Shown here piece after piece: positions 1 to 64,000 of a stretch of 64,000 nucleotides of DNA. The translations under genes were made by a program, and so were the position numbers. Location: positions 103,642 through 167,641 of the forward strand of contig CP011806.1 in assembly GCA_001664505.1 (NCBI GenBank), written 5' to 3'. The stretch comes from Acidobacteria bacterium Mor1. Its GTDB lineage: Bacteria > Acidobacteriota > Polarisedimenticolia > Polarisedimenticolales > Polarisedimenticolaceae. Position 1 is the stretch's first letter. Every line of letters starts with the position of its first letter. The notes below the pieces were generated by a model, which saw nothing but the letters and a program-made list of their open reading frames with translations, had not been told where the DNA came from and did no database searches.

Positions 1-1
1 C

Positions 2-2386
2 CTCAGCCTGCTCGGATCCGAGAGCGACGAGAGCGCGACGATCCTGGGCCAGCCGCTGACCCTCGCCGACCTGGCGGTGGCTCAGCGCGCCGTGTTCCAC
101 GGCGGGCTGGCCGAGCCCTACATGAGCCTCGATCGCTCCCAGAGTCCCCAGACCGCCTGGGTCAACTACGGCGGCCGCCTGCGGGACACCCGGATCGGCT
201 GGGTCAGCCTGCTCTGCGACATCCGCTTCAAGACCTTCAGTCAGGGGCTCGGGCTCTACGAGGACACCGACCTGCGCGACTCGATCCGGGCGCGGGTCCC
301 CGGGTTCCGCACCCACCTCGAACGCTTTGCCGCCGACGAGCGTGCCTCCGACGTCAACAGCCAGCAGACCCGCCTCTGGTTCTATCCGGACAAGGTCGAT
401 CTGACGATCTCGCCTCAGGGCGACGTGCTGGTGCTGCGCAACGTGCGGATGAGTGCGGCGTCGGAGCGAGTCGCCGAGGCGACCCAGGCGGGCGAGCAGA
501 CTCAGGCCCCCTGGACGCTCCAGACCGTCGCCGACGTCGACGCCCGTTACGACGCGCTGGCCGGGCTGTTCCCCGAGCTCCACGACCTGGACCGCGCCGT
601 CAGCCTGCTGGCGCTGTTCACCTGGCTCAAGCAGCTTTCCGACGCCGGGCGCACGATTCCTGATGTCGACGCGCTGCTCGACGTCGAGTTGCCGGCGGCT
701 CCGACCCCCAGGGAGTTTCCGCGCTTGCTGGCCTTCAACGCCCTGCCGGCAGCGGGCTCGCAGAACCCCGTCGAGGTGTTCGACCGGGTCGAGATCGCCG
801 AGGCGTTGGAGCGGTTGCGCCCGTCGTACGGCCGCCTCGATCCTGCTCAGCGATTGGAGCGGGCCCTGGATGGCCTCGATGCCTCGGTGCCGCAACACTC
901 GACATTCATGAGTGAGGTGCGGGAAGCGGATCTTCAGGGCGCAGGCCCGGGTATCGTCGATCTACTGGCCCACCGTGCCGAACGGCTGCGCATGCACGAC
1001 ACGGTGCTCAAGACCTTGCCCGAGGAACAGCGCCGTGGACTGGTCGAGCGCCAGCGCGGCGGTGAGGCCATGCGGGTTTTCAGCGTCGGGATCGGCGGAA
1101 TCGATCTGGGCATGGGTCGGGTGATGCGGCGAGCCTCGGGGCGCAGTAGCGGCCTCGGTTGGGGAGGTGCCGCGGCAGGAGCCGCCCCTTCCGCCCCGGT
1201 AGTGACTCGGCGCGCCGCACCGAAGGCTCCTCCCGTCGACGGCTCCGCAGGTTCCGGGGCGGACTCCACCGGTTTGCCCCCGGGGATCGCCATGCGGCCT
1301 CATGCCGAGGGCTCGCCCGAAGGGGTTGCGGTGCTGTTCCCCGACGCTTCCGAAGGGCGGGCTCGCGAACTCTGGCGCAAGCCCGACGGCACCGTCGATA
1401 CGGTTCAGCGCTGGGAAGGGGAGCGCCTGTTGCGCTACCGCTTCGACGTGCGCAAGTCGGTGCTGCGGGTGATCCCTCAGCCGGTTCCCGGTCCGCTGGA
1501 CCTGGCCGAGGTGCCGCTTCTTCCGCGAAGCGTACCCCCGGCGACGGTGTTGATGACGCTGTTGCCGCCGGACCAACCGGATGCCCAGCCGACCGAAGAC
1601 CTTCCGCTGCGTCTGGTGGCCCAGGTCAACGGCGAGGTGGTCGATCGCTTCGGCAGCTACCCCCGCCGCATCCTCGAACGTGCGGTCCTCGGGCCGGCGG
1701 CGCTTCCGCCGGGCGCTCGGGCGCTTCCCGGCTTGAACCCGTTGCCCACGACCCTCGGGCAGGCGGATCACATGCTGATCCGCTTGCAGCCGGAGCAACG
1801 CTATGCCCCGTGGATCGGCGATCGCCCCGGGCGTGCCGGCGAGGAGAACCCGCTGCAGCTGGCGCGGGGTCTGCGGGACTGGTGGCGTGACGAGGGGCCG
1901 ACGGTGGCGCTCTTCCGTGACGACGCTTCTCTGGATCGCTGGGCCGGTGCGCCGCGCCCGACCTCGAAGGCGCTCTTGGTCCTGCCGGAAGATGGCTTCG
2001 CAGCACCGTTCTCCGATCTTCGCGCGGAGATCGCCGACGCGTGGCCCGGACCCGTGGCGTCGACGCTCCCCAAGAAGCTGCCGGACACGGTGGTGCTGGT
2101 CAGCGCCGAAGATCCCGGCGTCGTTGCCGGACGGCTGGCCCGCATGTCGGCTCGCCCGGAGTTGAAGGGCAAGTTGCTCGCCGGCTGGTCGCTGCTCGGC
2201 CCGCTGCGGGAGGATCTGCCGGCGCGGCTGCTCGGTTCGGGTATCGCCGGTTTCGGTCTGGCCAGCGGCAACGCCGGCGACCTGCGCCGGGCGCCGGAGC
2301 TCCTGAGCACGTTCGGCGATGCGCTGCCCAAGAAAGGGGAGCGCCGGGTCGAGGCCTACCCCGGCCCCTTCGTCTGGATCTACTGA
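2..2386 (+). CDS. uncharacterised large protein, 5' end outside window
   Basis: The reading frame is open from the first complete codon at position 2 to a TGA at 2384-2386, so 794 residues are visible and the true start lies upstream. A GTG at 77 is the first possible start inside the window, but the 25 codons before it are open and look like ordinary coding sequence. The N-terminal part (about residues 20-150) is a folded-looking region rich in Asp, Leu and aromatic residues. It is followed by an Ala/Pro/Gly-rich linker (about 380-430) and a C-terminal alpha/beta-like region that ends in an aromatic FVWIY. There is no transmembrane segment in the visible part. I do not recognise the family. 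The next gene is convergent. Confidence 0.75.
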   Translation, partial: LSLLGSESDESATILGQPLTLADLAVAQRAVFHGGLAEPYMSLDRSQSPQTAWVNYGGRLRDTRIGWVSLLCDIRFKTFSQGLGLYEDTDLRDSIRARVPGFRTHLERFAADERASDVNSQQTRLWFYPDKVDLTISPQGDVLVLRNVRMSAASERVAEATQAGEQTQAPWTLQTVADVDARYDALAGLFPELHDLDRAVSLLALFTWLKQLSDAGRTIPDVDALLDVELPAAPTPREFPRLLAFNALPAAGSQNPVEVFDRVEIAEALERLRPSYGRLDPAQRLERALDGLDASVPQHSTFMSEVREADLQGAGPGIVDLLAHRAERLRMHDTVLKTLPEEQRRGLVERQRGGEAMRVFSVGIGGIDLGMGRVMRRASGRSSGLGWGGAAAGAAPSAPVVTRRAAPKAPPVDGSAGSGADSTGLPPGIAMRPHAEGSPEGVAVLFPDASEGRARELWRKPDGTVDTVQRWEGERLLRYRFDVRKSVLRVIPQPVPGPLDLAEVPLLPRSVPPATVLMTLLPPDQPDAQPTEDLPLRLVAQVNGEVVDRFGSYPRRILERAVLGPAALPPGARALPGLNPLPTTLGQADHMLIRLQPEQRYAPWIGDRPGRAGEENPLQLARGLRDWWRDEGPTVALFRDDASLDRWAGAPRPTSKALLVLPEDGFAAPFSDLRAEIADAWPGPVASTLPKKLPDTVVLVSAEDPGVVAGRLARMSARPELKGKLLAGWSLLGPLREDLPARLLGSGIAGFGLASGNAGDLRRAPELLSTFGDALPKKGERRVEAYPGPFVWIY

Positions 2387-2407
2387 GCCGCGTCTTCCCG
2401 GGTCCGG

Positions 2408-3013
2408 CTAGAAATCCGCCGTGAAGTGATGCCATCCACCGGTAATGGGCTCGATGGACCTCAGTTGGTACTCGTCGAGCAGGACCGAAGGTGTCGTTGT
2501 CCCCTCGGGCAAGAAGAGCAGCCCCTGGGCGCTGTCGCCGAACACATAGGCCAGAACCGTGTGGTCCGAACGGGTCACGATGCGATCGAACCCGAGTGAG
2601 GCCAGCCAGGTGCCGCAGTGGAAGAAGGTCCTCGGCTCGGCAGGTGGCGGGCCGTTGTAGCTCAACCACCGGAGCTGCTCGCTGTGGAGTTCGACGAAGC
2701 TGCGGTGCGCAAGCCGTTGGACACTCGGGGCCAGAACCCAGAGCAGCAGGGCGAGCAATGCCGTTGCGACAGCGGCGGTGCGGGCGCCTCGAGGGGGCAC
2801 CAACCACGCGACGACGTAGGCCGCTGCCAGGGTCGGCAGGACGAACAGGGAGCAGGCCCGGATCGCCCACCACCAATCTCCCGCCCAGAGCGGGGCAACC
2901 CAGGACACGTAGGCGACCAAGCCTGCGACAACCAGCGCAAGCAGGGTCATCGCTCGTAGCGCCACCGTCCGGTGGATCCGGTGTCCCGGACCGAGGCGCG
3001 GGCGCTCGCTCAT
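2408..3013 (-). CDS. small hypothetical membrane protein
   Basis: The product is 201 aa. The N-terminal half carries about three hydrophobic helices (residues about 20-40, 48-70 and 78-96), and the C-terminal half is a soluble domain of about 100 residues. The ATG at 3013 overlaps the TGA of the upstream XRE-type regulator by four bases (ATGA), so the two are co-transcribed and translationally coupled. I do not recognise the family. The pairing suggests that the membrane protein and the regulator act together, perhaps as a sensor or target, but nothing in the sequence shows the function. Confidence 0.8.
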   Translation of the reverse strand: MSERPRLGPGHRIHRTVALRAMTLLALVVAGLVAYVSWVAPLWAGDWWWAIRACSLFVLPTLAAAYVVAWLVPPRGARTAAVATALLALLLWVLAPSVQRLAHRSFVELHSEQLRWLSYNGPPPAEPRTFFHCGTWLASLGFDRIVTRSDHTVLAYVFGDSAQGLLFLPEGTTTPSVLLDEYQLRSIEPITGGWHHFTADF

Positions 3014-3741
3014 CGACGTAGGTCGGCGAAGAAGGAGGGCTCCCAGGGGCGCACCGCCATCACCGAACTACAGGCGACGCGATCCTCCCGGGGGAGGTTC
3101 GCGTCGTGCCGGACTCCTTCCTCGAACTCCCGGGCCAGATCGTCGATGCCCTGGCGTAGCCGGTCCAGGGTCGCGCGGGAAACCAGGCCGCTCACGAAGC
3201 GTTGGGCCTCCTCGTTGCCGCTGAAGTCGCTGTCGAGAAACTCGACCTGAACCTGTTCGCGGAACAGGCGCTCCACCGGGCCTCCGGGCCGCCACGAGAA
3301 GTTCCGGGCGGTCAGCAGCTTGATCCGATTGAGCGGGCGAAGCTCGATGATCTCGAGTCTGTCCAGCCGAACCAGCAGGCGCTGTGCCTCGGAGCGGGAG
3401 ACCCGGAAGCTCTCGCAGATGTCGAAGGGGCCCGCGCCGCTGAGCAACATGTACATCTGCAGCAGCAGTTTGGGATTGGAGACCAGCGCCTTTTCCTGTT
3501 CGTGGGTCAGCGCCGTCAGGTACTCCCGCTGAGCTTCCATCCGGCCGACCAGTTCGGCGAAGGAGGTGCCGGCGAGTTCGCAAACCTGTTCCAGTCGACG
3601 GACCGACAGGGACTCCTGGGCGAACAGCCGCTTCACGCTGGCCTCGCTGAGGGAAAGGTGCCGCGCGACATCGGCGTAGGTGCGGCCCGCCTCGCGGAGG
3701 CAGCGCTTGAGTTCGGCGTGGATGCGGGATGTCTCGGCCAT
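3010..3741 (-). CDS. XRE-type helix-turn-helix transcriptional regulator
   Basis: The product is 243 aa. Residues about 5-60 form a Cro/CI-like HTH with the pattern TYADVARHLSLSEASVKRLF, then a predominantly helical ligand or dimerisation region. It resembles a family of about 250-aa XRE regulators common in proteobacteria. The start at 3741 is chosen because AGGAGG lies four bases upstream (minus strand). A longer form beginning at 3768 would run into the inverted repeat described separately. It is coupled by an ATGA overlap to a small membrane protein. A perfect AT-rich inverted repeat about 21 bp upstream of the start suggests autoregulation. Effector and targets are unknown. Confidence 0.87.
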   Translation of the reverse strand: MAETSRIHAELKRCLREAGRTYADVARHLSLSEASVKRLFAQESLSVRRLEQVCELAGTSFAELVGRMEAQREYLTALTHEQEKALVSNPKLLLQMYMLLSGAGPFDICESFRVSRSEAQRLLVRLDRLEIIELRPLNRIKLLTARNFSWRPGGPVERLFREQVQVEFLDSDFSGNEEAQRFVSGLVSRATLDRLRQGIDDLAREFEEGVRHDANLPREDRVACSSVMAVRPWEPSFFADLRR

Positions 3742-3761
3742 GGGCCCTCCTGAGATTGAAA

Positions 3762-3778
3762 GTATCATATTTTGATAC
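3762..3778. promoter_or_regulatory. inverted repeat, candidate operator of the XRE regulator
   Basis: GTATCA and TGATAC are perfect 6-bp half-sites separated by TATTT. The site is a strikingly AT-rich island in high-GC sequence, in the divergent intergenic region 21 bp upstream of the regulator start and about 85 bp upstream of the DUF2339 gene. Position and symmetry fit an operator for the neighbouring HTH protein. Binding itself is inferred. Confidence 0.5.
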
Positions 3779-3863
3779 GTGGCGGGCTTCAGATCGAGAC
3801 AATCGCTTCAGCTGTGGCTTCTGGTGCGACTTCACCCGATCCTCCATCTCAGGAGGAAGCACC

Positions 3864-6521
3864 ATGCTGTTGCTGCTCTGGGCCCTGGTGGTTGGAATCG
3901 GGTTGCTGGTCGTCATCGAGCGCGACCGCTTGCTCTCCCGCATACGCGCTGTCGAGCTGGAACTGGCCGGCGTGAAGGCGGCCCGTAACGCAGCCGGCAA
4001 CGCAGCCGACCCGCACGCGGTGGCGACAAAGGCAAGGGCCGTGGAGCCGCAGGTCCGTCCCGTGGCCCCGAAACCGGCGAGCCCAGTGGTGCAGCCGATG
4101 CCACCCCTGCGTCCGACCCCGCCGTCGTCTCCGACGCAAACGTCGGGAGCCGCGCCGGCGAATGCGGGTTCGCCTTCGCAGCCGGATCGGTCCGCTGCGT
4201 CCGCGCCTTCGACGCCGCCTCCCGCGCGGCGCCCGGCGGTTGCAAGCGGCGATGATCTTTCGTCCCGACTACCGTCGATCAACGTCCCGGCGGTTGCCGG
4301 AATCGTGATCTCCCTGATCGGGTTCTCCTTCCTGCTCAAGCTTGCTATCGACTTCGGCTGGCTGGCGTTGCCCATTGAACTGCGGCACCTGCTGGTCGCC
4401 GCGTGCGGCGCCGCTTTCATCGCGATCGGGTGGTATCGGCGCGAGGCGCATGTCGCCTTTTCCCGGACCCTTCTCGGCGGCGGCTGGGCGACCATCTCCC
4501 TCACGATCTACAGCGCCGTCCTGGCCTTCGAGATTCTCGACCCGGCAGTAGGTTTCGGGCTCCTGTCACTCTCGGTTGCCGCCGCCGGGGCACTGGCCTC
4601 CCGGTTGCGGTCCCGAACCCTGGCGGTGTTGGCCCTCTGTGGAGGCATCGTTGCGCCGCTGCTGTTGCTCGAGGGAGGGGTGCCGCTGCCTTCGGTTCTG
4701 GCTTACTACGCGGTGTTTTCCGCGGCGGGGCTAGGCCTGTCGCTGCGCCATGACTGGCCGCTGCTTCACCTGATGGCGTTCATCGGCACCTTCGGTTCTG
4801 CAGCGCTCTGGATCGTGGGGAAGACCCTGCTCCTCAGCATCGGTTTCGGGTTTGCTTCCCAGTTCTGGATTTCCGTACTGTTCGCGCTCTACCTCGGCAT
4901 CGTCTTGATCTCGGTGCTCCGCCGGGATCGCGCGGTGGTACACGGCGTGGAACGGGTCCTGCTCTTCGCGGTCCCTTCCGCGACCCTGTTCCTGTTCGCC
5001 GTGGGCGGTCTCGACGGTGACGCCCTGGCGATTCGCTCGCTGATGCTGGCCGCGGTCTACGCCGGGGTGACCTTCGCGATCAGGTCCGGCATCGAGTTGA
5101 AGCAGGGGGCTCGCGGGCTGGCCTGGGGGCTGGCAGCGTTGGCGATTCCCTTCGGCCTGGAAGGCAGGACGCTTGTCGTCGCCATGGCGACCTTTGCCGC
5201 CGTGCAGATCTTCACCGCGCTGCGTGCGCAGCGGATCCGCTACGTGCAAACCGCGGTGGCCATGCTGGTGCTGACGGCCCTCTACCACGGGACCGGTTAC
5301 TTCGGCTCGTTGGGATCAGGAGCGTTCCCCGATACCCGCTGGCTGACCGGAGCGTGGCTCGCCGGCTGCGCATTCTTTGCCGCTGCCTGCATCGACCGCA
5401 AGGGCACTGCGGGCCCGCTCTCGGGGGGGCTCGCTTTCTGCGTCGGTGTCGTGGTCTGGCTGTCGGCAGGAACTCTGGAAATCTCCCGGCTGTTCGAAGG
5501 CCCGCGGCTCTTGCACACGTTGTTGCTGTTCATCGGGTGCTCGGCGCTGGTCGCTCACGCTTCGGTGTGGCTGCGCGCCCGGCGCTGGCTGCTCGGCTAT
5601 TCACCCCTGCTCGTCGGATTCGCGGCCTGGTCGCTGGTGACCATGCCGCATCCGGGTGCCGGGGTCGGCTGGGTCGCCTGGATCGTCGCCCTGGCAGCTT
5701 TGGCCTGGATCTCACGGGAGGAGGCATCCCGGTCGGCCGCGTATCCGGTGTTCCTGCTTCACGCGCTGTCCCTGATCCTCGGTCTGACCGAGATCCATCA
5801 CTGGCTCGACCTGGCTCTCGAGGGTGCCTGGCCGCTGGCCCTGGTGTGCGGACTGCTCGTCGCCTGGGTCGTCTGGGGCGTGGCTCGCCGCGGTGGCCGG
5901 CCGGTGTTTCGCGATGGACTGCTGCCTGTGTCGGTGCCGGCCCTTCTGGCGCTGGTCGGTGTGTTGCAGCTCAGCCCGGGCTCCGCTTCGCCGCTTCCGT
6001 TCCTGCCGGTCCTGAATCCGGTCGATCTGGCTCTGGGGGCGGCGATTCTGGCGATCCTCCAGGTGGGTCACCTCCTGGGTCAGGGACGTCTGTTCGGCGG
6101 GTGGATGCGCATCGTCGTCTGGGCTGGAGTGACCATGACGGTGTTGCGTACGGTGCATCACTACGGCGGGGTCAAGTTCGACATCGCGTCCCTGTTTCTC
6201 TCCGAGCTGGCTCAGACCTCGTTGACCATCGCCTGGGCGGTGATGGGACTCTGCGCCATGGCCACCGCCGCGCGTCGCGGCGGGCGCACGTTGTGGACCG
6301 GCGGCGCGGTGCTGATGGCGCTGGTGGTGGTCAAGCTGTTCCTGATCGACCTGGCCGGCCTGGATGCCCCTGCGCGGATCGTCTCCTTCCTGGGTGTCGG
6401 AGCGCTGCTGCTGCTGATCGGCTACCTGGCCCCGGTGCCGCCCCGGGAGACCGAGGACCTCCCTTCGACGGGCGGCCCCGGCCCGGTGGAGCCGGCGGGG
6501 GCGGGAGCCGACGCGGCCTGA
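3864..6521 (+). CDS. DUF2339 family multi-spanning membrane protein
   Basis: The product is 885 aa. An N-terminal helix (about residues 2-20) and a coiled-coil-like segment are followed by a Pro/Ala-rich linker (about 45-135). Some two dozen hydrophobic helices then run to the C terminus. This layout (coil, proline-rich linker, very many helices) is that of the DUF2339 family, an integral membrane group of unknown function. The start is ATG 3864, with AGGAGG at 3851-3856. An open frame reaches upstream to 3729 but has no ribosome-binding site and reads through the operator island. A 9-bp hairpin spans the stop codon. Confidence 0.88.
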   Translation: MLLLLWALVVGIGLLVVIERDRLLSRIRAVELELAGVKAARNAAGNAADPHAVATKARAVEPQVRPVAPKPASPVVQPMPPLRPTPPSSPTQTSGAAPANAGSPSQPDRSAASAPSTPPPARRPAVASGDDLSSRLPSINVPAVAGIVISLIGFSFLLKLAIDFGWLALPIELRHLLVAACGAAFIAIGWYRREAHVAFSRTLLGGGWATISLTIYSAVLAFEILDPAVGFGLLSLSVAAAGALASRLRSRTLAVLALCGGIVAPLLLLEGGVPLPSVLAYYAVFSAAGLGLSLRHDWPLLHLMAFIGTFGSAALWIVGKTLLLSIGFGFASQFWISVLFALYLGIVLISVLRRDRAVVHGVERVLLFAVPSATLFLFAVGGLDGDALAIRSLMLAAVYAGVTFAIRSGIELKQGARGLAWGLAALAIPFGLEGRTLVVAMATFAAVQIFTALRAQRIRYVQTAVAMLVLTALYHGTGYFGSLGSGAFPDTRWLTGAWLAGCAFFAAACIDRKGTAGPLSGGLAFCVGVVVWLSAGTLEISRLFEGPRLLHTLLLFIGCSALVAHASVWLRARRWLLGYSPLLVGFAAWSLVTMPHPGAGVGWVAWIVALAALAWISREEASRSAAYPVFLLHALSLILGLTEIHHWLDLALEGAWPLALVCGLLVAWVVWGVARRGGRPVFRDGLLPVSVPALLALVGVLQLSPGSASPLPFLPVLNPVDLALGAAILAILQVGHLLGQGRLFGGWMRIVVWAGVTMTVLRTVHHYGGVKFDIASLFLSELAQTSLTIAWAVMGLCAMATAARRGGRTLWTGGAVLMALVVVKLFLIDLAGLDAPARIVSFLGVGALLLLIGYLAPVPPRETEDLPSTGGPGPVEPAGAGADAA

Positions 6522-6538
6522 TCCGTCGAATCAGGCCG
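6514..6538 (+). terminator. hairpin over the DUF2339 stop codon
   Basis: CGGCCTGAT and ATCAGGCCG form a perfect 9-bp stem with a 7-nt loop, and the TGA stop lies inside the 5' arm. There is no clear T-run after it, so it may be a weak or Rho-assisted terminator, or an mRNA 3'-end stabiliser. Confidence 0.4.
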
Positions 6539-6606
6539 GTCTCGTCCTTCGGGCCGCCCGGGCGTAGTAGAGACCGGCGGGTGGGCTACCGCGAAGGAGA
6601 GGCGAG

Positions 6607-7848
6607 ATGGTCAGACGGACAGGATGGGTGCTGCTGACACTTTGGTTTGTCGCCGGGGCAGCCTGGGCTCAACATCGGGCGGCAACCATGCCCGGCGGGG
6701 CGGCGACCTTCGAGATAACCGCCGAGAGCGGGACTCCCGACGTGCCGTTCAGCGAGATCAACCACCACGTGATCCTGCCGGTTTCGGTCAACGGTTCCGA
6801 ACCGCTGCGCGTGGTGCTCGATACCGGGATGCCGATGTCCGGACTGGTGCTCTACGGCGGAGAGCGGGCCGACAGCCTCGACCTGGACTTCGCCGAGGGA
6901 ATGGGGGTTGCCGTCGGCGGGGCGGGGGGCCACGGGGAACGGATGACCGCCCGGATGGCCCTCGACCAGCGGGTCGAGCTGCCGGGTGTGACCATCGACG
7001 GCATGCAGATCGTGGTGCTTCCCGAGTTCGATCACCCGGTGGGCTATCACGACGGCATCATCGGGGCGACGCTGTTCGAACGCTTCGTCGTCGAGCTGGA
7101 CAACCAGCGTAAGCGGATGCGGCTTCACGAGCCGGCGACCTACAAGGCAGCCGAAGGCGCACGGTCCGTCGAGCTCGAGATGCGCGGCAACATGCCCTTC
7201 GTCGACGCCGGTGTCCGAATCGACGCGGCAGGCAAGAGCCGGCCGGTCCACCTGGTGGTCGATCTCGGCGCGGGGCACGCCCTGTCTCTCAACACCGGCT
7301 CGGAAGGGGTCACGCTGCCCGCCGCGTCGGTCGAAACGGTGCTGGGCCGCGGACTGAGCGGTGAGATTCACGGCAAGGTCGGCCGTGTGGCCCACTTCGA
7401 TCTGGGCGGAGCGATCCTGGAGCAGGTCCTCACCTCGTTCCCGGTGGAGGAGCACCAGAACCCTCGCGGCATGGACTCCCGGGACGGCAACCTGGGCAAC
7501 GGCCTGCTGCGGCGTTTCAACGTGACCTTCGACTACAGCCGGCGTCGGATGCTGCTCGAGGACACCCCCGAGATGGGAGAGCCGTTCCTGTTCGACGGCT
7601 CGGGCCTGCGCCTGGAATCCCGGAACGGGGCTCTCCAGGTCACCGGGATCCTGGCAGGTTCCCCGGCGGCCGAGGCGGGGCTACGGGAAGGGGACCGCCT
7701 GCTGAGCCTGGATGGGGAGAGCGTGGCGGCCGGCGACCTCTACGACGTCCGGGAACAACTCCGGCGTTCGGGACGGCAGGTGAGTCTGACCTTCGGACGG
7801 GAAGAGAAACGGATCCCCGTCAAACTCGAACTGCGCGAGCTGGTCTGA
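6607..7848 (+). CDS. secreted retropepsin-like aspartyl protease with PDZ domain
   Basis: The product is 413 aa. A signal peptide (residues 1-21, cleavage after AWA) precedes a first aspartyl-protease half with VVLDTG (Asp72) and a second half with VVDLGAG (Asp219), the two catalytic-Asp lobes of a clan AA protease. A PDZ domain follows at about 325-400 (GSPAAEAGLREGDRLLSLDG). The second motif is D-L-G rather than D-T/S-G, which is common in bacterial members of this group. The protein should act in the periplasm or outside the cell; the substrate is unknown. The start at 6607 is supported by AAGGAG upstream. The gene is followed convergently by the HDOD gene. Confidence 0.87.
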   Translation: MVRRTGWVLLTLWFVAGAAWAQHRAATMPGGAATFEITAESGTPDVPFSEINHHVILPVSVNGSEPLRVVLDTGMPMSGLVLYGGERADSLDLDFAEGMGVAVGGAGGHGERMTARMALDQRVELPGVTIDGMQIVVLPEFDHPVGYHDGIIGATLFERFVVELDNQRKRMRLHEPATYKAAEGARSVELEMRGNMPFVDAGVRIDAAGKSRPVHLVVDLGAGHALSLNTGSEGVTLPAASVETVLGRGLSGEIHGKVGRVAHFDLGGAILEQVLTSFPVEEHQNPRGMDSRDGNLGNGLLRRFNVTFDYSRRRMLLEDTPEMGEPFLFDGSGLRLESRNGALQVTGILAGSPAAEAGLREGDRLLSLDGESVAAGDLYDVREQLRRSGRQVSLTFGREEKRIPVKLELRELV

Positions 7849-7878
7849 TTCGGCAGCGCTTCCCGCAAGTGGGCGATC

Positions 7879-8718
7879 TCAGGCGACGCTGAGTAGCTTC
7901 TTTTCCTCGTCGAGCTTCTCGACGATTTCCGCCGCCAGGTCGTCGAGCCGGGCCGGATCGATCGGAAGCATCAGCGTCGATTCGAGGTCGCCCAGATCAA
8001 GTTCCGGGTTCCGCTCGGGGCCCAGACCGTTCTTGACGCAGAGGCTGTTGGCCAGGCTGATGATCGCCACCAGGGTCGGGTCGACCTCGGCGCTCATAGG
8101 CTGGTGGTGTAGGCGCACCGCCTCCTGCAGTTCGGCGGTCAGGTTCCAACGGCCGACGATCACCGCGCCGATCTCGGTGTGGTCGAAGCCGAGCACGTCG
8201 GTCTCGGCGTCCACGAAGCTGGCGTTCTCGTTGTAGACCTGCTCCATCACGAGCTGGTACTCCTCGCCCATGTTGCTGTCCAGGGCGACCTTGCCGATGT
8301 CGTGGAGCAGTCCGCCGACGAACGCTTCCTCGGATGCGGGGTAACGGCACTCCTTGGCGATGGCCCGGGCGGCCAGAGCCACGGCGAGGGAGTGCTCCCA
8401 GAGGATCTTCTCCTTGAAGTTCGTCGAGCGCTTGTAGATCTCTTCGGTGGAGCTGGCCATCACGATCGAACGCAGGGTGTTGAAACCCAGGATCACGATG
8501 GCTCGGGAGAGGGTCGAGACGGTGCCCCGCACCCCGTAGAACGCCGAGTTGGAGATCCGCAGGATCTTGGCGGTCAGCGCCGGGTCGCGAAGCAGAACCT
8601 CTTCCAGGTCCTTGGTCCGGGTGTTGGGGTCGCGCACCATCTCCATCACCTTGACCGCGACCTGCGGCAGGGCTGGAAGATCTCCAACCTTGGAGGCGAT
8701 GAGTTCAGCTTTTTCCAT
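7879..8718 (-). CDS. HDOD domain protein
   Basis: The product is 279 aa and consists essentially of one HDOD domain (about residues 10-210), a catalytically divergent HD-related fold found in signalling proteins. Recognisable patterns are LPALPQVAVKVMEM near the N terminus, ILRISNSAFYG, and GLLHDIGK near residue 130. No receiver, GGDEF or kinase domain is attached. The family is linked to motility, biofilm and cyclic-di-GMP signalling, but the role here is not shown. The gene has its own leader of about 200 nt with a consensus -35 box (see the promoter entry) and only a weak GAGAG ribosome-binding site. Confidence 0.9.
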   Translation of the reverse strand: MEKAELIASKVGDLPALPQVAVKVMEMVRDPNTRTKDLEEVLLRDPALTAKILRISNSAFYGVRGTVSTLSRAIVILGFNTLRSIVMASSTEEIYKRSTNFKEKILWEHSLAVALAARAIAKECRYPASEEAFVGGLLHDIGKVALDSNMGEEYQLVMEQVYNENASFVDAETDVLGFDHTEIGAVIVGRWNLTAELQEAVRLHHQPMSAEVDPTLVAIISLANSLCVKNGLGPERNPELDLGDLESTLMLPIDPARLDDLAAEIVEKLDEEKKLLSVA

Positions 8719-8763
8719 GAATCTCTCGATTACTCTCGATGAATTTAGAGCCTACAAAGAGAA

Positions 8764-8792
8764 GAATTTGTTCTCCGGCGAGAGGATGTCAA
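8764..8792 (-). promoter_or_regulatory. candidate sigma-70 promoter of the HDOD gene
   Basis: On the minus strand a perfect TTGACA (8787-8792) is followed, after 17 nt, by AAATTC, with CAAATT and AATTCT in neighbouring registers. The -35 is consensus and the -10 is weak. It lies 46 bp upstream of the start codon at 8718, in an AT-rich patch. Just before the start there is a tandem direct repeat of CTCTCGAT (8723-8730 and 8733-8740, plus-strand reading) that duplicates the GAGAG ribosome-binding motif. Confidence 0.5.
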
Positions 8793-8848
8793 GCAACCGA
8801 GCACATCGATGTAACCGGCCTGACGCCGGGCGCTACCGGGGCCTCTGC

Positions 8849-8917
8849 GGGGCCGGGGGGCGGCCCCTGACGACCGGATTCGGGGCGGTCCCCGGCGGGC
8901 GGCAGGGCCCCCGCCGG
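8849..8917 (-). terminator. two GC-rich hairpins after the rhomboid gene
   Basis: Immediately after the rhomboid stop codon, CCGGCGGG (8892-8899) pairs perfectly with CCCGCCGG (8910-8917) across a 10-nt loop. Further downstream GGGGCCG (8849-8855) pairs with CGGCCCC (8861-8867). Neither is followed by a T-run, so termination would need Rho or the structures may protect the mRNA 3' end. The rest of 8719-8918 holds only the HDOD promoter region. Confidence 0.4.
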
Positions 8918-8918
8918 A

Positions 8919-10424
8919 TCAGGTCGCGATGCTGCGCGGCTGGGCGGAACCGGGGCCCATTTCGGCTGCCTGACGCAGGATTTCTGCGGCGAGCTGCTGT
9001 TCGGCGGGCTCGATGTCCGAGCGGGCCTGGGCCAACCGCGCCGCCCCCGAGGCCACCGCAGGGTCGACCTTGAGCGCCGCCCGGGCCAGCCGCAGCGCGA
9101 CTCCGGCGCTCATGCTGCTGCCGCCGGCCAGGAGCGCCCGGCGCAGCGTGGCGGCCGCCTGGTTCCACTGGGAGTTCTGCCCGTAGAGCTGGGCCAGGCG
9201 GATCAGGAGGTCCGGATCGGCCTGGACGTCGGGTACACGGCCGGTCAACTCCGCCCAGTGGTCCAACACCAGTTCCGTCTGCCCCTTGCGGATTTCGTCG
9301 CGGATGACCCGCAGCATCGCCTGGGCGGCCTCGGGCTCCCGCTTGTGCTCGCACGCCAACCCCCAGTAGGCCAGGGAGGCGTCATGGTTGCGAGGGTCGA
9401 GAGCGGTCTTTTCGGCCAGGATCCGCATCGCCTCATCGGCGTTGCCCACGGCGTTCAGTTCCAACGCCCGGTCGACCTCGGGGTTCTCGACCAGCGTCTG
9501 CTCGAGCTTGTCGCCGAGCTGCTGTTCGAAGCGTTCGTCGAAGCCGAACTTGCGGATGGCCCCGGCCGCGGCGACGCCGAAGACGAAGCCTCCGACGTGG
9601 GCCCAGTAGGCGACGCCGCCACCCATGTCTTCGGTCATCTGGGTGAAGGCCATGGCGAAGAACAGCTGCTGCCCGAACCACAGCGGCAGCATCAGCCAGG
9701 CCGGCGCATCGAACACGCCGCGGAAGAAGAACCCGAACATGTAGAAGAAGCGAATCTTGGTGCGCCAGTAGCGCACGAGGAACGCGCCCATCACCCCCGC
9801 GATCGCTCCGGAGGCACCGACCATCGGGATCTCGCTCGACGGGTTGAACGCGATGTAGGTGAACGCCGCCGCCAGTCCCGAGAGCAGGTAGAAGCCGATG
9901 AAGACACCGCGGCCCCACACGTCCTCGATGAACGGGCCGGCCAGGTAGAGGATCAGCAGGTTGCCGAACAGGTGCATGAAGCCCGCGTGCATGAACATGT
10001 GGGTCAGGATCGCGAACAGCGAGATGTCGTCAGGGATCAACCCGAACTTGAAGTACGGATGATCGTAGACTCCGGAAAGCGCCCGCTCGATCAACTCGTC
10101 GAGCCGGGCCTGTTCGGCAGCGAGATCCTCGGAAGACTCGGGGCGCCATGCGTCGCCCGAGAGTGCCTCCATCATCAGTTCCTGATCGCGCTCGCTCATC
10201 CCGGCGAAGACCATGCTCCGGAAGTCTTCATCGACTTCGAGATAGGGATGAGTCGCGTAGTACTCGAACGCCTCGAGCAGCTCGTCCTGGAGTTCGTCCT
10301 GGGTGCCCCAGGTCGCCTCGTGGGCCATGATCAGCGACAGGATGCAGAGACCCATGATCGCGAAGGTGACCCAGGGCAGACGGCGGACGGAGTCCTCGGA
10401 ATGACCGACGGGAAGCAGGATCAC
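8919..10424 (-). CDS. rhomboid family intramembrane serine protease with C-terminal helical repeats
   Basis: The product is 501 aa. Six or seven membrane helices carry the rhomboid signatures: FMHLFGN (about residues 149-155), the nucleophile motif GASGAIAG (Ser205) and the partner His276 in WAHVGGF. A long acidic insertion between helices 1 and 2 (about 35-130) and a C-terminal helical-repeat region (about 285-490, TPR-like) flank the core. The GTG at 10424 is preferred over a TTG at 10430 because GAGG lies six bases before the GTG and would abut the TTG. It should cleave membrane proteins within the bilayer; the substrate is unknown. It lies downstream of bolA-grx on the same strand, 150 bp away. 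Confidence 0.9.
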   Translation of the reverse strand: MILLPVGHSEDSVRRLPWVTFAIMGLCILSLIMAHEATWGTQDELQDELLEAFEYYATHPYLEVDEDFRSMVFAGMSERDQELMMEALSGDAWRPESSEDLAAEQARLDELIERALSGVYDHPYFKFGLIPDDISLFAILTHMFMHAGFMHLFGNLLILYLAGPFIEDVWGRGVFIGFYLLSGLAAAFTYIAFNPSSEIPMVGASGAIAGVMGAFLVRYWRTKIRFFYMFGFFFRGVFDAPAWLMLPLWFGQQLFFAMAFTQMTEDMGGGVAYWAHVGGFVFGVAAAGAIRKFGFDERFEQQLGDKLEQTLVENPEVDRALELNAVGNADEAMRILAEKTALDPRNHDASLAYWGLACEHKREPEAAQAMLRVIRDEIRKGQTELVLDHWAELTGRVPDVQADPDLLIRLAQLYGQNSQWNQAAATLRRALLAGGSSMSAGVALRLARAALKVDPAVASGAARLAQARSDIEPAEQQLAAEILRQAAEMGPGSAQPRSIAT

Positions 10425-10544
10425 GCACAACCTCGGAAACGATAGGCCCTTCCAGGCGGAATATAGGTGCCCGGGAGGCCGAGGCCAGCGTCGGCGGGTC
10501 GGCGCGAAAGAAGCGGTATTTCTGAAGGAATTCGGGGGTGGGAA

Positions 10545-10573
10545 GCCGGCCGCGACGGGGCGTCGCGACCGGC
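10545..10573 (-). terminator. hairpin after the glutaredoxin gene
   Basis: GCCGGCCGCGAC (10545-10556) and GTCGCGACCGGC (10562-10573) pair over 12 positions with a single G-T wobble and a 5-nt loop, eight bases after the glutaredoxin stop. The following minus-strand bases are pyrimidine-rich (TTCCCACC) but not a real T-run. It probably separates bolA-grx from the rhomboid gene. Confidence 0.5.
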
Positions 10574-10580
10574 GCTTTGG

Positions 10581-10928
10581 TCAGTCCTGGGTCTGGGGCG
10601 CGCTCTTCTCGATCATCTGCTGCAACTCACCGGACTCGAACATCTCGGTGACGATGTCGCAGCCGCCGACGAATTCGCCGTTGATGAACACCTGCGGGGT
10701 GGTCGGCCAGTTGCTGAAGGCGCAGAGGGCCGGGCGCATGTTGGCGTCGGTGAAGATGTTCCGCACCTCGTAGGGCACGTCCAGGTGGTTGAAGACCTGC
10801 ATCACCCGAGCCGAGAAGCCGCAGACCGGCATGTTCTTCTCACCCTTCGCGTAGACGAAGATGTGATTCTCGGCGATATCCTTCTTGATCTGTTCGGTCC
10901 ACTCCTCGTGGCTCCGCTCCTGATTCAT
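10581..10928 (-). CDS. grxD: monothiol glutaredoxin of the Grx4 type
   Basis: The product is 115 aa. The monothiol active site CGFS is at residues 36-39 (Cys36), in the context MPVCGFSARV. Downstream are TTPQVFINGEFVGGCD and a C-terminal helix, typical of Grx4/GrxD-type proteins of about 105-115 aa. These bind a [2Fe-2S] cluster with glutathione and work with BolA proteins in iron-sulfur trafficking and iron sensing. Here the gene follows bolA after three bases, which supports a Grx-BolA complex. GAGGAG lies six bases upstream of the start. Confidence 0.95.
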   Translation of the reverse strand: MNQERSHEEWTEQIKKDIAENHIFVYAKGEKNMPVCGFSARVMQVFNHLDVPYEVRNIFTDANMRPALCAFSNWPTTPQVFINGEFVGGCDIVTEMFESGELQQMIEKSAPQTQD

Positions 10929-10931
10929 GCG

Positions 10932-11195
10932 CTACTCCTCGTGGGATCCGCTCTCGGGGACCCGGGTCTTGAGGGCGAGCGCGTGCATCGCTCCACCCAG
11001 CAACCCGTCGAGAGCCTGATAGACCATCTGGTGTTGTTGAACTCGTGACTTGCCCTCGAACTGGGGCGCGATCACGACCGCCTCGAAGTGATCGTGACCG
11101 CTGAAGGTGCCGACCTGGACCCGGGCGCCGGGAAGCGCCTGTTCGATCCGGGACTTGACCTCATCGGGCGATACGAAATCCATGTCACCTTCCAT
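10932..11195 (-). CDS. bolA: BolA family protein
   Basis: The product is 87 aa, a single BolA domain with the class II KH-like fold. The signature region is GHDHFEAVVIAPQFEGKSRVQ, followed by HQMVYQAL and the C-terminal HALALKT. BolA proteins form [2Fe-2S] heterodimers with monothiol glutaredoxins, and the next gene encodes exactly such a partner. Two starts are possible: ATG 11195 (AAGGG nine bases upstream) or ATG 11183 (AAGGTGA close upstream); the second gives an 83-aa form. A perfect minus-strand TATAAT at 11294-11299 may be part of its promoter. Confidence 0.93.
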   Translation of the reverse strand: MEGDMDFVSPDEVKSRIEQALPGARVQVGTFSGHDHFEAVVIAPQFEGKSRVQQHQMVYQALDGLLGGAMHALALKTRVPESGSHEE

Positions 11196-11272
11196 GCCGG
11201 TAGACCCTTGCGGGACGAGCCCTTGCTGGATGCGATACCGGACCGATCGGGGGTTGGACGCCAGCTTTCTGC

Positions 11273-11301
11273 TTGGGCGTCCGAGAGCGATGAATTATAA
11301 C
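11273..11301 (+). promoter_or_regulatory. promoter at the start of the transglycosylase gene, with divergent -10 box
   Basis: On the plus strand TTGGGC (11273-11278), a 17-nt spacer and TATAAC (11296-11301) form a good sigma-70-type promoter. The predicted start of transcription falls at or one base before the ATG at 11309, and there is no ribosome-binding site, so the mRNA may be leaderless. The same AT island reads as a perfect TATAAT on the minus strand (11294-11299), pointing towards bolA. Confidence 0.5.
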
Positions 11302-11308
11302 AAACGGG

Positions 11309-13468
11309 ATGAGGCCCGCCAGCAACCGCCGCAGCCGCTACCGGGACCCACGACGGCTCGTTCCGCTGTTCGTGTTGGCTCTGGCCCTTGTTTCCTGCCA
11401 GGGCGCGGGGGATAGCGGCACTCCCGGCGGCGCCAGCAGCTACGTCGAACAAGGGGATCTCGACGCCCTGAGGGCTCACGGCCGCATCCGCATCCTGCTG
11501 CCGAGCCAGCAGGCGACGATGCTTCCCCGCGCCGGCAACGCCCTCGATCTCGATCTCAAGCTGGCTGAGGACCTGGCGGTCCATCTCGGCCTCGAGGCGG
11601 AGTTCCGTGTTCTCGAGGACCGGCGGGAGTTGATCGCGGGGCTGATCGACGGCCGCGGTGATCTCGCCATCGCGCGGATGACGGCGACCGCCGAACGCCG
11701 GGAACAGATTTCCTTCTCGCTTCCGATCGATCACGTTCGCGAGATGCTCGTCACCCATGTCGACGCTCCACCCATCGGCGGACCCGAAGACCTCGACGGC
11801 GTGCGTGTCTCGGTCAGGAAGAGCTCGTCCTTCTACGGGACGCTCAACGAGTTTCGCGAGGATCAACCGGGGCTCGAGATCGACACCGTCGACGAGCACC
11901 TCGATACCGAGGAACTGCTTTACCGGGTCGCCCGGGGTGAACTGCAGGCGACCGTCGCCGACGAGGATCTGCTGGAGCAGGTGCGCAACTACCTGCCCGA
12001 GCTGCAGCCGGCGCTGGCGTTGACCCGGGCGCGGCCGATCGCGTGGGGTATGCGTCCTGACGCCGAACAGCTCAAGGCCGCCGTCGACGGGTTCCTGCAG
12101 CAGTGGGAGCTGACGCGGCATCTCGACCGGGTGATGAAGGGGGATCTCGACGCGATCAAGGAGCGCCGCGTCCTCCGGGTGCTGACCCGGAACAACGGGG
12201 CGACCTACTTCCTGCACAAGGGGCGCCAGGTCGGCTTCGAATTCGAGTTGGCCCGCCGCTTCGCCCGGCAACTCGGGTGCCGGGTGCAGGTCGTCGTGCC
12301 GCCGACCGCCGACCTGCTGATTCCCTGGCTCCAGGAGGGGAGGGGGGACCTGATCGCGGCCTCGCTGACGGTCACTCCCGAGCGTGCGGAACAGGTGGCT
12401 TTCGGCCGGCGCTACAACGAGGTCGAGGAGATGCTCGTCGCCCATGTCGACGACCCGATCGAGACCCTGGACCAGCTGGCCGGCCGGACCATCAGCGTGC
12501 GGCCGTCCAGCTCCTACCATCAGTCCCTGAGCCGCCTGCAGAACGAACTGGGTTTCCTGATCGACGACGCCGACGAACATCTGGAAACCGAGGAGTTGAT
12601 CGAGCAGGTGGCGACCCGCTCCATCGAACTCACCGTTGCCGACAGCAACATCCTGGCGATCGAGCAGGCCTATCGGGAAGACGTCCGCGCGGTCTACACC
12701 CTCGGCGATCCTCGCGAAATCGCCTGGGCGGTGCGGCCGGAGGACACCGCGCTTCTTGCCGAGGTCGACCGCTTCTGGCGCCAGGAGTACCGCGGCGAGT
12801 TCTACAACATTCTGCGCAAGCGCTACTTCGCCAACACCGGCCGGATCGCGCGTCTGCAGCAGGCCCGCGTCGATGGTGCGCTGAGCCCCTACGATCCGCT
12901 GTTCCGCAAATGGGCCGACGAGATCGAGGTCGACTGGCGCCTGCTGGCGGCCCAGGCCTTCGTCGAGTCGGAGTTCGATCCAGGGTCGGAAAGCTGGGCA
13001 GGGGCCATCGGGTTGATGCAGGTTCTGCCGCAGACCGCCGAGCAGGTCGGGGTCGAGGGTGATCTGCGCGATCCCGAGACCGGGATTCGTGCCGGCGCCC
13101 TCTACATGGACTTCCTGATCGACCGGTTCGATCCGTCCCTTCCGCTGGCGGACCGTCTGCGCTTTGCCCTGGCGGCCTACAACGCCGGCCTCGGCCACGT
13201 GCTTGACGGCCGCCGCCTGGCCCGGGCCAAGGGGCTCGACCCCGATCTGTGGTTCGGCAACGTCGAACAGGTCTTGCCGTTGCTCAGCCGCCAGGACTAC
13301 GCCAATCAGTCCCGCTACGGCTACTGCCGCTGCCGCGAGACCCTGGCCTACGTGCGCCAGATCGACGACGCCTACGCCGCCTACATCCGCGAGACCGACA
13401 TCGCGGGAGCGGGGCCGTCGGAATCGATCGCCGCCTCGCCACCCGCTCTGGTGGCCGACGGGCGCTAG
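11309..13468 (+). CDS. MltF-like lipoprotein lytic transglycosylase with two solute-binding domains
   Basis: The product is 719 aa. A lipoprotein signal (LALALVSC, lipid-attached Cys near residue 30) is followed by two tandem family-3 solute-binding domains (about 50-275 and 280-510). A C-terminal SLT lytic-transglycosylase domain (about 540-690) has the catalytic-type Glu553 in FVESEFDP, then GAIGLMQVLP and ALAAYNAG. E. coli MltF has only one binding domain. The two copies here are clearly related (VRKSSSFYGTL against VRPSSSYHQSL; DEHLDTEELL against DEHLETEELI). It should sit on the inner face of the outer membrane or in the periplasm and cleave peptidoglycan under control of bound muropeptides or amino acids. 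Confidence 0.9.
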   Translation: MRPASNRRSRYRDPRRLVPLFVLALALVSCQGAGDSGTPGGASSYVEQGDLDALRAHGRIRILLPSQQATMLPRAGNALDLDLKLAEDLAVHLGLEAEFRVLEDRRELIAGLIDGRGDLAIARMTATAERREQISFSLPIDHVREMLVTHVDAPPIGGPEDLDGVRVSVRKSSSFYGTLNEFREDQPGLEIDTVDEHLDTEELLYRVARGELQATVADEDLLEQVRNYLPELQPALALTRARPIAWGMRPDAEQLKAAVDGFLQQWELTRHLDRVMKGDLDAIKERRVLRVLTRNNGATYFLHKGRQVGFEFELARRFARQLGCRVQVVVPPTADLLIPWLQEGRGDLIAASLTVTPERAEQVAFGRRYNEVEEMLVAHVDDPIETLDQLAGRTISVRPSSSYHQSLSRLQNELGFLIDDADEHLETEELIEQVATRSIELTVADSNILAIEQAYREDVRAVYTLGDPREIAWAVRPEDTALLAEVDRFWRQEYRGEFYNILRKRYFANTGRIARLQQARVDGALSPYDPLFRKWADEIEVDWRLLAAQAFVESEFDPGSESWAGAIGLMQVLPQTAEQVGVEGDLRDPETGIRAGALYMDFLIDRFDPSLPLADRLRFALAAYNAGLGHVLDGRRLARAKGLDPDLWFGNVEQVLPLLSRQDYANQSRYGYCRCRETLAYVRQIDDAYAAYIRETDIAGAGPSESIAASPPALVADGR

Positions 13469-13513
13469 GGACCGCTAGGCCCCGGGGGCGGGCCTCGCGT
13501 ACAATCCGGCCCC

Positions 13514-16069
13514 ATGCGATATCTCCCGAAGTCCCGTCGAGTGCTGAGTCTGTGGGTCGTTCTCGCAATCGCGCTGCTTGCCGGCTCCGCCGGTGCCGCG
13601 GCCGATGAGAAGAAGCCACCCTCGTTCGAGGAGAAGGTCGAGGGGCTCGAGCGTCGAGCCGGCCTGTTGACCCTGTGGGTCGACAAGGGCAAGGGCAAGG
13701 TCTGGCTGGAGCTTCCCGCCGCGGAAGACTCCGGCGAGATCGGCCGCTACCTCCACGTCGAGGGGCTGGTCGCCGGGCTGGGATCCAACCCGGTCGGGCT
13801 TGACCGTGGTCAGCTGGGTCCGACCCGGCTCGTCCGTTTCCGCCGGCTCGGCGGCAAGGTGCTGCTGGAGCAGCTCAACACCGGGTTCCGGGCGCAGAGT
13901 GAAGATCCCAGGGAGCGGCGAGCGGTCGCCGAGTCCTTCGCCACGTCTGTGCTCTGGGCCGGCGAGGTCGCTGCCGAGGCCGATGACGGGCGCCTGTTGC
14001 TCGACCTCGACGGGTTCCTGCTCCGGGACGCTCACGGCGTTGCCCGAACTCTCGAGCAAACCGAGCAGGGGAGCTACAGCCTCGACGCGGCGCGGAGCGC
14101 CGTCGATTCCGGGGCCTGTCTCGCGTTTCCGGACAACGTCGAGTTGGAAGCGGTGTTGACCTACGGCGGCCAGGCCAAGGGGGCCTACGTGCGGTCGGTG
14201 TCTCCAACCGCCGACGCCGTGACCCTGGTCCAGCATCATTCCTTCATCCGTTTGCCCGACGACGGCTATGCGCCGAGGCCGTTCGATCCGCGTGCCGGTT
14301 CCTTCGCGGTCAGCTTCGCCGACTACTCGGCTCCGCTGGATGCGCCGCTGCGGCAGCGCTGGATCGTGCGCCACCGCCTGGAGAAGACCCAGCCGAAGCG
14401 CGCCCGTTCCCGGGTGGTCGAGCCGATCGTGTTCTACGTCGACTCGGGCACGCCGGAGCCGGTGCGAAGCGCTCTCGTCGAGGGGGCCTCCTGGTGGGCG
14501 GACGCCTTCGAGGCCGCCGGGCTGATCGACGCCTTCAAGGTCGAGCTGCTGCCCGACGGCGCCCATCCTCTCGACGTGCGCTACAACGTGATCCAGTGGG
14601 TCCATCGCTCGACCCGGGGCTGGTCCTATGGCGGAGGCGTGATCGATCCCCGCACCGGCGAGATGATCAAGGGGCACGTCAACCTGGGTTCCCTGCGTGT
14701 GCGCCAGGACCGGTTGCTGTTCGAGGGCTTGATCGGTACCGAGGCGACCGGCAGCGGAGGAGCCCAGGATCCGGTGCAGGTGGCGCTGGCGCGGATTCGC
14801 CAACTCTCGGCCCATGAGGTCGGTCACGCGCTGGGTTTCTCCCACAACTTCGCCGCCAGCACCTACGGCCGCGCTTCGGTGATGGACTACCCCGCGCCGA
14901 AGATCGCGATCCGCGACGACGGAAGTTTCGATCTGTCCGGCGCCTACGGCGTCGGCATCGGCGAGTGGGACAAGCAGGCCGCGCGCTACGCCTACAGTCA
15001 ATTCGCCCCCGGCGCCGACGAAGGTGCCGAACTCGCGCGGATCGTCGCGGAGGGGGTGGAGCAGGGGATGCTCTTCCTGACCGACGCCGACGCCCGCCCG
15101 CTGGGGGGCGCCAACCCCCGGGCGGCGCTCTGGGACAACGGCGACGATCCGGTCGCGGAACTCGCCCACACCTTGCGGGTGCGCCGGCTGGCCCTGGATC
15201 GCTTCGACGCCGACCGGATCGCCGCCGGACAACCGCTGGCTCTGCTGCAGGAGGTGCTGGCGCCGGTCTACTTCCACCATCGATTCCAACTCGAAGGCAC
15301 GGTCAAGCTGATCGGCGGGTTCGATCATTCCCACGCCGTGCGTGGGGACGGGCAGGCGGGTATCCGCCAGGTCGCGCCGGAGGTTCAGCGTCGGGCCTTG
15401 GCCCAGGTGCTGCGCCTGCTGGACCCGGCCGAACTCGATCTGAACGACCGGACCCTGGACCTGCTGCTGCCCCGGCCGCCGGGGCATGGGCCCAACCGGG
15501 AACTCTTCCGCGGAGTGGCGGCGCCCGGTTTCGATTCGATCGCGGCGGCGGAAAGCGCGGTATCCCACGCGTTGGCTGCGCTGTTGGAGCCCGCCCGTGC
15601 CCGCCGTCTGGTCGACGCCCACCGGCGTGACGACACCACCCTCGGCCTGGATGAACTACTCGGTGCGATTCAGCAGGCCGCCTTCGGAGCGTCCGGCGCC
15701 GGTGAGGGGCTGCGCCGGCTGGAACTGCGCCGCGCTGTGCAACGGCGTGTGGTCGATGGGCTGATCGCCCTCAGTCTGGATTCGCGAGCCGGGGGAGACG
15801 TCGCAGGCCGGGCCGAGTCGGCCATCGCCTCGATCGGTGGGGCTCTGGGTAGCCTGGAGGTCGCAGCGTTGCGCAAACCGGACGCCGACGGCGGCGCCCG
15901 GGCCCACCGGCTGTGGTTGGCTTCACGCATCCGCCGGCACCTCGAGCGGGACGCCGGGTTTCGCACCGAATCCCGGCCGGCTGCCGGCTTGCCCCCGGGC
16001 TCACCGATCGGCGCCGAGCGGGGCTGCGGCTTCGACCACGATCTGAACGGCACAACTGGCGCCCACTGA
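13514..16069 (+). CDS. secreted zinc-dependent metalloprotease (DUF5117/DUF4953 type)
   Basis: The product is 851 aa with a signal peptide (residues about 1-30, ending GSAGA). The N-terminal domain matches the DUF5117-like layout. The catalytic domain has the metzincin-like motif HEVGHALGFSHN, giving zinc ligands His434, His438 and His444 and catalytic Glu435. The C-terminal domain of about 300 residues is typical of DUF4953 members. These are periplasmic or extracellular proteases of unknown substrate. There is no ribosome-binding site, but TACAAT at 13500-13505 lies eight bases before the ATG, which suggests a leaderless mRNA or transcription from within this 45-bp gap. Confidence 0.9.
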   Translation: MRYLPKSRRVLSLWVVLAIALLAGSAGAAADEKKPPSFEEKVEGLERRAGLLTLWVDKGKGKVWLELPAAEDSGEIGRYLHVEGLVAGLGSNPVGLDRGQLGPTRLVRFRRLGGKVLLEQLNTGFRAQSEDPRERRAVAESFATSVLWAGEVAAEADDGRLLLDLDGFLLRDAHGVARTLEQTEQGSYSLDAARSAVDSGACLAFPDNVELEAVLTYGGQAKGAYVRSVSPTADAVTLVQHHSFIRLPDDGYAPRPFDPRAGSFAVSFADYSAPLDAPLRQRWIVRHRLEKTQPKRARSRVVEPIVFYVDSGTPEPVRSALVEGASWWADAFEAAGLIDAFKVELLPDGAHPLDVRYNVIQWVHRSTRGWSYGGGVIDPRTGEMIKGHVNLGSLRVRQDRLLFEGLIGTEATGSGGAQDPVQVALARIRQLSAHEVGHALGFSHNFAASTYGRASVMDYPAPKIAIRDDGSFDLSGAYGVGIGEWDKQAARYAYSQFAPGADEGAELARIVAEGVEQGMLFLTDADARPLGGANPRAALWDNGDDPVAELAHTLRVRRLALDRFDADRIAAGQPLALLQEVLAPVYFHHRFQLEGTVKLIGGFDHSHAVRGDGQAGIRQVAPEVQRRALAQVLRLLDPAELDLNDRTLDLLLPRPPGHGPNRELFRGVAAPGFDSIAAAESAVSHALAALLEPARARRLVDAHRRDDTTLGLDELLGAIQQAAFGASGAGEGLRRLELRRAVQRRVVDGLIALSLDSRAGGDVAGRAESAIASIGGALGSLEVAALRKPDADGGARAHRLWLASRIRRHLERDAGFRTESRPAAGLPPGSPIGAERGCGFDHDLNGTTGAH

Positions 16070-16092
16070 CGCGCCGGGTTACGCTCGGCGCG
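16070..16092 (+). other. intercistronic hairpin touching a ribosome-binding site
   Basis: CGCGCCG (16070-16076) and CGGCGCG (16086-16092) form a perfect 7-bp stem with a 9-nt loop, directly after the metalloprotease stop. The last stem base is the first base of the GGAGG ribosome-binding site (16092-16096) of the TerB-like gene. It could act as a weak terminator or limit translation of the downstream gene. Confidence 0.4.
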
Positions 16093-16103
16093 GAGGTACA
16101 GCG

Positions 16104-16646
16104 ATGTCGTTTCTGCGCATGCTCGGGTTCGGGACCGATCGGGAAGAAGAGCGGGCCCAGCACGAGACCGAGACCGTTCACCGGATCGCACGGGAGCTCG
16201 AAGAGCTGGGAGAGGAGCGCGCCCGCTTCCTGGCCGCCTTTGCCTACCTGCTGAGCCGGGTGGCCCGGGCGGACATGAAAATCGACGAGGCGGAGTCCCG
16301 CGAGATGGAGCGGATCGTCGTCGATTCAGGCAAGCTGCAGAAACAGCAGGCGGCGCTCGTGGTCGAGATGGCCAAGCAGCAGAGCCTGCTCTTCGGCGGC
16401 ACCGAGAACTACCGGGTGGCCAAGGAGTTCGCGTCGCTGACCGACAAGGCCCAGAAGCTGGACCTGTTGCGCTGCCTGTTTCTCGTGTCCGCGGCCGAGG
16501 GGGGCATCTCGACCACCGAGAGCAACGTGGTGCGCCAGATCAGCGATGAACTCGGCCTCGAACATCGGGACTACATCGGCGTCCGCAGCGAATTCCGCGA
16601 CCGGCTCGCCGTCCTGCAAGATGACGACGAGCCGGCCGCAGGCTGA
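16104..16646 (+). CDS. TerB-like (tellurite resistance / DjlA N-terminal type) protein
   Basis: The product is 180 aa, all helical. The region of about residues 35-165 has the TerB pattern: FLAAFAYLLSRVARADMKID with acidic residues after the second helix, and later LFLVSAAEGGISTTESNVV. This is the repeated metal-binding helical unit of the family. No signal peptide or membrane helix is present, so it should be cytoplasmic or membrane-associated. The start at 16104 has GGAGG seven bases upstream. Despite the family name, there is no ter operon here and the role is unknown. It is convergent with the next gene, four bases apart. Confidence 0.82.
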   Translation: MSFLRMLGFGTDREEERAQHETETVHRIARELEELGEERARFLAAFAYLLSRVARADMKIDEAESREMERIVVDSGKLQKQQAALVVEMAKQQSLLFGGTENYRVAKEFASLTDKAQKLDLLRCLFLVSAAEGGISTTESNVVRQISDELGLEHRDYIGVRSEFRDRLAVLQDDDEPAAG

Positions 16647-16650
16647 TTCA

Positions 16651-19600
16651 CTAGTCCAGTACCAGTTCCGCCGGCGCTCCGGGTGCGGTCGTCACGTTTC
16701 CCTGCCAACGCTGGCCCTCGCCGGCCTCGACGGTCACCGTCCAGCTTCCCGCAGGTAGTTCGCCGATCATCGCTTCGCCGCCGGTCACGTTCCAGCGGGA
16801 GCGGGGTTCGCCCAGCCAACCCAGGGTGCGGAAGGGGTTGCCCGATGCATCGGTCAGCGTGACCGTGCCGAGCTGGCCTCCTTCAGCCAGCCCCGGGACC
16901 CGGACCCGCAGGCTGGTCGCCTGGGCCAGTTGCACCGGCACCGCGGCGCCGGGCGCGGTCACCGAGACGTTGGTCGCAGCCGAGCCGGAGGCCGAGGCCA
17001 CCAGGCGCCAACTACCGGCCGGCACCGTGGACAGCCGCACCTTGCCCGCTTCGCCGGTGGGGTAGCGGCCGTGCATGATCGACTGGCCGGTGCCGTCGAG
17101 GATCGCCAGCCGCACCTCGTCGGGGGTCTGGCCGCCGGGGAGGCGCACCTCCAGGGTCAGCCCCTCGGTGGGATTCAGCGAGATGGTGATGTTCTCCACA
17201 TCCCGCTCGCTCTGCACCGACACCTCGCGAGTCTCCGTGGCGTAGCCCTTCTTCTGCACCCGCAGGGTCCAGGTGCCGTCGGTGACGTTGGCCACCGTGA
17301 AGTTGCCGTCCAGGTCCGAGGTCGCGCCGTAGTCGGGGAACATCGAGACCACATTGCTGGCGCTGGACTCCACCGTGACCGAGGCGCCGGAGAGGGGAGA
17401 GCGGTCGGCTCCGTCGAGGATCCGTCCCTGGATCACCGCGGTGGGGATCTCGATATCCACCTCGCGGTCTCCCTGGACCTCGACGCTCTCGCTGTAGCTC
17501 AGGCCGGTCTGCCACTGGCGCAGGTTCAGCCGGTAGTTGCCCGGCTTTAGTCCCTCGACCACGTAGCGGCCGCTGTGGTCGGTTTCGCTCCAGCCCTGAT
17601 GGTCGACGTCGGTGCCGGTCAGCCAGACCGTGGCTTCCTTGACCGGTTGATCCGCCTGGGTCACCCGGCCTTCGAGGGTCACACCCCCTTCGAACTGCAG
17701 GTCGAGGGTCGTTTCCTGGACTCCCTGCTCGATGGTGACCTCACCCCGGGCGCTACGGCCGCTCCGTGCGATCTGGGCCCGCACCTCCCAGGTTCCCGCG
17801 GCCAGGTTCTCCAGCCGGTAGTTGCCCTGGTAGTCCACGGCTCCGCCGGCGAAGCCTCCGCCCGAGCGGCTGACCGCCTCGATCTCGACATCCCCCAGTT
17901 TCGACTCCTCGACACCAAGGATCTTGCCGGTCAGGATCGCGCCCCGGTCGAGGACGATCTCCAGACCGGTGACCGGCTGGCCCGAGACCACGATGTCGTC
18001 GGTGCCGCGATAGGTGGCGTAGCTCTCCGCCGAGGCCGAGAGACGATAGGTGCCGTCCTTCACGCCGCCGATGGTGAACGTGCCGTCGCCGGCGGTGGTG
18101 GCGCTGAACCCGCCCCAGTAGCGTTCCGGCGCGGCGAGGCGCACCTGGGCGCCGGGGACCGGCTTGCCGTCGCTACCGACCAGCCGGCCCTGGACCTCCT
18201 GACCTCCTTCGAAGGCCAGGTCCAGTTCATTGAGTCCTTCCTTGACCTCGGTGTCCTTGACCGTGCGGGCGTACTCCGCATGGTTGGCTTCGACCGAGAC
18301 CGTTCCCGGAACCAGTCCCTCGAGCCGGTAGTAGCCGTCGCCGTCCACCGGCGAGCCCGGCATGCGGAAGGGGGTGGCGTCCTCGGCGACCACCGAGACG
18401 TCGGCGCCGATGGCCGGTTGGCCGTCGGGGGTGGTGATGCGCCCCTCGAGGACCGCGCCGGGGATCAGCGGGATCTCGACATCCTCCAGATCCTCACCGC
18501 GGACCACCTCGATGTCCTCGCGCTTCTGCTCCTGCCAGCCGGGAGCCACGGCGCTCAGGGAGATCTTCCCCGGTTCTACATCCTCGAACAGGAACTTGCC
18601 GTCGGAGTCGGTATCCGATTGGTTCTGGGTCATGAACATCATCACCCGGTCGCCCATCTGCATGCTGCGGCTCTGCTTGAGAGTCACCTTGGCGCCGGCG
18701 ATCGGTTCTCCCTCGTCGTCGATCACCCAGCCGGAAACATCGGAAGCGGCCACCAGTTCGACCTCCAACGGGTCGACCCGGGGGATGGCCAGTCCGCCGA
18801 CCTTCTCGGTGAGGAAGCCGCGGCGGCTGACCGAAATGCCTACGGTGCTGTCGGCGGACAGGTCGTCGACCAGGAACCAGCCGTCGGCTCCGGTCTCGGC
18901 ATCGGGTTTCTGTGCCGCCGCCCCGGGGCCGCCGAAGCTCATGGTCGGACTGCCGCCGCGCTGGACGCTGACCCGGGCACCCTCGACCGGGTTGCCCTGG
19001 TCGTCGAGGACCTGGCCCTGAAGCATCTCGCCGGGTTCCAGCCGGATCTCCCCGGCGTCGGCACCTTCGTCTCCTTCAGGGATCTCGATCCCGGGTAGCT
19101 TGCGCCGCGCGAAACCCCGGCGCTTGATCTCGAGATCGTAGGTGCCGGCCGACAGTTCCGTCATGGCGAAGCTGCCGTCGTCGCCGCTGTAGGCGGTAGC
19201 GCCTTCGCCGCCGCCGCCGCCGCCCATGATCATGACGTTGCCCATCGACTTGCGAGCGGCGCTCGCGGTGATCGACGCATCGGCCACGGGGGCGCCGTCG
19301 GCGTCGACGATCGTGCCGCGCAGGGACTTGCCTCGCTGCATCTCGATGCGCAGGCCGGAGCGCGTTTCGTAGGGGGCGAGGCCGGCGGCCTTGGACGAAG
19401 ACGGGGCGTAGCCCTCGAACTTGGCGATCACGTCGTAGTTGTTCTCGGGGTCAACGGGGCTCAACCGGAAGCGGCCGCGGGTATCGGTGACGGCGGTCAC
19501 CGGCGGCGCGCCGCCGCCGAAGCGGATCTCCATCATTCCGCCGCCGCCGCGGATCTCCTTCATGCTGATCTCGGCACCGCGCAGCGGCCCCCCGTCGTCA

Positions 19601-20802
19601 CCGAACACCGTCCCCTCGATGGCGGCGGCAGGGGAGAGCGGAATCGCCGGGCCGCGGCGGCCCTCGGCCACGCTGAACTCCCGTTGGCGCTCGGGCGGCA
19701 GGTAGCCGGTGGCGCCGGCGTTGATGTAGATCGTGCGCTTGGTCGGCGCAGACAGGTTGTAGGCCCCGCCCGGGCCGGTGCGTACCGCCAACCAGGGTTC
19801 GCGCAGGCTCCAGACCAGGCCCCCTTCGATCCCGCGGCGGGACTCGGCGTCCATCAGCCGTCCCTCCAGCGCGATGCGTTCCGGAAGCTCCAGGACCCGT
19901 GGCGCCGGTTCCTCGCCATCGTTCTCCACGGCCGCTTCGGGAGCCAGGCTCGTTTCGATGTCCCGCCCGTCGTCGGCAGCGACGCGCAAAGTGATCTCGC
20001 CGTCGCCCGGAGGAACGCTGAGGCGTCCGCCGTTGCCGCTGACGCTCACCGGGTGTCCTTCGCGACCGAGCCGCGCGATCGCTCCCGAGACCCCTTCGCC
20101 GTCGACACCGGTCACGACCAACTCCCGGGCAGGGGCGGCGCTCAGTTGAACGGTCGTCGCGTTCCCGCGGAGGGGGCGTTCGGCGAAACGATGTCCTGGC
20201 GCCCAGGCGGCGAGGACGGCGTTTTCTCCCTCGGCTCGCGGAAGGGTTGCGACTCCCTGCTCGTCGGCCACCGCGAATCGCGCCGTTCCGCGCCAGGCCA
20301 ACCGGTCGACCGATCGCCCGCCGCGGGGGTTGACGACCCGCACCCGCGCGCCCGGGATCGCGTTCCCGTCACGGTCGACCACGCGCACCTTGGCGCCGGC
20401 GTCGACCTGGAGTTCCGCGTCGGGAACGACCCGTGATTCGAGCAGGGGCTCCAGGCTGAGCTCCGTCGGGACGTGGCCGGGCGCCTCGATGTGCAGCACC
20501 CACAGTCCGGCTTCGGGGCAGACGATCCGGAAAGAGCCGTCGGCTGCAGAGCGGGCCTCGGCAGCCGACTCCAGCGCCATGCCCAGAAGCTCGCGGGTCG
20601 CCCGGGCGACGCCGTCCGCTCTCTCCCGCAGGGAGATCGAGGCGTCGGCAATGGGGGCACCCTCGGGGCCGGTCACCCGGCCGAGCACTTCGATGTCGCC
20701 CGCCGCCGCCGTCGAGAGGCAGCCCAAGGCCAGCAGTAGCGCCGCCGCCCAGCGCATGTTGCCGTGACGCCCCACGCGGGCGGTATGCATCGCGGATCTC
20801 AT
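16651..20802 (-). CDS. giant secreted protein of repeated carboxypeptidase-regulatory-like domains
   Basis: The product is 1383 aa. The start at 20802 is chosen because AGGAGG lies eight bases upstream; the open frame continues to 21774 only as an antisense shadow of the next gene. A signal peptide (about residues 1-34, ending STAAA) is followed by at least a dozen beta-sandwich repeats of about 85-100 residues. Each opens with a pattern such as GRVTGPEGAPIADASI or GTIVDADGAPVADASI and contains a DGSF or DGYYRLEGL turn and a GY/GF motif. These are CarboxypepD_reg/CnaB-like domains. Four repeats contain unusual Gly/Met-rich loops. There is no membrane anchor or sortase motif. It is probably a periplasmic or surface structural or adhesive protein, divergent from an S8 peptidase. 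Confidence 0.87.
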   Translation of the reverse strand: MRSAMHTARVGRHGNMRWAAALLLALGCLSTAAAGDIEVLGRVTGPEGAPIADASISLRERADGVARATRELLGMALESAAEARSAADGSFRIVCPEAGLWVLHIEAPGHVPTELSLEPLLESRVVPDAELQVDAGAKVRVVDRDGNAIPGARVRVVNPRGGRSVDRLAWRGTARFAVADEQGVATLPRAEGENAVLAAWAPGHRFAERPLRGNATTVQLSAAPARELVVTGVDGEGVSGAIARLGREGHPVSVSGNGGRLSVPPGDGEITLRVAADDGRDIETSLAPEAAVENDGEEPAPRVLELPERIALEGRLMDAESRRGIEGGLVWSLREPWLAVRTGPGGAYNLSAPTKRTIYINAGATGYLPPERQREFSVAEGRRGPAIPLSPAAAIEGTVFGDDGGPLRGAEISMKEIRGGGGMMEIRFGGGAPPVTAVTDTRGRFRLSPVDPENNYDVIAKFEGYAPSSSKAAGLAPYETRSGLRIEMQRGKSLRGTIVDADGAPVADASITASAARKSMGNVMIMGGGGGGEGATAYSGDDGSFAMTELSAGTYDLEIKRRGFARRKLPGIEIPEGDEGADAGEIRLEPGEMLQGQVLDDQGNPVEGARVSVQRGGSPTMSFGGPGAAAQKPDAETGADGWFLVDDLSADSTVGISVSRRGFLTEKVGGLAIPRVDPLEVELVAASDVSGWVIDDEGEPIAGAKVTLKQSRSMQMGDRVMMFMTQNQSDTDSDGKFLFEDVEPGKISLSAVAPGWQEQKREDIEVVRGEDLEDVEIPLIPGAVLEGRITTPDGQPAIGADVSVVAEDATPFRMPGSPVDGDGYYRLEGLVPGTVSVEANHAEYARTVKDTEVKEGLNELDLAFEGGQEVQGRLVGSDGKPVPGAQVRLAAPERYWGGFSATTAGDGTFTIGGVKDGTYRLSASAESYATYRGTDDIVVSGQPVTGLEIVLDRGAILTGKILGVEESKLGDVEIEAVSRSGGGFAGGAVDYQGNYRLENLAAGTWEVRAQIARSGRSARGEVTIEQGVQETTLDLQFEGGVTLEGRVTQADQPVKEATVWLTGTDVDHQGWSETDHSGRYVVEGLKPGNYRLNLRQWQTGLSYSESVEVQGDREVDIEIPTAVIQGRILDGADRSPLSGASVTVESSASNVVSMFPDYGATSDLDGNFTVANVTDGTWTLRVQKKGYATETREVSVQSERDVENITISLNPTEGLTLEVRLPGGQTPDEVRLAILDGTGQSIMHGRYPTGEAGKVRLSTVPAGSWRLVASASGSAATNVSVTAPGAAVPVQLAQATSLRVRVPGLAEGGQLGTVTLTDASGNPFRTLGWLGEPRSRWNVTGGEAMIGELPAGSWTVTVEAGEGQRWQGNVTTAPGAPAELVLD

Positions 20803-20955
20803 CCTTCCGTCCTCCTCCCCGGGCTCTTTGCGAGCTCTCGGTCTGGCCTCCGGCCTCCCCGGCCGGGTCCCCGCGCCACGCCGTTTTCGGCGAGCGAGGC
20901 CCTTTATTACCCCGCGAGGCCCGATTTTGACGTACAACGATCCGAGAAAAGGGGA

Positions 20956-23900
20956 ATGCAGCGAAAAGGGGGGCAAACCGTGCCACAGTCCTGGGGTATC
21001 TCCGCAGTCCGTCTCATCCAGACCGCCCGCATCGCGTGTGCGCTTGCTCTCTGCCTCACGGCCGTTCCGCTCCTCGCCGCGCCGACACCCCACGCCGAGG
21101 GTTTGCGGGTCGAAACCTCCGACCAGGGGGAGCGGCTGTGGCTGACCTATCGGGACGCCGCCGGTCAGTTGCGCAACAGCCTGATCCGCGAGAGCGGCGC
21201 CGGCCTGCGCCCGGCCCACCATGGCAGTGACCCGACTCGCGCCGCCCACTTCGCGACCTGGACCGAGGGCGGGGAGACCTGGTACCGCTTCAGTCGCGAT
21301 GGCGGCGGCTCGTGGAGCGAACCGCGGACCCTCGAGCGCTCGCTGCGCCTGCGCTCCGGCCGGGTACACCCCACCGAAGGAATGCCCCGAGTGGCTCCGG
21401 GGCTCGATCTGGCTCCCGAGGGTCGGGTCTTCCTGGTTCAGTTCCGAACCGCCAGCCTGCCCGAGTGGCGTGCCGCTCTGGAAAGCCTCGGCGGTGAGGT
21501 CTTGGCGTTCTTCCCGCACCACGCTCATCTCGTGCGTCTCGACTCCGGCATGCGGGGCGCGGTCGGCGCGTTGGATTTCGTCGAGCGGGTGGAGCCCTAC
21601 CACCCGGCCTACCGTCTCGAAGGGGCGCTCGAGGAATGGCTCGACGCCGACGGCCCGGATCGACTTCGGGTGCGTGCCCAGGTCTTCGAGTGGGGTCCGG
21701 TGGGCAAGCGGCGGGTGGTCGACGCGGCCCTGGCGGCCGGCGCCCAGGTGGCCGAATGGTGGCCCAGCGGACATATCGTCGAGTTGATCGTCGACCGGGA
21801 GCAGCTACGCATGCTGGCCGGCCACGACGACGTGATGTGGATCGATCGCTGGACCGAGCGCTCCCACGACATGGATGTCGTGCGTGAGGACTCCGGCGCC
21901 AACTTCGTCGAGAGCATCGAGGGCTACTGCGGCCAGGGCGTGCGGGGCGAGGTGCTGGACAACGGCATGCAGCTCGACCACGCCGATTTCGACGGCATCA
22001 TCGCCCACGGAGCCAACTCCCAGGCGAGCCACGGGACCAGCTCCTACGGGGTGGTGTTCAGCAACGGGGATCGGGACGGCGACGGCAACGGCCAGGGCAC
22101 CGGCAACCTACCCTGCGCCGAGCAGGGCATCGCGGCGGACTACGACCACCTGCTCGACCGCTTCATCCACACCCAGGAACTGAAGGACGCGCCCTACTTC
22201 GCCTCCTTCCAGACCAACTCCTGGGGCAATTCCCAGGTGCCGAACTACACCACGATCTCCAGCGAGCTGGATGACATCGTCTGGCGGCTGGACATCGCGA
22301 TCCTCAACTCCCAGTCCAACACCGGCAACCAGAACAGCCGGCCCCAGGCTTGGGGCAAGAACGTGATCTCCGTCGGCGGGATCTTCCATCAGAACACCCT
22401 CGATCCCTCGGACGACGAGTGGGACGGCGGCGCGTCGATCGGACCCGCCGAGGATGGACGGATCAAGCCGGACATTCACTACTGGTACGACGACATCTTC
22501 ACCACCACGACCGGGAACGGCTACACCCAGTTCGGCGGTACCTCGGCGGCGACCCCCGAGTCCGCCGGCATCCTCGGGCTGATGCTCCAGATGTGGGGAG
22601 ACAACGTCTGGGGCACCGACCCGGTCGGCAACACGGTGTTCGAAAAGCAGCCGCACTTTTCGACGATGAAGGCGCTGCTGGTGAACAACGCCCAGCAGTA
22701 CGACTTCAGCGGCGTGAACGACGATCTGACCCGCACCCATCAGGGTTGGGGCCGTCCCAGTGCGCAGTTGGCCTACGAGCGGGCCGCCCGCAGCTTCATC
22801 CTCGACGAGGAAGTGCTGCTCGAGGTCGGCGAGGTGGTCAGCTACGAGATCGACGTGGACTTCGGCGAGAGTGAACTCAAGGTCACGATGGTCTACCCCG
22901 ACCCTCCGGGAACGACCTCGTCGGCGCTGCACCGGATCAACAACCTGGACCTGCGGGTGGTCTCGCCGGGTGGGGTCGAGTACCACGGCAACGCCGGCCT
23001 CGACGTCGGTACCCACTCGACCCCGGGCGGATCGCCCAACGGAGTCGATACCGTCGAGAACGTCTTCCTGCTCGATCCCGAGCCGGGCACCTGGATCGTC
23101 GAGATCTCGGCGCCCGAGGTCAACCAGGACGCCTACCTGAACAGCGCCGCCGCCGACGTGGCCTTCGCGCTGGTGGTCACCGGTGGGCAGAACCAGGTCT
23201 GCGGCAGCCTGGCGGCGAGCTTCGTCGCCTCCTCCAATCCCGGCGTCGTGGGGCAGCCGATCAGCTTCGACGCCACCGCGACCGGCGGTGCCGGCGGACC
23301 CTACGCCTACGAGTGGGACTTCGATGACGACGGCCGGGTCGACAGCATCGATGAGGACCCGGTTCACGTCTACAACCGTCCCTACGACGGTCCGGTGCAC
23401 TTGCGGGTGCTGGACAGCACCGCCTGCCCCGAGACCGAGAGCAATGGCCTGGTGATCAACGGTCCCGACCTGGTGTTCGACTCGGAGTTCGAGCGGATCG
23501 AGGTCGAAGGCAACGGCAACGGCAAGCTGGATCCCGGCGAGACCTGGGACGTCCGGGTGCGGCTGCGCAACGACGGCAACCAGACCGCTTCGGGCGTCCG
23601 AAGCCGGCTCGAGGTCGACCCCACCAGTCCCGGACCGATCGCCATGCTGTCTCCGGCAGCGACCTTCCCCGATATCGCAGCAGGGGAAACCGGCGTCAGC
23701 AACGAGGCCTACCGCTTCCGGGTCGGTGACGCCTTTACCTGCGGGGACGAGGCGGTGTTGACCATGGTCGGCCTCGAGATCGACTCACCGCGGAACCGTT
23801 TCCCCGACCAGGTCGGTGTGTTGACGCCGCTGGTCGGCGGATCGGGCGCGCCGGTGCTGTTCTACGCCGACAACTTCGAGAGCAACAACGGCTGGAACCC

Positions 23901-24747
23901 CATCGGGAACGGAGAGTGGCAGTGGGGTGCTCCCCAGGGCCTCGGCGGTCGCTCCAGTTTCCCCGGCGAGATCGCCGGACCCGACCCGACCTCCGCCTTC
24001 GAAGGGACCGGGGTAATGGGCAACGATCTGACCGGCCAGGGCGCGCGGCCGGGCGCCTACGAGGCCAACATCGAATCCCGCGTCAGCTCGACGGGCATCG
24101 ACCTCTCGGGGGCGGCGGAGTCGGAGCTGCGGTTCGCCCGTTGGGTCAACACCGGTTTCGGGGACTCGATCCACGTGGAAGTCTCGAACAACAACTTCAG
24201 CTGGGTGGAGATCTTCTCCGATACGGCGGGACAGTTCATCGAACAGGCCTGGACTCAGCACAGCTACGACGTCAGCGCCGTGGGCGACGGCAGCGCCGGT
24301 TTCCGGGTGCGGTTCCGCATCGAGAGCGATGGGGTGGGCCAGCAGGGCGGTTGGAACGTCGACGACCTGCAGATCTTCGGCGTGACCCGCGATTCCTGCA
24401 CACCCTTCGCCGCGGCCGATCCGGGTGAGACCTACGACCTGCGGGTCGACCGCGGGGCCCCGGGTGAGCTGGTGCTGAGTTGGGGAGGAGACTGCGGCGG
24501 CGGCAGCAGCTTCGGCGTGTATCGCGGGGATCTGTCCCTGGGCTACAGCTCGATCGGGATCGATACCTGCGGTGTGGCCGGGAACAGCGTGACATTAGGG
24601 GAGGGCGCCGGCGATGCCGACTTCTTCCTGGTCGTGCCCGACGACGGCGCCTCGGCAGGCAGCTACGGCAGCGACTCGTCGGGTGCGCGAACGGCGCCGG
24701 CGGGGGCCTGTCTGCCCCAGGGAGCCGTTTCGAGCTGCGTGCCCTAG
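20956..24747 (+). CDS. secreted S8 (subtilisin-like) peptidase with PKD and C-terminal modules
   Basis: The product is 1263 aa. A signal peptide (ending LLAAP) and a pro-region precede an S8 catalytic domain with Asp335 (VLDNG), His359 (ASHGTS) and Ser530 (GGTSAATP). A beta domain follows, then a PKD-like domain (about 750-835, with YEWDFDDDG), a further beta region and a MAM/lectin-like domain (about 970-1150). The C-terminal module ends AGSYGSDSSG with a final Cys pair. It is paralogous to the S8 gene at 42.7-46.5 kb. ATG 20956 follows AAGGGG closely; GTG 20980, with AAGGGGGG at good spacing, is an equally plausible start that keeps the signal peptide. It probably degrades external protein. 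Confidence 0.9.
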   Translation: MQRKGGQTVPQSWGISAVRLIQTARIACALALCLTAVPLLAAPTPHAEGLRVETSDQGERLWLTYRDAAGQLRNSLIRESGAGLRPAHHGSDPTRAAHFATWTEGGETWYRFSRDGGGSWSEPRTLERSLRLRSGRVHPTEGMPRVAPGLDLAPEGRVFLVQFRTASLPEWRAALESLGGEVLAFFPHHAHLVRLDSGMRGAVGALDFVERVEPYHPAYRLEGALEEWLDADGPDRLRVRAQVFEWGPVGKRRVVDAALAAGAQVAEWWPSGHIVELIVDREQLRMLAGHDDVMWIDRWTERSHDMDVVREDSGANFVESIEGYCGQGVRGEVLDNGMQLDHADFDGIIAHGANSQASHGTSSYGVVFSNGDRDGDGNGQGTGNLPCAEQGIAADYDHLLDRFIHTQELKDAPYFASFQTNSWGNSQVPNYTTISSELDDIVWRLDIAILNSQSNTGNQNSRPQAWGKNVISVGGIFHQNTLDPSDDEWDGGASIGPAEDGRIKPDIHYWYDDIFTTTTGNGYTQFGGTSAATPESAGILGLMLQMWGDNVWGTDPVGNTVFEKQPHFSTMKALLVNNAQQYDFSGVNDDLTRTHQGWGRPSAQLAYERAARSFILDEEVLLEVGEVVSYEIDVDFGESELKVTMVYPDPPGTTSSALHRINNLDLRVVSPGGVEYHGNAGLDVGTHSTPGGSPNGVDTVENVFLLDPEPGTWIVEISAPEVNQDAYLNSAAADVAFALVVTGGQNQVCGSLAASFVASSNPGVVGQPISFDATATGGAGGPYAYEWDFDDDGRVDSIDEDPVHVYNRPYDGPVHLRVLDSTACPETESNGLVINGPDLVFDSEFERIEVEGNGNGKLDPGETWDVRVRLRNDGNQTASGVRSRLEVDPTSPGPIAMLSPAATFPDIAAGETGVSNEAYRFRVGDAFTCGDEAVLTMVGLEIDSPRNRFPDQVGVLTPLVGGSGAPVLFYADNFESNNGWNPIGNGEWQWGAPQGLGGRSSFPGEIAGPDPTSAFEGTGVMGNDLTGQGARPGAYEANIESRVSSTGIDLSGAAESELRFARWVNTGFGDSIHVEVSNNNFSWVEIFSDTAGQFIEQAWTQHSYDVSAVGDGSAGFRVRFRIESDGVGQQGGWNVDDLQIFGVTRDSCTPFAAADPGETYDLRVDRGAPGELVLSWGGDCGGGSSFGVYRGDLSLGYSSIGIDTCGVAGNSVTLGEGAGDADFFLVVPDDGASAGSYGSDSSGARTAPAGACLPQGAVSSCVP

Positions 24748-24801
24748 CCGGGGTTGTATCGGAAAAGAGGAGGCCTGGTGACCGGCTTCCGGGGAAAGAG
24801 G

Positions 24802-24830
24802 TTGCGTAACGGTAACGATACCGTTACATT
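24802..24830 (+). promoter_or_regulatory. promoter with perfect TetR-type operator
   Basis: GTAACGGTA (24806-24814) and TACCGTTAC (24819-24827) are a perfect 9-bp inverted repeat with a 4-nt centre. The site lies between a -35-like TTGCGT (24802-24807) and a -10-like TACATT (24825-24830), 17 nt apart. A repressor bound here would block RNA polymerase. A TetR-family gene is second in the operon that follows, so autoregulation is very likely. Confidence 0.72.
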
Positions 24831-24865
24831 GAATGGCGAACCCTCTTCCCCTGAAAGGAGCCGCC

Positions 24866-25276
24866 ATGTCCATCGCCGTCGCCCAGGCCCGCCCCGACCG
24901 TCTGCTCCGAGGCGCTCTGCTCGGAAATGCCTTATTTTCATCGGTTTGCGGCCTCGCAATGATCGCGGCCCCGGGCCCTATAGCTCGATTCATGGAGCTC
25001 GACCCGGCCTCTGTCCTGCCCGGAATGGGCATCGGGTTGTTGCTGTTCGCCGCCGATCTGGTGCATCAGGCCACCCGCGAAGGGCTCTCCCGGCAGCGGG
25101 CCTGGATCACCGTCTTCGCCGATCTGGGGTGGATCGTCGGAACCGCGGTCCTGTTGATCGGCTTCCCGGGCGTCCTCGGCTCCATGGGCAAGCTGCTCGC
25201 CGTCGACGTGGCCCTGGTGGTCGGCATCTTCATGCTCCTGCAGTGGGTCGGCCTGCGCAGGATGGCGGCAAGCTAA
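24866..25276 (+). CDS. small four-helix membrane protein of a TetR-controlled operon
   Basis: The product is 136 aa with four hydrophobic helices (about residues 18-40, 48-68, 78-98 and 103-128) and short loops. I do not recognise the family with confidence; it resembles small DoxX-like or hypothetical integral membrane proteins. ATG 24866 has AAGGAG five bases upstream; an ATG at 24833 lies in the promoter and is not used. The TetR gene follows after nine bases. The gene is preceded by a perfect palindromic operator, so it is the likely regulated output of the TetR protein. Confidence 0.8.
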   Translation: MSIAVAQARPDRLLRGALLGNALFSSVCGLAMIAAPGPIARFMELDPASVLPGMGIGLLLFAADLVHQATREGLSRQRAWITVFADLGWIVGTAVLLIGFPGVLGSMGKLLAVDVALVVGIFMLLQWVGLRRMAAS

Positions 25277-25285
25277 GATCCCCGC

Positions 25286-25882
25286 ATGGAAAACGAGAAG
25301 CCCCGCGCCCCTCAGGGGGGCGGGGCGAAGCAAGCCCTGCTCGAAGCCGCCGTCGAGGAGTTTTCTCTTCGCGGACTCGACGGCGCCCGCATCGAGAGCA
25401 TCGCCAAGCGTGCCGGCTGCAACAAGGCGCTGGCCTATCGCTACTTCGGCGACAAACCGGGGCTCTACCGCGCTGCGCTCGATCATGTCTTCCGCCAACG
25501 GGCGAGCCTGCTGCCCGCGGTGCCGCCGAGCCTCGCCGAAGGGCTGCGCTTCTGGTTCCAGCAGAGCGGCGCCGATACCGACTTTCTGCGGTTGATGCAG
25601 CGGGAGGCGCTCAACGACGACGGGGGAGAACTCGCCGGCGAGTCCTTTCGCCGCGAGTACTACGACAAGCAGGTCGAGATGATCGAGGGGCTTCGGGCTC
25701 GCGGCGAGGTCGGTGACGATCTGGACACCCGCTATCTGTTCCTTGCTTTGCTGACCCTGATCGCCTTTCCGGCGATGATGCCCAACATCACGCGGCTGGT
25801 GTGCGGCGCCGACGTCGAATCCGACGAGTTCCGCGACAAGTGGGGCGAACTCCTCGAGTCTCTGGCTCGACGCATGGCCTGA
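25286..25882 (+). CDS. TetR family transcriptional regulator
   Basis: The product is 198 aa. An N-terminal TetR HTH (about residues 14-60) contains GARIESIAKRAGCNKALAYR followed by YFGDKPGLYRAAL, the usual signature. The C-terminal helical domain (about 75-195) is a ligand-binding and dimerisation region of typical length. The gene starts nine bases after a small membrane protein without a good ribosome-binding site of its own, so translation may be coupled. The palindrome at 24806-24827 upstream of the operon is its likely operator. The ligand cannot be read from the sequence. Confidence 0.92.
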   Translation: MENEKPRAPQGGGAKQALLEAAVEEFSLRGLDGARIESIAKRAGCNKALAYRYFGDKPGLYRAALDHVFRQRASLLPAVPPSLAEGLRFWFQQSGADTDFLRLMQREALNDDGGELAGESFRREYYDKQVEMIEGLRARGEVGDDLDTRYLFLALLTLIAFPAMMPNITRLVCGADVESDEFRDKWGELLESLARRMA

Positions 25883-26040
25883 TTCCGGCGAGCTGAGCCA
25901 CCACTTCGGGGCGGTGTCTCGCCCCATTGCCGGTTTTCCGGCTCCCTCGCGCCGTATTCCCTGAAGACCTTCCTTCCTTACGATGCGCGCCCCGGAAGGG
26001 CCGCTGCCAGGCGGTTGCTCGGGGCAAAGCGAGGTGCCTC

Positions 26041-28206
26041 ATGCAAAAGGGCAAGGGCTACAGCCCCGAAGAATTCCTGGACTCCCGTGAACTCTCCGGC
26101 GCGGCGCAGCGTCGCCTGCTGGCGCATCGCGCCCGCCAGATCCTCCAGCGGCCGGTCGATCTACCCCGCAACGAGAAGACCCAGCAGGAGATCGAGACCA
26201 ACCTGCAGGAGGAGGTCGTCCACGCCGAGCGGGACTTCCTGCCGGCGTCGTTCCTGCGTGAGGGGGCGTCCCGCGCCGAGGCGGTCTGCCGGATCCGCGT
26301 TCCCACACCCCAGGGAACGGCCTCGGGAACCGGTTTCCTGGTGACGTCGAACATCCTGATGACCAACAACCACGTGGTCGACAGCCGGGAGTCGGCGCGC
26401 AACGCCCTGGCCGAGTTCGGCTTCGAGGTGGGGGGCGCCACGTCGATGGTCGCCCTGCGGCCCGATCGATTCTTCGTGACCCAGTCGGATCTGGATTTCA
26501 CCCTGGTCGCCTGCGACCCGGTGCCCGGCGTCGAGCCGATTGTCCTGACCCGCAACCCGGCGCTGGTGACCCGCCACGACCGGGTCAACATCATCCAGCA
26601 CCCCAGCGGCCGGCCGAAAGAGGTCGCGCTCCACGACAATCGGGTGGTCAGCGTTCGCGACCGGGTGATCCGCTACGAAACCGACACCGAGCCCGGCTCG
26701 TCGGGCTCGCCTGTGTTCGACAACGACTGGCGCCTGGTCGCACTGCATCGGGCAGGGCAGCGGCTCGGAGCCAACCGTGCCGAGAACGAAGGCGTTCGCG
26801 CCGCGTCGATCGTCAACCGCCTGTTGACCCTGCTGCGGTCCGAGTCCACCGCCTCCAGCGGATTGGAAGCGGTGCTCGAAGGGGTTCAGGACACGACCCC
26901 CTTCCTCGGTTTCTTCGATTTGGCGGGATTGGGCACACCCGGCCTGGAAGTCGAACTGCCGGACTTCAGCGGCACGCCCGACTTCGCCGATATCGGCGTG
27001 TGGAACATCGAGCATTTCAACGGCGGCGTCTCCGACGAACGGGTCGACGCCGTGGCCGGTGTGGTCGAACGGCTGGGCCTGGACATTCTCGGGCTGGTCG
27101 AGGTGGAGCGTCCGGCGATGGACCGGCTGGTCGACGAGCTGGGTCGGCGGGGGATCTCCGCCGGGTTCGAACTGCTCGACGTGCAGCATCGCCAGGATCT
27201 GGCGATCCTCTTCGACCGGGACACTTCGACCGTCGATCTGCTCGACATGTCGGCTCGCTTCAGCAGCCAGTTGAGCGCTAGAACCGCTGCGGGAAAGACC
27301 GCCTTCCCGCGGGCGCCGCTCTTTGCCCGGTGCCGGGTTGAAGACGGCAACGGACCCCAGGTCGAGTTCATCTACATCGTCGTGCACCTCAAGGCCTTCG
27401 GCGACGCCGAAAGCCAGGCGCGGCGGGAGCTGGCCTCCCGCATGCTCAGCGAGATGATCGCGAGCCTGCGCCAGAGTGAAGGGGTGCCGATCGTGCTCGG
27501 CGGAGACTTCAACGATGAACTCAATACCGACGTGTTCGCCAGCCTGCAGGACTCACCCGATCTGATGGCGCTGACCTCCGACGACGACCTGGACGGCGCC
27601 ATCTCCTTCGTCGGGCAGTCCCATCGTTCCCTGATCGATCACTTCGTGGTCAGTGCCGACGCCCGTCTGGGCGACATCGCCGGCGATGATGCCGCGATCA
27701 TCCGTCTCGATCAATCGGTGGCCGATTTCGCCGACGACGTTTCCGACCATGTGCCCATCGTGTTCCGCATGGTCTTCCGGCCCGACGCCATCGGGATTCC
27801 CGGTTCCGCCGACGACGCCGGCCGGATCGAGATCCCGGCAGGCGCCACCCATGTCGCCATCTCCTTCGGTAGCGGCGGCGGGGCTGGAGACGAGGTGGTT
27901 ATTCAGGCGGCGCTACCCAACCCCTCTGGAGGGGACGCCGGCAACGAGACGGTAACCCTGGCCAACCGGGGGAGCAGCGCGGTGAACCTCAACGGATGGC
28001 GGCTACGGGACCGGGCAGGGAACGACCATCTGATCGGCAACGTCGAGATCGCTCCCGGTGCCGAGGCGGTGATCACCGTGTCGTCGAACCTGTCGCTCAA
28101 CAACGGTGGAGACGACATCGTCCTGATCGATGCCCAGGCGCAGATCCACCACTCGGTGACCTACCAGGGATCCGACGTGACCGAAGGGCAGGAGGTGCGG
28201 TTCTGA
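26041..28206 (+). CDS. trypsin-like protease / EEP nuclease-phosphatase / lamin-tail fusion protein
   Basis: The product is 721 aa. No signal peptide is visible after the ATG at 26041 (GAGGT upstream). Residues about 1-80 are a charged helical region. Residues about 85-260 form a trypsin-like domain with a complete triad: His111 (TNNHVV), Asp152 (SDLDFTLVA) and Ser221 (PGSSGSPV). Residues about 315-580 form an endonuclease/exonuclease/phosphatase domain with VWNIEHF, LVEVE, VVHLKAFG, LGGDFNDE and SDHVPIV, so its metal and catalytic residues look intact. Residues about 615-721 form a lamin-tail domain (LANRGSSAVNLNGWRLRD). The combination of two hydrolases in one chain is unusual. The cellular location is uncertain. 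Confidence 0.85.
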   Translation: MQKGKGYSPEEFLDSRELSGAAQRRLLAHRARQILQRPVDLPRNEKTQQEIETNLQEEVVHAERDFLPASFLREGASRAEAVCRIRVPTPQGTASGTGFLVTSNILMTNNHVVDSRESARNALAEFGFEVGGATSMVALRPDRFFVTQSDLDFTLVACDPVPGVEPIVLTRNPALVTRHDRVNIIQHPSGRPKEVALHDNRVVSVRDRVIRYETDTEPGSSGSPVFDNDWRLVALHRAGQRLGANRAENEGVRAASIVNRLLTLLRSESTASSGLEAVLEGVQDTTPFLGFFDLAGLGTPGLEVELPDFSGTPDFADIGVWNIEHFNGGVSDERVDAVAGVVERLGLDILGLVEVERPAMDRLVDELGRRGISAGFELLDVQHRQDLAILFDRDTSTVDLLDMSARFSSQLSARTAAGKTAFPRAPLFARCRVEDGNGPQVEFIYIVVHLKAFGDAESQARRELASRMLSEMIASLRQSEGVPIVLGGDFNDELNTDVFASLQDSPDLMALTSDDDLDGAISFVGQSHRSLIDHFVVSADARLGDIAGDDAAIIRLDQSVADFADDVSDHVPIVFRMVFRPDAIGIPGSADDAGRIEIPAGATHVAISFGSGGGAGDEVVIQAALPNPSGGDAGNETVTLANRGSSAVNLNGWRLRDRAGNDHLIGNVEIAPGAEAVITVSSNLSLNNGGDDIVLIDAQAQIHHSVTYQGSDVTEGQEVRF

Positions 28207-28224
28207 CCGATCGCCCGGCGGGCT

Positions 28225-29094
28225 TCAGGAAATCTCGAACCGCCGGCGCATGCCCGCAGCCAACTCCAGCGCCACCGGTCCCGGCCGGCCATCCCGCAGG
28301 GAGACGGCGTCCAGTTCGATGGCGCCGAGGACGAAGCGGCTGGTCGATGTGATCAGGATCTCGTCGGCGTCCGCGAGGCGAGATGCCTCGATGGTCTCCG
28401 AACGGACGCTGTAGCCTGCCTCTCGGGCCACTTCCCCGACCAGGGGCTGGGTGATGCCGGGCAGCACGTGAGCATCCTGGGTCGGCGAGACCAGCTCCCG
28501 GCCGAACACCAGGAAGACGTTGCTGCTGGTGCCTTCGCGCAGGGTGCCGTCGTCTCCGATCAAGAGCGCTTCGTCGGCGCCCCGGGCGGATACCTCACGG
28601 CGGGCCAGAACGGCGGGGAGCAGCATGGTGCTCTTGATGTCGCAGCCCGCCCAGCGCCGGTCGGGCATGGTGATGACCCGGATACCCCGCTCGGCGATAT
28701 CCGCTCGCGGGAAGCGATAAGGCCGCAGGTAGGCCACCAGGAACGGCTCGGGCCGCCGGGCCACATGGTGGCTTCGCGGGCAGGTGCCGCCGGTCAGCTG
28801 GCAGTAGAGCAGGCCCTCCTGAATGTCGTCGGCCTGCATCAGCCGGGCGGCGGCGGCGAGCCATTCTTCGCGTTCGGGGATTCCGTGATCGATGCCGAGG
28901 ACTTCGGCACCGCGACGGAGGCGCGCCAGGTGCTCGTCGAGCAGGCGCACCTTGCCGGCGCTCAGGGGGAACACCTCGTAGAGGCTCTCGCCGAACTGGA
29001 AGCCGCGGTCTTCGACGGGGACGACGGCGTCCTGCCAGGGGACGAAACGACCGCCGACCCAGGCCAGGCTCGGGTTGGCGCTGCCGGCGCTCAA
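28225..29094 (-). CDS. class IV PLP aminotransferase (D-amino acid / branched-chain type)
   Basis: The product is 289 aa, a normal class IV length. Signatures are FQFGESLYEV (residues 33-42), the PLP lysine Lys154 in CDIKSTMLLP, EGTSSNVFLVF and LPGITQPLV. The start is taken as TTG 29094, which overlaps the TGA stop of the cysteine dioxygenase gene (TTGA) and gives the expected N terminus; no ATG or GTG with a ribosome-binding site is nearby, and the longer open frame is out of character. The family makes D-amino acids, branched-chain amino acids or 4-amino-4-deoxychorismate products. Coupling to cysteine dioxygenase suggests that cysteine sulfinate could be the substrate (inference). Confidence 0.85.
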   Translation of the reverse strand: MSAGSANPSLAWVGGRFVPWQDAVVPVEDRGFQFGESLYEVFPLSAGKVRLLDEHLARLRRGAEVLGIDHGIPEREEWLAAAARLMQADDIQEGLLYCQLTGGTCPRSHHVARRPEPFLVAYLRPYRFPRADIAERGIRVITMPDRRWAGCDIKSTMLLPAVLARREVSARGADEALLIGDDGTLREGTSSNVFLVFGRELVSPTQDAHVLPGITQPLVGEVAREAGYSVRSETIEASRLADADEILITSTSRFVLGAIELDAVSLRDGRPGPVALELAAGMRRRFEIS

Positions 29095-29654
29095 GCGGTG
29101 TAGCTCAACGCCTTCTTGACTTGCTGGTAGGTGCCGTCGGACTGCGGCTCGTAGATGCAGCAGTGATTCATCTCGCCGCCGTAGACGTGCAGGGTGATCG
29201 AGGGCGCATCGCTCAGGGCGTTCCCCAACACGTGGTACTCGTAGGGCGGGATCAGGCTGCCGGTGGCACCGACGCCGGCCTGGATCTGGTCGACCCGTTC
29301 GAACTCGTAGGTTCCGTTCTGGCGGCCGGTCAGGTTGTAGCGGGTGACGTCGACGCGGCCGGAGAGCACACCCTCGACGCACCACATCCCGGCATGGTCA
29401 TGAAGCGGCGTGGCCTGACCGACTCCCCAGGTCATGACGACCGCCGTGTAGCCGCGTTCTTCGTCATGGTGCAGCAGGCGCCGGGCGTAGCAGTCGGTGC
29501 AGGGCCGGGTGAACTCCTCGGGGAGTTCGAAGTCGCCCCGTTCGAACGCGGCGGAGAGGGTGCCGGCGATCTTCTCGGTGATCGCCTTGGGGTCGCCCAG
29601 GTCGACCGCCTCGTCGAGCATCTGAACGAGCTTGTTTCTACAGATGTTTCCCAT
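29091..29654 (-). CDS. cysteine dioxygenase type I
   Basis: The product is 187 aa, one cupin domain. The iron ligands fit His85 and His87 in PLHDHAGMWCVEG and a third His at 141 in YHVLGN. Cys92 and Tyr158 sit where the mammalian enzyme has its cross-linked Cys-Tyr pair. The enzyme oxidises L-cysteine to cysteine sulfinate; related thiol dioxygenases act on 3-mercaptopropionate, so the substrate is not certain. ATG 29654 is preferred over GTG 29657 because GGAGGG is five bases upstream of it. It overlaps the following aminotransferase gene by four bases (TTGA). Confidence 0.88.
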   Translation of the reverse strand: MGNICRNKLVQMLDEAVDLGDPKAITEKIAGTLSAAFERGDFELPEEFTRPCTDCYARRLLHHDEERGYTAVVMTWGVGQATPLHDHAGMWCVEGVLSGRVDVTRYNLTGRQNGTYEFERVDQIQAGVGATGSLIPPYEYHVLGNALSDAPSITLHVYGGEMNHCCIYEPQSDGTYQQVKKALSYTA

Positions 29655-29807
29655 CACAGCCCTCCGCTGACCGGTGCAAAGCTACCCGGCCACTGTAGCG
29701 CAAACGCAACGTGTCCCGGGCGCCTGGCAGGCCGACGCACCCGACCAAGCCGGTCCACAGGCGGGCCGGGGCGGGCAAGGCCTTTCGTTTCAGTCGTTTG
29801 AGTGTGT

Positions 29808-30596
29808 CTATTCCGGCAGTCCGGTGTGCAGGATCATCAGCACCCGGGAGGTGTGCCGGGAGAGCTGGAAGACCCGGTCCGCCTTGCGGTAGCCCTCCTC
29901 ATCGGCCTCCGCGCGGAAGGCGTCGAGCATGGCGTCGACCCCTCCGAGGTCGGGCATGGCGTACCAGAAACGGTGCGACCAGAGCTGGCCGGGGAGATCC
30001 GGGGCGTAGGCGCCGTAGCCGGAGATGTGGCCGTCTTCCATCAGTTTCTCGGCGATGGGAGCGGTGTACTCGTCGTAGAACTCACGGACCTGGCCTTCCT
30101 GCCCCTTGCGCACGTGAAACTCGCCGGTGTAGAAGAACTCGGCCTTGGGTCCGCCCAGGTTGTAGACGAAGTGGCGAACCACTTCGTCGTGGTGGGAGTG
30201 ATCCTCGAAGATCTCGGCGTTGCGCCGGGCCCGTGCGGCTCGCTTGTCGGCGCTGAGTGCCGCCTTGTGCTCCTCGAACTTGTTGGCCCAGACACCGAAC
30301 TTCTCCCAGTTCTCCGCCGAGGCCCACATCGCCAGGTTCCACTCGTCTTCGGTGCCGCGGACGACCGGAGCCAGCATGCCCCAGGACAGGAGGGTGCCGT
30401 CGTTGACCATCTCCTGCATGAACGCCTCGTCTTCCATGTTGTAGGCGATGGCGTCCTGCATCATGCCGGGCCGCACCTTGGAATAGGTCAGCCAGGTCAA
30501 TCGCTTCGGGTCGTCCTGCTCGTGGTCGTCGGCGAGGGCCGGCGAGATCATCGCCAGTAGCAGGGTGGCCGCGAGGACCGTCTTGAGCATGCGCAT
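29808..30596 (-). CDS. secreted hypothetical protein
   Basis: The product is 262 aa with a clear signal peptide (residues about 1-22, ending PALA). The mature part is rich in charged and aromatic residues and contains two similar-looking stretches of the kind seen in dimeric alpha-beta barrel (NIPSNAP or monooxygenase-like) proteins. That assignment is only a guess. The start at 30596 has AGGAGA close upstream; an ATG two codons later is possible. The interval 29655-29807 between it and the dioxygenase gene contains no gene. Confidence 0.78.
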   Translation of the reverse strand: MRMLKTVLAATLLLAMISPALADDHEQDDPKRLTWLTYSKVRPGMMQDAIAYNMEDEAFMQEMVNDGTLLSWGMLAPVVRGTEDEWNLAMWASAENWEKFGVWANKFEEHKAALSADKRAARARRNAEIFEDHSHHDEVVRHFVYNLGGPKAEFFYTGEFHVRKGQEGQVREFYDEYTAPIAEKLMEDGHISGYGAYAPDLPGQLWSHRFWYAMPDLGGVDAMLDAFRAEADEEGYRKADRVFQLSRHTSRVLMILHTGLPE

Positions 30597-30781
30597 CGTC
30601 TCTCCTGTGACTTGATTGGCCGCGAACCCGGCAGGTCAGTGGTCGAAGATTCTAACCGATCCCCCGGGGGGCGGCATCCGGGAATCCAGCCGGTCGCCCC
30701 GGCGTTGTAAACTCCCTGGTGCACGGCGGCGATCGGTAGAAATCACCTTCGGCCTGCCGGATTTCGTCCCGAGGAGGTTTC

Positions 30782-33538
30782 ATGCTGCGCCGCCTGCTGC
30801 CCATCGTCTGCGCCGGGTTCGTGCTTTCCGCTCACGCCCTCGAGCTCGGCGACTACCTCCCCGAGGGGGTTCCGTACGATCCGGCGGTCCCGGTCCCCGC
30901 ATCGGTCCTCGGCGACGAGGTCGGCACCTGGCACGTGCGCCACGACCAGCTGGTGCGCTACATGGAGGTCCTGGCCGAGGCATCGCCCAGGGTGGTCCTG
31001 CAGGAGACCGGCCGCACTCACGAAGGCCGGAGGTTGCTGCTGATGGCGGTCTCGTCGCCGGAGAACATCCGGAACCTCGACCGGCTGCGTCAGGTCCACC
31101 TGGAAGAGGGGCGGAGCGGCCGGGTCGACCCCGAGGCGCCTCTGGTGGTCTGGCAGGGGCACAGCGTCCACGGCAACGAACCCAGCGGCGCCAACATGTC
31201 GCTGTTGCTTGCGTATCACCTGGCCGCCGGCGGGGGCGAGGTCGAGGCGCTGCTCGAGGACACCATCGTGTTGATCGATCCGGCGTTGAACCCCGACGGG
31301 GTGGCTCGTTTCGCCCAGTGGGCCAACAGCCACAAGAGCAAGAACCTGGTCGGCGACCCGCAGTCCCGGGAACACCAGGAGGTCTGGCCCAACGGCCGCA
31401 CCAACCACTACTGGTTCGACCTCAACCGGGACTGGCTGCTGTTGACCCATCCCGAGTCCCGAGCCCGTGTGCGGGAGTATCACCGTTGGCGCCCCCACGT
31501 GTTGACCGATTTCCACGAGATGGGCGGGAACGCGACCTACTTCTTCCAGCCCGGAGTTCCCGAGCGGCGCCACCCGATGACCCCCGAGGGCAACCACCTG
31601 CTCACGGCGAAGATCGCCGAGTTCCATGCCCGGTCCCTCGATCGGCGCGGTCGGCGTTACTACGCCGAGGAAACCTTCGACGACTTCTACTACGGCAAGG
31701 GGTCGACCTATCCCGACGTCCAGGGGACCATCGGAATCCTGTTCGAGCAGGCCAGTTCTCGCGGCCACCTGATGCAGACCGATCACGGGCTCCTGACCTT
31801 CCCCACCACCATCGACAACCAGTTCCGCACGGCGCTCTCCACCCTGGAGGCGGCCGACGCGCTCCGTGGCGAACTCAAGGCATGGCAGGCCGGTTTCGAC
31901 GGCGAAGCCCGAAAGCTCGCCGCCCGGGACACCGACCGGGCCTACGTCTTCGGAGACGGCGGCGACCCGGCCCGGGCACGTGAGTTGATCGAGATCCTGA
32001 CCCGGCACCGCATCGAGGTCCGGGGTCTGACCCGGGACATCGAGCTGGAAGGCCGCGCCTTCGTCGCCGGGCAGGCCTGGGTCGTGCCGTTGGATCAGCC
32101 GCAGTACCGGCTGGCCAAGGCAGTGTTCGAGCGCCGCACCGACTTCGTCGACGAGACCTTCTACGACGTGTCGTCGTTCAACCTGGCGCTCTCCTTCAAC
32201 CTGCCGTTTGCCGCCATGGGGAAGAGCTTCAACGATGCGCTGCTCGGGGAAGCGCCGGCAACCTACGACGAGACCCGGGGCAGGGTGCGCTTCCCGGTCG
32301 CCGCGCAGGCGGCCCCCCTGGCCGCCGACGCGGTGGGCTGGGCCTTCGAGTGGAGCGGCACCTTCGCTCCCCGAGCCCTGCAGCGTCTTCACGCCGAGGG
32401 CATTCCCGCATACGTCGCCACCGAGCCGCTGGACGTGTTGACCTCCGACGGTCGCAGACGCCTGGGGCGGGGGACGATTCTGGTTTCCGCAAACCTCGGT
32501 CGTTCCGGAACGCGCCCCGGGGAGGTCAGTCCCTCGGCTCCGGAGCGTCCGCAGTTGTCCGCGGCCCTGGCGATCCTCGAGCGCATCCGTCGAAGCGATC
32601 ACGTGGAAGTCCATGCGCTGAAGAGCGGAGCGACCCCGACCGGCGTCGACCTGGGTTCGCCCAGCTTGCGCAAGCTCGAGCCGGTGCGTCCGCTTCTCGT
32701 GGTCGGCCGCGGGGTCCGGGGCTACGAGGCCGGTGAACTGTGGCATCTGCTGGATACCCGGGTAGACCTGCCGCTGTCGATGGTCGAGGCGCCACGCATC
32801 GCCTCGCTGGATCTGTCGGACTACACCCATCTGATTCTGGTGGGCGGCCGCTACGGCTCCTTCCGCAAGGCGTGGGAGGACAAGCTCCGGGACTGGATCC
32901 AGGACGGAGGCGTGTTGGTCGCGAGCCAGTCCGGCGCCGACTGGGTGACCTCGGTGGGGCTCCACGCCGTCAGCCGCTCCGGCTCCGAGGAGTCGGGGAG
33001 CGGCGAGGAGCGTGAAGGGAGCCGGCCGGCGGGGCCGCCCGGGCGCAAGATCGAGCCGGCCTCCGATGCCGAGCCGGAGCCCGAGGATGCCTCTCCCTAC
33101 CGGCCCTACGCCGCCCGCCGCGGCGACCGCGCGATTCACGTCATCGGCGGCGCGATCTTCCAGGTCGAATTGGATACGACCCATCCCCTCGCCTTCGGCT
33201 ACACCGAGCCCCTCCTACCGGTTCACCGCAACCGCAGCAACACCTTGAAGCCGTCGAACAACCCCTACGAGACCGTGGCTCGCTACACCGACTCCCCGCT
33301 GATCAGCGGCTACGCGTCGCAAAAGCGCCAGACCGAGATCGCAGGCAGCGCGGCGGTGCTGGTTTCTCGGGTGGGGCGGGGCACCGTGGTTCGGCTGACC
33401 GACAACCCGGCGTTCCGCGGGGTCTGGTACGGCACCCAGAAGCTGTTCCTCAACGCCCTGTTCTTCGGCGACGTGATCGACCGCACGTCAGCCTCGCGTG
33501 CGGTCGACGATCACACAGGTGCGGATCACGTCCACTGA
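30782..33538 (+). CDS. secreted M14 family zinc metallopeptidase
   Basis: The product is 918 aa with a short signal peptide (about residues 1-19). The N-terminal carboxypeptidase-like domain has the zinc motif HGNE (His130, Glu133, in SVHGNEPSG), the third ligand His245 in LTDFHEMG and the catalytic Glu322 in ILFEQASS. The set is complete for M14. The C-terminal half (about 610-900) includes a class I glutamine-amidotransferase-like fold (THLILVGGRYGSFRKAWEDK), as in other long bacterial M14 proteins of this subfamily. It should act in the periplasm or outside. GAGGAGG lies four bases before the ATG at 30782. The upstream 185-bp gap contains no gene. Confidence 0.92.
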   Translation: MLRRLLPIVCAGFVLSAHALELGDYLPEGVPYDPAVPVPASVLGDEVGTWHVRHDQLVRYMEVLAEASPRVVLQETGRTHEGRRLLLMAVSSPENIRNLDRLRQVHLEEGRSGRVDPEAPLVVWQGHSVHGNEPSGANMSLLLAYHLAAGGGEVEALLEDTIVLIDPALNPDGVARFAQWANSHKSKNLVGDPQSREHQEVWPNGRTNHYWFDLNRDWLLLTHPESRARVREYHRWRPHVLTDFHEMGGNATYFFQPGVPERRHPMTPEGNHLLTAKIAEFHARSLDRRGRRYYAEETFDDFYYGKGSTYPDVQGTIGILFEQASSRGHLMQTDHGLLTFPTTIDNQFRTALSTLEAADALRGELKAWQAGFDGEARKLAARDTDRAYVFGDGGDPARARELIEILTRHRIEVRGLTRDIELEGRAFVAGQAWVVPLDQPQYRLAKAVFERRTDFVDETFYDVSSFNLALSFNLPFAAMGKSFNDALLGEAPATYDETRGRVRFPVAAQAAPLAADAVGWAFEWSGTFAPRALQRLHAEGIPAYVATEPLDVLTSDGRRRLGRGTILVSANLGRSGTRPGEVSPSAPERPQLSAALAILERIRRSDHVEVHALKSGATPTGVDLGSPSLRKLEPVRPLLVVGRGVRGYEAGELWHLLDTRVDLPLSMVEAPRIASLDLSDYTHLILVGGRYGSFRKAWEDKLRDWIQDGGVLVASQSGADWVTSVGLHAVSRSGSEESGSGEEREGSRPAGPPGRKIEPASDAEPEPEDASPYRPYAARRGDRAIHVIGGAIFQVELDTTHPLAFGYTEPLLPVHRNRSNTLKPSNNPYETVARYTDSPLISGYASQKRQTEIAGSAAVLVSRVGRGTVVRLTDNPAFRGVWYGTQKLFLNALFFGDVIDRTSASRAVDDHTGADHVH

Positions 33539-33557
33539 CCGAAGGGGAGAGCCCCGC

Positions 33558-34388
33558 TCAGGCTCCGAGGCTCTCGAGCGAGAGCGCAACCGCCTTGTCG
33601 AAGAAGCGATCGAGGTGCGCCGCCGGATCGCCGGTGGCGAGCAGGTCCGTGGCGGTGAGGACCATCGAGACGAAGCCCTCGGTGTGCCAGCGGGAACGCT
33701 CGGGCGCCGCCGGCAGGCTCGCCCGATCGAGATGCGGCCAGGGAGTCACGTAGAGGTAGGGCTCGGCGTAGGACCCGTCGCCGGGCGAGAGGCCGATGCC
33801 GATCGACCTCGCGGTTTCCGGATCCCCTGATTCCAGCGACACCAGGGTGGCCATGTCGAAGTGATGGGGCCAGGTGCGTACCGGCGACGGTCCGGGGTCG
33901 AAGCGGGTCAGGGTCTCGGCGATGCGGGGCAGGGCACAGGCCGAAAGGCTGTACCAGGCGGCAAGGGCGGTCAGCCCGCCGGCGGGAGGGGCGTAACGGT
34001 CCAGGGTCTCGTCCAGGGCGTAGGGTTGCTCGACCGGCGTCGCCGGCCGCAGGCCGTGGTCGGTGAGCCGGCCGTCGACCCAGTTGCCGATGGTCTCGTC
34101 GTTCATGCCGCCGAGCTCCAGGGACGCGCGGGTTTCTCCGTCGCAACGGGCCAGCAGAGCGAGGCTCGGGACATCCAGGGCCCATGTGAGACCGGCGCGC
34201 CCCATCGGGCGCCCCAGGAGCCGGCCCCGTTCCGGATCCCAGCCCAGGTTGGTGTGGCTGTCGTCGGGAACCGGTTCCAGGTTGGCCCGGGCGGAACGGG
34301 AGATCCACTGGGCGGCTTGATGGGCCTCCTGGCGGGCGGCCGCGAGGCCTCGGGGATCGCAACGGCGCAGGTTCTCTGGATCGAACAT
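33558..34388 (-). CDS. DUF5996-like conserved hypothetical protein
   Basis: The product is 276 aa, cytoplasmic by appearance (no signal, no helices). The central and C-terminal part has WPHHFDMATLVSL and GLSPGDGSYAEPYLYVTPWP. This pattern of His/Asp and aromatic residues resembles the DUF5996 group found widely in bacteria without known function. GGAGA lies upstream of the ATG at 34388. It is convergent with the M14 gene and divergent from the YigZ gene. Confidence 0.8.
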   Translation of the reverse strand: MFDPENLRRCDPRGLAAARQEAHQAAQWISRSARANLEPVPDDSHTNLGWDPERGRLLGRPMGRAGLTWALDVPSLALLARCDGETRASLELGGMNDETIGNWVDGRLTDHGLRPATPVEQPYALDETLDRYAPPAGGLTALAAWYSLSACALPRIAETLTRFDPGPSPVRTWPHHFDMATLVSLESGDPETARSIGIGLSPGDGSYAEPYLYVTPWPHLDRASLPAAPERSRWHTEGFVSMVLTATDLLATGDPAAHLDRFFDKAVALSLESLGA

Positions 34389-34474
34389 CGTGTCTCCTTC
34401 GCCCGGTGCTTTGCGCCGGGGGCGCGATCCGTTACCGCATCGACTATAGTCGGCCCGCCCCAGGAGCCGAACCC

Positions 34475-35104
34475 TTGACTCGCTTTCGCACCATCGAACG
34501 CGCCGTGCGCCACGAACCCGACAAGATCAAGGGTTCCCGCCACATCGCCACCGTCGAACCGCTCCGCGATGCCGCCCAGGCCGATGAGGTGCTGACCCGG
34601 GTGCGCAAGGAGATGCACGACGCCCGGCACCACGCCTTTGCCTGGCGGCTGGGCATCGGCAACGACGGCAGCTTCCGCTACAGCGACGACGGAGAGCCCT
34701 CGGGCTCGGCGGGCAAGCCGATCCTGGCTCAGATCGACGGGCGGGAGCTGACCGACCTGATGGTGGTGGTCACCCGCTACTTCGGTGGGACCAAGCTGGG
34801 GGTCGGCGGGCTGGTCCGGGCCTACGGTGGAGCCGCTGCCGAGGCGCTCGATCTGGCGGGCGTGCGTGAGGTGGTGCTGCGCCACCGGGTCGCGGTGACC
34901 CACGGCTACGAGGATTCCGGGGCCGTGGCGTCGGTGCTCCACGGCTTGCGCCTGGAGCCGAAAGAGACCGGCTACGGCGAAGAGGTCCGGCTGATCCTGG
35001 GCCTCGAGGCGCACCGAGTCGAGGCGACCCTGGCCGCGCTGCGGGAGGCCACCGGCGGCCGGGCCCGGGTCGATGTCGGTCCGCTCGGCTCTGATGTCGG
35101 TTGA
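34475..35104 (+). CDS. yigZ: YigZ / IMPACT family protein
   Basis: The product is 209 aa from a TTG start at 34475, chosen because CAGGAG lies eight bases upstream and because the N terminus then matches the family; no ATG is suitable. The UPF0029 N-terminal domain shows DDGEPSGSAGKPIL and VTRYFGGTKLGVGGLVRAY, and a C-terminal DUF1949-like domain follows. The eukaryotic homologue IMPACT binds GCN1 and regulates translation; the bacterial role is unclear. A TATAGT box (34445-34450) upstream is a plausible -10. Confidence 0.92.
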   Translation: MTRFRTIERAVRHEPDKIKGSRHIATVEPLRDAAQADEVLTRVRKEMHDARHHAFAWRLGIGNDGSFRYSDDGEPSGSAGKPILAQIDGRELTDLMVVVTRYFGGTKLGVGGLVRAYGGAAAEALDLAGVREVVLRHRVAVTHGYEDSGAVASVLHGLRLEPKETGYGEEVRLILGLEAHRVEATLAALREATGGRARVDVGPLGSDVG

Positions 35105-35146
35105 GGGGCTCGTGAAGAGAGTAGAATCCCGGCCGGAGGAATTTTG

Positions 35147-37522
35147 ATGGAGTGGCCGGCGATCTTCGTGTTGGGCATCCTGGCGGTCGCGGTGGTGCTG
35201 TTCATCACCGAGAAGCTGCGGATGGATCTGGTGGCGCTCCTGGTGCTGGGCACCCTGGCGGTGACCGGCATGGTGACCCCCGAGCAGGCGCTGGCCGGCT
35301 TCAGCAACCCGGCGGTGGTGACCGTCTGGGCGATGTTCATCCTCAGCGCCGCGCTGGTCCAGACCGGAGTGGCCGACGTTATCGGCCGCACCGCCATGCG
35401 CTTCGCCGGCAAGGGCGAGACCCGCATGGTGGTCACGGTTATGCTGACCTCGGCGGTGCTCTCGGCGTTCATGAACAACATCGGCGTCGCGGCGTTGATG
35501 TTGCCGGTGGTCCTGCAGATGGGCCGTCAGGCGGGGCATCCTCCCTCGCGCCTGCTGATGCCCCTGGCCTACGGCTCCCTCCTCGGCGGGCTGACGACGC
35601 TGATCGGTACGCCGCCGAACATCCTGGTCAGCGAGGCGATCTCGGCCCAGGGCGGGGAGCCCTTCGGCATGTTCGACTTCGTCCCGGTGGGCGGCGCGGT
35701 GATGGCGGGCGGGATTCTGTTCATCGCGATCTTCGGCCGCCGGATGTTGCCCCGGCGCGACCCCGCGCGGGAGTCGGCGACGCCCGGGGGTAACCTGCCC
35801 GATCAGTACGCTCTCAGTGAGCGCCGGGCGGTGTTGCGCATCCCCGAGGGGGCCCGGCTCGCCGGCCGCACCTTGCGGGAGAGCCGTCTGGGGCGAGCGA
35901 CCGGCCTCAACGTCTACGGCATCCTGCGGGAAGGGCGGGTGCATCTGGCGCCCGACGCCGAGGAGGTACTGCGCACCGGCGATTGCCTGCTGGTCGAAGG
36001 GCGGATCGAACGGCTGGAAGATCTGCGCTCCTGGCGTCAGATCACCGTGCGCCGGATCAACCCCGATGAGTCCCAGCTCGACGAGCTGTTTTCCCGGGAT
36101 GTCGGCGTGGTGCAGGTGCGGGTGGCCGACGGCGCCGATCTCCACGGCCAGACCTTCGGCAGCGCCGACTTCCGCCGCCGCTTCGGCGTGCTGGTGTTGG
36201 CCCGTTTGCGGGGCGGAGACGTCCGGCAGTTCGACATGAGCGACGCCACCATCCAGTCCGGAGATCTGCTGCTGATCGAAGGGCTGCGGGACAAGCTCGA
36301 GGCGCTGGACGAGTTCCCCCAGTTCGAGGAACGCAAAGCGATGGAAGCGCGGACGGTGCTCGAGCGCTATCAGCTGCGGGGCAACATCTTCCGTCTGAAG
36401 ATTCCCCAGGAGTCGGTGCTGTCGGGCCGCAGCCTGGTGGAGACCCGGCTGGCCAGCGCACTCGGCGTCGGTGTGATGGCCCGGCAACGGGGGGGCGAAC
36501 TGACGTTGCTGCCGGACCCTCACGACCCGCTGGCCGCCGGCGACCGCCTCTACGGCAGAGGGAGAGGGGAGGACATCGAGGTCTTCCGCGGCCTGCAGGA
36601 GCTGGAGTTCGAGAGCGAAGTGCCGGCGGAGACCCTCGAGACCCTGGAGGTCGGCGATACCGCTCCGATGGAGGTGATGCTCTCGCCTCGCAGCAAACTC
36701 GTCGGCCGCAGTCTGGCCGATCTGGCTTTCCGCGATCGCTACGGCCTGCAGGTGCTGGCGGTGCTTCGCGGGGGCAACGCGGTGCGCTCGGGCCTGGGGC
36801 AGTTCGTGCTGCGCATGGGAGATGCGCTGTTGTTGTTGGGGCCGGCGAGCAAGCGCAAGCTGCTCTGCGGCAACCCGGACTTCCTGGTGCTGACCGATCC
36901 GGAGCGCGCCGCTCCCGACCGGCGCAAGGGAGCGGTCGCGGCGGCGATCATGGCGGCGGTGATCCTGCCGGTGATCTTCGGCGTGCTGCCCATTGCGATC
37001 TCGGCGGTGGCCGGGGCGGCGCTGGCGATCCTGTTCGGCTGCATCACCTTCGACGACGCCTACCGGGCGATCGAATGGCGCTCGGTGTTTCTCATCGCCG
37101 GGATGCTGCCCCTGGGGGTTGCGCTGGAGTCCACCGGCGCCGCGGCAATGGTTGCCGAGGGCGTGGTCGGGGTGACCTCTTCCTTCGGTCCCTGGGGGGT
37201 GCTGCTCGGTCTCTACCTGATGACCGCCATCGCCACCTCGATCATCCCGACGGCGGCGCTTGTAGTGTTGATGTCGCCGATCGTGTTCCGCACCGCGGCA
37301 GAAACCGGAGTCTCCACCGAGGCGATGATGATGGCCATCGCCGTCGCCGCGTCGGCCAGCTTCACCAGCCCGATCTCGCACCCGGCCAATATCCTGGTGA
37401 TGGGCCCCGGTGGCTACCGCTTCATCGACTACGTCAAGCTGGGTGTGCCGCTGACGTTGATGGTGCTGGTGATCGTGCTGCTGGTGCTGCCGCTGGTCTG
37501 GCCGCTAGTTCCGGCGCCGTAG
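35147..37522 (+). CDS. SLC13/DASS-type permease with four RCK_C-like domains
   Basis: The product is 791 aa. An N-terminal set of membrane helices (about residues 1-215) carries NNIGVAALMLPVV and GTPPNILVSEA, the SLC13 (CitMHS/ArsB-like) ion-transport signatures. A long cytoplasmic region (about 225-570) holds four successive RCK_C/TrkA-C-like modules, each with a GDxLLVEG-type strand, and a second set of helices (about 580-791) follows. The usual number of RCK_C modules in such permeases is two. It probably transports an anion or dicarboxylate under control of a small ligand. ATG 35147 follows GGAGGA at seven bases. Its 3' end overlaps the convergent APC permease gene by 18 bp. Confidence 0.9.
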   Translation: MEWPAIFVLGILAVAVVLFITEKLRMDLVALLVLGTLAVTGMVTPEQALAGFSNPAVVTVWAMFILSAALVQTGVADVIGRTAMRFAGKGETRMVVTVMLTSAVLSAFMNNIGVAALMLPVVLQMGRQAGHPPSRLLMPLAYGSLLGGLTTLIGTPPNILVSEAISAQGGEPFGMFDFVPVGGAVMAGGILFIAIFGRRMLPRRDPARESATPGGNLPDQYALSERRAVLRIPEGARLAGRTLRESRLGRATGLNVYGILREGRVHLAPDAEEVLRTGDCLLVEGRIERLEDLRSWRQITVRRINPDESQLDELFSRDVGVVQVRVADGADLHGQTFGSADFRRRFGVLVLARLRGGDVRQFDMSDATIQSGDLLLIEGLRDKLEALDEFPQFEERKAMEARTVLERYQLRGNIFRLKIPQESVLSGRSLVETRLASALGVGVMARQRGGELTLLPDPHDPLAAGDRLYGRGRGEDIEVFRGLQELEFESEVPAETLETLEVGDTAPMEVMLSPRSKLVGRSLADLAFRDRYGLQVLAVLRGGNAVRSGLGQFVLRMGDALLLLGPASKRKLLCGNPDFLVLTDPERAAPDRRKGAVAAAIMAAVILPVIFGVLPIAISAVAGAALAILFGCITFDDAYRAIEWRSVFLIAGMLPLGVALESTGAAAMVAEGVVGVTSSFGPWGVLLGLYLMTAIATSIIPTAALVVLMSPIVFRTAAETGVSTEAMMMAIAVAASASFTSPISHPANILVMGPGGYRFIDYVKLGVPLTLMVLVIVLLVLPLVWPLVPAP

Positions 37523-38803
37523 CTGCAGGTAGGCCACGAGGCCGGTCAGCACGGTGACCACCGCGGCGCCGAACTCGGCGGGCCGGTGCACGGCGGCCAG
37601 GAGTCCCAGGCTGACGGTGGCCCCGACGTAGATCGCCGGAACGAACGGGAAGCCGGTTCCGGCCACCGCCTCCCGGCCGTCACGCCGCCGGATCAGGAAC
37701 AGGCAGGCGACGCTGGCGGCTGCGCTCAGGGACAGCAGGAAACCGAGATAGGACAGCAACTCGCTCAGTTGCGAGACCGCGGCGACCAGCGCCGCCAGCC
37801 CGGTCTGGAGCGCGATGGCCGTGCGCGGAGGCGCGCCTTCGGCACCTGGGCGAAAGAATCGGGGGAAGACCCCGTCGTCGGCCATCCGCGCGTAGACCCG
37901 CGGACCGGCCACGATCATCGACGAGACCGACGACAGCAGCGCGAGGATGACCACGCCGCGCACCGCCAGTTCCAGCTGCTCTCCACCCAGAGTGAGGGCG
38001 GCCAGCGCCGCTACATCCTGCCGCCCGGCGACCTCGGCCGGGGGAGGCGCGTAGAGGAACACGGTGTTCAGCGCCAGGTAGAAGGCGCCGACCAGCAGCG
38101 TGCCGAGCCACAGCGCCCGGGGAACGTTGCGCGCCGGGTCGCGGACCTCGCCGGCCACGTAGATCGCCGCGTTGAAGCCGCTGTAGCTGAGAGAGATCCA
38201 GACCAGCGAACCCGCGAAGGCGGTCAGGACGAACCCGCGACTCTCGTCTACGAGGGCCGCACCGGGCCAACCGTCGCCGGCTCCGAGATAGCAGGCCAAC
38301 GCCACGAAGCCGAGCAGGAACAGCAGCTTGAGCGCCACCACCAGGTTCTGGGCGGCGACGCCGAGGCGCACCAGGGCACCGTGAAGCAGACCGGTCAAGA
38401 GGATCACGGCGATCGCCGCGGCACCCGCCGGCAGCCAACCGGGTGGGCCGGCGGGGAACAGGTAGGACTCGAAGGCGGTTGCGGCCAGGGCGATGGCGCC
38501 GGTGAACCCCCCGAGCAACGAGACCCACCCCGCGAGGAACCCGGCCGCGGGATGAACCGTGCGCGAGAGGAACAGATACTCGCCGCCGGACTCGGTGATG
38601 CGGCGAACCAGGCCGCCGTAGCTGATCGCACCGCAGAGGGCCAGAACACCGCCGACGACCCAGGCGATCAGCACCAGCCGCCGGCTTCCGAGGTCCGCCA
38701 GCGCGAAGCCGCTGGTGGTGAAAACGCCGGCGCCGACCATGTTGGCCACGACCAGCGCCGCGGCGGAGGGCAGGCCGAAGGGCCGCGATTCGGCCCGGTT
38801 CAC
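37505..38803 (-). CDS. APC superfamily amino acid permease
   Basis: The product is 432 aa with about 12 membrane helices. The N terminus has NMVGAGVFTTSGFAL, the APC helix 1 signature, and later NAAIYVAGEVRDPARNVPRAL, the conserved helix 6-7 loop. The start is GTG 38803, overlapping the stop of the preceding methyltransferase gene (GTGA); upstream in-frame sequence is a shadow. It is the third gene of an operon fhs - methyltransferase - permease. Substrate is probably an amino acid or polyamine; one-carbon context suggests serine or glycine as a guess. Confidence 0.9.
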   Translation of the reverse strand: MNRAESRPFGLPSAAALVVANMVGAGVFTTSGFALADLGSRRLVLIAWVVGGVLALCGAISYGGLVRRITESGGEYLFLSRTVHPAAGFLAGWVSLLGGFTGAIALAATAFESYLFPAGPPGWLPAGAAAIAVILLTGLLHGALVRLGVAAQNLVVALKLLFLLGFVALACYLGAGDGWPGAALVDESRGFVLTAFAGSLVWISLSYSGFNAAIYVAGEVRDPARNVPRALWLGTLLVGAFYLALNTVFLYAPPPAEVAGRQDVAALAALTLGGEQLELAVRGVVILALLSSVSSMIVAGPRVYARMADDGVFPRFFRPGAEGAPPRTAIALQTGLAALVAAVSQLSELLSYLGFLLSLSAAASVACLFLIRRRDGREAVAGTGFPFVPAIYVGATVSLGLLAAVHRPAEFGAAVVTVLTGLVAYLQLRRRN

Positions 38804-39525
38804 TTCCGGCGGAACTTGAGCAGGTAGTTCTGCTCGAAGCCCTCGATCTCGATCTCCTCGACGAAGGCGAAACCGGCGGCCTCGATCTCGGCGCGGAAGA
38901 CCTCCTTGCCGGCGCGGACGTGGCCCATGATCCAGTCGCTGGAGACCCCTTCGATCCGCTCGAAGTCGATCACGGTCAGCATTCCACCGGGCTCCAGCGC
39001 CGCGTGAATCGACGCCAGGGTGTCCGCGGGTGTGTCGAAGTGATGGTAGGTGTCGCAGATGAACGCGTGGTTCACCGAGGCAGGGGGCAGCATCACCGAG
39101 TCGACCCTGGAGAGTACGCCGGTGACGTTCTGTAAGCCGTCCCGCCCGGCCGAGGCGTTGATGTGCTCGATGAAACGGGGGCTGATGTCGACGGCGTAGA
39201 CCCAGCCGTCGCCGACCGCTTCCGAGAACAGCCGGGTGTAAAAACCGGTGCCCGCTCCGATATCGGCGATCCGATCGCCCGCACTCAGGCCGACGGCGGC
39301 CATCACCTCGTCCCGGGCGGCGAACACCTCGCGACTCTCGACCTCGAAGCGCCCGATCCACTCATCGACGTCCATCTCGGGATCGACGAAGCGGGCGTTG
39401 AGCTCCGACGGAGCATCCGCGCCTGCAGCGACCGCTCCGGCCGCAGCCTGTTCGGCCTCGCTCTGAGCGGCGCAGCCGAGAGACAGCATCGACGCGAGCA
39501 GGAGCGACAGGCCGACACGCCGCAT
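38800..39525 (-). CDS. lipoprotein-signal class I SAM-dependent methyltransferase
   Basis: The product is 241 aa. It opens with a lipoprotein signal (about residues 1-19, lipobox LSLGC), followed by an acidic low-complexity linker and a Rossmann methyltransferase domain with IADIGAGTGFYTRLF (motif I), VYAVDISPRF (motif II) and FICDTYHHF. The start ATG 39525 shares one base with the fhs stop (TGATG). An exported enzyme using SAM is puzzling because SAM is cytoplasmic, yet similar signal-bearing homologues are annotated in several phyla. It overlaps the permease gene by four bases. Confidence 0.87.
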   Translation of the reverse strand: MRRVGLSLLLASMLSLGCAAQSEAEQAAAGAVAAGADAPSELNARFVDPEMDVDEWIGRFEVESREVFAARDEVMAAVGLSAGDRIADIGAGTGFYTRLFSEAVGDGWVYAVDISPRFIEHINASAGRDGLQNVTGVLSRVDSVMLPPASVNHAFICDTYHHFDTPADTLASIHAALEPGGMLTVIDFERIEGVSSDWIMGHVRAGKEVFRAEIEAAGFAFVEEIEIEGFEQNYLLKFRRK

Positions 39526-41219
39526 CAGAACAGGCCTTCGATCTCGCCGTTCTCGTCGACGTCGATGTTGAGCAGAGCCGGCTTGGAGCCGAGACCGGGC
39601 ATGGTCATCATGTCGCCGCACAGGGCGTAAAGGAAGCCTGCCCCCGCCGACAGGTTGATATCCCGGACGTGGAAGGTGTAGCCGCTGGGGGCGCCGACCT
39701 TCGAGGGATCGTCGGAGAAGGAGTACTGTGTCTTGGCCATGCAGACCGGCAGGTGTCCGAGGCCCATGCGGCTGTAGCGCTTGATCGCCCGGCGGGCCGG
39801 AGCCTCGAAGGCTACCTTGTTTGCGCCGTAGATTTCCCGGGCGATGGTCTCGATCTTCTCCTGAACCGGCATCTCGTCGGGGTAAAGGAAGCGGAAGTCC
39901 GACGGCTGTTCGCAGGCCTTGACCACCGCCTCGGCCAGCGCGGCGCCGCCGGCACCCCCCTTGGCATGGACCTCGGAGATCACCGCATCCTGGGCACCCG
40001 CCTCCTTGGCGATGCGGATCACCGCCTCGAGTTCCTCATCGCTGTCGGTAGGGAAGCGGTTGACGGCAACGACCGTCGGGACGCCGTGCTTGCGCACGTT
40101 CTCGATGTGTCGGCGCAGGTTGGCCGCCCCTTCTTCCAGGGCCTCCAGGTCACTGCGGGTCATCTCTTCGGGCAGCGGCCGTCCCGGGCGGATCTTGTAG
40201 CGCCCGCTGTGGACCTTGAGCGCCCGCACCGTGGCGACGACGACGGCGGCGTCCGGTTTGAGCCCCGAGACCCGGCACTTGATGTTGAAGAACTTCTCGG
40301 CACCCATGTCCGCGCCGAAGCCGCTCTCGGTGACCACGTAGTCGGCAAGGGACAGCGCAACCCGGTCGGCGACGATGCTGGAGTTGCCGTGGGCGATGTT
40401 GGCGAAGGGGCCGGTGTGTACGAAGCATCCGGTGCCTTCGAGGGTCTGCATGAAGTTAGGATGAATCGCGTCCTTGAGCACCGCGGCCATGGCGCCTGCG
40501 GCTCCCAGGGCCTCTGCCGTCACCGGCTTGCCGTCGCGGTTCATGCCGACGACGATCCGGCCGAGCCGCTCCCGCAGATCCTTGAAGTCGTTGGACAGGC
40601 CCAGGATCGCCATCACCTCGCTGGCGCTGGTGATGTTGAAGCCGGTCTCCCGGGGAACGCCGTTGTTGGTGCCGCCGAGGCCGGTGACGATCTGGCGCAT
40701 GGCGCGGTCGTTGACGTCCAGGCAGCGTTTCCACTCGACGCTGGCGGGATCGAGGCCGTGAGGGTTGCCCTTGAGCAGGGAGGTATCGATCCAGGCGGCC
40801 AGCAGGTTGTTGGCCATCCCGACGGCGTGGGTGTCGCCGGTCAGGTGCAGGTTGAAGTCGGTCATCGGCACGACCTGGCTGTGACCGCCGCCGGCGGCAC
40901 CCCCTTTGATGCCGAACACCGGCCCCATCGAGGGCTGGCGGATCGTCGCCACCGCCTTCTTGCCGATGTGGTTCAGCCCCAGGGAGAGGCCGATGGTGGT
41001 CACGGTCTTGCCCTCGCCCAGGGGCGTCGGATTGATCGCGGTGACGTCGATGTACTTGCCCTGGGGCCGGTCGGCCAGCCGGGACAGGATCGACAGATCG
41101 ACCTTGGCCATGTGATGGCCGTAGGGGATCAGGTCGGCTTGCTCGATGTCGTAGCGGGCCGCGACCTCCGAAATGGGGCGCAGCGCAGCCGCTCGTGCGA
41201 TCTCCAGATCCGTTGCCAT
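39525..41219 (-). CDS. fhs: formate-tetrahydrofolate ligase
   Basis: The product is 564 aa, the normal length. The ATP-binding loop PTPLGEGKTVTT lies at residues 64-75, followed by conserved regions such as GIKGGAAGGGHSQV and TGDTHAV. The enzyme makes 10-formyltetrahydrofolate from formate, ATP and THF in the cytoplasm, feeding purine synthesis and serine/glycine interconversion. GGAGA lies upstream of ATG 41219. It is the first gene of a coupled operon with a lipoprotein methyltransferase and an APC permease. Confidence 0.97.
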   Translation of the reverse strand: MATDLEIARAAALRPISEVAARYDIEQADLIPYGHHMAKVDLSILSRLADRPQGKYIDVTAINPTPLGEGKTVTTIGLSLGLNHIGKKAVATIRQPSMGPVFGIKGGAAGGGHSQVVPMTDFNLHLTGDTHAVGMANNLLAAWIDTSLLKGNPHGLDPASVEWKRCLDVNDRAMRQIVTGLGGTNNGVPRETGFNITSASEVMAILGLSNDFKDLRERLGRIVVGMNRDGKPVTAEALGAAGAMAAVLKDAIHPNFMQTLEGTGCFVHTGPFANIAHGNSSIVADRVALSLADYVVTESGFGADMGAEKFFNIKCRVSGLKPDAAVVVATVRALKVHSGRYKIRPGRPLPEEMTRSDLEALEEGAANLRRHIENVRKHGVPTVVAVNRFPTDSDEELEAVIRIAKEAGAQDAVISEVHAKGGAGGAALAEAVVKACEQPSDFRFLYPDEMPVQEKIETIAREIYGANKVAFEAPARRAIKRYSRMGLGHLPVCMAKTQYSFSDDPSKVGAPSGYTFHVRDINLSAGAGFLYALCGDMMTMPGLGSKPALLNIDVDENGEIEGLF

Positions 41220-41313
41220 CGTCGGGGTCTCCTGAGGTCGAGCCCGGCCGGAAGGACGGCCGGATAGCGTGGACCTGCAGTCTACCTGAACGCGTGGGCC
41301 GGGTCAGCCAGAT

Positions 41314-41826
41314 CTAGCCCTTCTTCTGAGCCTTCTCCGCGGCCTTCTCCATGCGCTCGGCCACGATCTCTTTCGCCCGGGCCAGCCCCTCGGCGGTCGG
41401 TGTGACGTAGCTGCACTTCTTCATCATCTTCTGGAGATCGGACTCATCGAGAGGCTCGAGCCTGGCCCGGGCTTTACCGAACCCGGCCTTGATGGCGAGC
41501 TTGAAGTAGTAGGTCTTTCCGGCTTCGATCTCCATCTCGAGGCCCGAGGTGTTCTCGGACTTCGTCCAGAACAGGTGCTTGCCGGCGGGAACCTGGGCGA
41601 AGGAGTAGGACCTGGCCTTGGAAACCATGATCAGCTCGTCGTTGACGAAGGCCCAGGTCTTGACCGCCGCCCCGACCACTGCGGGCCGGAAGACGTAGAC
41701 CACCGCGTGGCCCTCTTCGGGTTCCGCCGTCGGTTTCTCACCCTTGACCTTGTCGAAGTAGTCGGCCGCCTGGACCGCCGTGCCCAGGAGAACTGCGATG
41801 ACGAGGGGCAACACGAAGCGCTTCAT
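41314..41826 (-). CDS. DUF2846 family secreted protein
   Basis: The product is 170 aa with a signal peptide (about residues 1-20, ending AVQA). The mature part has VVYVFRPAVVGAAVKTWAFVNDE and QVPAGKHLFW, the DUF2846 pattern of a small beta-rich periplasmic domain. The C terminus is a Lys/Glu-rich helix. The start at 41826 has GGAGA six bases upstream; a longer frame to 41904 lies within the neighbouring gene. Function is unknown. Confidence 0.87.
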   Translation of the reverse strand: MKRFVLPLVIAVLLGTAVQAADYFDKVKGEKPTAEPEEGHAVVYVFRPAVVGAAVKTWAFVNDELIMVSKARSYSFAQVPAGKHLFWTKSENTSGLEMEIEAGKTYYFKLAIKAGFGKARARLEPLDESDLQKMMKKCSYVTPTAEGLARAKEIVAERMEKAAEKAQKKG

Positions 41827-41858
41827 CTTGAATCTCCCATTGAGGATTCCATGATGCA

Positions 41859-42587
41859 TCACCCGCCGAGGAGACGCCGGTGCATGTACTTGACGACGCC
41901 GCAATCCACCACCCGGCTGGAGCAGGCGAACAGTTTGAACTGCGGAAGCAGGGCATCGAGCCGTCGGCGGTCGTCGTCGCTATGGTATTCGAGCAGCACG
42001 TAGTCGACCGCATCCAGGCGGTCTCCCAGGCTCTCGAGGATCTCCACCTCGCAGCCCTCGGTGTCGACCTTGAGCACGTCGAGGCGGTCCAGGCCGAGGG
42101 CGTCGAACTCGGCGGCGGCATCGCGGCAGGAGATGACGCAGCCTTCGCCGGGGTCGCCGCAGGTACCCTTGAACGAGTTGGCGCCGGTGTTCGACCGGCT
42201 GAGAGTGATCTCGACCTCCCGCTCTCCCTGGCCCAGGGCGAAGGGATGCACGTGCACCCGGGACAGCGACCCCACGTTGTGCTCCAGCAGGCCGAGGGTC
42301 GTCGGCACCGGCTCGAAGCAATGCACGGTGGCCTGGGGATCGACGAACTTCATGTAGAGCGCGAACAGCCCGACGTTGGCGCCGGCGTCGATCACCGTCA
42401 ACGGGCCGCCGTGGCTCCGTGACGTGGGGAGCGCGTACTCCGCCTGGCCCAGGATCTCGTCGGCCCGAAAGCGCTCCTGGCGTGGGATCGCGATCCGGAT
42501 CGGCGCATGGCTTCCGGCGGGGCCCTGGATCGTCAGGGTTTCGAGTGGAAACGGATGGGCGGGCAAGCTCTCGGTGGTCGCGCTCAT
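41859..42587 (-). CDS. FkbM family methyltransferase
   Basis: The product is 242 aa. The SAM-binding motif VIDAGANVGLFALY is at residues 65-78, followed by VHCFEPVPTTLGLLEHNV and DVLKVDTEGCEVEIL, the typical FkbM fold signatures. These enzymes O-methylate small molecules or sugars; the substrate here is not apparent. ATG 42587 is chosen on alignment. No ribosome-binding site precedes it, but a CATATT box (minus strand, 42595-42600) ends seven bases upstream, so the mRNA may be leaderless. Confidence 0.88.
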   Translation of the reverse strand: MSATTESLPAHPFPLETLTIQGPAGSHAPIRIAIPRQERFRADEILGQAEYALPTSRSHGGPLTVIDAGANVGLFALYMKFVDPQATVHCFEPVPTTLGLLEHNVGSLSRVHVHPFALGQGEREVEITLSRSNTGANSFKGTCGDPGEGCVISCRDAAAEFDALGLDRLDVLKVDTEGCEVEILESLGDRLDAVDYVLLEYHSDDDRRRLDALLPQFKLFACSSRVVDCGVVKYMHRRLLGG

Positions 42588-42640
42588 GGGGCGGAATATG
42601 TGTGCGGCCGTAGACCCGGGCAAGAGAGGAAGAGGGCCTC

Positions 42641-42677
42641 GAACGAAAACGGGCCGCGACTTTTCAGTCGCGGCCCG
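42641..42677 (-). terminator. intrinsic terminator of the second S8 peptidase gene
   Basis: A perfect 12-bp stem (CGGGCCGCGACT at 42650-42661 with AGTCGCGGCCCG at 42666-42677) and a 4-nt loop is followed on the minus strand by GTTTTCGTTC. It lies 21 bp after the S8 stop at 42699. It is the clearest Rho-independent terminator in the window. Confidence 0.85.
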
Positions 42678-42698
42678 TCGAGGTTCGTGGAGCGACGC

Positions 42699-45600
42699 CT
42701 ACTGGCAGACGTCGATCAGGTTCTGCGGTATCGGGCAGGTTGCGTTGGCCGCGTCCTCGGGACGTTCGCTGCCGTCGCCGGCCTGTCCGTAGGAGCCCTC
42801 CTCGCTGCCGTTGTGGGCCACCACGATGAAGAACATCGACTGGGGCGCGCCCGAGGCATCCCAGGCATGGACGCCGCTGGTGTCCAGGCCGCACTCCTGG
42901 CCGCTCCAGGCGTAGCTCTGGAGGTCGGCGCGGGTCAGCGGTGCGTACTCGATGGTGTGGCCGGCGGCCTGGCAGGGGACGCCGTAGCTCAACGTCAGGG
43001 TGTCGGTCAGCGGGTCGTAGCCGGTCACCGTCAGCTGCACGCCGACGCCTGCCTCGCCGGGCACGGCGCCGCCGCCGGTGGCGCCGCAGACGGCCATCGA
43101 ACCGAGGTCACTCTCGACGAAGTCGGCGGGAACACCATTACCCGCCGACAGGCCCACGATGGAGTCCGCGGAGGCGGTGGCCAGAGTGGTGATGGCGATG
43201 GTGCCGTCGAAGAACATCTCGATCTGGAAGCTGTTCTGGTTCGAGGTGCTGTACTCGGGCACGTTCTCCCAGGTGACCGCAACGCGGTCGGCAAGCTGCC
43301 GCCAGCTGACCGTGCCGCCGCTGGACGGGTTGAGGTCGTCGAACAGTCCGGAGATCCGGGGCAGTCGGAAGTGATCCTCGAGGGTCTCGGTGTAGTCGGT
43401 GTCCCCGGTGGTGAAGGTGATGAAGCCGTTGCTCCCGATGTAGAACTCGGAGTAGCTGGTGCCGTAGAGCGAGACCGTCGCCCCGGTCAGGGTCACCAGA
43501 CTCGAGGCGTCATCGCCCAGGCTGACCGTCGTGCCGCCCGCCGGATCGGTGGGGAAGGCCGCCGCCGCGGTGGTGCAGCCTGCGTAGAATTCGCCGGAGC
43601 CGTTGGGGGTGAACGTCTGGGTGATGCCGTCGGTGTCCTGATCGCCGGTGAAGGACTCGGTGAATGAGTCGGCCACGTCGGGGGTGGTGAAGCGGTAGCA
43701 GAGCCCGCCGCTGTCGTCGGTGCTGGCGTTGCCCACCGTATCCACGGCGTCGACCGCGTAGTAGTAGTCGGTGTTCTCCTGGAGGCCCGTGATCAGCACG
43801 CTGTGAGCGGTCTCGAAGCGGGCGTTGCCTGCGGTGCCGTCGAGGTTGCTGCAGGTGGTGCCGTAGCGCACGGTGCCCCGGGCCGCCTCGTCGGTGTCGA
43901 AGGTGATCGTCGCCCGGCGAGCCGAGACATCCGGCGCCTGGACGTTGGAGATCAGCGGAGAGGAGCAGTCGACGCTGCCGTTGGCGGTCTTGAGCAGGTC
44001 GATCCCGCCCATGCCGTCGTCGGCATCCAGGTATTCGGCGGTCAACAGGTCGCCCTCGGCGACGCCGACGATGCCGACGTCGTCGAACTCGCTGACCGGC
44101 ACGGTCCCGACGAAGGTTCCGCTGGCCGGGTTGGTCTCGGTCAGCACCACCGCCTCGCCCGACGGGTCGGTCGTGGAGAAGACCTGGACCGACACGGTAT
44201 CGAGCACGGCGTCATCCAGGTTGGGGTCGCAGTCGACCACCCGGATCGTCGCCGTGTCCTCGCAGGCGTGCGCCGGCGGGGTAAAGGAGATGCTGGCGTC
44301 GGAGGTGCAGTCAATGATCAGGCCGCCGCTGGTCACCAGTGCGAAGTCCGCATCGAGCTCCGGTGTTTCCACGTGGCTGTCCTGCACGATCTCGCTGGCG
44401 ATGACCTCGACGACCCACATACCCGCCTCGGGGTTCTGGACGAAGATGTTCTCGACGGTGTCGATGGTGTCGGCGCTCCCGCCGGGGAGCGACCAGTTGC
44501 CGTCCCGCAGGCCGACGTTGCCCCACCAGACCGTGCCGCCGGGGGCGGTGGCCTTGAGGGTCAGGTCGTTGATCCGGTGCAGCGCCGCTGCCGGGTTACC
44601 GGCGGGGTCGGCGTAGGTCATGGTGATCCGCAGCGCGGGTTCGCCGGCCTCGACGAAGGTGTTGAACTGGGCGGTCTCGGTGTTGGTCAGCAGCACGCTC
44701 TCGTCGAGGATCGAGAGGTTGTCCCGAAGGTCGTAGAGGTTCTTGACGTTGGGCACGCCCCAGCCCTGGTGGACCCGGGTCATGTCGTGGTCGGGGCCGG
44801 TGAAGGGGTACTGGATCGCGGTGTTGATCATCACCGCCTTGGCGGTGGTCATGTGGGGCCGGTTGTCGAACACCGTGGCGCCGGGGGTGACCTCGTTACC
44901 GAAGATGCCGTCGGACCACATCTGGAAGAACAGGCCGAAGTGACCGCAGATCGAGGGGGTCGCGCCGCTGGTGCCGCCGAACTCCCCGTAGCCGCTGCCG
45001 GTGGTGTAGGTCGTGTAGGTGTCGTCGTAGTAGAAGCTCAGGTCCGGCTTGATCCGGCCGTCGGCGGCGGGGCCGATGCTGCCGGTCTCACACCAGCAGT
45101 CGTCACTTTGATCCGCTGTGTTGTAGTGCTCGAAGGCGCCGCCGGAAACGACGTTCTTGGCCCAGGCCTGGGGACGCGAGTCCTGGTTGCCCGCGTTGGA
45201 CTGGGACTGGCAGTGCAGCACGTCGTGGTCGAACAGGATCGTGTCGTGCTCGGCGGAGATGGTGGTGTAGTCGAAGGTGCGGCTGTCGCCGACGCTGGCG
45301 GTCTGGAAGACGGCGAAGTAGGGCGCCTGTTTGAGCTCGGCGGTGTGGTCGTAGCGGGTGCCGCCGGAGATGCCGATGTTGTTGTGGTCGGCGGCGATCG
45401 GCTGGCCGTCGGGCATCAGGCCCAGAGCCTGGGCGTCGCCGGTACCGTCACCGAAGAGGATGCCGAGGCAGGCCGTGCCGTGGCTGGCGTTGCCCACGGT
45501 GCCGCCATGCTCGAGCGGCGGCCGGGAGGCGAAGTCCGGGTGGGCCACGTTGAAGCCGCTGTCGAAGGACTCGCCGCGAACACCGGCGCCGGTGTAGCCG

Positions 45601-46484
45601 GCGACGGTGTCGAGTTCGACGGCGCCCCCCTGGGCCCGCACCAGATCCATGTCCTGTTCCATGGGACGCCAACGGTCGATGTAGGCGATCTCGTCCCACT
45701 GGGCGACCTCGAGCAGTTGCTCGGGAGTCAGGGTTGCTTCCATCAGGAACTTGCCTGCATGGTCCCGTTCGAGGATGCCGCCGATGCTCTTGATCCGTTC
45801 GCCGAGTTGCCGCTTGAGTCCGCGGTCGTGATCGAACAGCAGGATGTTGAACTTGAGTTGCTCGAACTGTTCGGCCAGGGTCGCGGCGTCGGCGCGAAAG
45901 GGGGCCTCGAGGCGATACGCCGGGTGGTAGGCGCCGACCCAACGCACGAAATCGAGTTGAGCGACCTGGGCCGCGAGGGCCGGAGGCATCTCGACGATAT
46001 GGGCGTGGTGCGGCAGGAAGCCGCGGACCGACGCGCCGAGACCGTTCAATGCGTTCCGGTAGTCTTCAAGGGGCTGGGTCACGAACTGCACGATGTGCAG
46101 CCGGGAGGCGTTGCGGGCGCGCAGCGCCGGAATGACGTCAGGCTCTTCCCGGCCGGGGCTCCAGGACCCGTAGGTAAGCCGCAGGTCGTAGGAGGTCGCC
46201 CGGGCGTTTCCGACCGGCGCACCGCCGAGACCGAGGGCGTAGTAGGGGACCGAGTCGCCGGAGGCGTCGGTCTCGTTCCAGACGACCACCGTCGAGGTCC
46301 CGCCGGGGACGGCGATCAGCCGGGCGCCGGCGAGGGCGTTGCCTGTGCGGTGGAAGGGCTCGCCGTCGAGGCGCAGGGTCACGCCGGAATCGTCCCGCTC
46401 GACGCTCAGTCGCGGCGTTTCGGGCGCGGCCAAGGCGCACGTCAAGAAAAAGGCGCAAAGCCCCATCGCAAGCCAGGTCTTCAT
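42699..46484 (-). CDS. secreted S8 (subtilisin-like) peptidase, paralogue of the 20.9 kb gene
   Basis: The product is 1261 aa from ATG 46484 (AGGGGGG upstream). A signal peptide (ending CALAAP) and a pro-region precede the catalytic domain with Asp308 (SFDSG), His335 (NASHGTA) and Ser506 (GGTSGATP). A beta domain follows, then regions resembling a fibronectin type III domain (about residues 865-955, with VYYAVDAVDTVGN-like turns) and a nidogen-like domain (about 990-1120). The C-terminal module ends EGSYGQAGDG and a final Cys-rich tail. It is related to the other S8 protein over most of its length, including PHHAHIV and AYHPAYRLE in the pro-region. It is followed by a strong terminator. Confidence 0.9.
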   Translation of the reverse strand: MKTWLAMGLCAFFLTCALAAPETPRLSVERDDSGVTLRLDGEPFHRTGNALAGARLIAVPGGTSTVVVWNETDASGDSVPYYALGLGGAPVGNARATSYDLRLTYGSWSPGREEPDVIPALRARNASRLHIVQFVTQPLEDYRNALNGLGASVRGFLPHHAHIVEMPPALAAQVAQLDFVRWVGAYHPAYRLEAPFRADAATLAEQFEQLKFNILLFDHDRGLKRQLGERIKSIGGILERDHAGKFLMEATLTPEQLLEVAQWDEIAYIDRWRPMEQDMDLVRAQGGAVELDTVAGYTGAGVRGESFDSGFNVAHPDFASRPPLEHGGTVGNASHGTACLGILFGDGTGDAQALGLMPDGQPIAADHNNIGISGGTRYDHTAELKQAPYFAVFQTASVGDSRTFDYTTISAEHDTILFDHDVLHCQSQSNAGNQDSRPQAWAKNVVSGGAFEHYNTADQSDDCWCETGSIGPAADGRIKPDLSFYYDDTYTTYTTGSGYGEFGGTSGATPSICGHFGLFFQMWSDGIFGNEVTPGATVFDNRPHMTTAKAVMINTAIQYPFTGPDHDMTRVHQGWGVPNVKNLYDLRDNLSILDESVLLTNTETAQFNTFVEAGEPALRITMTYADPAGNPAAALHRINDLTLKATAPGGTVWWGNVGLRDGNWSLPGGSADTIDTVENIFVQNPEAGMWVVEVIASEIVQDSHVETPELDADFALVTSGGLIIDCTSDASISFTPPAHACEDTATIRVVDCDPNLDDAVLDTVSVQVFSTTDPSGEAVVLTETNPASGTFVGTVPVSEFDDVGIVGVAEGDLLTAEYLDADDGMGGIDLLKTANGSVDCSSPLISNVQAPDVSARRATITFDTDEAARGTVRYGTTCSNLDGTAGNARFETAHSVLITGLQENTDYYYAVDAVDTVGNASTDDSGGLCYRFTTPDVADSFTESFTGDQDTDGITQTFTPNGSGEFYAGCTTAAAAFPTDPAGGTTVSLGDDASSLVTLTGATVSLYGTSYSEFYIGSNGFITFTTGDTDYTETLEDHFRLPRISGLFDDLNPSSGGTVSWRQLADRVAVTWENVPEYSTSNQNSFQIEMFFDGTIAITTLATASADSIVGLSAGNGVPADFVESDLGSMAVCGATGGGAVPGEAGVGVQLTVTGYDPLTDTLTLSYGVPCQAAGHTIEYAPLTRADLQSYAWSGQECGLDTSGVHAWDASGAPQSMFFIVVAHNGSEEGSYGQAGDGSERPEDAANATCPIPQNLIDVCQ

Positions 46485-46604
46485 GTCGGATGCCCCCCTG
46501 AGGAATCGGTGCAGGACGTTCATACGTCGCTATGGCGAAAAAACAATCGCCGGGCGGGATTCTCGCCGGGTTTGGGGGCAAAAGTCCAGGATTCGGCGCG
46601 TGGG

Positions 46605-48530
46605 TCAGCCGCCGGACTTGGCCGGGAAACAGCCCAGGATCCACTCGGCGAGGGCTGCCGGGTCCGGATCCTCGGGTTCGCCGGGCCAGCCGACCCGCCG
46701 CACGGGAAGGGGAGCCAGGGCCTCGATCCGCGCCTCCCAATCCTGATCCAGCCCGACCCCCGGCGGCACCGAATCCGAGGCGATACGCGGAGATAGGGCC
46801 AGCACTTCACGCCAGGAGCCGAGGCCACCTCGCAACACCAGGCCGCAGGCCCCGTCGGGCATGCGCCGGGCGATGTCGAGAGCCGCCAGCGCCGGGAACG
46901 GGTCGGCGGCAGGGCAGGACACTCCCCGCGGGCGGGGTTGTTCCGGCGCAGGGAACGCCGGCGAGAGCCCGCTGTCCCCCCAGAGAACGCAGGGGCTGCG
47001 TCGGCCGTGGAAGCGCACCATCGGGATCAACTCGTCGACCACATTGCTGAACGGGTGCATCCCGCGCATCCGTTCGGCAGCGGTCCAGAGCGCCGCCTGA
47101 CTGAGCCGGCCCCGGCGGTCCTGCTCGGTTCCCCGGTCGCTCCGCCCTGCCGGTTCGAGGAAGTGCAGCTGGACACCCGCCTTGCGCAGCCTCTTCACGG
47201 TCTGTTCATGGAGGCGCCGCCACGCCGCGGGCCGCACCCGGGTCAGCACCACGACTCGCGGCGGCTCGGTATGGCGCTTCGGCGGCGGCGACCCATGCCG
47301 CGGTGCCGCCTGATAGGGCTGGGAGCCGAGGCGTGGCGAGAGCGCCTGGGCCAGGCTGCCCAGGTCGGCGCCGCCTGCACTCTCCAGGGCTTCTGGGGCA
47401 TGCACCGGATCGTCGGAGGTCACCTGCGGTGGTGCAGGCAGGTCCAGGAAACGGGCCAGTTCCGGGTACAGCGCCTCCCGGTGGAATGCGCCGACGTGGA
47501 CACAATGGCTGTTCCGCGGTGGAGAACCGGAGATGTGCCCCTTGCCGCTGACGGCGGCGAGTTGATCGGTGCCGCCGTACCAGTCGTAGACCCGCTGCAG
47601 GGCGGACCACAGCCGTTCCTTGTCGGGCCGCCAGGTGAACTCCTGCGCTACCAGCAACCGCCGCGGGGCCATGGCGCCGAGCAGAACCCAGGGGACGAAG
47701 CCGTCGCGAGAGGCGTTGGGCGGACAACGGGAGCCATCCGGATCGGAGACGAACCGGTGGCCGGAGATATTGAACGGCACGAGGCAGGAGACCCGGGGAT
47801 CGATGGCTCCCAGCATTGCCGCCAGATCGCCCCCTCCGGCCACGGCGCCGATCACCGCGATGCGGCTGGAGTCCACCGAGGGGTCGTCGTCCAGCAGATC
47901 GAGACCGGCGGCCAGATCGCCGACCATCCAGCCGGCCAGGCTCTCGTCGACCAGGTCCAGGGCCATGCCGTGAAGGTGGCGGAAATAGTAGTCCTGCCGT
48001 TCGGGGCGATAGCTCGTGTCTCCCGGCGTGGTGCCGTCGAAGGGATGCTGGCGCCGTTCGCCGTGGCCTCCGAGGTCGGGAATCAGCACCGTGCAACCGC
48101 TGCGGGCCAGTTCGTGGCCGAGGGCCTGGAGCTCTCCATGTTCCTTGGGGGTGTGATGGCTGTGCGCCACGAGAACACCGGGACCAACCGCCGCTGTTGC
48201 GGGCCGGTACCGGTTCGCGGTCACCCTCAGGCCGAAGCGCCCGGCATAGTGACCGCAGTCGATGCGCACGTCTCCGGAGTCGACGGTCCGCACGAGGCGC
48301 CAATCCCGATCGGCGGAGGCGGGCAGCCGCAGCATGGCGCGCAAGGCGTCGAGGCGCTCGGTCCGGAATGCTTCCCAGTCCTCGCGTCGTTTGAGCCGGT
48401 AAAGCGCCCGGCGATCCTGGTCCGCCCGGCGGTCCAGGTCCTGGCGGACCGCCACGAGCCGGCTCATGGTTTCCCGGTAGAGCAGGCGTTGGCGGAGCGG
48501 TCGGAGCACTCGGCGACGAAGCCATCCCAT
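46605..48530 (-). CDS. alpha/beta-hydrolase fold protein apparently lacking the nucleophile
   Basis: The product is 641 aa. Residues about 60-370 have an acetyl-xylan-esterase/dienelactone-hydrolase layout: VLVAHSHHTPKE, VLIPDLGGHGER, DSSRIAVIGAVAGGG and LLVAQEF. In the expected nucleophile elbow (G-x-S-x-G) the sequence is GAVAGG (residues 228-233), so the catalytic Ser seems replaced by Val. Residues about 420-641 are a separate Arg-rich domain I do not recognise. The start at 48530 is supported by AAGG nine bases upstream. It has no signal peptide and is divergent from the DUF2231 gene. Confidence 0.77.
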   Translation of the reverse strand: MGWLRRRVLRPLRQRLLYRETMSRLVAVRQDLDRRADQDRRALYRLKRREDWEAFRTERLDALRAMLRLPASADRDWRLVRTVDSGDVRIDCGHYAGRFGLRVTANRYRPATAAVGPGVLVAHSHHTPKEHGELQALGHELARSGCTVLIPDLGGHGERRQHPFDGTTPGDTSYRPERQDYYFRHLHGMALDLVDESLAGWMVGDLAAGLDLLDDDPSVDSSRIAVIGAVAGGGDLAAMLGAIDPRVSCLVPFNISGHRFVSDPDGSRCPPNASRDGFVPWVLLGAMAPRRLLVAQEFTWRPDKERLWSALQRVYDWYGGTDQLAAVSGKGHISGSPPRNSHCVHVGAFHREALYPELARFLDLPAPPQVTSDDPVHAPEALESAGGADLGSLAQALSPRLGSQPYQAAPRHGSPPPKRHTEPPRVVVLTRVRPAAWRRLHEQTVKRLRKAGVQLHFLEPAGRSDRGTEQDRRGRLSQAALWTAAERMRGMHPFSNVVDELIPMVRFHGRRSPCVLWGDSGLSPAFPAPEQPRPRGVSCPAADPFPALAALDIARRMPDGACGLVLRGGLGSWREVLALSPRIASDSVPPGVGLDQDWEARIEALAPLPVRRVGWPGEPEDPDPAALAEWILGCFPAKSGG

Positions 48531-48607
48531 TGACGTTACCTTAACCGATGTTCGTTGGTTCGTGGCGCCTATTGACATGAAGATGGGCAGCAGGCATCGT
48601 CCGCGCC

Positions 48608-49119
48608 ATGGAGTTCCCACCGATTCCGAGTTGGGAGGCGGCCCACCCGCTGGTGGTGCACTTTCCGATCGCGCTGCTGCTCGTCGTGCCGTTGTTCGCG
48701 GTCGCCGGGCTGGTCCACCGGGAGTCGGGGCGCGGGTTCAGGCTCACCGCGCTGATCTTGATGGCCCTGGGAACCTGCGCCGCGACCCTGGCGGTCAGTT
48801 CCGGAGAGGCCGCGGAGACCTTCGCCCGCGGGGCCAGTGGGACCAGCCGGGTGATGCATCAGCACGAGGAGCAGGCCCTTGCGGTGCGCGCTTACTTCGT
48901 GTTGTTGACCGTGGGCTACGCGCTACTGCTGGCGGTGGAGAAGCGCCGTCCCGAGAGCTTCAAGCCGCCGGTTCGATTCGGACTGTTCGGCATCCACCTG
49001 GCGCTCTATCTGGTGGCCTGTCTGACGCTGGTCAACGCCGCCCATCTGGGTGGGCGGCTGGTCCACGAATTCGGTGTGCGGGCTGTGGAGCCGGGCGCGA
49101 TCGCCGCACCGGACTCCGA

Positions 49120-49123
<4 letters not shown>
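48608..49123 (+). CDS. DUF2231 family membrane protein
   Basis: The product is 171 aa with four hydrophobic helices. It begins with [18 protein letters not shown], the family hallmark, and has a conserved HQHEEQAL loop. DUF2231 proteins are thought to be redox- or cytochrome-related membrane proteins, but their function is not established. A TTGACA (48572-48577) and a weak CATCGT (48595-48600) end seven bases before the ATG, with no ribosome-binding site, again suggesting a leaderless message. Its 3' end overlaps the convergent glnS gene by four bases. Confidence 0.9.
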
Positions 49124-50841
<1,718 letters not shown>

Positions 50842-50897
50842 GATCGCTCACCGCCGGCGGGAGGGCATCCCGGCCGGATCTTGCCAATGAAGCCGCG

Positions 50898-50903
50898 ACT
50901 ATA
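50898..50903 (-). promoter_or_regulatory. candidate -10 box of glnS
   Basis: On the minus strand TTGCTATAGT contains a TGC-extended TATAGT box 57 bp upstream of the glnS start. No clear -35 precedes it at 17 nt. The remaining bases of 50842-50975 show no gene. Confidence 0.4.
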
Positions 50904-50975
50904 GCAATCGGCGTCGGCGGGGACCATGCCGCCCAGGCTTGGCGGACACCGCGAGCCATCGTCCGGTACGGAGGA

Positions 50976-52148
50976 TCAGGGGCGGTAGACGTACACCCCG
51001 GGACCTTCCGGCCCATCCCCGGCCCAGGTGAACAGGTAGCCGCTCTGGCCCGGCTGGGCCGCGAAGTCGAAGCCGGTTCCGAAGCCCGCCCCTGACGGTA
51101 GGGGCGTGTCGATGGGGCCACGCAGGACTTCTCCATCGGGGGTCAACTCGTAGAACACGACGACGGACTCTCCCGGGGCCGGGGACAGTCGGCGGGCCAT
51201 CATCCCGAGGCTGGACCCGTCGGTTTCGACTCCGACGACTCGCAGGGGGGATGCGTCCAGGATCAGTTCGCGGCGATCGACCACGGTGCGATCGCCGGCC
51301 CGCCGAGTGGCCAGCCACAGGCGCCAGTCGCCTCCGACGGTCGTGTTGTACAGGATGCGCTGCCGCCGGTCGACGGTCGCTGCGAAGGGGATGTTGGGGC
51401 GCTCCTCGATCGGCGAGACGATCGCTTCCGAGGGAACGGGTACTCCCTGGGCGTCGAGATCTGCGATCAGAATGCCGTTGCCCAGGCCGGACAGGCTGTC
51501 GAGCCATGTGACGACGAATCCGTTGCCGGAAGGCGTGATCGATCCGATGCGCACGTCACCGAAAAGACCCAGCAGGGAACGGTCGATGCGTTTCGGCGCG
51601 ATGACGCGCCAGTTGCTGGTCAACTCGCCGTCGTCGGACTGAACTGCGGCACCCCAGGCGTAGGCGGGGCTGAAGCCTCCTGTATCTCCGTGGGCGAGGG
51701 CCAACACGCCGTCCCGGTATGCCGGCATGAAGGCTGCGGTTCCATCGGGACTCGCCTGGACCGGGACCGCAGGTCCCGAGGCTTCGCCGGAGGGTCCCAG
51801 TGGAGTCATCGAGAAGGCCCTGAAATCGTGGGCGGTGAGCAAGAACCCGGACTCGACGGTGAACAGGTTGATCCGCGGGCGACGAGACAGGCCTTGCAAG
51901 GGCACGTCGACCGCCTCTGCGATGGGCTGCAACGCCTCGTCGAGCTTCAGGGTCTGACACGTCCGGTTGCTGAAGTCGTCGCAGATCGCCAGCAGGATCC
52001 CACCGGTGCCGGCCGCCAGCGACAGGGTCGTCGCGTCATCGTCGACATCGGGCAGGACCCGGACGGTCTGAGCGCCGACGTTCCCGGCGCCGAGCAGCAG
52101 CAGGAGGACGATTCCGCACAGGAGTCGGCAGGCGGTTCGGTTGCTCAC
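50976..52148 (-). CDS. secreted hypothetical protein
   Basis: The product is 390 aa from GTG 52148 (GGGGGA five bases upstream). A signal peptide (about residues 1-26, ending GAQ) is followed by a beta-rich, Asp/Gly-rich body with repeated turns such as GNGILIADLD, consistent with a propeller-like or repetitive beta structure. I recognise no catalytic motif. The GTG and its ribosome-binding site are the best start; no other candidate is close. Confidence 0.77.
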   Translation of the reverse strand: MSNRTACRLLCGIVLLLLLGAGNVGAQTVRVLPDVDDDATTLSLAAGTGGILLAICDDFSNRTCQTLKLDEALQPIAEAVDVPLQGLSRRPRINLFTVESGFLLTAHDFRAFSMTPLGPSGEASGPAVPVQASPDGTAAFMPAYRDGVLALAHGDTGGFSPAYAWGAAVQSDDGELTSNWRVIAPKRIDRSLLGLFGDVRIGSITPSGNGFVVTWLDSLSGLGNGILIADLDAQGVPVPSEAIVSPIEERPNIPFAATVDRRQRILYNTTVGGDWRLWLATRRAGDRTVVDRRELILDASPLRVVGVETDGSSLGMMARRLSPAPGESVVVFYELTPDGEVLRGPIDTPLPSGAGFGTGFDFAAQPGQSGYLFTWAGDGPEGPGVYVYRP

Positions 52149-52277
52149 GATGTTCCCCCGGTCGGTGGCGCCCGCTGGTCGCGGCGGGCGGCGTGACCGG
52201 AGCCTACGTCGAGAACGCCGAGGGCACCATGCTTTTTCGCCTGCTCGTCGTCTGCTTTTATTGGGGTGGGCCGTGAT

Positions 52278-52718
52278 TCAGCCCTGGCTCATGGCGTCCC
52301 AGCGGCGCTGCATTTCCTCGGGCTCGACCTTCTCGATGGTGTGTCCGATCAGCCAACGATGGCCGAAGGGGTCGTACACGCTGCCTCCGCGTTCCCCGTA
52401 GAAATGGTCCTGGGGTTCCATCTCGAGAGTGGCGCCGCACTTGACCGCATGATCGATCAGCGCATCGGCGTCATCTACGTGAAGGTGAATCGTTACCGCG
52501 GTGCCGCCCAGGGTCTTGGCCGAGCGGAGGTTGTACTCCGGGTACTCGTCGGCAAGCATCACCACCGTGCCTCCCAGATCGAGTTCGGCATGACCGATCC
52601 GGCCGTCGGGCCCGTTGAGCCGGAAGCGCTCCTTGGCGCCGAAGGCCTTGACGTAGAAATCGACGGCGGCTGCGGCGTCGTGGACGCTCAGATAGGCAAA
52701 GACCTCGTGGACTTTCAT
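52278..52718 (-). CDS. VOC (glyoxalase/bleomycin-resistance-like) family protein
   Basis: The product is 146 aa, two beta-alpha-beta modules. It starts MKVHEVFAYLSVHDAAAAVDF and contains GHAELDLGGTVVMLADEYPE and DPFGHRWLIGHTIE, typical of PhnB-like VOC proteins. The ATG at 52718 is chosen because GGAGG lies five bases upstream; upstream frame is not coding. The family covers metal-dependent lyases, isomerases and antibiotic-binding proteins, and the activity is not resolved here. Confidence 0.92.
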   Translation of the reverse strand: MKVHEVFAYLSVHDAAAAVDFYVKAFGAKERFRLNGPDGRIGHAELDLGGTVVMLADEYPEYNLRSAKTLGGTAVTIHLHVDDADALIDHAVKCGATLEMEPQDHFYGERGGSVYDPFGHRWLIGHTIEKVEPEEMQRRWDAMSQG

Positions 52719-52782
52719 CGTTTCCTCCATGGGAACGGTTGCAGGCCCAATGTACCCGCAAAACAGCTCTCCACCTGAACGC

Positions 52783-53202
52783 TCAGCCGCGGGTCGCGTC
52801 GGAGAGGCCGCGGAGGGCCAGCACGAGACAGGAGATGCTGCTGGCGAGGAAGATTCCCTTCGCCAGCAGGACCCACATCGAGGGAACCACGCCGGGGTCT
52901 CCGGAGCCTCGCAGCTCGGCATCGAGCTGTGCCATGAAACTGAGCGTCAGGGCGCCGACGCAGATTCCCCAGGCAGCGATCAACGTTCCGCTGCGCGGGA
53001 CTCGCAAGACCCGCCACCCGGCGGCGATCAGCAGAGCACCCAGTACGTAGTCGTCCAGCCAGTGATGGAGCCGGGTGGGATCCAAGAGATGATTAGAGCG
53101 GCGCACCGTTTCAGCCAGCGGGAGCAAGGTGCCGCCGGCAATCGCACTCCAGGCAGAGACCCGGCCGGCCTTCGAGATCGAAGGTCGCCCCAAGGAAGCC
53201 AT
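52783..53202 (-). CDS. small four-helix membrane protein coupled to gltX
   Basis: The product is 139 aa with about four hydrophobic helices (residues about 15-32, 50-68, 72-92 and 108-130). Its ATG (53202) shares one base with the gltX stop codon (TGATG), so translation is coupled. I do not recognise the family. The coupling with a tRNA synthetase is unusual but may only reflect gene packing. Confidence 0.78.
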   Translation of the reverse strand: MASLGRPSISKAGRVSAWSAIAGGTLLPLAETVRRSNHLLDPTRLHHWLDDYVLGALLIAAGWRVLRVPRSGTLIAAWGICVGALTLSFMAQLDAELRGSGDPGVVPSMWVLLAKGIFLASSISCLVLALRGLSDATRG

Positions 53203-54755
53203 CAGAGCTGGGCGAGGGCCCGGTCGAAGCGTTTGAGGCAGCGCTCCCGCCCCAGGATCCAGAGCGCTTCGAACAGGCCGAAGCCCACCGCCTTGCCGGT
53301 GGCGGCGACCCGAACGGCGTGGACGATCTGTCCGATCTTGATCCCGCGTTCCTCGACGAATCCCTTGAGCGCCCCTTCGATGGCGTCGGTCTCGAACGGT
53401 TCGACTCCGGCCAGGACCTCGCGGAAGCCCTTCAGCAACTCCGCAGCGTCTTCCGGTTTGCGCAGCCGCTTCTCGAACGCCTTCTCGTCGTAGGGCAGGG
53501 CATCGTCGTCGGTGAAGAAGTCGACGAAGTCGAGGATGTCCCCGCCGACCTTGATCCGGTCGCCGGCAGCCTCGACGATTGCCGCCACGCCGGCCGCGGG
53601 AGCCTTGTCGGCAAGGCCGGCTTGTTCGAGGAACGGCATCACCTTCGCAACCCGTTGCTCGACCGGGAGCTCGACCATGTAGTGCTCCTGGAAAGCCATC
53701 AGCTTCTGGGGATCGAAGCTGGCTGCGGCCTTGTTGACCCGCTCCAGGGAGAAGTGCTCGATCATCGCCTCCCGGGTGAACCACTCGGTCTTGTCGTCCA
53801 GGGCCCAGCCGAGCAACAGCAGGTAGTTGACCACCGCGTCGGGCAGGAACCCGACCTGCTCGTAGAAGTCGACGACCACCGGGTTGAAGGACTCCGGCTT
53901 GATCTCGATGCCGATCGCCTCGGCGATCTTGCGGCCGTGGTCGTTGAGCTTGGCGAAGTCCGGTTGCTTCATGTACTTGTCGAGCTTGCGTTTGCTCAAC
54001 TTGTTCTTGCTGCCCGGTTCGGCGACGAAGGGCAGGTGAGCGAACTGCGGCGCCTCCCAGCCCAGCGCCTCGTAGATGAAGAGCTGCCGCGGGGTGTTGG
54101 AGAGGTGCTCCTCGGCGCGGATCACGTGGCTGATCGCCATGGCGTGGTCGTCGACGACGGTGGCCAGGTTGTAGAGGCAGCTGCCGTCGGCCCGCTGGAC
54201 CACGTGGTCCTGCTCCCGGGCCCATTCCAGTTCCATCTCGCCGCGGATCGAGTCGGTGAAGCGGCAGGCCCCTTCCCGGGGCATCTTTAGCCGCACGACA
54301 CCCGGGCGCCCTTCGGCCTCGAAGGCCCGGCGTTTCTCGTCGGTGTCCGCCATGAACTTGCGGCTGTAGATGAAGCGGCGCTTTTCGGCCTGTGCGGCTT
54401 CCCGCTCGGTCTGGAGCTCCTCGGCGGTGGCGTAGTCCCGGTAGGCGTGGCCCGAGGCCAGCAGCTTCTCCACCGCGTCGGCGTAGAGGCCGGAGCGCTC
54501 CGATTGGTAGTACGGACCGTAGTCACCGTCGGCGCCGGGCCCCTCGTCCCACTCGATACCGAGCCAGCGGAAGCCGTCGAGGATCGGCTGCAGCGCCTCC
54601 ATCACGTTCCGTTCCTGATCGGTGTCGTCGATACGCAAGATGAACCGGCCGCCGTGGCGCCGGGCGTACAGCCAGTTGAACAGGGCGGTGCGGACTCCGC
54701 CGATGTGCAGGAAGCCGGTGGGGCTGGGGGCGAAACGGGTACGTACTTGGCTCAT
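53202..54755 (-). CDS. gltX: glutamyl-tRNA synthetase
   Basis: The product is 517 aa. The HIGH-like HIGG lies at residues 17-20 in SPTGFLHIGG, a form seen in many bacterial GluRS. The KMSKS-like motif is KNKLSKRKL. The C-terminal anticodon-binding helical domain is complete. It charges tRNA-Glu. No ribosome-binding site precedes the ATG, but TACTCT (minus strand, 54764-54769) ends eight bases upstream with a GTGTCA -35-like box 17 nt further, suggesting a leaderless mRNA. Confidence 0.96.
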   Translation of the reverse strand: MSQVRTRFAPSPTGFLHIGGVRTALFNWLYARRHGGRFILRIDDTDQERNVMEALQPILDGFRWLGIEWDEGPGADGDYGPYYQSERSGLYADAVEKLLASGHAYRDYATAEELQTEREAAQAEKRRFIYSRKFMADTDEKRRAFEAEGRPGVVRLKMPREGACRFTDSIRGEMELEWAREQDHVVQRADGSCLYNLATVVDDHAMAISHVIRAEEHLSNTPRQLFIYEALGWEAPQFAHLPFVAEPGSKNKLSKRKLDKYMKQPDFAKLNDHGRKIAEAIGIEIKPESFNPVVVDFYEQVGFLPDAVVNYLLLLGWALDDKTEWFTREAMIEHFSLERVNKAAASFDPQKLMAFQEHYMVELPVEQRVAKVMPFLEQAGLADKAPAAGVAAIVEAAGDRIKVGGDILDFVDFFTDDDALPYDEKAFEKRLRKPEDAAELLKGFREVLAGVEPFETDAIEGALKGFVEERGIKIGQIVHAVRVAATGKAVGFGLFEALWILGRERCLKRFDRALAQL

Positions 54756-54785
54756 AGCGGCAGAGAGTAGCCGATCCGACTCCCT

Positions 54786-54799
54786 TTGACACGTTGACA
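54786..54799 (+). promoter_or_regulatory. tandem TTGACA boxes upstream of the GNAT gene
   Basis: TTGACA occurs twice, at 54786-54791 and 54794-54799, both perfect -35 matches. No good -10 follows at 16-18 nt, so activity is uncertain. The site lies 58-71 bp upstream of the GNAT start and is on the side facing away from gltX. Confidence 0.3.
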
Positions 54800-54856
54800 G
54801 CCCGGGGCGGGATCGGAGAAGCTGGCGCGCACCATCCCGACGACGAGGAGGCCTCC

Positions 54857-55282
54857 GTGAGCTTGACCTGGATCCACGAAAACCCGGCCCAGTGGGACGA
54901 AACCAAGCAGCAGATCGTCGGAGGCGCTCCCAGCGGGATCTTCGAGCTGGGAAGCCGCGCCGCCGGCGACGTGGTGCCCGGCGACTGGTGGCGGGTCGAG
55001 CAGGACGGCAAGGTCGTCGGCTACGGCTGGATGGATACGGTCTGGGGGGATGCCGAGGTGTTGTTGGCGGTCGCCCCGGACGTGCAGAAGGGGGGCGTCG
55101 GCTCCTTCATCATCGAGCATCTGGAGCAGGAAGCTTCCCGCCGCGGTCTGAACTACATGCTCAACGTGGTGCGTCCGACCCATCCCGACCGGGAGGGGAT
55201 CACCGCCTGGCTGCAGAAGCGGGGGTTCGAGGCGTCGGACGACGAGAGCCTGCGCCGCCGGGTCCGCCGGGAGGGTGCCTAG
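54857..55282 (+). CDS. GNAT family N-acetyltransferase
   Basis: The product is 141 aa from GTG 54857 (GAGGAGG upstream, five bases spacing). The acetyl-CoA binding region is [22 protein letters not shown] (R/Q-x-x-G-x-G/A form, about residues 73-92), and the fold length is typical of one GNAT domain. The acceptor substrate is unknown. It is convergent with the STAS gene and their 3' ends overlap by four bases. Confidence 0.85.
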
Positions 55283-55632
55283 CCGGCGTCCATCGGGAAG
55301 CTGGCCAACGCCGCCGCCTCGTCGCCGAAGATCTCGAAGACACGGTCGAGGGAGGCCATCATGAACACCTTCTGGGCCTTGCCCCGTTCGGGAAGCACCA
55401 GCTTGATCGTGCCGTCCCGTTCGCTGACCCGCTTGAAGGACGCCACGACTTCGCCGATGCCGGCGCTGTCGACGTAGCCGACCTCGTCCATGTTCAGCAG
55501 GAACAGCTTTTCGCCGGCCTGGAGCAGTTCGCTGATCGTGTCGCGCAGCACCACGTCACCCTTGCCGATGGTGATGTTGCCCGACAGGTCGAGGATGTTG
55601 ACCTTCCATTCGCGGCGTGTCTCGATGCGCAT
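55279..55632 (-). CDS. STAS domain anti-sigma factor antagonist
   Basis: The product is 117 aa, one STAS domain. The phosphorylatable serine fits Ser56 in [10 protein letters not shown], flanked by LLNMDEVGY. Such proteins switch anti-sigma factor kinases in partner-switching systems. It lies 31 bp downstream of a Ser/Thr kinase gene, which could phosphorylate it or act in the same pathway (inference). A TACGAT box with TGC before it (minus strand, 55639-55644) sits six bases upstream of the ATG, and there is no ribosome-binding site. Confidence 0.92.
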
Positions 55633-55663
55633 ACAGCGATCGTAGCACGCGAACGGCGCGGGT

Positions 55664-57088
55664 TCAGGAGACCCAGTTGAGCTCGAGCTCGATGCGCACG
55701 TTCTGTTCGGGATCGGGGAAGCGCGCCTCGTAGACGCCGGTCTCGCCGGGGCCGACCCGGACCGGCGCCACCGGCACGGTCCGCTCGTCGATCACCTGGC
55801 CCGCGTCGTCGATCAGGGTGATGTGCATCTTGATCGCGGTCGCCCGGCTGTCGCCGAAGTTCTGAACCTCGCCGGCGACCCGTAGTTCGCCGTCGGCGGT
55901 GATCTCGTGACCGGCGTCGGTGACCTTCAACTCGGCGGGGTTCGTCGCGAAGGGCACGAACTGCGGTGGGGGCTCCGCCGTGCTGCGGGGTTGACTCGCC
56001 GGAGGCTGGGCGGCGGGCTGCAGCTCGGGCCGCGGCTCCGCGGCCTGCCGAACGGCCTGGGCGGTATCGCCGCCGGTAGGTGGCCGGTCGTCCCGGCCGA
56101 ACAACACCCAGCCGAGAATACCCGCGGCGACCAGGACGCCGGCGGTGGTGATCCAGCGACCGGCCCCGTTCGAGGCGGCCTCGGGTTCGGGCATCGGGAT
56201 CGGCTTGAAGCCCGGCGCCTGGACGCCGGCCATCACCCGGGTGCGACCCGGATCCTGGCCCATGGCTCCCGAACGCAGGCGTTCGAGCTGATCGATCAGT
56301 TCGTCGTAGGTCTGGGGCCGCGCCGCCGGCCGTTTGGCCAACATCCGCTGGATCAACGCGACCAGCGGATAGGGCAGCTCGGGATGCAGCGAGCGCAGCG
56401 GCGGAACCGGTTCGCGGATGTGCTTGATCAGCACCGCCGCCGAGGTCGGGCCGCTGAACGGGGGAGCGCCGGAGACCATCTCGAACAGGGTGATCCCCAG
56501 GGCGTAGATATCGCTTCGGACGTCGACCGGCTCTCCCTGGGCCGCCTCGGGAGAGATGTAGTGGGGCGTGCCGACCAGGGTGCCGCTGGCGGTCAGGCCG
56601 CTGTCGACCAGTTCCTCCTTGGCCAGGCCGAAGTCGGTGACCTTCAGAACGCCTTCGTCGGAGAACACCAGGTTCCCCGGTTTGACGTCCCGGTGCACGA
56701 TGCCCTTGTCGGCGGCCGCCTTCAGCCCGGACGCCGCCTGGATCATCATCTCCACCGCCTGGGCCGCGGGGATCGGTCCCTCTTCCTTCATCCGGTCGAG
56801 CAGGCTCGGACCCGAGAGGAATTCCATGGCGAACCAGACCTGACCCAGGGTCTCCCCGATGTCGTAGATCTGGGCCACGTTGGGGTGGCTGATCGCGGCG
56901 GCCGACTGGGCCTCCCGCAGGAAGCGCTCCCGGGGGCCCTCTTCGGCAGCGAAGCTGGGCCACAGGGACTTGACCGCCACGTGGCGGTTCAGGCGGGTGT
57001 CGAGCCCCTTGTAGACGACACCCATCCCACCCTGGCCGATCTTCTCCAGGATGCGGTACGGGCCGAGTTCTGCGGGTAGCTGAGCCAC
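55664..57088 (-). CDS. transmembrane Ser/Thr protein kinase with FxLYD domain
   Basis: The product is 474 aa. The kinase domain (about residues 10-275) is complete: GQGGMG at 19-24, Lys40 in VAVK, HRDVKPGN with Asp134, DFG at 152-154 and GTPHYISPE. A single helix (about 311-330) is followed by a Gln/Pro-rich linker and a C-terminal FxLYD domain (about 375-474), so the receptor part is outside the cytoplasm. It resembles PknB-type receptor kinases. The GTG at 57088 has a TAGATT box ending six bases upstream and no ribosome-binding site. The STAS gene follows after 31 bp. Confidence 0.93.
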   Translation of the reverse strand: MAQLPAELGPYRILEKIGQGGMGVVYKGLDTRLNRHVAVKSLWPSFAAEEGPRERFLREAQSAAAISHPNVAQIYDIGETLGQVWFAMEFLSGPSLLDRMKEEGPIPAAQAVEMMIQAASGLKAAADKGIVHRDVKPGNLVFSDEGVLKVTDFGLAKEELVDSGLTASGTLVGTPHYISPEAAQGEPVDVRSDIYALGITLFEMVSGAPPFSGPTSAAVLIKHIREPVPPLRSLHPELPYPLVALIQRMLAKRPAARPQTYDELIDQLERLRSGAMGQDPGRTRVMAGVQAPGFKPIPMPEPEAASNGAGRWITTAGVLVAAGILGWVLFGRDDRPPTGGDTAQAVRQAAEPRPELQPAAQPPASQPRSTAEPPPQFVPFATNPAELKVTDAGHEITADGELRVAGEVQNFGDSRATAIKMHITLIDDAGQVIDERTVPVAPVRVGPGETGVYEARFPDPEQNVRIELELNWVS

Positions 57089-57126
57089 CCGGGAAATCTA
57101 GGTTCCGGCCCTCCGGGCGGCCAGCA

Positions 57127-57145
57127 GGGGGCCGGATAGGCCCCC
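57127..57145 (-). terminator. GC-rich hairpin after the DUF3179 gene
   Basis: GGGGGCC (57127-57133) and GGCCCCC (57139-57145) form a perfect 7-bp stem with a 5-nt loop, 20 bp after the DUF3179 stop. No T-run follows. It may end the DUF3179 message before the kinase gene. Confidence 0.4.
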
Positions 57146-57164
57146 TTGGCGCCCCGGGACCGGT

Positions 57165-58262
57165 TCATTTCAGGATTTCGCTGCGGTCGTGGACCATGCT
57201 CCAGTTGAACCAGAAGGTGTCGAAGCCCCCCAGCGGCCGGACGGCGTCGCCGGCGTCGGCGGCGAATCCGCCCGATTCCGGGTCGAAGGAGGCGCCGCTG
57301 GGCTGGTGCAGCCAGGTATCCCCCTGCTTCTCGAACCGGCCGCTTGCGGCGACGAAGGCGGCGCTGGAGTGGAAGATCTCGACCCCGTCCGGGCGGTAGA
57401 GGAAGACCGCCTGCCCGCCGGCGTCGAAACTCGCCCCGGACCCCTGGAACCCGCCGAAGGGGGCGGCGTAGGCGGTGTCGTCCAGTTCGAAGGCGAACAC
57501 CGGCTCCTTGGTCGGCAGCCGGTCGTCGGCCGCCTCGCTGCCGCGGAAGCCCTCGTCGGAGCCGAAGTACTTCTCGTAGGGATTGCGGGCCACGTGCTGG
57601 ATCGCCTCGCCGCTCTCCTCGTCGACGACGCTCAGCACCAGGGTGTCGGGATGCTCGGCGATCCAGTCCTTCCACTGGACCTTGCGGCCGCTGGGTAGCT
57701 CGTCCATGCGTGTGCCCTTGAACGGTCCGCTCAGCGCCTCGCCGGTCATGATCGACCAGTAGGAGTCGGTCTCCTTGTCCTGCATCACCAGCGACGAGTG
57801 CCAAAGCCCGCCCGAGGCCTCGAAGTTCAGTTCCTTCCCGTCATAGTCGCGGCCGTACACGACGGCCGTGTTGGCCAGCGGTCACCACACCGCGGCGAAG
57901 CTGTGTTCGCCGCTGCGGTCGTTGACGATCTCGTGGCGGTTGAGCAGGTTCAGGCTGTAGGCCTTGGCCTGGCCCCCGACCACCACGCCGAGCATCCAGG
58001 CCTCGTCGGCCACGTTCGCCTCGGCCCCGGCGACGAAGACCGGTTCGTCGATGGAGGCGATGCCCCCCCGGGGGATCAGCTGCTCGAACTCGCCGGGCAG
58101 GTCCTCGGGCAGCACGATGTCGTCCACGCCGGCGCGTCCGGATTCGGTCTCGGCGCCGGAGGCATCGGTCTCCGACGCCGGCTTTTCCGCGGCGCAGCCG
58201 CTGCCGGCCAGCAAGGGCAGCGCCAGGGCCGCCGCTGCCAGGGTTCGCAAGTCCAGTCTCAT
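57165..58262 (-). CDS. DUF3179 lipoprotein with one in-frame TGA (candidate selenoprotein)
   Basis: Read through one TGA (57882-57884), the frame gives 365 residues starting at ATG 58262 (GAGGGAGA upstream). A lipoprotein-like signal (ending LLAGSGC) precedes a DUF3179 domain: LLNRHEIVND, then VW-TGA-PLANTAVVYGRD, GGLWHSSLVMQDKETDSYWS and, near the end, GFDTFWFNWS. The family normally has CPLC or similar here, so the TGA (codon 127) replaces the first Cys and the second is Ala. Frame and family similarity continue on both sides of the TGA. A 7-bp hairpin lies downstream at the spacing used by bacterial SECIS elements. The alternatives are a pseudogene or a sequencing error. It follows a two-component/ABC operon by 72 bp. 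Confidence 0.85.
57850..57868 (-). promoter_or_regulatory. candidate bacterial SECIS hairpin downstream of the in-frame TGA
   Basis: On the minus strand CGGCCGT and ACGGCCG form a perfect 7-bp stem with the loop CGTGT. The loop begins 21 nt after the TGA, and the guanine is the second loop base, at +22. The published bacterial SECIS model asks for a stem-loop with a loop of about 3-14 nt, a G in the first two loop bases, and 16-37 nt between codon and G. This hairpin meets all of these. It is GC-rich sequence, so chance similarity is possible. Confidence 0.5.
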
Positions 58263-58334
58263 GGTCTCTCCCTCAGAAGCCGATGGCTTCGCTTTCGCGA
58301 GCGGGCAACAGCGGGTCAACCCGGCGTATTCCGA

Positions 58335-58934
58335 TCAGATCCAGCCCTTGTCCTTGGCGATGCGGGCCGCCTCGATCCGGTTCTTCGCGCCGAGCTTGCT
58401 GATCGCCTCGGAGAGATAGTTTCGCACGGTGCCGTCGCTGAGCCGCAGCTCCCCGGCGATCTCCGCCGAGCTACGACCCTCCCGAGCCAGGCGCAGCACC
58501 TGGCGCTCCCGCTCGGTCAGCGGATCCTCGCTGGCCCAGGCCTCCTGGGCCAGGCCCGGTGCGATGACCCGTTGTCCCCGGGCCACCGCCCGGACCGCGT
58601 CGGCCAGTTCGCCGGCAGGGGAGTCCTTGAGCAGGTAGCCGGCGGCGCCTGCGGCCATGGCCCTGCGCAGGTACCCCGGCCGGGCGAAGGTGGTCAGGAT
58701 CAGCACCCGGGCCTCGAAGCGGTTGCGGACCTGCTCGGCCAGGCCGATGCCGTCCATGCCGGGCATCTCGATATCGGTGATCACCACGTCGGGCTTCTGT
58801 TCGCCGATCCGTTCCAGGGCTTCGCCGGCGGAGGCCGCGGTGCCCAGGACCTCGATGTCCTCCTCGAGATTCAGAAGCGCCGCCAGGGCGCCCAACACCA
58901 TCGATTGATCTTCGACGAGGATGACCCGGATCAT
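58335..58934 (-). CDS. NarL/FixJ-type response regulator
   Basis: The product is 199 aa. The receiver domain (about residues 1-120) has the acidic pair in LVEDQS, the phosphoacceptor Asp54 in ITDIEMPG and Lys in YLLKDS. The C-terminal LuxR-type HTH (about 135-199) shows LTERERQVLRLAREGRSSAE. It is the partner of the histidine kinase just upstream, whose stop overlaps its start by four bases (ATGA). The pair is like DesK/DesR-type systems that control neighbouring ABC transporters. Confidence 0.96.
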   Translation of the reverse strand: MIRVILVEDQSMVLGALAALLNLEEDIEVLGTAASAGEALERIGEQKPDVVITDIEMPGMDGIGLAEQVRNRFEARVLILTTFARPGYLRRAMAAGAAGYLLKDSPAGELADAVRAVARGQRVIAPGLAQEAWASEDPLTERERQVLRLAREGRSSAEIAGELRLSDGTVRNYLSEAISKLGAKNRIEAARIAKDKGWI

Positions 58935-60097
58935 GAGCGGGACCAGGCCATGTCCGCATCGCCGGCCGTTGTCGGGTCGGCCGGTTCCTCGAGATCGGGC
59001 AGGGGTAGGCGGGCGCGGAGCAGGGTGCGCTCTCCGGTCTGCAGCTCCAGGCTGCCGCCGAGCCGGTCCAGGCGTTCGCGCATGCCGGTCAAGCCATGGC
59101 CTTCGTCGAGGGTCGCGTTGCGTCCGTCGTCGCTGACCTCCAACACCCCCTCGCTGCCTTCCCGGCGGAAGCGCACCCGGCAGGATTCCGCCTGGGCGTG
59201 GCGCACCACGTTGGTCACCGCTTCCCGCAGCACAAGCGCCAGGGTCTGGTCTGCCTCGGTGGGCAAGGGCCTGGCGTCGAAACGATAGTCGAAGCGGACG
59301 TCGTGGGCCTCGAGGGCCAGCCGCGCGTTGGCCAGCTCCGAGGCCAGCCCCACGGCGCGGTAGCCGCTGACCGCCTCGCGCACCTCTTCCATCGCCTTGC
59401 GCGAAACCTGCTCGATGTCATGGAGTTCCCGCTGAGCCGCTTCGGGATCCCGTTCGAACAGGCGCTGGGCCAGTTCCGATTTGATGGTGATCAGGGAAAG
59501 GGTGTGGCCGAGCAGGTCGTGGAGATCCCTGCCGATACGTTCCCGCTCGGCCATCGCCGCCAGTCGCCGGACCTCGTCCTGCCCCAGGCGGAGCTGGACC
59601 CGCTTCCGGGCCTGCTGCGAAAAGTAATAGTTGGCCGCTCCGACGATGCTGCCGAACAGCAGCGGCGGAGCCCAGAAGGGAAAGGGCAGATCCATCGCCA
59701 GGGTCTCGACGATCACCACGGCGTGCAGCCCGGCGAGGGTCAGGAGCGCGGGGCGGATCCGGTTGAACTGTCCGATGAAGCCGGCGGCGTAGATGAAGTA
59801 GCAGGATGCGCCCCAGTTGATCGGACCGACGATCGCACCGAGCAGGGCGATGCCGATGATCGCGATCAGGCCTCGCATCCCCCGGTTCCAGAATCCGTAG
59901 AAGTAGAGCGGCAGAAAGATGATCGTCGACGTGACGGTCATGCCCACTTCGAGGCGGGTCACATCGGAGCGGAAAAACCAGCTGAAGTAGAGGAAGGAGA
60001 GATAGATCAGCCAGAGATACGGGGTCCAGCCCAGCTCGTCGCTCTCCGGCAGCAGGCGCCGGTGAATCCTTCGCAGCGTGGACCGGAGGCTGCTCAC
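58931..60097 (-). CDS. DesK-type sensor histidine kinase
   Basis: The product is 388 aa. Five or so N-terminal helices (about residues 25-160) form a membrane sensor with no clear periplasmic domain. A HisKA_3 dimerisation domain follows, with His193 in GRDLHDLLGH, and then an HATPase_c domain with REAVTNVVRHAQA and DDGRNATL. The start GTG 60097 overlaps the preceding amidohydrolase stop (GTGA). It probably senses membrane state or a transported compound and phosphorylates the coupled NarL-type regulator. Confidence 0.95.
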   Translation of the reverse strand: MSSLRSTLRRIHRRLLPESDELGWTPYLWLIYLSFLYFSWFFRSDVTRLEVGMTVTSTIIFLPLYFYGFWNRGMRGLIAIIGIALLGAIVGPINWGASCYFIYAAGFIGQFNRIRPALLTLAGLHAVVIVETLAMDLPFPFWAPPLLFGSIVGAANYYFSQQARKRVQLRLGQDEVRRLAAMAERERIGRDLHDLLGHTLSLITIKSELAQRLFERDPEAAQRELHDIEQVSRKAMEEVREAVSGYRAVGLASELANARLALEAHDVRFDYRFDARPLPTEADQTLALVLREAVTNVVRHAQAESCRVRFRREGSEGVLEVSDDGRNATLDEGHGLTGMRERLDRLGGSLELQTGERTLLRARLPLPDLEEPADPTTAGDADMAWSRS

Positions 60098-61866
60098 CGG
60101 GCCGGCTCCAGGGCGACGTCGTCCAGGTCGAAGCGCACCTCACCGACTCCGGGGCCGGCAACCCAGGCCATACCGGTCAGCCGCTCCCGGCTCGAGAGGG
60201 CGTCCAGCGAGATCGAGATCTCCCGCCAGGTCTCCTCGATGTCGAAGGTCTCGGTGATCGGCATCATCTGTCCATCGATGAAGAACATCAGCCGGTAGCG
60301 GCCGGCATCTCCCCGGGCGCGGAAACGCACCGCGCCGATCCCCGAGGCATCCACCGGGGCCATCGGCGCCGCTCCGGGAAAGTAGATTACCCCGGACCAG
60401 GGGAAGGCGAAGCCCGCTTTCACCTCGGCGTCGATGCGCACGAAACCGTTGCCCCCTTCGCCGGCCTTCTCGAAGGCGACCGTGGAGGTGCCGCCGGCGA
60501 TCTCGTCGGTAGTCGGCTGCCAGCCGAACCCTCGGGAGGCCTCGACCCCTTCCTGCTCGAAGTCGCTGATCGAGCCGGCGGCCAGTGCCGTCGCCGCTTC
60601 GCCGGAGCCGGGGTTGGACGGCTCGATGCGATGCCCGTTCTTGTAGAGCTCCACGATGCTTGCGGTGGCGGTCAGGTCCTTGCGCGGATCCCCGTCGATC
60701 AACAGCAGGTCCGCGCGCATCCCCTCGGCGATACGGCCTCGCTTGCCCAGGGGGAAGTGTTCAGCGGGGAGCGCGGTTGCCGCGGCGAGGACCTCGGCGG
60801 TATCGAGCCCGGCCCGGGTCAGGAGCTCCAGTTCGGCGTGCATGCTGGCGCCGTAGGCGGTCCCCGGGTTGGGCGCATCGGTACCCGCCAGGATCGGGAT
60901 CCCGGCCTCGTGAAGTTTGCGCACCGATTCCAACGCCCGGGTCAGCGCACCCTTGTTCTCCATCGGGAAGCGGCGTTCCAGCGACGCGATCTGGGCCGGG
61001 GACAGGCGCTCGTCATCGCGGGAAATCGGATGGGCGTCGGTGCCGCCGAAGCCGGCGATGATCGCCAGGGTCGGGATGACGAAGAAGTCCCGGTCGCCGA
61101 TCGCCTTGATCAGCGCGTCGTCGACCACCTTGTCGTGGAAGATGTGCACCAGGCCGTCGGCGCCGGCTTCGACCGCAAGGTGCGCTCCGGCCAGGGTGCT
61201 GACGTGCACCACTGCGAGCACATCCCGGGCGTGGGCCGCCTTGATCACCGCGTGGACCCGCGCGGCATCCAGGGTCGGCAGGCCTCGTCCGTAGGCGCTG
61301 CCGTCCTCGATCACCAGCTTGATGAAGTCGGAGCCCTCGGCCAGCCGGGCCTCGACGAAGGCATCCGCCTCCTCGGCGTTTTCGAAGGTCGGGATGGCGA
61401 TCCCGAACTGGGTGCCGTGCCCTCCCGCCGCGGTGACCAGCGTTCCCGCCGAGAACAGGTCGCTACGCTCGGTAGCCTCCAGGCTCTCCCGGGCGGGCCG
61501 CGCCTGGTCCAGGTACTGAAGGGCGGTGAACATGTCGATCTGGGTGGTGACGCCGAAGCGCAGGGCGTCGCTCAGGGCATCCCCCCAGGAGTGGGTGTGG
61601 GCGTCGATCAGGCCGGGGATCAGGGTCTTGCCGCTGCCGTCGACCCGCCGGGCGCCGGCGGGAGCGCGAACGGCGCCGGCCACCTGGGTGACCAGGCCCC
61701 CCTGGATCAGCACCTGCCGGTCTTCGAGGAAGCGGGTCCCATCGAACAGAAGCACGTTTTCGATCACCGTGGCGTCGGGATCCGATTGAGGGGTGGGCAT
61801 CAGCATCAACGCGGCGATGCAGAACAGAATGCCCCCTCCGAGCCAGCCGAGGTCCTTCTTCATCAT
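60094..61866 (-). CDS. membrane-anchored amidohydrolase with C-terminal CIA30 domain
   Basis: The product is 590 aa. An N-terminal hydrophobic segment (about residues 7-24) acts as anchor or signal. The amidohydrolase domain (about 40-420) has His90 and His92 in LIDAHTHS, Lys in FIKLVIEDG, VVHVSTLAGA with a metal-binding His and AGTDAPNPG. Residues about 435-590 resemble a CIA30 (NDUFAF1-like) carbohydrate-binding-type beta-sandwich. The metal site looks complete; the substrate is unknown. ATG 61866 and 61863 are both possible (AGGAGG closely upstream); the second has the better spacing. It sits between an ABC transporter and a two-component system. Confidence 0.9.
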   Translation of the reverse strand: MMKKDLGWLGGGILFCIAALMLMPTPQSDPDATVIENVLLFDGTRFLEDRQVLIQGGLVTQVAGAVRAPAGARRVDGSGKTLIPGLIDAHTHSWGDALSDALRFGVTTQIDMFTALQYLDQARPARESLEATERSDLFSAGTLVTAAGGHGTQFGIAIPTFENAEEADAFVEARLAEGSDFIKLVIEDGSAYGRGLPTLDAARVHAVIKAAHARDVLAVVHVSTLAGAHLAVEAGADGLVHIFHDKVVDDALIKAIGDRDFFVIPTLAIIAGFGGTDAHPISRDDERLSPAQIASLERRFPMENKGALTRALESVRKLHEAGIPILAGTDAPNPGTAYGASMHAELELLTRAGLDTAEVLAAATALPAEHFPLGKRGRIAEGMRADLLLIDGDPRKDLTATASIVELYKNGHRIEPSNPGSGEAATALAAGSISDFEQEGVEASRGFGWQPTTDEIAGGTSTVAFEKAGEGGNGFVRIDAEVKAGFAFPWSGVIYFPGAAPMAPVDASGIGAVRFRARGDAGRYRLMFFIDGQMMPITETFDIEETWREISISLDALSSRERLTGMAWVAGPGVGEVRFDLDDVALEPAR

Positions 61867-61873
61867 CCCCCTC

Positions 61874-62635
61874 CTAGGCGTCTTCGCGATAGAACGAGCG
61901 CATCGACGCCACTCCGAAGACCAGCGTCATGACTGAAAGGTAGCTCACGCTGACCCACGCCGGAGCCTGAACGGGCATCCCGACGGCGCCAAAGGCCAGT
62001 TGGGCCAGGTGAAAGGGCGGCAGCGCCCAGGCGAGTTTCTGCATCAGCTCCGGAAAGAACTGAATCGGGATCCAGAGTCCGGACAGCAGCGACATCGGGA
62101 GGTACAGCAGGTTGACCACTGCAGGGGCGGCGTTGCCCTTGACGTTCATGCCGATCCAGAGGCCGAGGGCGCAGAAGGGGATGGTGCCGAAGACGAGCAC
62201 ACCGAAGGTCCAGAACCAGCGCAGCCGTTCCAGCCGCACGTCACCGAACAGCGCGCCGAGGGTCATCAGCAACAGCGCGACCGCCGCGGCGAAGGCCAGG
62301 GACACGCCGGTCTTGGAGATCACGTAGGCGAGAGGCGGCGCAGGGGAAGCCTGGCGCAAGCGCAACCAGCCCTGGGCCCGCTCCACCGCGACACCGACGC
62401 CGAAGCTGAAGAGCGCCGGCGCGATCACGCCGAAGGTGCCGTAGGAGGCCAGCAAGTAGGTCGGCATGTGCACGCCGCGACCCATGTTGAAGACCAGGCC
62501 GAAAAAGACGTAGAACATCACCGGGAACAGCAGCGAGGGCAGGGAGTAGCCGGGCTGGCGGATCAGGCTCAGGATCTCGAGCCTGGTGTCGGTCAGCGAG
62601 ATGCGGGTCATCGAAGGCATTCGGATCTCGCTCAT
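61874..62635 (-). CDS. ABC-2 type transporter permease
   Basis: The product is 253 aa with six hydrophobic helices in the usual ABC-2 spacing. It begins with an amphipathic helix and has NVKGNAAPAVVNLLYLPMSLLSGLWIP, the family's characteristic helix 5-6 region. The start at 62635 overlaps the upstream ATPase stop by four bases (ATGA). It forms an export system with that ATPase, and is followed by the amidohydrolase after seven bases. The cargo is unknown. Confidence 0.93.
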   Translation of the reverse strand: MSEIRMPSMTRISLTDTRLEILSLIRQPGYSLPSLLFPVMFYVFFGLVFNMGRGVHMPTYLLASYGTFGVIAPALFSFGVGVAVERAQGWLRLRQASPAPPLAYVISKTGVSLAFAAAVALLLMTLGALFGDVRLERLRWFWTFGVLVFGTIPFCALGLWIGMNVKGNAAPAVVNLLYLPMSLLSGLWIPIQFFPELMQKLAWALPPFHLAQLAFGAVGMPVQAPAWVSVSYLSVMTLVFGVASMRSFYREDA

Positions 62636-63540
62636 GCGGACATCTCCTCGGTCCCGGCGGGGGATTCGGTCATGCTCAGGAAGGCCTCTTCGAGTCCCAT
62701 GCCGATCACTTCCAGGTCGGAGAGGCCGGCGTCGGCGTCCAGCAGGGCGCGGACGGTTCGTTCCGGGGTCTCGGAGATCAGCTCGACCGATGCGCCGCTA
62801 CCGCCGGTCTCCCGTACTCCCGGCAGCCCCAGCAGGGTCGTCGGCGAGAGGCTGGTGCGGCAGCGGATGCGCTTGCCGGAGAAGCGGCTCTTGATCGTTT
62901 CGGGAGTGCCGTCGGCGATCACCCGGCCCCGATCGATCACCGCGATGCGGTCGGCCAGGGCGTCGGCCTCTTCAAGATAGTGGGTGGTCAGCAGGATCGA
63001 GCGGCCGCCGTCGAGAAACGCGCGGATGCCCTCCCAGAAGGTGCGGCGGCTGGCGACATCCATGCCCACGGTGGGTTCGTCGAGGAACAGCAACTCCGGA
63101 TTGCCGCAGATCGCCAGCGCGAACATCAGCCGCTGTTTCTCACCCCCGGACAGCTTGCCCGCCCGGCGGTCGCGCAGTGCGCCGAGCCCCGCCAGTTCGA
63201 TCGCCTCGCCGGCCGGCCGCGGGTTCGGGTAGTAGCCGCGGAACTGTTCGACCAGTTCGTCGATGGTGAGCACCGCGGGCACCTCGCCGATCTGCATCAT
63301 CACGCCGATGCGCATCCGCGCTTCGCGGGAGCGGGGATCGACGCCGAACAGGCGGGCCCGGCCCCGGTCGGGCTGCAGCAGTCCGAGCAGCAGTTTGATC
63401 GACGTGGTCTTGCCGGCGCCGTTGGGGCCCAGGAGGCCAAGCACCTGGCCCGGGCGTAACTCCAGGGTTACGTCGTCGACGGCCCGGACCTTGCCGAAGG
63501 ATTTGGCGGCGTTGGTGAGGCCGGTTGCGATCTGACTCAT
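62632..63540 (-). CDS. ABC transporter ATP-binding protein
   Basis: The product is 302 aa. Walker A is GPNGAGKTT (residues 38-46), the signature is LSGGEKQRL, and Walker B is LLFLDEPTVGMD, followed by the H-loop TTHYLEEADALADR. A C-terminal extension of about 70 residues is typical of DrrA-like or CcmA-like exporter ATPases. AAGGAGG lies six bases before the ATG at 63540. It is the first gene of the chain ATPase - permease - amidohydrolase - kinase - regulator. Confidence 0.97.
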   Translation of the reverse strand: MSQIATGLTNAAKSFGKVRAVDDVTLELRPGQVLGLLGPNGAGKTTSIKLLLGLLQPDRGRARLFGVDPRSREARMRIGVMMQIGEVPAVLTIDELVEQFRGYYPNPRPAGEAIELAGLGALRDRRAGKLSGGEKQRLMFALAICGNPELLFLDEPTVGMDVASRRTFWEGIRAFLDGGRSILLTTHYLEEADALADRIAVIDRGRVIADGTPETIKSRFSGKRIRCRTSLSPTTLLGLPGVRETGGSGASVELISETPERTVRALLDADAGLSDLEVIGMGLEEAFLSMTESPAGTEEMSA

Positions 63541-63616
63541 GGGATGCCTCCTTGTGCAGCGTCATGATCGCTGCGGGGGGCAGTGCCCACCAGTCACAGG
63601 CGTCAGCAAACGGAGG

Positions 63617-63628
63617 TGACAAGTGTCA
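63617..63628. promoter_or_regulatory. inverted repeat upstream of the ABC operon
   Basis: TGACA and TGTCA are 5-bp inverted half-sites with a 2-nt centre, 77 bp upstream of the ATPase start. NarL-type regulators that control adjacent ABC genes often bind short inverted repeats in this position, so it is a candidate site for the regulator encoded at 58.3 kb. The rest of the 115-bp gap has no gene. Confidence 0.4.
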
Positions 63629-63655
63629 GATCGCGGCGGAGAACGCCGGGGGCTA

Positions 63656-64000
63656 CTACTCGTAGCGCAGGGCCTCGATCGGGTCGAGCTTTGCGGCGTT
63701 CAGGGCGGGGTAGGTGCCGAAGATCACACCGATGGCCAGGGAAAAGCCGAAGGAAATGAAGATCGAGAGACCGGTCACCACCGTGTGCCACTCGGAGAAG
63801 GTGGCGACCCCCCAGGCGATGCTGAAGCCGAGGACGACTCCGAGAAACCCGCCGAGGAGAGAGATCAGGACCGCTTCGAACAGGAACTGGGAGAGGATGT
63901 CCTTGCGCCGGGCTCCCAGGGCCCGCCGCACGCCGATCTCCCGGGTCCGTTCCAGCACGCTGGCCAGCATGATGTTCATGATGCCGATGCCGCCGACCAG
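63656..64000 (-). CDS. MacB/FtsX-type ABC transporter permease, 5' end outside window
   Basis: 114 residues are visible, the C-terminal part of a FtsX-like permease. [23 protein letters not shown] is the conserved helix and loop of MacB-type permeases, followed by [15 protein letters not shown], two more helices and the typical end [18 protein letters not shown]. The frame is open to the window edge, so the N-terminal helices and periplasmic domain lie beyond. Such permeases act with a separate ATPase and often a periplasmic adaptor. It is separated by 91 bp from the ABC-2 ATPase gene, so it may belong to another operon. Confidence 0.93.

Follow-up and report, generated by a model that had tools for sequence, protein, structure and literature searches.

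Selenocysteine or Stop in a DUF3179 Gene

Does the lone TGA within an otherwise open DUF3179 gene of Acidobacteria bacterium Mor1 specify selenocysteine (Sec), or does it end a damaged gene? The gene lies in a 64,000-nucleotide stretch of contig CP011806.1 (the window), where we assign the following features.

57165–58262, minus strand: 365-codon gene predicted to encode a DUF3179 selenoprotein, with Sec at codon 127 and TGA as its stop
58260–58262 and 57165–57167, minus strand: ATG start and TGA stop, respectively
58194–58262, minus strand: putative N-terminal export signal with Cys23 at its end, as read from the sequence
57882–57884, minus strand: in-frame TGA, predicted Sec codon (residue 127); the same codon is TGA in 16/16 other distinct UPLA-clade genes
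57850–57868, minus strand: SECIS hairpin, 7-bp stem CGGCCGU/ACGGCCG with loop CGUGU, assigned from covariation against a synonymous-codon null and missing from sense-codon homologues
57645–58010, minus strand: probable N-terminal Rieske-like domain (residues 85–206), which holds Sec, from the AlphaFold model and structural matches
57168–57545, minus strand: C-terminal domain (residues 240–365), a degenerate copy of the N-terminal domain, from profile comparison and structure

Rereading the sequence bears out the original prediction that a single TGA (codon 127) interrupts an intact 365-codon DUF3179 frame at the first Cys of the CPLC motif, with the second Cys replaced by Ala, such that the residues around Sec127 read W-U-P-L-A-N-T-A-V-V-Y. 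With the TGA read through, the product matches PF11376 (DUF3179) over residues 66–359 (E 8e-54, profile positions 2–290 of 292), and its score of 183.5 bits, compared to a Pfam gathering cut-off of 27, places it in the family across the whole domain. No NCBIfam model matches the window protein, phage records hold no match to it, and an Rfam scan of 56–60 kb at gathering cut-offs gave none. Standard annotation would cut this gene short after codon 126.

Selenocysteine Pathway in the Genome

The original prediction had seen no selA, selB or selC in the window, and these genes do lie elsewhere in the same genome, which is a single contig of 5.985 Mb at 99.98% completeness. A genome-wide search, in which missing sel genes would have spoken against Sec, recovered all four outside the window: selA (516 bits), selB (330 bits), the tRNA-Sec gene selC with its UCA anticodon (72.7 bits), and selD (358 bits, C1:2910488–2911429). 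The selD gene carries one TGA of its own near its N-terminal end, reading U-A-S-K (L062, about 2400–2415), which we take to be the usual Sec site of SelD proteins, where Sec or Cys is usually found; selD is thus another Sec gene in this genome, independent of the DUF3179 gene. We note that selA scores above the cut-off in 53 of 60 relatives, which leaves co-occurrence with little discriminating power, and that no selA was detected in one of the genomes with a TGA-type DUF3179 gene (G018).

A Covarying SECIS Hairpin Downstream of the TGA

The bacterial SECIS model places the loop 16–37 nt downstream of the UGA, with a G in the first two loop positions (PMC13188914). The perfect 7-bp hairpin proposed at the outset fits this model, as it starts 14 bases past the UGA, with the loop beginning at the 21st base and G at loop position 2. 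The same rule also holds for 1.4% of positions drawn at random in this GC-rich window and for 1.7% of its TGA trinucleotides, and the folding energy is ordinary (z −0.2); the window hairpin by itself is weak evidence, and becomes strong only via comparison.

This comparison covers 28 distinct UPL-type genes, which form on average 6.43 of 7 Watson–Crick stem pairs, compared to 4.25 ± 0.17 under a null of synonymous-codon resampling with local codon usage (maximum 4.86 in 2000 resamplings), with 15 of the 28 stems being perfect where 0.5 are expected. Standard pairs are changed on both sides at five of the seven stem pairs (for example, pair 21/31 goes from CG to TA in seven genes), and the loop reads NGU in 28/28. 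Genes of the UTLC/USLC type have a different SECIS placement (CCACACC-GGUCU-GGUGUGG), with 7/7 pairs in eight genes where the null gives 5.25 ± 0.30, and sense-codon homologues average 3.1 pairs for the UPL-type stem (25 rows) and 2.4 for the UTLC/USLC-type stem. Judged by this covariation among homologous sequences, the hairpin is a SECIS element. The invariant GGUCU loop of the UTLC/USLC genes resembles that of the E. coli formate dehydrogenase SECIS. An N-terminal membrane region is found in the UTLC/USLC selenoproteins L027, L029, L030, L031, L035, L037, L038 and L074.

Plain read-through of the UGA, or its decoding as Trp or Cys, would likewise keep selection on the downstream frame while using no selenium. 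However, TGA is the normal stop codon of both the DUF3179 gene itself and the neighboring response regulator, Cys occupies the position in several homologues, and the hairpin conforms to the model for SECIS elements of bacteria (PMC13188914) in a genome with a full Sec pathway, all of which make a selenium-free reading very improbable.

Conservation of the TGA across Homologues

A scan of public genomes returned 13 loci, and the 11 close-group members among them that span the site all have TGA within a UPLA motif. In addition, among 396 genomes searched from the same phylum, nine (the window's genome included) have the gene, with one TGA in 9/9. Loci in genomes of this phylum are identical to ones in named Acidobacteriota MAGs, which places the window in Acidobacteriota. 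Once duplicates are removed, 16 other distinct UPLA-clade genes remain, at about 45–62% identity and from several bacterial phyla (mostly Acidobacteriota, with one from candidate division KSB1, one from a Halieaceae MAG, and one from a further MAG). The codon is TGA in 16/16, with no other stop in the domain, and the 16-row UPLA clade is purely Sec with a tree support of 100/100. The choice between TGA and Cys, which the original prediction had left to an alignment of homologues, thus falls on TGA, kept with a conserved hairpin in the whole clade.

The original prediction also cautioned that a one-base error or a fresh pseudogene would look the same on the DNA, which is true of a lone genome, as TGA is one base off TGC and TGT, but a sequencing error or recent pseudogenization (i.e., a Cys, Trp or Arg codon altered by chance) is excluded for practical purposes because the TGA is conserved in these 16 genes from separate assemblies, together with a hairpin that covaries and a frame that is open apart from this codon. 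On this sequence evidence, the TGA at codon 127 almost certainly encodes Sec, and the protein belongs to a family already known to include selenoproteins.

Across the DUF3179 family as a whole, U, C, S, N, H and G all occur at the Sec position. Mapping the Sec label on the family tree requires at least 3 changes, compared to 18.3 for shuffled labels; read from this tree, there are at least three gains or losses of Sec within DUF3179, with two SECIS placements, a pattern that is unreported in the literature searched. One CSIA form inside a Sec clade (L026, genome G032) looks like a Sec-to-Cys reversion. Other relatives have His (HPLC/HPLS in L079, L081 and L085), Asn (NPLC/NPLS in L033, L078 and L036) or Ser (SPLC/SPLS/SPLT in L076, L077 and L082) at this position, and the replacement of the redox Cys/Sec in this branch suggests non-redox or metal-binding paralogues.

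A UPLA Form within a Known Selenoprotein Family

DUF3179 selenoproteins were reportedly first described from a symbiotic deltaproteobacterium of Olavius algarvensis. The original prediction took a Sec form of DUF3179 to be new, which we correct here: prokaryotic selenoprotein lists in two reviews include a "DUF3179 domain-containing protein" (pfam11376) with the motif UxxC/T (PMC9312934 Table 1, PMC13188914), and members have the NCBI product name "DUF3179 domain-containing (seleno)protein". The published motif does not describe the window protein, where Ala stands three residues after Sec, as it does in the whole clade. Going by the sequences compared, what is new is this UPLA (UxxA) clade without a partner Cys, which is not in the published motif lists and is unreported in the literature searched.

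The window protein has no other Cys past residue 23, and Cys23 itself may be a lipoprotein cysteine. Sec is likewise the sole Cys-type residue in most mature proteins of the UPLA clade, with L051 and L055 having a Cys pair in the C-terminal domain.

A Duplicated, Probably Rieske-like Domain

The AlphaFold model of the window protein has a mean pLDDT of 96. Comparing the profiles of its N- and C-terminal halves gives a score of 100.5 over 111 columns, against a shuffled maximum of 16.8, and DUF3179 is a tandem duplication of one domain. The best 17 structural matches of the N-terminal domain all contain Rieske domains, with Z up to 6.9 (rmsd 2.7, 91 aligned), and Rieske proteins also top the list for the separately modeled C-terminal domain (Z 4.4, rmsd 3.6, 84 aligned); in both cases Z is below 8, which may reflect no more than a common arrangement. 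The C-terminal domain further aligns to the Rieske profile with a score of 31.2 over 70 columns (null maximum 13.1), and the N-terminal domain does not rise above the null. The duplicated domain is thus probably Rieske-like, as modeled.

The Rieske ligands C-x-H ... C-x-x-H are absent from the window protein, the mature form of which has no Cys pair. When the C-domain/Rieske profile alignment is carried over to the N-terminal domain via the N/C alignment, D-x-x-T-x-S-x-W takes the place of the ligand loop, some 35 residues C-terminal to Sec, which itself sits on an upstream β-turn and thus does not appear to be a leftover cluster ligand. We also considered His110 and Sec127 as the Rieske His and Cys ligands, whose 17-residue spacing they share, and dropped this assignment because the ligand loop aligns to D-x-x-T-x-S-x-W.

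A sequence search found no solved structure, and no PDB entry matched the whole model significantly in Foldseek. Against viral models (BFVD), the whole model has one Foldseek match, an uncharacterized protein of the giant virus Indivirus ILV1 (A0A1V0SD44, E 1e-7). The literature searched contains no relevant link between Rieske folds and selenocysteine proteins, and our reading of the fold, which is probably a tandem Rieske-like duplication without iron–sulfur ligands and with Sec on a β-turn, is unreported there.

Proposed Function

In line with what is established for Sec incorporation in bacteria, SelB would bind the SECIS hairpin and deliver Sec-tRNA(UCA) at UGA codon 127, and, after export, the protein would fold into two Rieske-like β domains without iron–sulfur ligands, with Sec127 at the β-turn of the first domain as the single redox-active or nucleophilic group. 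As the mature protein has no partner Cys, resolution of the oxidized selenium would depend on an outside thiol or reductant rather than on an internal Se–S bond, in a one-selenol cycle of the glutathione peroxidase type. We give roughly even weight for and against the window protein being such an exported oxidoreductase with a one-selenol redox role. The broader scenario, in which a duplicated Rieske-like scaffold lost its iron–sulfur site and gained a new thiol/selenol site at the β-turn, with the UPLA clade as the extreme case of an exported one-selenol enzyme with no other Cys that depends on outside reductants, is more tentative, and falls somewhat short of an even chance. We know of no enzymatic activity for any DUF3179 protein.

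Alternatively, Sec127 could be a metal or cofactor ligand rather than a catalytic redox group, in a metal-binding or electron-carrying protein that descends from a Rieske-like scaffold, with His110 nearby in sequence. Rieske proteins being the best matches of both domains, the invariance of His110 in the family alignment, and the His, Asn or Ser of paralogues at the Sec position are all consistent with this, but the replacement of the Rieske ligand loops by D-x-x-T-x-S-x-W means that the known cluster site is gone, and we consider a ligand role unlikely. It would rival only the functional part of our interpretation, and Sec incorporation would stand.

Upstream of the gene lie a DesK-like kinase and a LuxR-type regulator, and downstream a Ser/Thr kinase. 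Among homologues, no neighbor is conserved save permease-like ORFs in a few, and thus the gene context gives no functional clue. Returning to the one-selenol proposal, with one Sec and no other Cys, any redox chemistry must come from the single selenium, which makes the function directly testable. An uncharacterized selenoprotein family thereby gains a clean representative with a single Sec, along with a likely origin for its fold.

Comparison with Known Systems

Rieske [2Fe-2S] ferredoxins and oxygenases (PF00355) resemble DUF3179 as the best structural matches for both domains and in the C-domain profile alignment; in contrast to them, DUF3179 lacks C-x-H / C-x-x-H, has its Sec elsewhere, and is duplicated. 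The published DUF3179 (PF11376) selenoproteins share the Pfam family and a Sec in a CxxC-type motif, but have UxxC/T where the window protein has UxxA (UPLA), in a clade where most mature proteins have no other Cys. The UPLC and USLC/UTLC selenoproteins of relatives keep the partner Cys, and the UTLC/USLC genes differ further in a SECIS that is 5 bases nearer the UGA, with its invariant GGUCU loop, and in membrane segments before the domain; like the window gene, however, all of these have TGA at the aligned codon and a SECIS directly downstream.
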